Positions 1-13,678 of a DNA stretch of 13,678 nt are shown piece by piece. The notes beneath the pieces were generated by a model. That model saw nothing but the letters and a program-made list of their open reading frames with translations. It did not search any database and was not told the origin of the DNA. Origin of the DNA: Lysobacteraceae bacterium UBA6001 (GTDB taxonomy: Bacteria; Pseudomonadota; Gammaproteobacteria; Xanthomonadales; Xanthomonadaceae); contig DJAN01000303.1 of assembly GCA_002429615.1 (NCBI GenBank), positions 1 through 13,678 of the forward strand, read 5' to 3'. The first letter of the stretch is position 1; each line of letters starts with the position of its first letter. The position numbers and the translations under genes were made by a program.

Positions 1-12
1 CTCTTCCGATCT
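1..12. other. Residual Illumina adapter sequence
   Basis: The window opens with CTCTTCCGATCT. This is identical to the last 12 bases of the common Illumina sequencing-adapter arm, which ends in GCTCTTCCGATCT. A 12-base exact match placed exactly at base 1 is unlikely by chance, so these bases are best read as untrimmed adapter at a contig end rather than genomic DNA. Genomic sequence probably begins at base 13. Confidence 0.85.
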
Positions 13-348
13 GCCGAAGCGGTGCCGGCGTCGGCGTCATGGGCCGGCCTGCCGCCGGCGGGGTCATCCGGGTCGCCACTGGCCCCCGGGTTGTTCCAGG
101 TCCACCCGGCAGGCACAGCGCAATGGGCGGCCCACCGCTCCAGCCTGCGTCGGGTCACACACTGGCCCGCCTGCCGGCCCCAGTCCGCCCCGGGCACCTG
201 CCGGCGCTCGCCGTGTTTCGCGGGTGTCGACGGAATCTCCCGGCAGTGCCGGCGGGTGGACAGCACCGTGACGGATACGGACACCCGGCTTCCAGTGGGC
301 TCGCGGACGCGCCTGGCGCATCGCGAAGGCGGGGCATCGCAGTAAACC
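1..348 (+). CDS. Possible 3' end of an unidentified gene (partial)
   Basis: Frame 1 is open from the window edge to a TAA at 346-348, giving about 115 residues. I recognise no family. By hand count about 83% of third positions are G or C, against roughly 70% for the first and second positions. That is the pattern expected of a real gene in this genome. The C-terminal half holds four cysteines (in WPAC, GTCRR, SPCF and RQCRR) and is rich in Arg, Ser and Thr. The frame converges on hppA, with a perfect inverted repeat between the two stops, which fits a gene end. Against it: other frames here are also open, there is no homology, and the first four codons are adapter-derived. If real, the gene is truncated at its 5' end by the contig boundary. 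Confidence 0.35.
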
Positions 349-365
349 GTTGAGGCGACGAGGGC

Positions 366-393
366 GGGGCGGCAAATCCTGGTTTGCCGCCCC
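366..393. terminator. Bidirectional terminator-like hairpin after hppA
   Basis: A perfect 11-bp inverted repeat, GGGGCGGCAAA (366-376) and TTTGCCGCCCC (383-393), encloses a 6-nt loop. It starts 9 bases beyond the hppA stop and 18 bases beyond the possible frame-1 stop, so it can serve both convergent transcripts. No U-tract follows on either strand. It may be an atypical intrinsic terminator or a 3'-end stabilising hairpin. Confidence 0.6.
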
Positions 394-401
394 GTGCGCG
401 C

Positions 402-2429
<2,028 letters not shown>

Positions 2430-2730
2430 GACCCCTCCCAGAGATGATGGATGTCGCCCGGTGCGAGGACGAAGACAAGCGGCGCGTGGGGTCTGTGGCG
2501 GGGCGGACTACGGGAACGTGGTGTCAAACCGCCTGGTCGCAAACGCGCGTCACGGTGTTCGAACTGCCCTGGATCGCGGTCGAGTATGCCCGCCGCATGG
2601 TGGGGCTGCCACTGCCACGGCGTCGCAGGGGCGGGTCAATCCGGCACGACATGCGCCAAGGCGCTTCTTGGCACGGTGTTCAGATCGGCCGTGACAGGCT
2701 GCGCGCCTTGCGATCAAGGAGAGCCGTCCC
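2430..2730. other. Divergent intergenic region, hppA / secreted-protein gene
   Basis: This is 301 bases without a convincing gene; the frames are open but have no recognisable product. Visible items are a perfect TTGACA on the minus strand (2527 to 2522) without a matching -10, a 6-bp hairpin GCCAAG/CTTGGC (2655-2660 and 2667-2672, loop 2661-2666), and a direct repeat CACGGTGTTC at 2551-2560 and 2672-2681. The region must hold promoters for both divergent genes, but I cannot place them. The hairpin and direct repeat could be regulator sites or chance. Confidence 0.5.
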
Positions 2731-3243
2731 GTGACTTTCAGACCCTGGTATGGCGCCGCCCTGCTGCTCTGCAGCGCGGCCGCTTCCGCCACCGATACCG
2801 CACCGGAACTTCAGCGTGCGGTCGGCGCGCCGCAGGCCGTCGGTACCGTGCACACCCTGCGTCAGATCCCCGAAGCCTGCGCACGTCTGGAAGGCGTGTT
2901 CACCGGGCAGGCTGCCGAGCCCTATCGCTTCAATGTCGCGCGCAGCAGCCCGACCTGCCAGCCGCGTGCGCGTTTCGTCGACTACCTGCAGGCGCAACCC
3001 GACGTGGCGAAGGGCTGGAAGCTCAATGATGTGATCCGGGTGCCGAATGCCGGCTGCCCCGCGCAGCAGGCCGTGGTGCGCGTGTGGCGCCTGCCGGCGG
3101 ACAACCAGCCGCCGCAACTCGACGGCCAGGGCCAGGCACGCATCTACCTGGAAGAAGCGAAGAAGCAGGCCGCCAGCGGCAAGGTCCCGCAGGTGTCCAC
3201 GTATACCGCGCAGATGCAGCTGGAAGGCAAGGCCTGCTCCTGA
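2731..3243 (+). CDS. Small secreted Cys-containing protein, unknown function
   Basis: This 170-residue protein begins with a GTG codon, and AAGGAGA at 2716-2722 supports this start. Residues 1-20 (MTFRPWYGAALLLCSAAASA) form a typical Sec signal peptide with an A-S-A cleavage site before TDTAP. Cys14 is inside the signal and lacks a lipobox, so this is not an obvious lipoprotein. The mature protein has four cysteines (50, 76, 109, 169), enough for two disulfides, which fits a periplasmic or secreted location. I recognise no domain. It lies divergent from hppA and convergent with pfp, between two PPi enzymes on the opposite strand, so co-transcription with either is excluded. Its function is unassigned. 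Confidence 0.85.
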   Translation: MTFRPWYGAALLLCSAAASATDTAPELQRAVGAPQAVGTVHTLRQIPEACARLEGVFTGQAAEPYRFNVARSSPTCQPRARFVDYLQAQPDVAKGWKLNDVIRVPNAGCPAQQAVVRVWRLPADNQPPQLDGQGQARIYLEEAKKQAASGKVPQVSTYTAQMQLEGKACS

Positions 3244-3252
3244 GCGCGCACG

Positions 3253-3283
3253 CTGCCCCGCGTCGCCAACCGGCGCGGGGCAG
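3253..3283. terminator. Bidirectional terminator-like hairpin
   Basis: CTGCCCCGCG (3253-3262) pairs perfectly with CGCGGGGCAG (3274-3283). A U-G and two C-G pairs extend the stem to 13 bp, with a CCAAC loop. It sits between the stops of the secreted-protein gene (3243) and the convergent pfp (3308), so it can serve both. No U-tract follows on either strand, as with the hairpin after hppA. Confidence 0.6.
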
Positions 3284-3307
3284 TGGCGATGACAGCGCCG
3301 TCCTCGT

Positions 3308-4564
3308 TCAGGGCGTCCACGCCGGCAGCTTGCGTGCCACCGGCTGGTTCTTCAGCGTGACGTATTTCGGCAGGCCATCGCGCCCATAGGGCAGCGGCGC
3401 CTCGCCCTGGATCAGCGGTTGCAGATAGCGGCGCGCGCGCTCGGTGATGCCGAAGCCATCCTTGCGGATGAAGCTGGCGGGCATCTTCTTCTCGTGGTTG
3501 GCGATCTTCGCCAGCGGTGCCGGCTCGATCCGCCAGCGGTAGGGCGCGTCGCTGCCGCGCACGATCACCGGCATCACCGCATTGCGGCCCTCCAGCGCAT
3601 AGCGCACCGCCGCCTTGCCGACTGCCTGTGCCTGTGCCCAGTCGGTATGCGAGGCCAGGTGTCGTGCCGAGCGCTGCAGATAGTCGGGCAGCGTCCAGTG
3701 CACCTTGTAGCCGAGCGACTGCTTCACCTGCCCGGCGAGATACGACGCCACGCCGCCGAGCTGCGTGTGCCCGAACGAATCCTTGGCCCCGCCGGCATCG
3801 GCCACGAACTGGCCGTCCGCGTTCTGGATGCCCTCGCTGGCCACCACCACGCACCAGCCCACGCGTTCGACCACCTTGCGCACCTGGGCGAGGAAGGCGG
3901 CTTCGTCGTAGGCGCGCTCCGGCAGCAGGATGATCTGCGGTGCGTCATCGGCGGACTGCCCGGCCAGCCCGGCGGCGGCCGCCAGCCAGCCGGCGTGGCG
4001 GCCCATCGCTTCGTAGATGAAGACCTTGGTGGAGGTGTCGGCCATCGCCGCCACATCCAGCGCCGCCTCGCGCACCGACACCGCGGTGTACTTCGCCGCC
4101 GAGCCGAAGCCCGGGCAGGTGTCGGTGACCGCCAGGTCGTTGTCGATGGTCTTGGGCACGCCGATGCAGTGCAGCGGATAGCCGAACGCCTCGGCCAGCT
4201 GCGAGACCTTCCAGGCGGTGTCGGCCGAATCGTTGCCGCCGTTGTAGAGGAACCAGCGCACGTCGTGCGCGCGCAGCACGTCGAGCAGGCGCTCGTAGCG
4301 GCCGCGGTCGGCTTCCAGCGACTTGAGCTTGTAGCGGCAGGAGCCGAACGCGCCGCCCGGCGTGTGGGCCAGCGCACGGATCGCCGCCGCCGACTCCTTG
4401 CTGGTGTCGATCAGGTCCTCGCGCAGTGCGCCGAGGATGCCGTTGCGGGCGGCCAGCACCTTGACCTTGTGCGCGCGGGCCTCGGCGATGACCGCCGAAG
4501 CGGTGGCGTTGATGACGGCGGTAACGCCGCCGGACTGCGCATAGAGCAGTGTGCCTTGGGCCAT
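3308..4564 (-). CDS. pfp: Pyrophosphate-dependent 6-phosphofructokinase
   Basis: The 418-residue cytoplasmic enzyme interconverts fructose 6-phosphate + PPi and fructose 1,6-bisphosphate + Pi. Motifs numbered from the chosen start: N-terminal SGGVTAVINA (11-20), GGNDS (109-113), catalytic PKTIDND (137-143, base Asp141), MGRHAGW (187-193) and C-terminal PDYLQRSARH (293-302). Lys138, just before TIDND, together with GGNDS in place of the ATP-type GGDGS, is the recognised signature for PPi rather than ATP. The ATG at 4564 is preferred because AGGAG lies 9 nt upstream and the product then starts MAQGTLLYAQ. An in-frame ATG at 4594 would add ten residues but has no SD. The gene is divergent from adk. 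Xanthomonads are known to use a PPi-type enzyme in place of ATP-PFK, and HppA nearby shares the PPi pool. Confidence 0.95.
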   Translation of the reverse strand: MAQGTLLYAQSGGVTAVINATASAVIAEARAHKVKVLAARNGILGALREDLIDTSKESAAAIRALAHTPGGAFGSCRYKLKSLEADRGRYERLLDVLRAHDVRWFLYNGGNDSADTAWKVSQLAEAFGYPLHCIGVPKTIDNDLAVTDTCPGFGSAAKYTAVSVREAALDVAAMADTSTKVFIYEAMGRHAGWLAAAAGLAGQSADDAPQIILLPERAYDEAAFLAQVRKVVERVGWCVVVASEGIQNADGQFVADAGGAKDSFGHTQLGGVASYLAGQVKQSLGYKVHWTLPDYLQRSARHLASHTDWAQAQAVGKAAVRYALEGRNAVMPVIVRGSDAPYRWRIEPAPLAKIANHEKKMPASFIRKDGFGITERARRYLQPLIQGEAPLPYGRDGLPKYVTLKNQPVARKLPAWTP

Positions 4565-4658
4565 GGGGTGCGTCTCCTGGTAGCGGATGGACATTGCCGG
4601 GACATTACCCGGATGCGGTAAAGTGGGTGTATTGCGGTGCAGCGCGACTTTGGGCGCG

Positions 4659-4694
4659 TTGACGACACACTGCCCCTGTTTTCTCTCTCTGGAG
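4659..4694 (+). promoter_or_regulatory. Possible adk promoter -35 and SD region
   Basis: In the divergent pfp/adk spacer, TTGACG at 4659-4664 resembles a -35 box. The position 17 bases later (TCTCTC, 4682-4687) is a poor -10, so the promoter call is weak. GGAG at 4691-4694 is the clear ribosome binding site. It lies 4 nt from the first and 7 nt from the second of two tandem ATGs and favours the second as the adk start. Confidence 0.3.
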
Positions 4695-4701
4695 TGACAT
4701 G

Positions 4702-5265
4702 ATGCGACTGGTTCTGTTGGGACCGCCCGGTTCGGGCAAGGGCACCCAGGCGGCCCGACTGAAGGAAAAGCTGAGCATTCCGCATATTTCCACCGGCGAC
4801 CTGCTGCGCGCCGAAGTCGCCGCCGGCACCCCGCTGGGCCTGCAGGCCAAGGAAGTGATGGCCCGCGGTGACCTGGTCTCCGACGAAATCCTGCTCGGCA
4901 TGCTGGAATCGCGCCTGGGCCAGCCGGATGTCGCCAATGGCTTCATCCTGGACGGCTACCCGCGCAACCTGGCGCAGGCGGCGGCGCTGGACGGCCTGCT
5001 GACCAAGATCGGTCAGCCGCTGGACGCGGTGGTGCAGCTGGACGTGGCCACCGACCTGTTGGTGGAACGCATCGCCGGCCGCGCGAAGGCCGAAGGCCGC
5101 GAGGACGACAATCCGGAATCGGTGCGCAAGCGCCTGCAGGTCTACAACGACTCGACCGCCCCGGTCATCGGCTATTTCGCCGATCGCGGCACGCTGACCC
5201 GTGTCGACGGCGTCGGCAGCCTGGAAGAAGTCCTGGCCCGCATCACCACGGCCCTGGCCGGCTAA
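4702..5265 (+). CDS. adk: Adenylate kinase, short-LID form
   Basis: This cytoplasmic enzyme catalyses ATP + AMP to 2 ADP. The 187-residue product has the P-loop GPPGSGKGT (7-15), the AMP-binding STGDLLR (30-36), DGYPRN (84-89) and the LID-flanking GRAKAEGREDD (126-136). The LID is the short kind: no Cys-type zinc knuckle and about 25 residues fewer than E. coli Adk. That matches annotated xanthomonad enzymes. Two ATGs are adjacent (4699 and 4702); the second has the better SD spacing and gives the family-standard MRLVLLG start. It is divergent from pfp and is followed by a hairpin-rich region, so it is probably monocistronic. Both this gene and pfp affect the adenylate/PPi energy balance. Confidence 0.97.
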   Translation: MRLVLLGPPGSGKGTQAARLKEKLSIPHISTGDLLRAEVAAGTPLGLQAKEVMARGDLVSDEILLGMLESRLGQPDVANGFILDGYPRNLAQAAALDGLLTKIGQPLDAVVQLDVATDLLVERIAGRAKAEGREDDNPESVRKRLQVYNDSTAPVIGYFADRGTLTRVDGVGSLEEVLARITTALAG

Positions 5266-5290
5266 ACCCAAGGTTTCCCTCGGGTGGAAA

Positions 5291-5327
5291 GCCCCCCTTC
5301 TGTTAAGGGGGGCGCGCCGAAGGCGCG
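5291..5327. repeat. Two GC-rich hairpins after adk
   Basis: GCCCCCCTT (5291-5299) and AAGGGGGGC (5305-5313) form a perfect 9-bp stem with loop CTGTT. CGCGCC (5313-5318) and GGCGCG (5322-5327) form a 6-bp stem with loop GAA immediately after it. The pair starts 26 bases after the adk stop and could end or protect the adk mRNA. It lacks a U-tract, and its layout resembles dispersed palindromic elements of high-GC proteobacteria. I cannot name a family. Confidence 0.6.
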
Positions 5328-5330
5328 GGG

Positions 5331-5409
5331 GATAGGCAAGGCAGGAGCTGGGACCCAAAGTTTGCTACGCAAACTTTGGGGGCAAAGCCCGCGCAGCGGG
5401 ATTTGCCGC
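5331..5409. repeat. Double-hairpin repeat, copy A
   Basis: This is the first of two adjacent, related units that both begin GATAGGCA. It contains a perfect 12-bp palindrome, CCCAAAGTTTGC (5354-5365) and GCAAACTTTGGG (5369-5380), around loop TAC. A second stem, GCAAAGCCCGC (5382-5392) and GCGGGATTTGC (5396-5406), has one G/A mismatch and loop GCA. Relative to copy B it carries a 5-bp AGGCA duplication near the start. Confidence 0.8.
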
Positions 5410-5484
5410 GATAGGCAGGAGCTGGGGCCCAATAGTTTGCGCAGCAAACTTTGGGGGTGAAACCCGCTCAGCGGGTTTCACCAC
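5410..5484. repeat. Double-hairpin repeat, copy B
   Basis: This second unit directly abuts copy A. CCCAATAGTTTGC (5428-5440) pairs with GCAAACTTTGGG (5444-5455), with one bulged T. GGTGAAACCCGC (5456-5467) and GCGGGTTTCACC (5471-5482) form a perfect 12-bp stem with loop TCA. The outer pairs of the second hairpin differ from copy A on both arms together (GCAAA/TTTGC versus GTGAAA/TTTCAC), so pairing is kept while the sequence changes. This suggests the folded form matters. Confidence 0.8.
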
Positions 5485-5669
5485 GAAAAAGCCCCGGCAC
5501 CGCAAAGTGGTACCGGGGTCTGATTTCAAATAAGCGCCAGCGGTCAGGCTTGCTCAGAGCCCCGCAACATGAGCTCCCTGGGGATTGGCCTCTTGGGGAG
5601 TAGGACCAGATGGGATGCTGCGGCTGGCGTTCAGTATTGTGACTAAGCGGCCTGGGCGCTGATATCAGG
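5485..5669 (-). ncRNA. Predicted structured small RNA (~185 nt), family unknown
   Basis: On the minus strand a promoter, a nested fold and an intrinsic terminator line up. From the outside in, paired segments (+ coordinates) are: 5664-5667/5521-5524 (TGAT/ATCA), 5655-5660/5533-5538 (AGCGCC/GGCGCT), 5650-5654/5545-5549 (CAGGC/GCCTG), 5643-5648/5552-5557 (GCTTAG/CTGAGC, one G-U), 5615-5623/5562-5570 (CCGCAGCAT/ATGTTGCGG, one G-U) and 5612-5614/5576-5578 (CCC/GGG). They form one rod with an asymmetric internal loop. The apical part is C-rich, with unpaired ACTCCCCAAG and ATCCCC that could contact G-rich ribosome binding sites; that role is inference. The ~147-nt rod is followed by the terminator hairpin. 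Its size recalls 6S RNA, but I see no 6S signature sequence, and the neighbours (adk, mpl) are not the usual 6S neighbours. No sizeable ORF fits the transcript. Confidence 0.6.
5486..5518 (-). terminator. Intrinsic terminator of the predicted small RNA
   Basis: Read on the minus strand, CCCCGGTACC (5518-5509) pairs with GGTGCCGGGG (5501-5492) around a 7-nt loop, with a single A/C mismatch. It is followed directly by CTTTTTCG, a classical stem plus U-tract. The U-tract exists only on the minus strand, so it cannot be the adk terminator. It implies a minus-strand transcript arising between here and mpl. Confidence 0.85.
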
Positions 5670-5675
5670 AAGTTC

Positions 5676-5704
5676 CTTACACCCCCACTGCCTTTCCCTG
5701 ACAG
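5676..5704 (-). promoter_or_regulatory. Sigma70-type promoter for the small RNA
   Basis: On the minus strand, CTGTCA (5704-5699) and TGTAAG (5681-5676) are 17 bp apart. Each matches 4 of 6 consensus bases of TTGACA and TATAAT. Transcription would start near 5669, just before the first paired segment of the predicted RNA. The spacing and position relative to the fold support the call more than the box quality does. Confidence 0.5.
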
Positions 5705-5758
5705 CTCCCTGACGGTGTCGGCATGCCGGGCCTGTTCCCGGCGACGCGGGCGATCGGA

Positions 5759-5764
5759 GACAAT
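5759..5764 (+). promoter_or_regulatory. Possible -10 box of mpl, 6 nt before ATG
   Basis: GACAAT ends 6 nt before the mpl ATG at 5771, which would put the transcript start at or next to the start codon. GGAGA at 5756-5760 overlaps the box and could instead act as an SD with 10-nt spacing, so a leaderless start is not certain. The leader also holds a GCCGGG/CCCGGC hairpin (5725-5742). Confidence 0.35.
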
Positions 5765-5770
5765 CGCCGG

Positions 5771-7132
5771 ATGAGCAAAATCCACATCCTCGGCATCGCC
5801 GGGACCTTCATGGGCGGCGTGGCCGCCTTGGCACGCGAGCTGGGGCATGTCGTCGAGGGCAGCGACCAGGCGATCTACCCGCCGATGTCCACCCAGCTGG
5901 AGCAGCTCGGCATCTCCCTGGCGCAGGGGTACGACCCGGCCAATATCGGCGCGGACTGCGACGAGATCGTCATCGGCAATGCGTTGTCGCGTGGCAATGC
6001 CGCGGTCGAGGCCGTGCTGGACCAGGGCCGCCGCTATACCTCCGGTGCTCAGTGGCTGGCCGAGCGCGTGCTGCCGGGCCGGCTGACCCTGGCCGTGGCC
6101 GGCACCCATGGCAAGACCACCACCACCACCATCCTGTCCTGGCTGCTGGAAGCGGCCGGCCGCCAGCCCGGCTTCCTGATCGGCGGCGTCGCGGAGGACT
6201 TTGGCGTGTCCGCGCGCGTCGGTGGCGGGCGCGAGTTCGTGGTGGAGGCCGACGAGTACGACACCGCCTTCTTCGACAAGCGCAGCAAGTTCGTGCACTA
6301 CCGGCCGACGGTGGCGATCCTCAACAACCTCGAATACGACCACGCGGACATCTTCCCTGACGTCGCCGCGATCCAGCGCCAGTTCCACCATCTGGTGCGC
6401 ACTGTGCCCGGCCAGGGTCGGCTGATCGTCAACGGCGAGGACGCGCGTCTGGCCGAGGTGCTGGCCATGGGCTGCTGGACGCCGGTCGAGCGTTTCGGTT
6501 TCGATCCGGCGCTGGAGTGGAGCGCGCGGCTGATCGAAGCCGACGGCAGCCGCTTCGCGGTCCTGCATCGCGGCGTGGAGATCGCCACGGTCGCCTGGCC
6601 GTTGCTGGGCCGCCACAATGTCCTCAACGGCCTGGCCGCGCTTGCCGCGGTGCATGCCGTCGGCATCGACCCGGCCAGCGTGGTCGATGCACTGGCGCGT
6701 TTCCGCAGCGTCAAGCGCCGTCTGGAGGTGCTGGGCGAACGCCAGGGCATCACCGTCTACGACGACTTCGCCCATCACCCCACCGCGATCGCGACCACGC
6801 TCGAAGGGCTGCGCGCCCGCGTCGGCGACGCGCGCATCGTGGTGGCGATGGAGCCGCGCAGCAATTCGATGCGCCTGGGCGCGCATGCCGAAGCCCTGGC
6901 CCCGTCACTGGATGCCGCCGACGCGGTGGTCTTCCTGCATCGCCCGGAACTGCGCTGGGATTCGACCCCGATCCTGGCGCGCGTGCGCGGGCACTCGCAG
7001 GTGGTGGCGGATGCCGAGGCATTGCAGCAGGCGCTCGCCGCGCTGGCCCGGCCCGGCGACCACGTGGTGTTCATGTCCAACGGCGGCTTCGATGGCGCGC
7101 CGCGGCGTTTCCTGCAGGCGCTGCCGGCCTGA
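5771..7132 (+). CDS. mpl: UDP-MurNAc:L-Ala-gamma-D-Glu-mDAP ligase (murein peptide ligase)
   Basis: This 453-residue cytoplasmic Mur-family ligase rejoins recycled murein tripeptide to UDP-MurNAc using ATP, bypassing MurC, MurD and MurE in peptidoglycan recycling. The N-terminal nucleotide-sugar-binding region starts KIHILGIAGTFMGG (3-16). The ATP loop is GTHGKTTT (111-118), followed by EADEYD (159-164), NNLEYDHAD (185-193), the domain-3 motif DDFAHHPTA (331-339) and EPRSNSMR (361-368). The C-terminal SNGGFDG (436-442) is the Mpl hallmark that separates it from MurC. Length is normal for the family. A longer in-frame start at 5723 exists, but the chosen ATG gives the conserved MSKIHILG terminus. 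Its TGA overlaps the next start codon by one base, so the LON-domain gene is probably co-translated. Confidence 0.96.
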   Translation: MSKIHILGIAGTFMGGVAALARELGHVVEGSDQAIYPPMSTQLEQLGISLAQGYDPANIGADCDEIVIGNALSRGNAAVEAVLDQGRRYTSGAQWLAERVLPGRLTLAVAGTHGKTTTTTILSWLLEAAGRQPGFLIGGVAEDFGVSARVGGGREFVVEADEYDTAFFDKRSKFVHYRPTVAILNNLEYDHADIFPDVAAIQRQFHHLVRTVPGQGRLIVNGEDARLAEVLAMGCWTPVERFGFDPALEWSARLIEADGSRFAVLHRGVEIATVAWPLLGRHNVLNGLAALAAVHAVGIDPASVVDALARFRSVKRRLEVLGERQGITVYDDFAHHPTAIATTLEGLRARVGDARIVVAMEPRSNSMRLGAHAEALAPSLDAADAVVFLHRPELRWDSTPILARVRGHSQVVADAEALQQALAALARPGDHVVFMSNGGFDGAPRRFLQALPA

Positions 7133-7722
7133 TGGCGATGTCACCGGAAGACGCCAGCACGCTGCCGCTGTTTCCGCTGCACGCGGTGCTGTTACCGGGC
7201 GCGGCCATCGCGCTGCGCGTGTTCGAGCGGCGTTACCTGGACCTGGTGCGCGATTGCGGCCGCCAGGGCGCGGGCTTTGGCGTCTGCCTGATCCTGGAGG
7301 GCAGCGAGGTCGGCAAGCCGGCCACGCCGGCGGCGTTCGGCACCGAAGCGCGCATCGAGGATTTCGATCTCGGCGCCGATGGCGTGCTGGTGCTGCGCCT
7401 GCGCGGCGCGCGCCGTTTCCATGTCGAGCGCACCCGCGTGCGTGACAACGGCCTGGTGGTGGGCGACGTGCGCTGGTGCGAGCCGGACAGCGACGACGAA
7501 CTGCGCCCGGAGCACGCGCTGCTGGCGACGTTGCTGGAACGGTTGATCGAACAGGCTGGGCAGCAGTACGCCGCAACCACGCCCGCCGAGCTGGACCAGG
7601 CCGCATGGGTCGGCTGGCGCCTGGCCGAGCTGCTGCCGCTCACCGAGACCCAGCGCCTGTCGCTGCTGCAGCAGGACGACCCGCACAAGCGCCTGGACCT
7701 GCTGCTGTCCTGGATGCCCTGA
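7132..7722 (+). CDS. Stand-alone LON substrate-binding domain protein
   Basis: The 196-residue protein begins with the LON N-terminal (PUA-like) signature, LPLFPLHAVLLPG at 11-23 followed by RVFERRYLDLV at 29-39. The beta-rich part (to about 115) contains GFGVCLI and the RIEDFD strand typical of the fold. A helical tail (about 125-196) ends in DDPHKRLDLLLSWM. There is no AAA+ ATPase or Ser-Lys protease domain, so it is not Lon protease. Stand-alone copies are common in proteobacteria and their role is not settled; substrate or peptide binding is a guess from the domain. The ATG at 7132 shares a base with the mpl TGA, implying translational coupling. A second ATG at 7138 is possible. It converges with the DedA-PAP2 gene 12 bases away. 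Confidence 0.88.
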   Translation: MAMSPEDASTLPLFPLHAVLLPGAAIALRVFERRYLDLVRDCGRQGAGFGVCLILEGSEVGKPATPAAFGTEARIEDFDLGADGVLVLRLRGARRFHVERTRVRDNGLVVGDVRWCEPDSDDELRPEHALLATLLERLIEQAGQQYAATTPAELDQAAWVGWRLAELLPLTETQRLSLLQQDDPHKRLDLLLSWMP

Positions 7723-7724
7723 GG

Positions 7725-7750
7725 GCCGCCGCACTCAAGGTGCGGGCGGC
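7725..7750. terminator. Hairpin between convergent genes, stop codon in loop
   Basis: GCCGCCGCAC (7725-7734) pairs with GTGCGGGCGGC (7740-7750), with one bulged G and loop TCAAG (7735-7739). The loop contains the complement of the DedA-PAP2 TGA stop, so the hairpin overlaps that gene's end and starts 2 bases after the LON-gene stop. There is no U-tract. It may end both transcripts. Confidence 0.45.
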
Positions 7751-9747
7751 TTCTCCGCGGTCATGTCGATCAACACCACCGGCATGCCACTGCGCGGCCG
7801 GTATTCCATCCGCCAGGCCACGTCATCGAGCGAGGCCTGCAGCGCATCCAGCGCCGGATCCACGCCGCGCAGCGGGCGCCACAATCCCACCAGGCCGAAG
7901 TGCCGGTCGAAGTGCAGCGTCTGCGTGCTGCCGATCCACATCGGCTGATCCCCTGGCGCGACCTGCGCCGATGCCGGCCACAGTCGCAGCACATGCAGTT
8001 CGTCCGGGCGTGCGCCCGGGCGCACCAGCAGCAGCGCCTCGACCTGCGTATCCAGTGTCGCCGGCAGCACCGGGACTTCGGCCGGCTCGGCCTTGCTGTC
8101 GAGCAGCAGCAGCGCCTGCTGCCAGCCGGCCTGCGGCTGCACGTGCCAGCCCTGTGCTTCCAGGCGCTGCCGCAGCGGCGCCAGCGGACCGACGATCTGC
8201 ACGTCCAGCGGCCAGCGCTGGTCGTCGTCGAACTCGTTTCGGCGTGCCGGCAGCGCGCGCCATTGCGATGCCCACCAGGCACGATGATCGAGCTGCATGC
8301 GCACCGGGTGCGGCGGTTCGAACTTGACCAGCTTCTCTTCCAGGTGGCGCGGCGCCAGCCATATCGCGGCGATGGCGAAGGTGCCGTAGAACAGCCACGC
8401 AACCGGCTTGACCCAGAACGAGCGGTTGAAGCGCCGGCGGTAGGCGATGCCCAGCACCAGCAGCCAGAACGTGCCGAACAACATGCCGCCGATGACATCG
8501 CTGAGCCAGTGCGCGCCGAGGTAGATGCGCGCGAAGCCGATCATCGACACCACCGCGCCGCACACCAGGTAGGGCCATACGCGGCTGCGGCCGGGCAGCT
8601 CGCGCGCGATCAGCACGGCGAAGAAGCCGAAGGTGATCGTCGCCATCGTCACCGCCACCGACGGGAACCCGAAGCCGCTGCTCGCCGCCGGCGGCCGCAC
8701 CACGTGCACGGTCGCGCCGAGCAGCTTGGTGAGCGCCAGACCGAACGCCAGCGCCGCCAGCCAATGCGCCACCGACATCCAGCGGCGGCGCCACAGCAGG
8801 TAACCCATTGCCACCGCGATCGCCGGCAGCAGGATCTGCCAGTCGCCCAGCGAGGCCAGCGCGGCCATCGGGTAGTCGGCCAGCGGGTTGCGCAAGGCCA
8901 GCATCAGGTCGTGTACCGCCAGGTCCACGCCGAGCGGCTCGCCGTGCGCCAGCACCACCATCAGCAGCACGAACCAGCCCCAGCCGAGCAGCAGCAGCAT
9001 CAGTGCCAGTACCGCCAGCGGCACCGACTCGCGGCGGCGCGGATCGAATACGCCCACCGACCAGTTGCCCAGCACCGGATGCCGGTGCGACCAGTCCAGC
9101 AGCCGCGCCAGCAGCGAGTCCAGGTGCGCCGCCGACCAGCGATAGCCATACAGCACGAAAGCCCATACGCCGCCGAGCACCACGGCCAGCAGCGTCACCA
9201 CCATGAACAACCGCCCGGCGACCGCGGCCACCGCGTCGTAGGCGCTGCCCAGCAGCCAGCCCGGCAGCAGGAACAGCAGCGCCCAGGACAGCGCGGCCAG
9301 GCCGCTGGCAAAGGCATAGCGCCGCAGCGGCATGCGCGACATGCCGGCGATGGCCGGCACGAACGGACGGATCGCGCCCACGTAGCGCGCCACCAGGATG
9401 CTCTTGAAGGCGTTGCGCCGGAACAGCACTTCGCCACGGTCCAGCAGCTGCGGGTAGCGGCTGAACGGCCAGAAGCTGCGCAGCTGGTGGCCCCAGCGAT
9501 GGCCGACCCAGTAGCTCAAGGCGTCGCCGATGAAGGCGCCCAGCGCCGCGCAGGCGACCGCATAGGGGCCGGAAATCTGGCCCAGCCCGATCAGCACACC
9601 GATGGCGAACAGCAGCGGCAGCGCGGGGACGATCGCGCCGAGCACGATCACCGCGTCGCAGAACGCGATGGCGAAGATGACCGCGCCCGCCAGGGTGGGG
9701 TGGGTGCCGATCCACTCCAGCGTGGCGTCGATCCAGGGAGAGTTCAT
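7735..9747 (-). CDS. DedA-PAP2-LssY_C membrane fusion protein
   Basis: This 670-residue inner-membrane protein has three parts. Residues 1-205 are DedA-like: GAFIGDALSYWVG at 70-82 and the YVGAIRPFVPAIAG hallmark at 122-135, with several helices; DedA proteins are linked to lipid scrambling or transport and envelope homeostasis. Residues 245-465 are a PAP2 (type 2 phosphatidic acid phosphatase) domain with KLLGATVHVVRP (341-352), a degenerate second motif FPSVAVT (361-367) and RIYLGAHWLSD (407-417). Residues 475-665 are a soluble LssY C-terminal-type region. Lipid phosphatase activity is uncertain because the His of PSGH is absent. The start at 9747 gives MNSPWID and lies 6 nt after a perfect TATAAT. 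An upstream extension would cover the promoter and was rejected. The gene diverges from a kinase-like gene, and both could act on lipid or LPS. Confidence 0.88.
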   Translation of the reverse strand: MNSPWIDATLEWIGTHPTLAGAVIFAIAFCDAVIVLGAIVPALPLLFAIGVLIGLGQISGPYAVACAALGAFIGDALSYWVGHRWGHQLRSFWPFSRYPQLLDRGEVLFRRNAFKSILVARYVGAIRPFVPAIAGMSRMPLRRYAFASGLAALSWALLFLLPGWLLGSAYDAVAAVAGRLFMVVTLLAVVLGGVWAFVLYGYRWSAAHLDSLLARLLDWSHRHPVLGNWSVGVFDPRRRESVPLAVLALMLLLLGWGWFVLLMVVLAHGEPLGVDLAVHDLMLALRNPLADYPMAALASLGDWQILLPAIAVAMGYLLWRRRWMSVAHWLAALAFGLALTKLLGATVHVVRPPAASSGFGFPSVAVTMATITFGFFAVLIARELPGRSRVWPYLVCGAVVSMIGFARIYLGAHWLSDVIGGMLFGTFWLLVLGIAYRRRFNRSFWVKPVAWLFYGTFAIAAIWLAPRHLEEKLVKFEPPHPVRMQLDHRAWWASQWRALPARRNEFDDDQRWPLDVQIVGPLAPLRQRLEAQGWHVQPQAGWQQALLLLDSKAEPAEVPVLPATLDTQVEALLLVRPGARPDELHVLRLWPASAQVAPGDQPMWIGSTQTLHFDRHFGLVGLWRPLRGVDPALDALQASLDDVAWRMEYRPRSGMPVVLIDMTAEKPPAP

Positions 9748-9753
9748 GCCCCG

Positions 9754-9803
9754 ATTATAGGAAACCGATCCTGTCCCGATAGCCTCGCGCGCGTGCCTAC
9801 AAT
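9754..9803. promoter_or_regulatory. Back-to-back promoters with start codons 6 nt after -10
   Basis: On the minus strand a perfect TATAAT (9759-9754) lies 6 nt before the DedA-PAP2 ATG at 9747. On the plus strand TACAAT (9798-9803) lies 6 nt before the kinase ATG at 9810. Both predict transcription starts at or within a base or two of the ATG, meaning leaderless mRNAs; neither ATG has an SD between it and the -10. With 17-bp spacers both -35 boxes fall on the same 8 bases (9775-9782), and neither resembles TTGACA closely. An activator or shared occupancy of this site is possible. Confidence 0.6.
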
Positions 9804-9809
9804 ATCGGC

Positions 9810-10466
9810 ATGTCTCCGCCGCCCGCCGCACAAGCCCTCAAGGCCGACACTTTCGGCCGCATCCTGCTCATCCGTGAGGACGGCCGGGTGTTCGTGCGCC
9901 GCGACCTCACCGCCTCGCCCTGGTGGCTGCGCGTGCCGGCCTGGTACCTGGCCCGGCGCGAGGCGCGCGCGCTGCGCAAGCTCGATGGGATGGCCGATAC
10001 GCCGCGCCTGCTGGGCTGGGACGGCACCTACCTGGATCGCAGCTTCCTCGACGGCGAAGCCATGTACCTGCGCCCGCCGCGCGGCGACGTGGCCTACTTC
10101 CATGCGGCGCGGCGGTTGTTGCAGCAGCTGCATCGGCAGGGCGTGGCGCACAACGACCTGGCCAAGGAGGCCAACTGGATCGTGCGCGAGGATGGGTCGC
10201 CGGCGTTGATCGATTTCCAGCTGGCGGTGTGCGGGCATCCGCGCTCGCGCTGGATGCGGCTGCTGGCGCGCGAGGATCTGCGCCATCTGCTCAAGCACAA
10301 GCGGATGTATTGCGGGCATGCACTCACTCCGGTGGAGCGGCGGGTGCTCAAGCGGCACTCGTGGGTGCGCGATCTGTGGTTCAAGACCGGCAAGCCGGTG
10401 TATCGCTTCGTGACCCGGCGCGTGCTGCATTGGGAAGACAATGAAGGGCAGGGACCCAAGCCGTAG
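9810..10466 (+). CDS. RIO/LPS-kinase-like small phosphotransferase
   Basis: This 218-residue soluble protein has a compact kinase fold. The catalytic loop is HNDLAKEAN at 114-122 (Asp116 as base, Asn122 as metal ligand) and the metal-binding motif is LIDFQ at 133-137 (Asp135 in the DFG position). REARAL (50-55) may supply the helix-C Glu51. No glycine-rich loop is obvious, and the beta-3 region reads VFVRRDL, with Arg where the ATP-binding Lys is expected. The layout fits the RIO1/lipopolysaccharide kinase (Kdo kinase/WaaP) superfamily and not classical Ser/Thr kinases. The substrate is unknown; LPS core sugar is possible. The start overlaps no SD and lies 6 nt after TACAAT. The divergent neighbour is the DedA-PAP2 fusion. 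Confidence 0.72.
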   Translation: MSPPPAAQALKADTFGRILLIREDGRVFVRRDLTASPWWLRVPAWYLARREARALRKLDGMADTPRLLGWDGTYLDRSFLDGEAMYLRPPRGDVAYFHAARRLLQQLHRQGVAHNDLAKEANWIVREDGSPALIDFQLAVCGHPRSRWMRLLAREDLRHLLKHKRMYCGHALTPVERRVLKRHSWVRDLWFKTGKPVYRFVTRRVLHWEDNEGQGPKP

Positions 10467-10479
10467 GGCCGGTGGGTCG

Positions 10480-10504
10480 CGTCGCGGCTGAAGCCGCTCC
10501 TACA
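10480..10504 (-). repeat. GTAG-type REP element
   Basis: On the minus strand this reads GTAGGAGCGGCTTCAGCCGC: a GTAG head followed by the imperfect palindrome GCGGCT/AGCCGC (+ coordinates 10484-10489 and 10492-10497). This matches, from memory, dispersed REP elements widespread in Xanthomonas, Stenotrophomonas and Pseudomonas, whose GTAG tetranucleotide is recognised by RAYT transposases. Only one copy occurs in this window. It lies between the kinase and SDR genes, and its head overlaps a possible -10 box. Confidence 0.75.
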
Positions 10505-10506
10505 AT
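10501..10506 (+). promoter_or_regulatory. Possible -10 box of the SDR gene
   Basis: TACAAT begins inside the GTAG head of the REP element and lies 27 nt upstream of the SDR ATG at 10534, giving a predicted 5' leader of about 20 nt. The expected -35 position (10478-10483, CGCGTC) is poor. No strong SD precedes the ATG. The box matches the TACAAT before the kinase gene. Confidence 0.35.
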
Positions 10507-10533
10507 GGGGTTCCTTTACTGCGGGCCGGTGAC

Positions 10534-11352
10534 ATGAGTTCCCTTGCGGGCAAGACCCTCTTCATCACCGGCGCCTCGCGCGGCATCGGCCTGGCCATCG
10601 CGCTGCGCGCCGCGCGCGATGGGGCCAACGTGGCGATCGCGGCCAAGTCCTCGGTACCCAATCCCAAGCTGCCCGGCACCATCCACAGCGCCGCCGAGGC
10701 GGTGAACGCCGCCGGCGGCCAGGGCCTGGCGCTGAAGTGCGACATCCGCGAGGAAGACCAGGTGCAGGCCGCGGTGGCGGCCACCGTGGATACCTTCGGC
10801 GGCATCGACATCTTGGTCAACAACGCCAGCGCGATCTGGCTGCGCGGTGCGCTGGATACGCCGATGAAGCGTTTCGACCTGATGCAGCAGGTCAACGCGC
10901 GCGGCAGCTTCCTGTGCGCGCAGGCCTGCCTGCCGCATCTGCTGCAGGCGCCGAATCCGCACATCCTCACCCTGGCGCCGCCGCCGTCGCTGGACCCGAA
11001 ATGGTGGGCGCCGCACACCGGCTACACGTTGGCGAAGATGGGCATGAGCTTCGTCACGCTGGGTTTGGCCGGTGAATTCGGTCCGCAGGGCGTGGCGGTC
11101 AACGCACTGTGGCCGCGCACGCTGATCGCCACCGATGCGCTCAACATGATTCCGGGCGTGGACCTGCGCAACGGCCGCCGCCCGGAGATCATCGCCGATG
11201 CTGCGCACGCGGTGCTGACGCGCCCGGCGGCCGGTTTCAGTGGCCAGTTCCTGATCGACGACGAGGTGCTGGCACAGGCCGGCGTCACCGATCTGTCGGG
11301 GTATGCGGTCGATCCCGCCGCGCCGCTGCTGCCGGACCTGTTCCTCGACTAG
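10534..11352 (+). CDS. HSDL2-type short-chain dehydrogenase/reductase
   Basis: The 272-residue soluble oxidoreductase has an N-terminal Rossmann fold with TGASRGIG (12-19) for NAD(P)(H), the acidic turn CDI (69-71), NNAS (96-99) and the catalytic YxxxK at Tyr164/Lys168 (GYTLAKMGMS). The segment NALWPRT (190-196) and the insertion after TLAPPPSLDPKWW are characteristic of hydroxysteroid-dehydrogenase-like protein 2 (HSDL2) and its bacterial relatives; the SCP2 domain of the animal protein is absent. The true substrate is unknown, with lipid or fatty-acyl compounds likely from the family. In relatives the motif reads LSPP, with the catalytic Ser; here Ala148 takes that place and Ser152 is the nearest serine. 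Its TAG overlaps the stop of the convergent channel gene. Confidence 0.88.
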   Translation: MSSLAGKTLFITGASRGIGLAIALRAARDGANVAIAAKSSVPNPKLPGTIHSAAEAVNAAGGQGLALKCDIREEDQVQAAVAATVDTFGGIDILVNNASAIWLRGALDTPMKRFDLMQQVNARGSFLCAQACLPHLLQAPNPHILTLAPPPSLDPKWWAPHTGYTLAKMGMSFVTLGLAGEFGPQGVAVNALWPRTLIATDALNMIPGVDLRNGRRPEIIADAAHAVLTRPAAGFSGQFLIDDEVLAQAGVTDLSGYAVDPAAPLLPDLFLD

Positions 11353-12245
11353 CCCACCGGCGGCAGCGGGTTGAGCGGTGCCGGCAGCCGCGTGCCGCAG
11401 CGGCGGCAGAACAGCGCGTCGCGGTCATGCCCTTCCAGCCCGCACTGCGGGCAGCCGCGGTTGTCGTGGCGATGCGCGTCCTCGGCCTCGCGCAGGCTGC
11501 TGGCCAGCTCGGCGGTATAGATGCCGGTCGGCACGGCAATGATGCTGTAACCGATCAGGATCAGCGCCGAGGTGACGAAGCGGCCCAGCGTGGTCTGCGG
11601 CACCACGTCGCCGAAGCCGACCGTGGCCATCGTCACGATCGCCCAGTACATGCTGGTGGGAATGCTGGTGAAGCCGTTCTTCGGTCCTTCGATCACGTAC
11701 ATCAGCGCGCCGGCGATCACGGTGATGGTCAGCACGGTGAACAGGAACACCAGGACCTTGCGCCGGCTGCGCCACAGCGACTGCATCAGGATGCCGCTTT
11801 CCTCGACGTAGCGGGTCAGCTTGAGGATGCGGAACAGGCGCAGGATGCGCAGCACGCGCACGACCAGCAGGCTCTGCGCGCCGGGGATGAAGAACGACAG
11901 GTAGGAGGGCAGGATCGAGGCGAGGTCGATGATGCCCCAGATGCTCACCGCGTAGCGCAGCGGCCGCCGTACCACCGCCAGGCGCAGCACGTACTCGGCG
12001 GTGAAGGCGATGGTGAAGATCCACTCGACCACGTAGAACCAGTTTGCCCAGCGGTGGTGGATCCACTGCACGCTGTCGATCATCACCACCAGGATGCTGG
12101 CCAGGATGGCGTAGATCAGCAGCAGGTCGAAGTTGCGCTCGGGGCCGCTGTCGTGGCGGTAGATGATGTCGAACCAGCGTCGTCGCCAGCCGGTATCGGT
12201 GGCCGGATTGAGCTGCGGGTCGGAGAACGGTCGCATGGCCGGCAT
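11349..12245 (-). CDS. Voltage-gated K+ channel with C-terminal zinc ribbon
   Basis: The 298-residue inner-membrane channel has the six-helix Kv layout: S1 about 40-58, S2 68-92, S3 100-118, S4, S5 164-185, pore, S6 222-244. S4 carries positive residues at exact three-residue steps (Arg130, 133, 136, 139, Lys142, Arg145), the voltage-sensor pattern. The selectivity filter is TVGFGD (208-213), a Phe variant of TVGYGD, which supports K+ selectivity. After S6 a short cytoplasmic tail contains CPQC (265-268) and CRRC (280-283), a four-Cys zinc ribbon. Two starts are possible: the ATG at 12245 has GAGG 4 nt upstream; the ATG at 12236 lies 7 nt after CACAAT and would suit a leaderless mRNA. It converges on the SDR gene with overlapping stops and diverges from argD. 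Confidence 0.92.
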   Translation of the reverse strand: MPAMRPFSDPQLNPATDTGWRRRWFDIIYRHDSGPERNFDLLLIYAILASILVVMIDSVQWIHHRWANWFYVVEWIFTIAFTAEYVLRLAVVRRPLRYAVSIWGIIDLASILPSYLSFFIPGAQSLLVVRVLRILRLFRILKLTRYVEESGILMQSLWRSRRKVLVFLFTVLTITVIAGALMYVIEGPKNGFTSIPTSMYWAIVTMATVGFGDVVPQTTLGRFVTSALILIGYSIIAVPTGIYTAELASSLREAEDAHRHDNRGCPQCGLEGHDRDALFCRRCGTRLPAPLNPLPPVG

Positions 12246-12321
12246 TGTGCCTCAGTGGCGATCCCCCGCGGCCGGCTGGAATGCGCGAGAATGCGGGCCT
12301 TTCCCGTCACATCCCGCCGCC

Positions 12322-13545
12322 ATGACCGAGACCACCGACCAGCTGCTGAACCTCTCCCACTACTACCTGCCGGTGTATCGCCCGCGCCAGGTGGTGCTGG
12401 AGCGCGGCCAGGGCGTGCGGCTGTGGGACAGCGAAGGCCGCCAGTACCTCGACCTGGCCGCGGGCATCGCGGTGTGCGGGCTGGGCCATAACGATCCGGA
12501 CCTGCATGCGGCGCTGGTGGAGCAGGCCGGCAAGCTCTGGCATACCAGCAACGTGTTCTACAGCGAGCCGCCGCTGCGGCTGGCCGAGGAGCTGGTGGAG
12601 GCGTCGCGCTTCGCCGAGCGCGTGTTCCTGTGCAATTCCGGTGCGGAAGCCAACGAGTGCGCGATCAAGCTGGTGCGCAAGTGGGCCAGCGGGCAGGGCC
12701 GTCCGCCGCAGCAGCGCGTGATCGTGACGTTCCGTGGCAGCTTCCATGGCCGCACGCTGGCGGCGGTGACCGCGGGCGCGCAGCCGAAGTACCAGGAGGG
12801 CTACGAGCCGCTGCCCGGTGGCTTCCGCTACTGCGATTTCAACGATGAGGTGCAGCTGGAGGCGGCGATGGCCGCCGGCGACGTGGCGGCGGTGATGCTG
12901 GAGCCGGTGCAGGGCGAGGGCGGGGTGATGCCGGCCAAGCCGGGCTTCCTGCGCCGCGTGCGCGAGCTGTGCGATCACCACGGTGCGCTGATGGTGCTGG
13001 ACGAGATCCAGGCCGGCATGGGGCGCACGGGTACCCTGTTCGCGTTCTGGCAGGACGAGGCGACGCCGGACATCGTCACCCTGGCCAAGGCGCTGGGCGG
13101 TGGTTTCCCCATCGGCGCGTGCCTGGCCGGGCCGAAGGTGGCCGAGACGATGCAGTTCGGCGCGCATGGCACGACGTTCGGCGGCAATCCGCTGGCGGCG
13201 GCGGTGGCGCGGGTGGCATTGCGCAAGCTGGCGTCGCAGCAGATCGCGACCAATGTGTCGCGGCAGTCGGCGGCGCTGCGGGCCGGGCTCGAAAAGCTCG
13301 GCGCCGAAACCGGGGTGTTTTCGCAGGTGCGTGGGCGTGGGTTGATGCTGGGTGCGGTGCTGGCGCCCGCTTATGCCGGGCAGGCCGGCGCGATTCTGGA
13401 TGCCGCCGCCGCGGAGGGTCTGCTGGCATTGCAGGCCGGGCCGGATGTGCTGCGGTTCGTGCCGGCGCTCAATATCTCCGATGCCGAGGTGGCGGAGGGG
13501 TTGGAGTTGCTGGCGCGGGCTGTGGGGCGGTGGCGGAAGGGGTGA
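12322..13545 (+). CDS. argD: Acetylornithine aminotransferase family protein
   Basis: This 407-residue PLP enzyme is a class III aminotransferase that converts N-acetyl-L-glutamate semialdehyde plus glutamate to N-acetylornithine in arginine synthesis. Motifs: NSGAEANE (105-112), phosphate-binding FRGSFHGRT (137-145), EPVQGEGG (194-201), LDEIQAGMGRTG (226-237, Asp227 pairs with the PLP ring nitrogen), PLP Lys256 in TLAKALGGGFPIG, and HGTTFGGNP (282-290). Length fits ArgD. It could also act on succinylornithine (AstC), which sequence alone does not exclude. It is not beside other arg genes here. The ATG at 12322 gives MTETTDQLLNLSHYYLP. No SD is visible in the 15 nt upstream, and the nearest -10-like box is GAGAAT at 12287-12292. 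The gene ends at a strong terminator. Confidence 0.92.
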   Translation: MTETTDQLLNLSHYYLPVYRPRQVVLERGQGVRLWDSEGRQYLDLAAGIAVCGLGHNDPDLHAALVEQAGKLWHTSNVFYSEPPLRLAEELVEASRFAERVFLCNSGAEANECAIKLVRKWASGQGRPPQQRVIVTFRGSFHGRTLAAVTAGAQPKYQEGYEPLPGGFRYCDFNDEVQLEAAMAAGDVAAVMLEPVQGEGGVMPAKPGFLRRVRELCDHHGALMVLDEIQAGMGRTGTLFAFWQDEATPDIVTLAKALGGGFPIGACLAGPKVAETMQFGAHGTTFGGNPLAAAVARVALRKLASQQIATNVSRQSAALRAGLEKLGAETGVFSQVRGRGLMLGAVLAPAYAGQAGAILDAAAAEGLLALQAGPDVLRFVPALNISDAEVAEGLELLARAVGRWRKG

Positions 13546-13559
13546 GGTTTTTTTTGGAG

Positions 13560-13583
13560 GGGCGGCCGATGGCCGCCCTTTTT
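13560..13583 (+). terminator. Intrinsic terminator of argD
   Basis: GGGCGGCC (13560-13567) and GGCCGCCC (13571-13578) form a perfect 8-bp stem with loop GAT, followed by TTTTTGTTTG. It is the only + strand terminator in the window with a full U-tract. It lies 14 bases after the argD stop, so argD transcription ends here. Confidence 0.93.
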
Positions 13584-13678
13584 GTTTGTGCTGATGTTTG
13601 TGGGGGAGATGGCCTGCGATGTGGATCGGCTGTTTTGGGTTCTGTGCACGGCCTGCGGGGGCGGGGCCCTTTCGGGAC
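13584..13678. other. Unassigned tail of the window
   Basis: The last 95 bases after the argD terminator are G/T-rich at first, then GC-rich. I see no gene, repeat or adapter in them. Confidence 0.5.

Follow-up and report, generated by a model that had tools for sequence, protein, structure and literature searches.

The structured minus-strand RNA between adk and mpl in a Lysobacteraceae genome is the catalogued small RNA sX11, with a candidate operator, regulator and target

The structured RNA encoded on the minus strand of the adk-mpl spacer in the window (by which is meant the whole stretch of 13,678 nucleotides analysed) is sX11, a small RNA that is already catalogued, and is not new. The Rfam model RF02230 aligns over its full length (model positions 1-138 of 138) to window positions 5630-5483 of the minus strand, with 102.9 bits against a gathering threshold (GA) of 70 and an E-value of 6e-19. 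It is the sole Rfam match at the gathering threshold in the whole window. On the strength of this covariance model, the element is virtually certain to be the trans-encoded sX11 of Xanthomonas and Stenotrophomonas. The original prediction had called the RNA undescribed and had asked for an Rfam comparison, stating that a strong match would tell against novelty but not against the RNA. This is the outcome obtained; by its own criterion the word ‘undescribed’ fails on the full-length match, while the RNA itself is supported. Thus, the headline claim of novelty falls, as the RNA is already in the catalogue. The added value lies elsewhere, in a refutable hypothesis for the operator, the regulator and one target of sX11. 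That a palindromic operator, an FsnR-type regulator and an envelope-protein target belong to sX11 as one account has, in our estimate, an even chance of being correct.

The features are collected in Table 1. The RNA sits between adk and mpl on the opposite strand, as predicted, and overlaps neither gene. When set beside sX11 as described by RF02230, it shares the full-length model match, the helices, the C-rich P3 loop, the terminator and the locus, and it differs in nothing of kind. 6S RNA (RF00013) is of similar size; identity with it was rejected, as there was no Rfam 6S match at the gathering threshold in the window, and the prediction had seen no 6S signature. Downstream of adk, at 5350-5486, the window also carries two tandem 62-nt copies of a hairpin-rich repeat, 77% alike and with a spacing of 75, the second of which reaches the sX11 terminator.

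Table 1. Features of the sX11 locus, in coordinates of the window
Feature	Position	Strand	Basis and remarks
sX11 small RNA (RF02230), ~145 nt	5486..5630	-	Covariance model, promoter anatomy, terminator; 5' end near 5630 inferred
P1 closing helix	5535..5629 (5629-5623 with 5541-5535)	-	93.2% of cells paired; both-side changes in 4/7 pairs
P2 helix	5564..5621 (5621-5615 with 5570-5564)	-	87.3% paired; both-side changes in 4/7 pairs
P3 hairpin	5586..5608; loop 5601-5594 = ACUCCCCA	-	C-rich; proposed anti-Shine-Dalgarno seed
P5 hairpin	5546..5562; loop UGAGC 5556-5552	-	Both-side changes in 5/5 pairs
Intrinsic terminator	5486..5518; 10-bp stem 5518-5492, U5 5490-5486	-	Terminator scan
-10-like hexamer CACAAT	5636..5641	-	A2 93/96, A5 94/96, T6 93/96; 21 nt from palindrome
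19-bp palindrome TGTAAGGAACTTCCTGATA	5663..5681	-	Candidate response-regulator operator, centre ~-43; PWM score 27.0
Degenerate upstream half-site (TGTCAGGGAAA...)	5685..5703	-	Scores -11.9 in window
adk, flanking gene	4699..5265	+	Synteny
mpl, flanking gene	5771..7132	+	Alternative start 5723; synteny

The RNA folds as helices P1 to P5 plus the terminator, and the helices are backed by covariation, the check that had been asked for. In the alignment of relatives (A1; 57 of 95 sequences kept after a 96% similarity filter), the Rfam-type structure of 29 pairs has 89.8% of its cells paired and changes on both sides in 15 pairs, and 0 of 500 shuffles were as good. When the partners were slid by 1-3 columns as a control, pairing fell to 30-46%. 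In the 56 orthologues, the paired cells number 365/392 for P1, 338/388 for P2, 364/392 for P3, 132/168 for P4 and 253/280 for P5 (93, 87, 93, 79 and 90%). Because an exact pattern over the P3 block had served to fetch most loci, the invariance of this block is partly built in. The P5 loop UGAGC and the strand before P2, GCUCA (5574-5570), could possibly form a 5-bp pseudoknot, on which the relatives are uninformative because the pairs are invariant in 26 of 26 sequences; the alignment A3, taken without L030 and L019, holds 26 sequences. The terminator was also borne out: a scan of 5470-5780 found this one site of the kind, where shuffles gave 0.2 on average.

The original prediction had drawn a longer molecule of ~185 nt, starting at 5667 from a promoter CTGTCA/TGTAAG and closed into a rod by six paired segments. 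That the minus strand is structured agrees with its folding energy of -76 kcal/mol (z -2.25), a value matched by 2 of 200 shuffles. When the window sequence is folded to its energy minimum, long-range pairs of 5662-5643 with 5557-5537 do form, and with this 5' extension the fold reaches -76 kcal/mol, versus -70.7 with P1 enforced. However, among the rod pairs, the 17 that draw on the extension are paired in only 440 of 928 cells (47%) in the 56 orthologues. The conserved -10-like hexamer would, moreover, fall inside the proposed RNA, and the sigma-70 match for its promoter is absent. A rod RNA of this length is therefore rated as highly improbable, and sX11 as modelled in Rfam is the reading followed below.

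The promoter anatomy of the relatives points to a shorter transcript. Throughout 96 distinct loci, the window included, a CACAAT-like hexamer lies 21 nt downstream of the 19-bp palindrome. These were the distinct ones among 117 loci with the loop pattern, which 2 of 119 loci lacked. The palindrome pattern TGTMRGGRAWNWYCYKATA is matched at 17 or more of its 19 positions in 82 of the 96 loci, and at 16 or fewer in 14. The hexamer and its spacing from the palindrome suggest a 5' end near 5630, which is also where the Rfam model starts, and hence an RNA of about 145 nt. From the sequence, we infer that the palindrome is centred near -43 and that there is no -35 hexamer. A consensus scan found 0 sigma-70 promoters (0.1 in shuffles). 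The two predicted hexamers do exist, at 5704-5699 and 5681-5676 with a 17-nt spacer, but TGTAAG, taken for a -10, is in the relatives the left half of the operator-like palindrome, and CTGTCA, taken for a -35, overlaps the degenerate upstream half-site. The predicted 5' end and length thus find no support in the relatives. A tandem second operator at this half-site was considered and rejected, since its score in the window is -11.9 and, of 84 loci, 29 have a positive second box upstream of the palindrome and 22 have one at offset 22. sX11 is probably transcribed from a -35-less promoter, activated by a dimeric response regulator at the palindrome. A literature search for the palindrome motif returned nothing relevant.

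The window's own genome has one sX11 match. Across the family, 34 of 198 genomes, spread over 12 of 54 genera, match at E<=1e-3, 29 of them above the cut-off, with one match each. A scan of named genomes for the loop pattern gave 89 stretches; among the 80 listed, all come from Xanthomonas, Stenotrophomonas or [Pseudomonas] hibiscicola/boreopolis, with the exception of one contig. This contig (L035) was deposited as Bacillus subtilis SK7B5 and carries sX11 in the same mpl/adk context; it is probably a contamination. Of the 127 loci fetched, some of them redundant, 119 have sX11 flanked by both mpl and adk and antisense to the two. The remaining 8 show one of these genes, with the RNA no more than 300 nt from a locus end. 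The window's sX11 thus occupies the same locus as in its Xanthomonas and Stenotrophomonas relatives.

For the comparisons between genomes with and without sX11 (among them those of regulator orthologues, motif enrichment and the adk-mpl place), the sets were hand-picked from the 198-genome family scan. In 17 of 20 genomes without sX11 above the cut-off, adk adjoins mpl, and a search of this place with the model R1 found no sX11, only two chance-level matches of 13 bits. Similarly, no operator scoring 12 or more was present there. Elsewhere in the assembly, on a different contig, four of the 20 (G022, G035, G108 and G190) contain weak matches below the cut-off.

The palindrome is also found away from sX11. 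A search of five sX11-bearing genomes first saw it in two, between the gene of a GerE-domain response regulator and rpoN. With a position weight matrix (PWM) built from 33 distinct sX11 sites only, the best site in this spacer was then scored in all 16 loci with both genes, and each beat 300 of 300 shuffles. These loci include four genomes without sX11, and two of the sites are low (9.4 and 9.8). A seventeenth regulator locus, from G053, was left out, as the stretch fetched did not contain rpoN. Orthologues of the regulator occur in 17 of 22 genomes tested, that is, in 13/13 sX11-bearing genomes (G053, below the Rfam cut-off, being counted here) and in 4/9 without sX11. In the window's genus, a palindrome site stands just after flgA and 62-65 bp before flgM in 3/3 genomes (G000, G044 and G077; Pfam annotation for G000 and G077). 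Looser matches fall at two chemoreceptor-type genes, in one case directly before the start codon, and at many places without evident sense. The former (L140 and L181) are operator-like palindromes that deviate from the pattern at 1-2 positions; the genes downstream of them encode Cache or 4HB_MCP and HAMP domains.

A palindrome common to sX11, rpoN and flgM suggests one regulator, perhaps FsnR. When numbered from RVLIVDD, the regulator encoded next to rpoN has D53, R153, R157 and R158 as in FsnR, and E in place of Q154; the residues D53, R153, Q154, R157 and R158 of FsnR are given in PMC9600515. According to PMC5498567, FsnR (DP16_RS11195) binds at ten genes, including DP16_RS11200, DP16_RS11215 (fliE), DP16_RS11175 (printed flgD) and flgA. 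The gene order in G178 is FliD, FliS, a 96-aa protein, tPilZ, the response regulator, rpoN, a REC protein and FleQ. If locus tags step by 5, this order would make DP16_RS11200 rpoN and would put DP16_RS11175 on fliD. DP16_RS11200 as rpoN would fit FsnR acting at the rpoN palindrome. FsnR is the best candidate for the regulator at the sX11 palindrome, with the odds for and against it judged as level.

The odds on FsnR are lowered by the flagellar region of G178, where over 60 kb no site other than that of rpoN scores 10 or more. At fliD, where PMC9600515 gives EMSA and ChIP evidence of FsnR, the G178 promoter has no palindrome: its best score, -18.5, is matched by 283 of 300 shuffles. In G178, the regions taken for the upstream regions of fliC, fliE and flhB contain none beyond shuffles, fliE itself not being located. 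It is the flgA promoter that is reported as bound by FsnR, whereas the palindrome in the window's genus stands before flgM. No close FsnR orthologue (the best is 36%) turned up in the draft genome that holds the window, which is 90% complete; both same-genus genomes encode one. The dependence of sX11 on hrpG in X. euvesicatoria, reported in PMC4652430, is counted against the FsnR account as well. Either FsnR binds two kinds of site, or another protein acts at the palindrome. The latter alternative, in which sX11 is as catalogued and a non-FsnR regulator acts also at rpoN and flgM, draws on the lack of the site at the FsnR-bound fliD promoter and in the regions taken for those upstream of fliC, fliE and flhB, and on the orthologue missing from the window's draft, and the part of PMC9600515 at hand gives no FsnR consensus to compare. 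It has to explain, however, why the site adjoins an FsnR-type gene in every locus with both genes, and why FsnR is reported at what, by gene order, is rpoN. We consider it a serious rival, of somewhat below even probability. With FsnR as the regulator, this c-di-GMP-inhibited activator of flagellar genes would switch on sX11 through the palindrome.

On the target side, the prediction had noted a C-rich apical loop, which is present in P3, and had supposed that it binds G-rich ribosome-binding sites. There is precedent for such a mechanism in sX13 of Xanthomonas, whose C-rich loops act on G-rich motifs near the start of mRNAs to repress them (PMC3771888). Both are structured small RNAs with C-rich apical loops, and for sX13 the same source names the G-rich mRNA motifs. 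sX13 differs in having three C-rich stem-loops and in its polA locus, a distinction that rests on its description in this source and not on sequence.

The P3 loop is complementary to UGGGGAGU. This motif lies 1-10 nt before an ATG 9, 6, 6, 14 and 15 times in G000, G044, G178, G064 and G006, versus 2, 2, 4, 3 and 1 times for the reversed-pattern control in the same order. Two hits come from the strand opposite sX11, and 41 of the 50 were read, which for G000 and G178 means all except the sX11 locus. Most of those read have short or no reading frames, or do not recur. One gene has the motif in all five genomes, and it encodes a protein of ~110 aa whose N-terminus resembles a signal peptide and which the sources variously name as hypothetical protein, lipoprotein, phosphodiesterase or SmpA/OmlA-domain protein. 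No Pfam match above the cut-off and no PDB sequence match was obtained for it. In sX11, the C-rich loop at the apex of P3 is thus complementary to a G-rich stretch close to the start of a conserved mRNA.

The uninterrupted match between this leader and the loop region was compared over genomes with and without sX11. It is 10 nt long in nine of 14 sX11-bearing genomes, 9 nt in two, and 8, 7 and 6 nt in one each; in 12 genomes without sX11 it ranges from 0 to 7 nt. A match of at least 8 nt is hence found in 12/14 versus 0/12 (Fisher p 9.5e-6; G011, with a split match, and G053, with weak sX11 and a 7-nt match, being left out), a contrast partly confounded by discovery, as 5 of the 14 had served to find the target. 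Outside these five, the count is 7/9. As sX11 follows phylogeny, the contrast is support and not proof, and it lends the supposed binding of ribosome-binding sites some support at that level. G171 and G010 belong to the same genus, the former with and the latter without sX11, and have a 6-nt match in both.

The match could also be a by-product, since a C-rich loop would fit any strong G-rich ribosome-binding site, with the function of the loop lying in protein binding or in other targets. Over whole genomes, GGGGAGTA before ATG against its reversed control counts 73 versus 20 in 11 sX11-bearing genomes and 39 versus 11 in 11 without sX11, so that there is no extra enrichment with sX11. Phylogenetic confounding and discovery bias speak for the same explanation, as do other GGGGAGTAG sites, such as that of bactofilin, where a ribosome-binding site may adjoin a stop codon upstream. 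Against it stand the recurrence of the motif at a sole gene in all five genomes of the first scan, the extension of the target match to TGGGGAGTA(G), and the different ribosome-binding sites that most genomes without sX11 have at the target gene. A by-product is accordingly held to be possible, with about one chance in three. Pairing at the target is preferred. The P3 loop would pair with UGGGGAGUA(G) over the target Shine-Dalgarno sequence and block initiation, a step which, judged from the complementarity, we regard as rather probable. The gene for the SmpA/OmlA-like envelope protein of ~110 aa is the best candidate target, a choice that may equally well prove right or wrong.

Other candidates were set aside. 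Bactofilin was among them, on account of the possible stop-codon origin of its GGGGAGTAG. Bactofilin-like genes with a GGGGAGTAG ribosome-binding site (L291-L296, L306 and L307) show a 9-nt match to the loop region, and such genes occur in at least 8 of the 11 sX11-bearing genomes scanned, with Pfam run on L306 only. A protein beginning MKRNQNGMTLL... was seen only in the window's genus, and only G178 and G071 showed the gene of a PF00437 (T2SSE) ATPase, which matches over 11 nt. Separately, three genomes (L202, L203 and L227) share conservation around CATGGGGAGTGTGCCCATGCTCCGGCG where no reading frame is clear, which might mark another RNA or a leader. In G006 and G064, a short GGGAATGGGGAGTCGGGAATGGGG-like motif is repeated at several places (L205, L215, L222, L224 and L228).

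Literature searches for sX11, and for FsnR with small RNA, gave no paper that links sX11 to FsnR or to an SmpA/OmlA-like target; the proposed operator and target appear in no paper found. A conserved small RNA without a reported target in these searches thus gains a mapped operator, a candidate regulator and a conserved candidate target. The wider proposal is that low c-di-GMP would free FsnR, which would turn on rpoN, the flagellar genes and sX11. The sX11 loop would then turn off translation of the SmpA/OmlA-like protein, along with lineage-specific targets such as the T2SSE-family ATPase gene. That sX11 is in this manner the RNA arm of a c-di-GMP/FsnR flagellar switch in xanthomonads is a tentative and rather unlikely proposition. 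If it is true, the motility switch would be coupled to the cell envelope through sX11.
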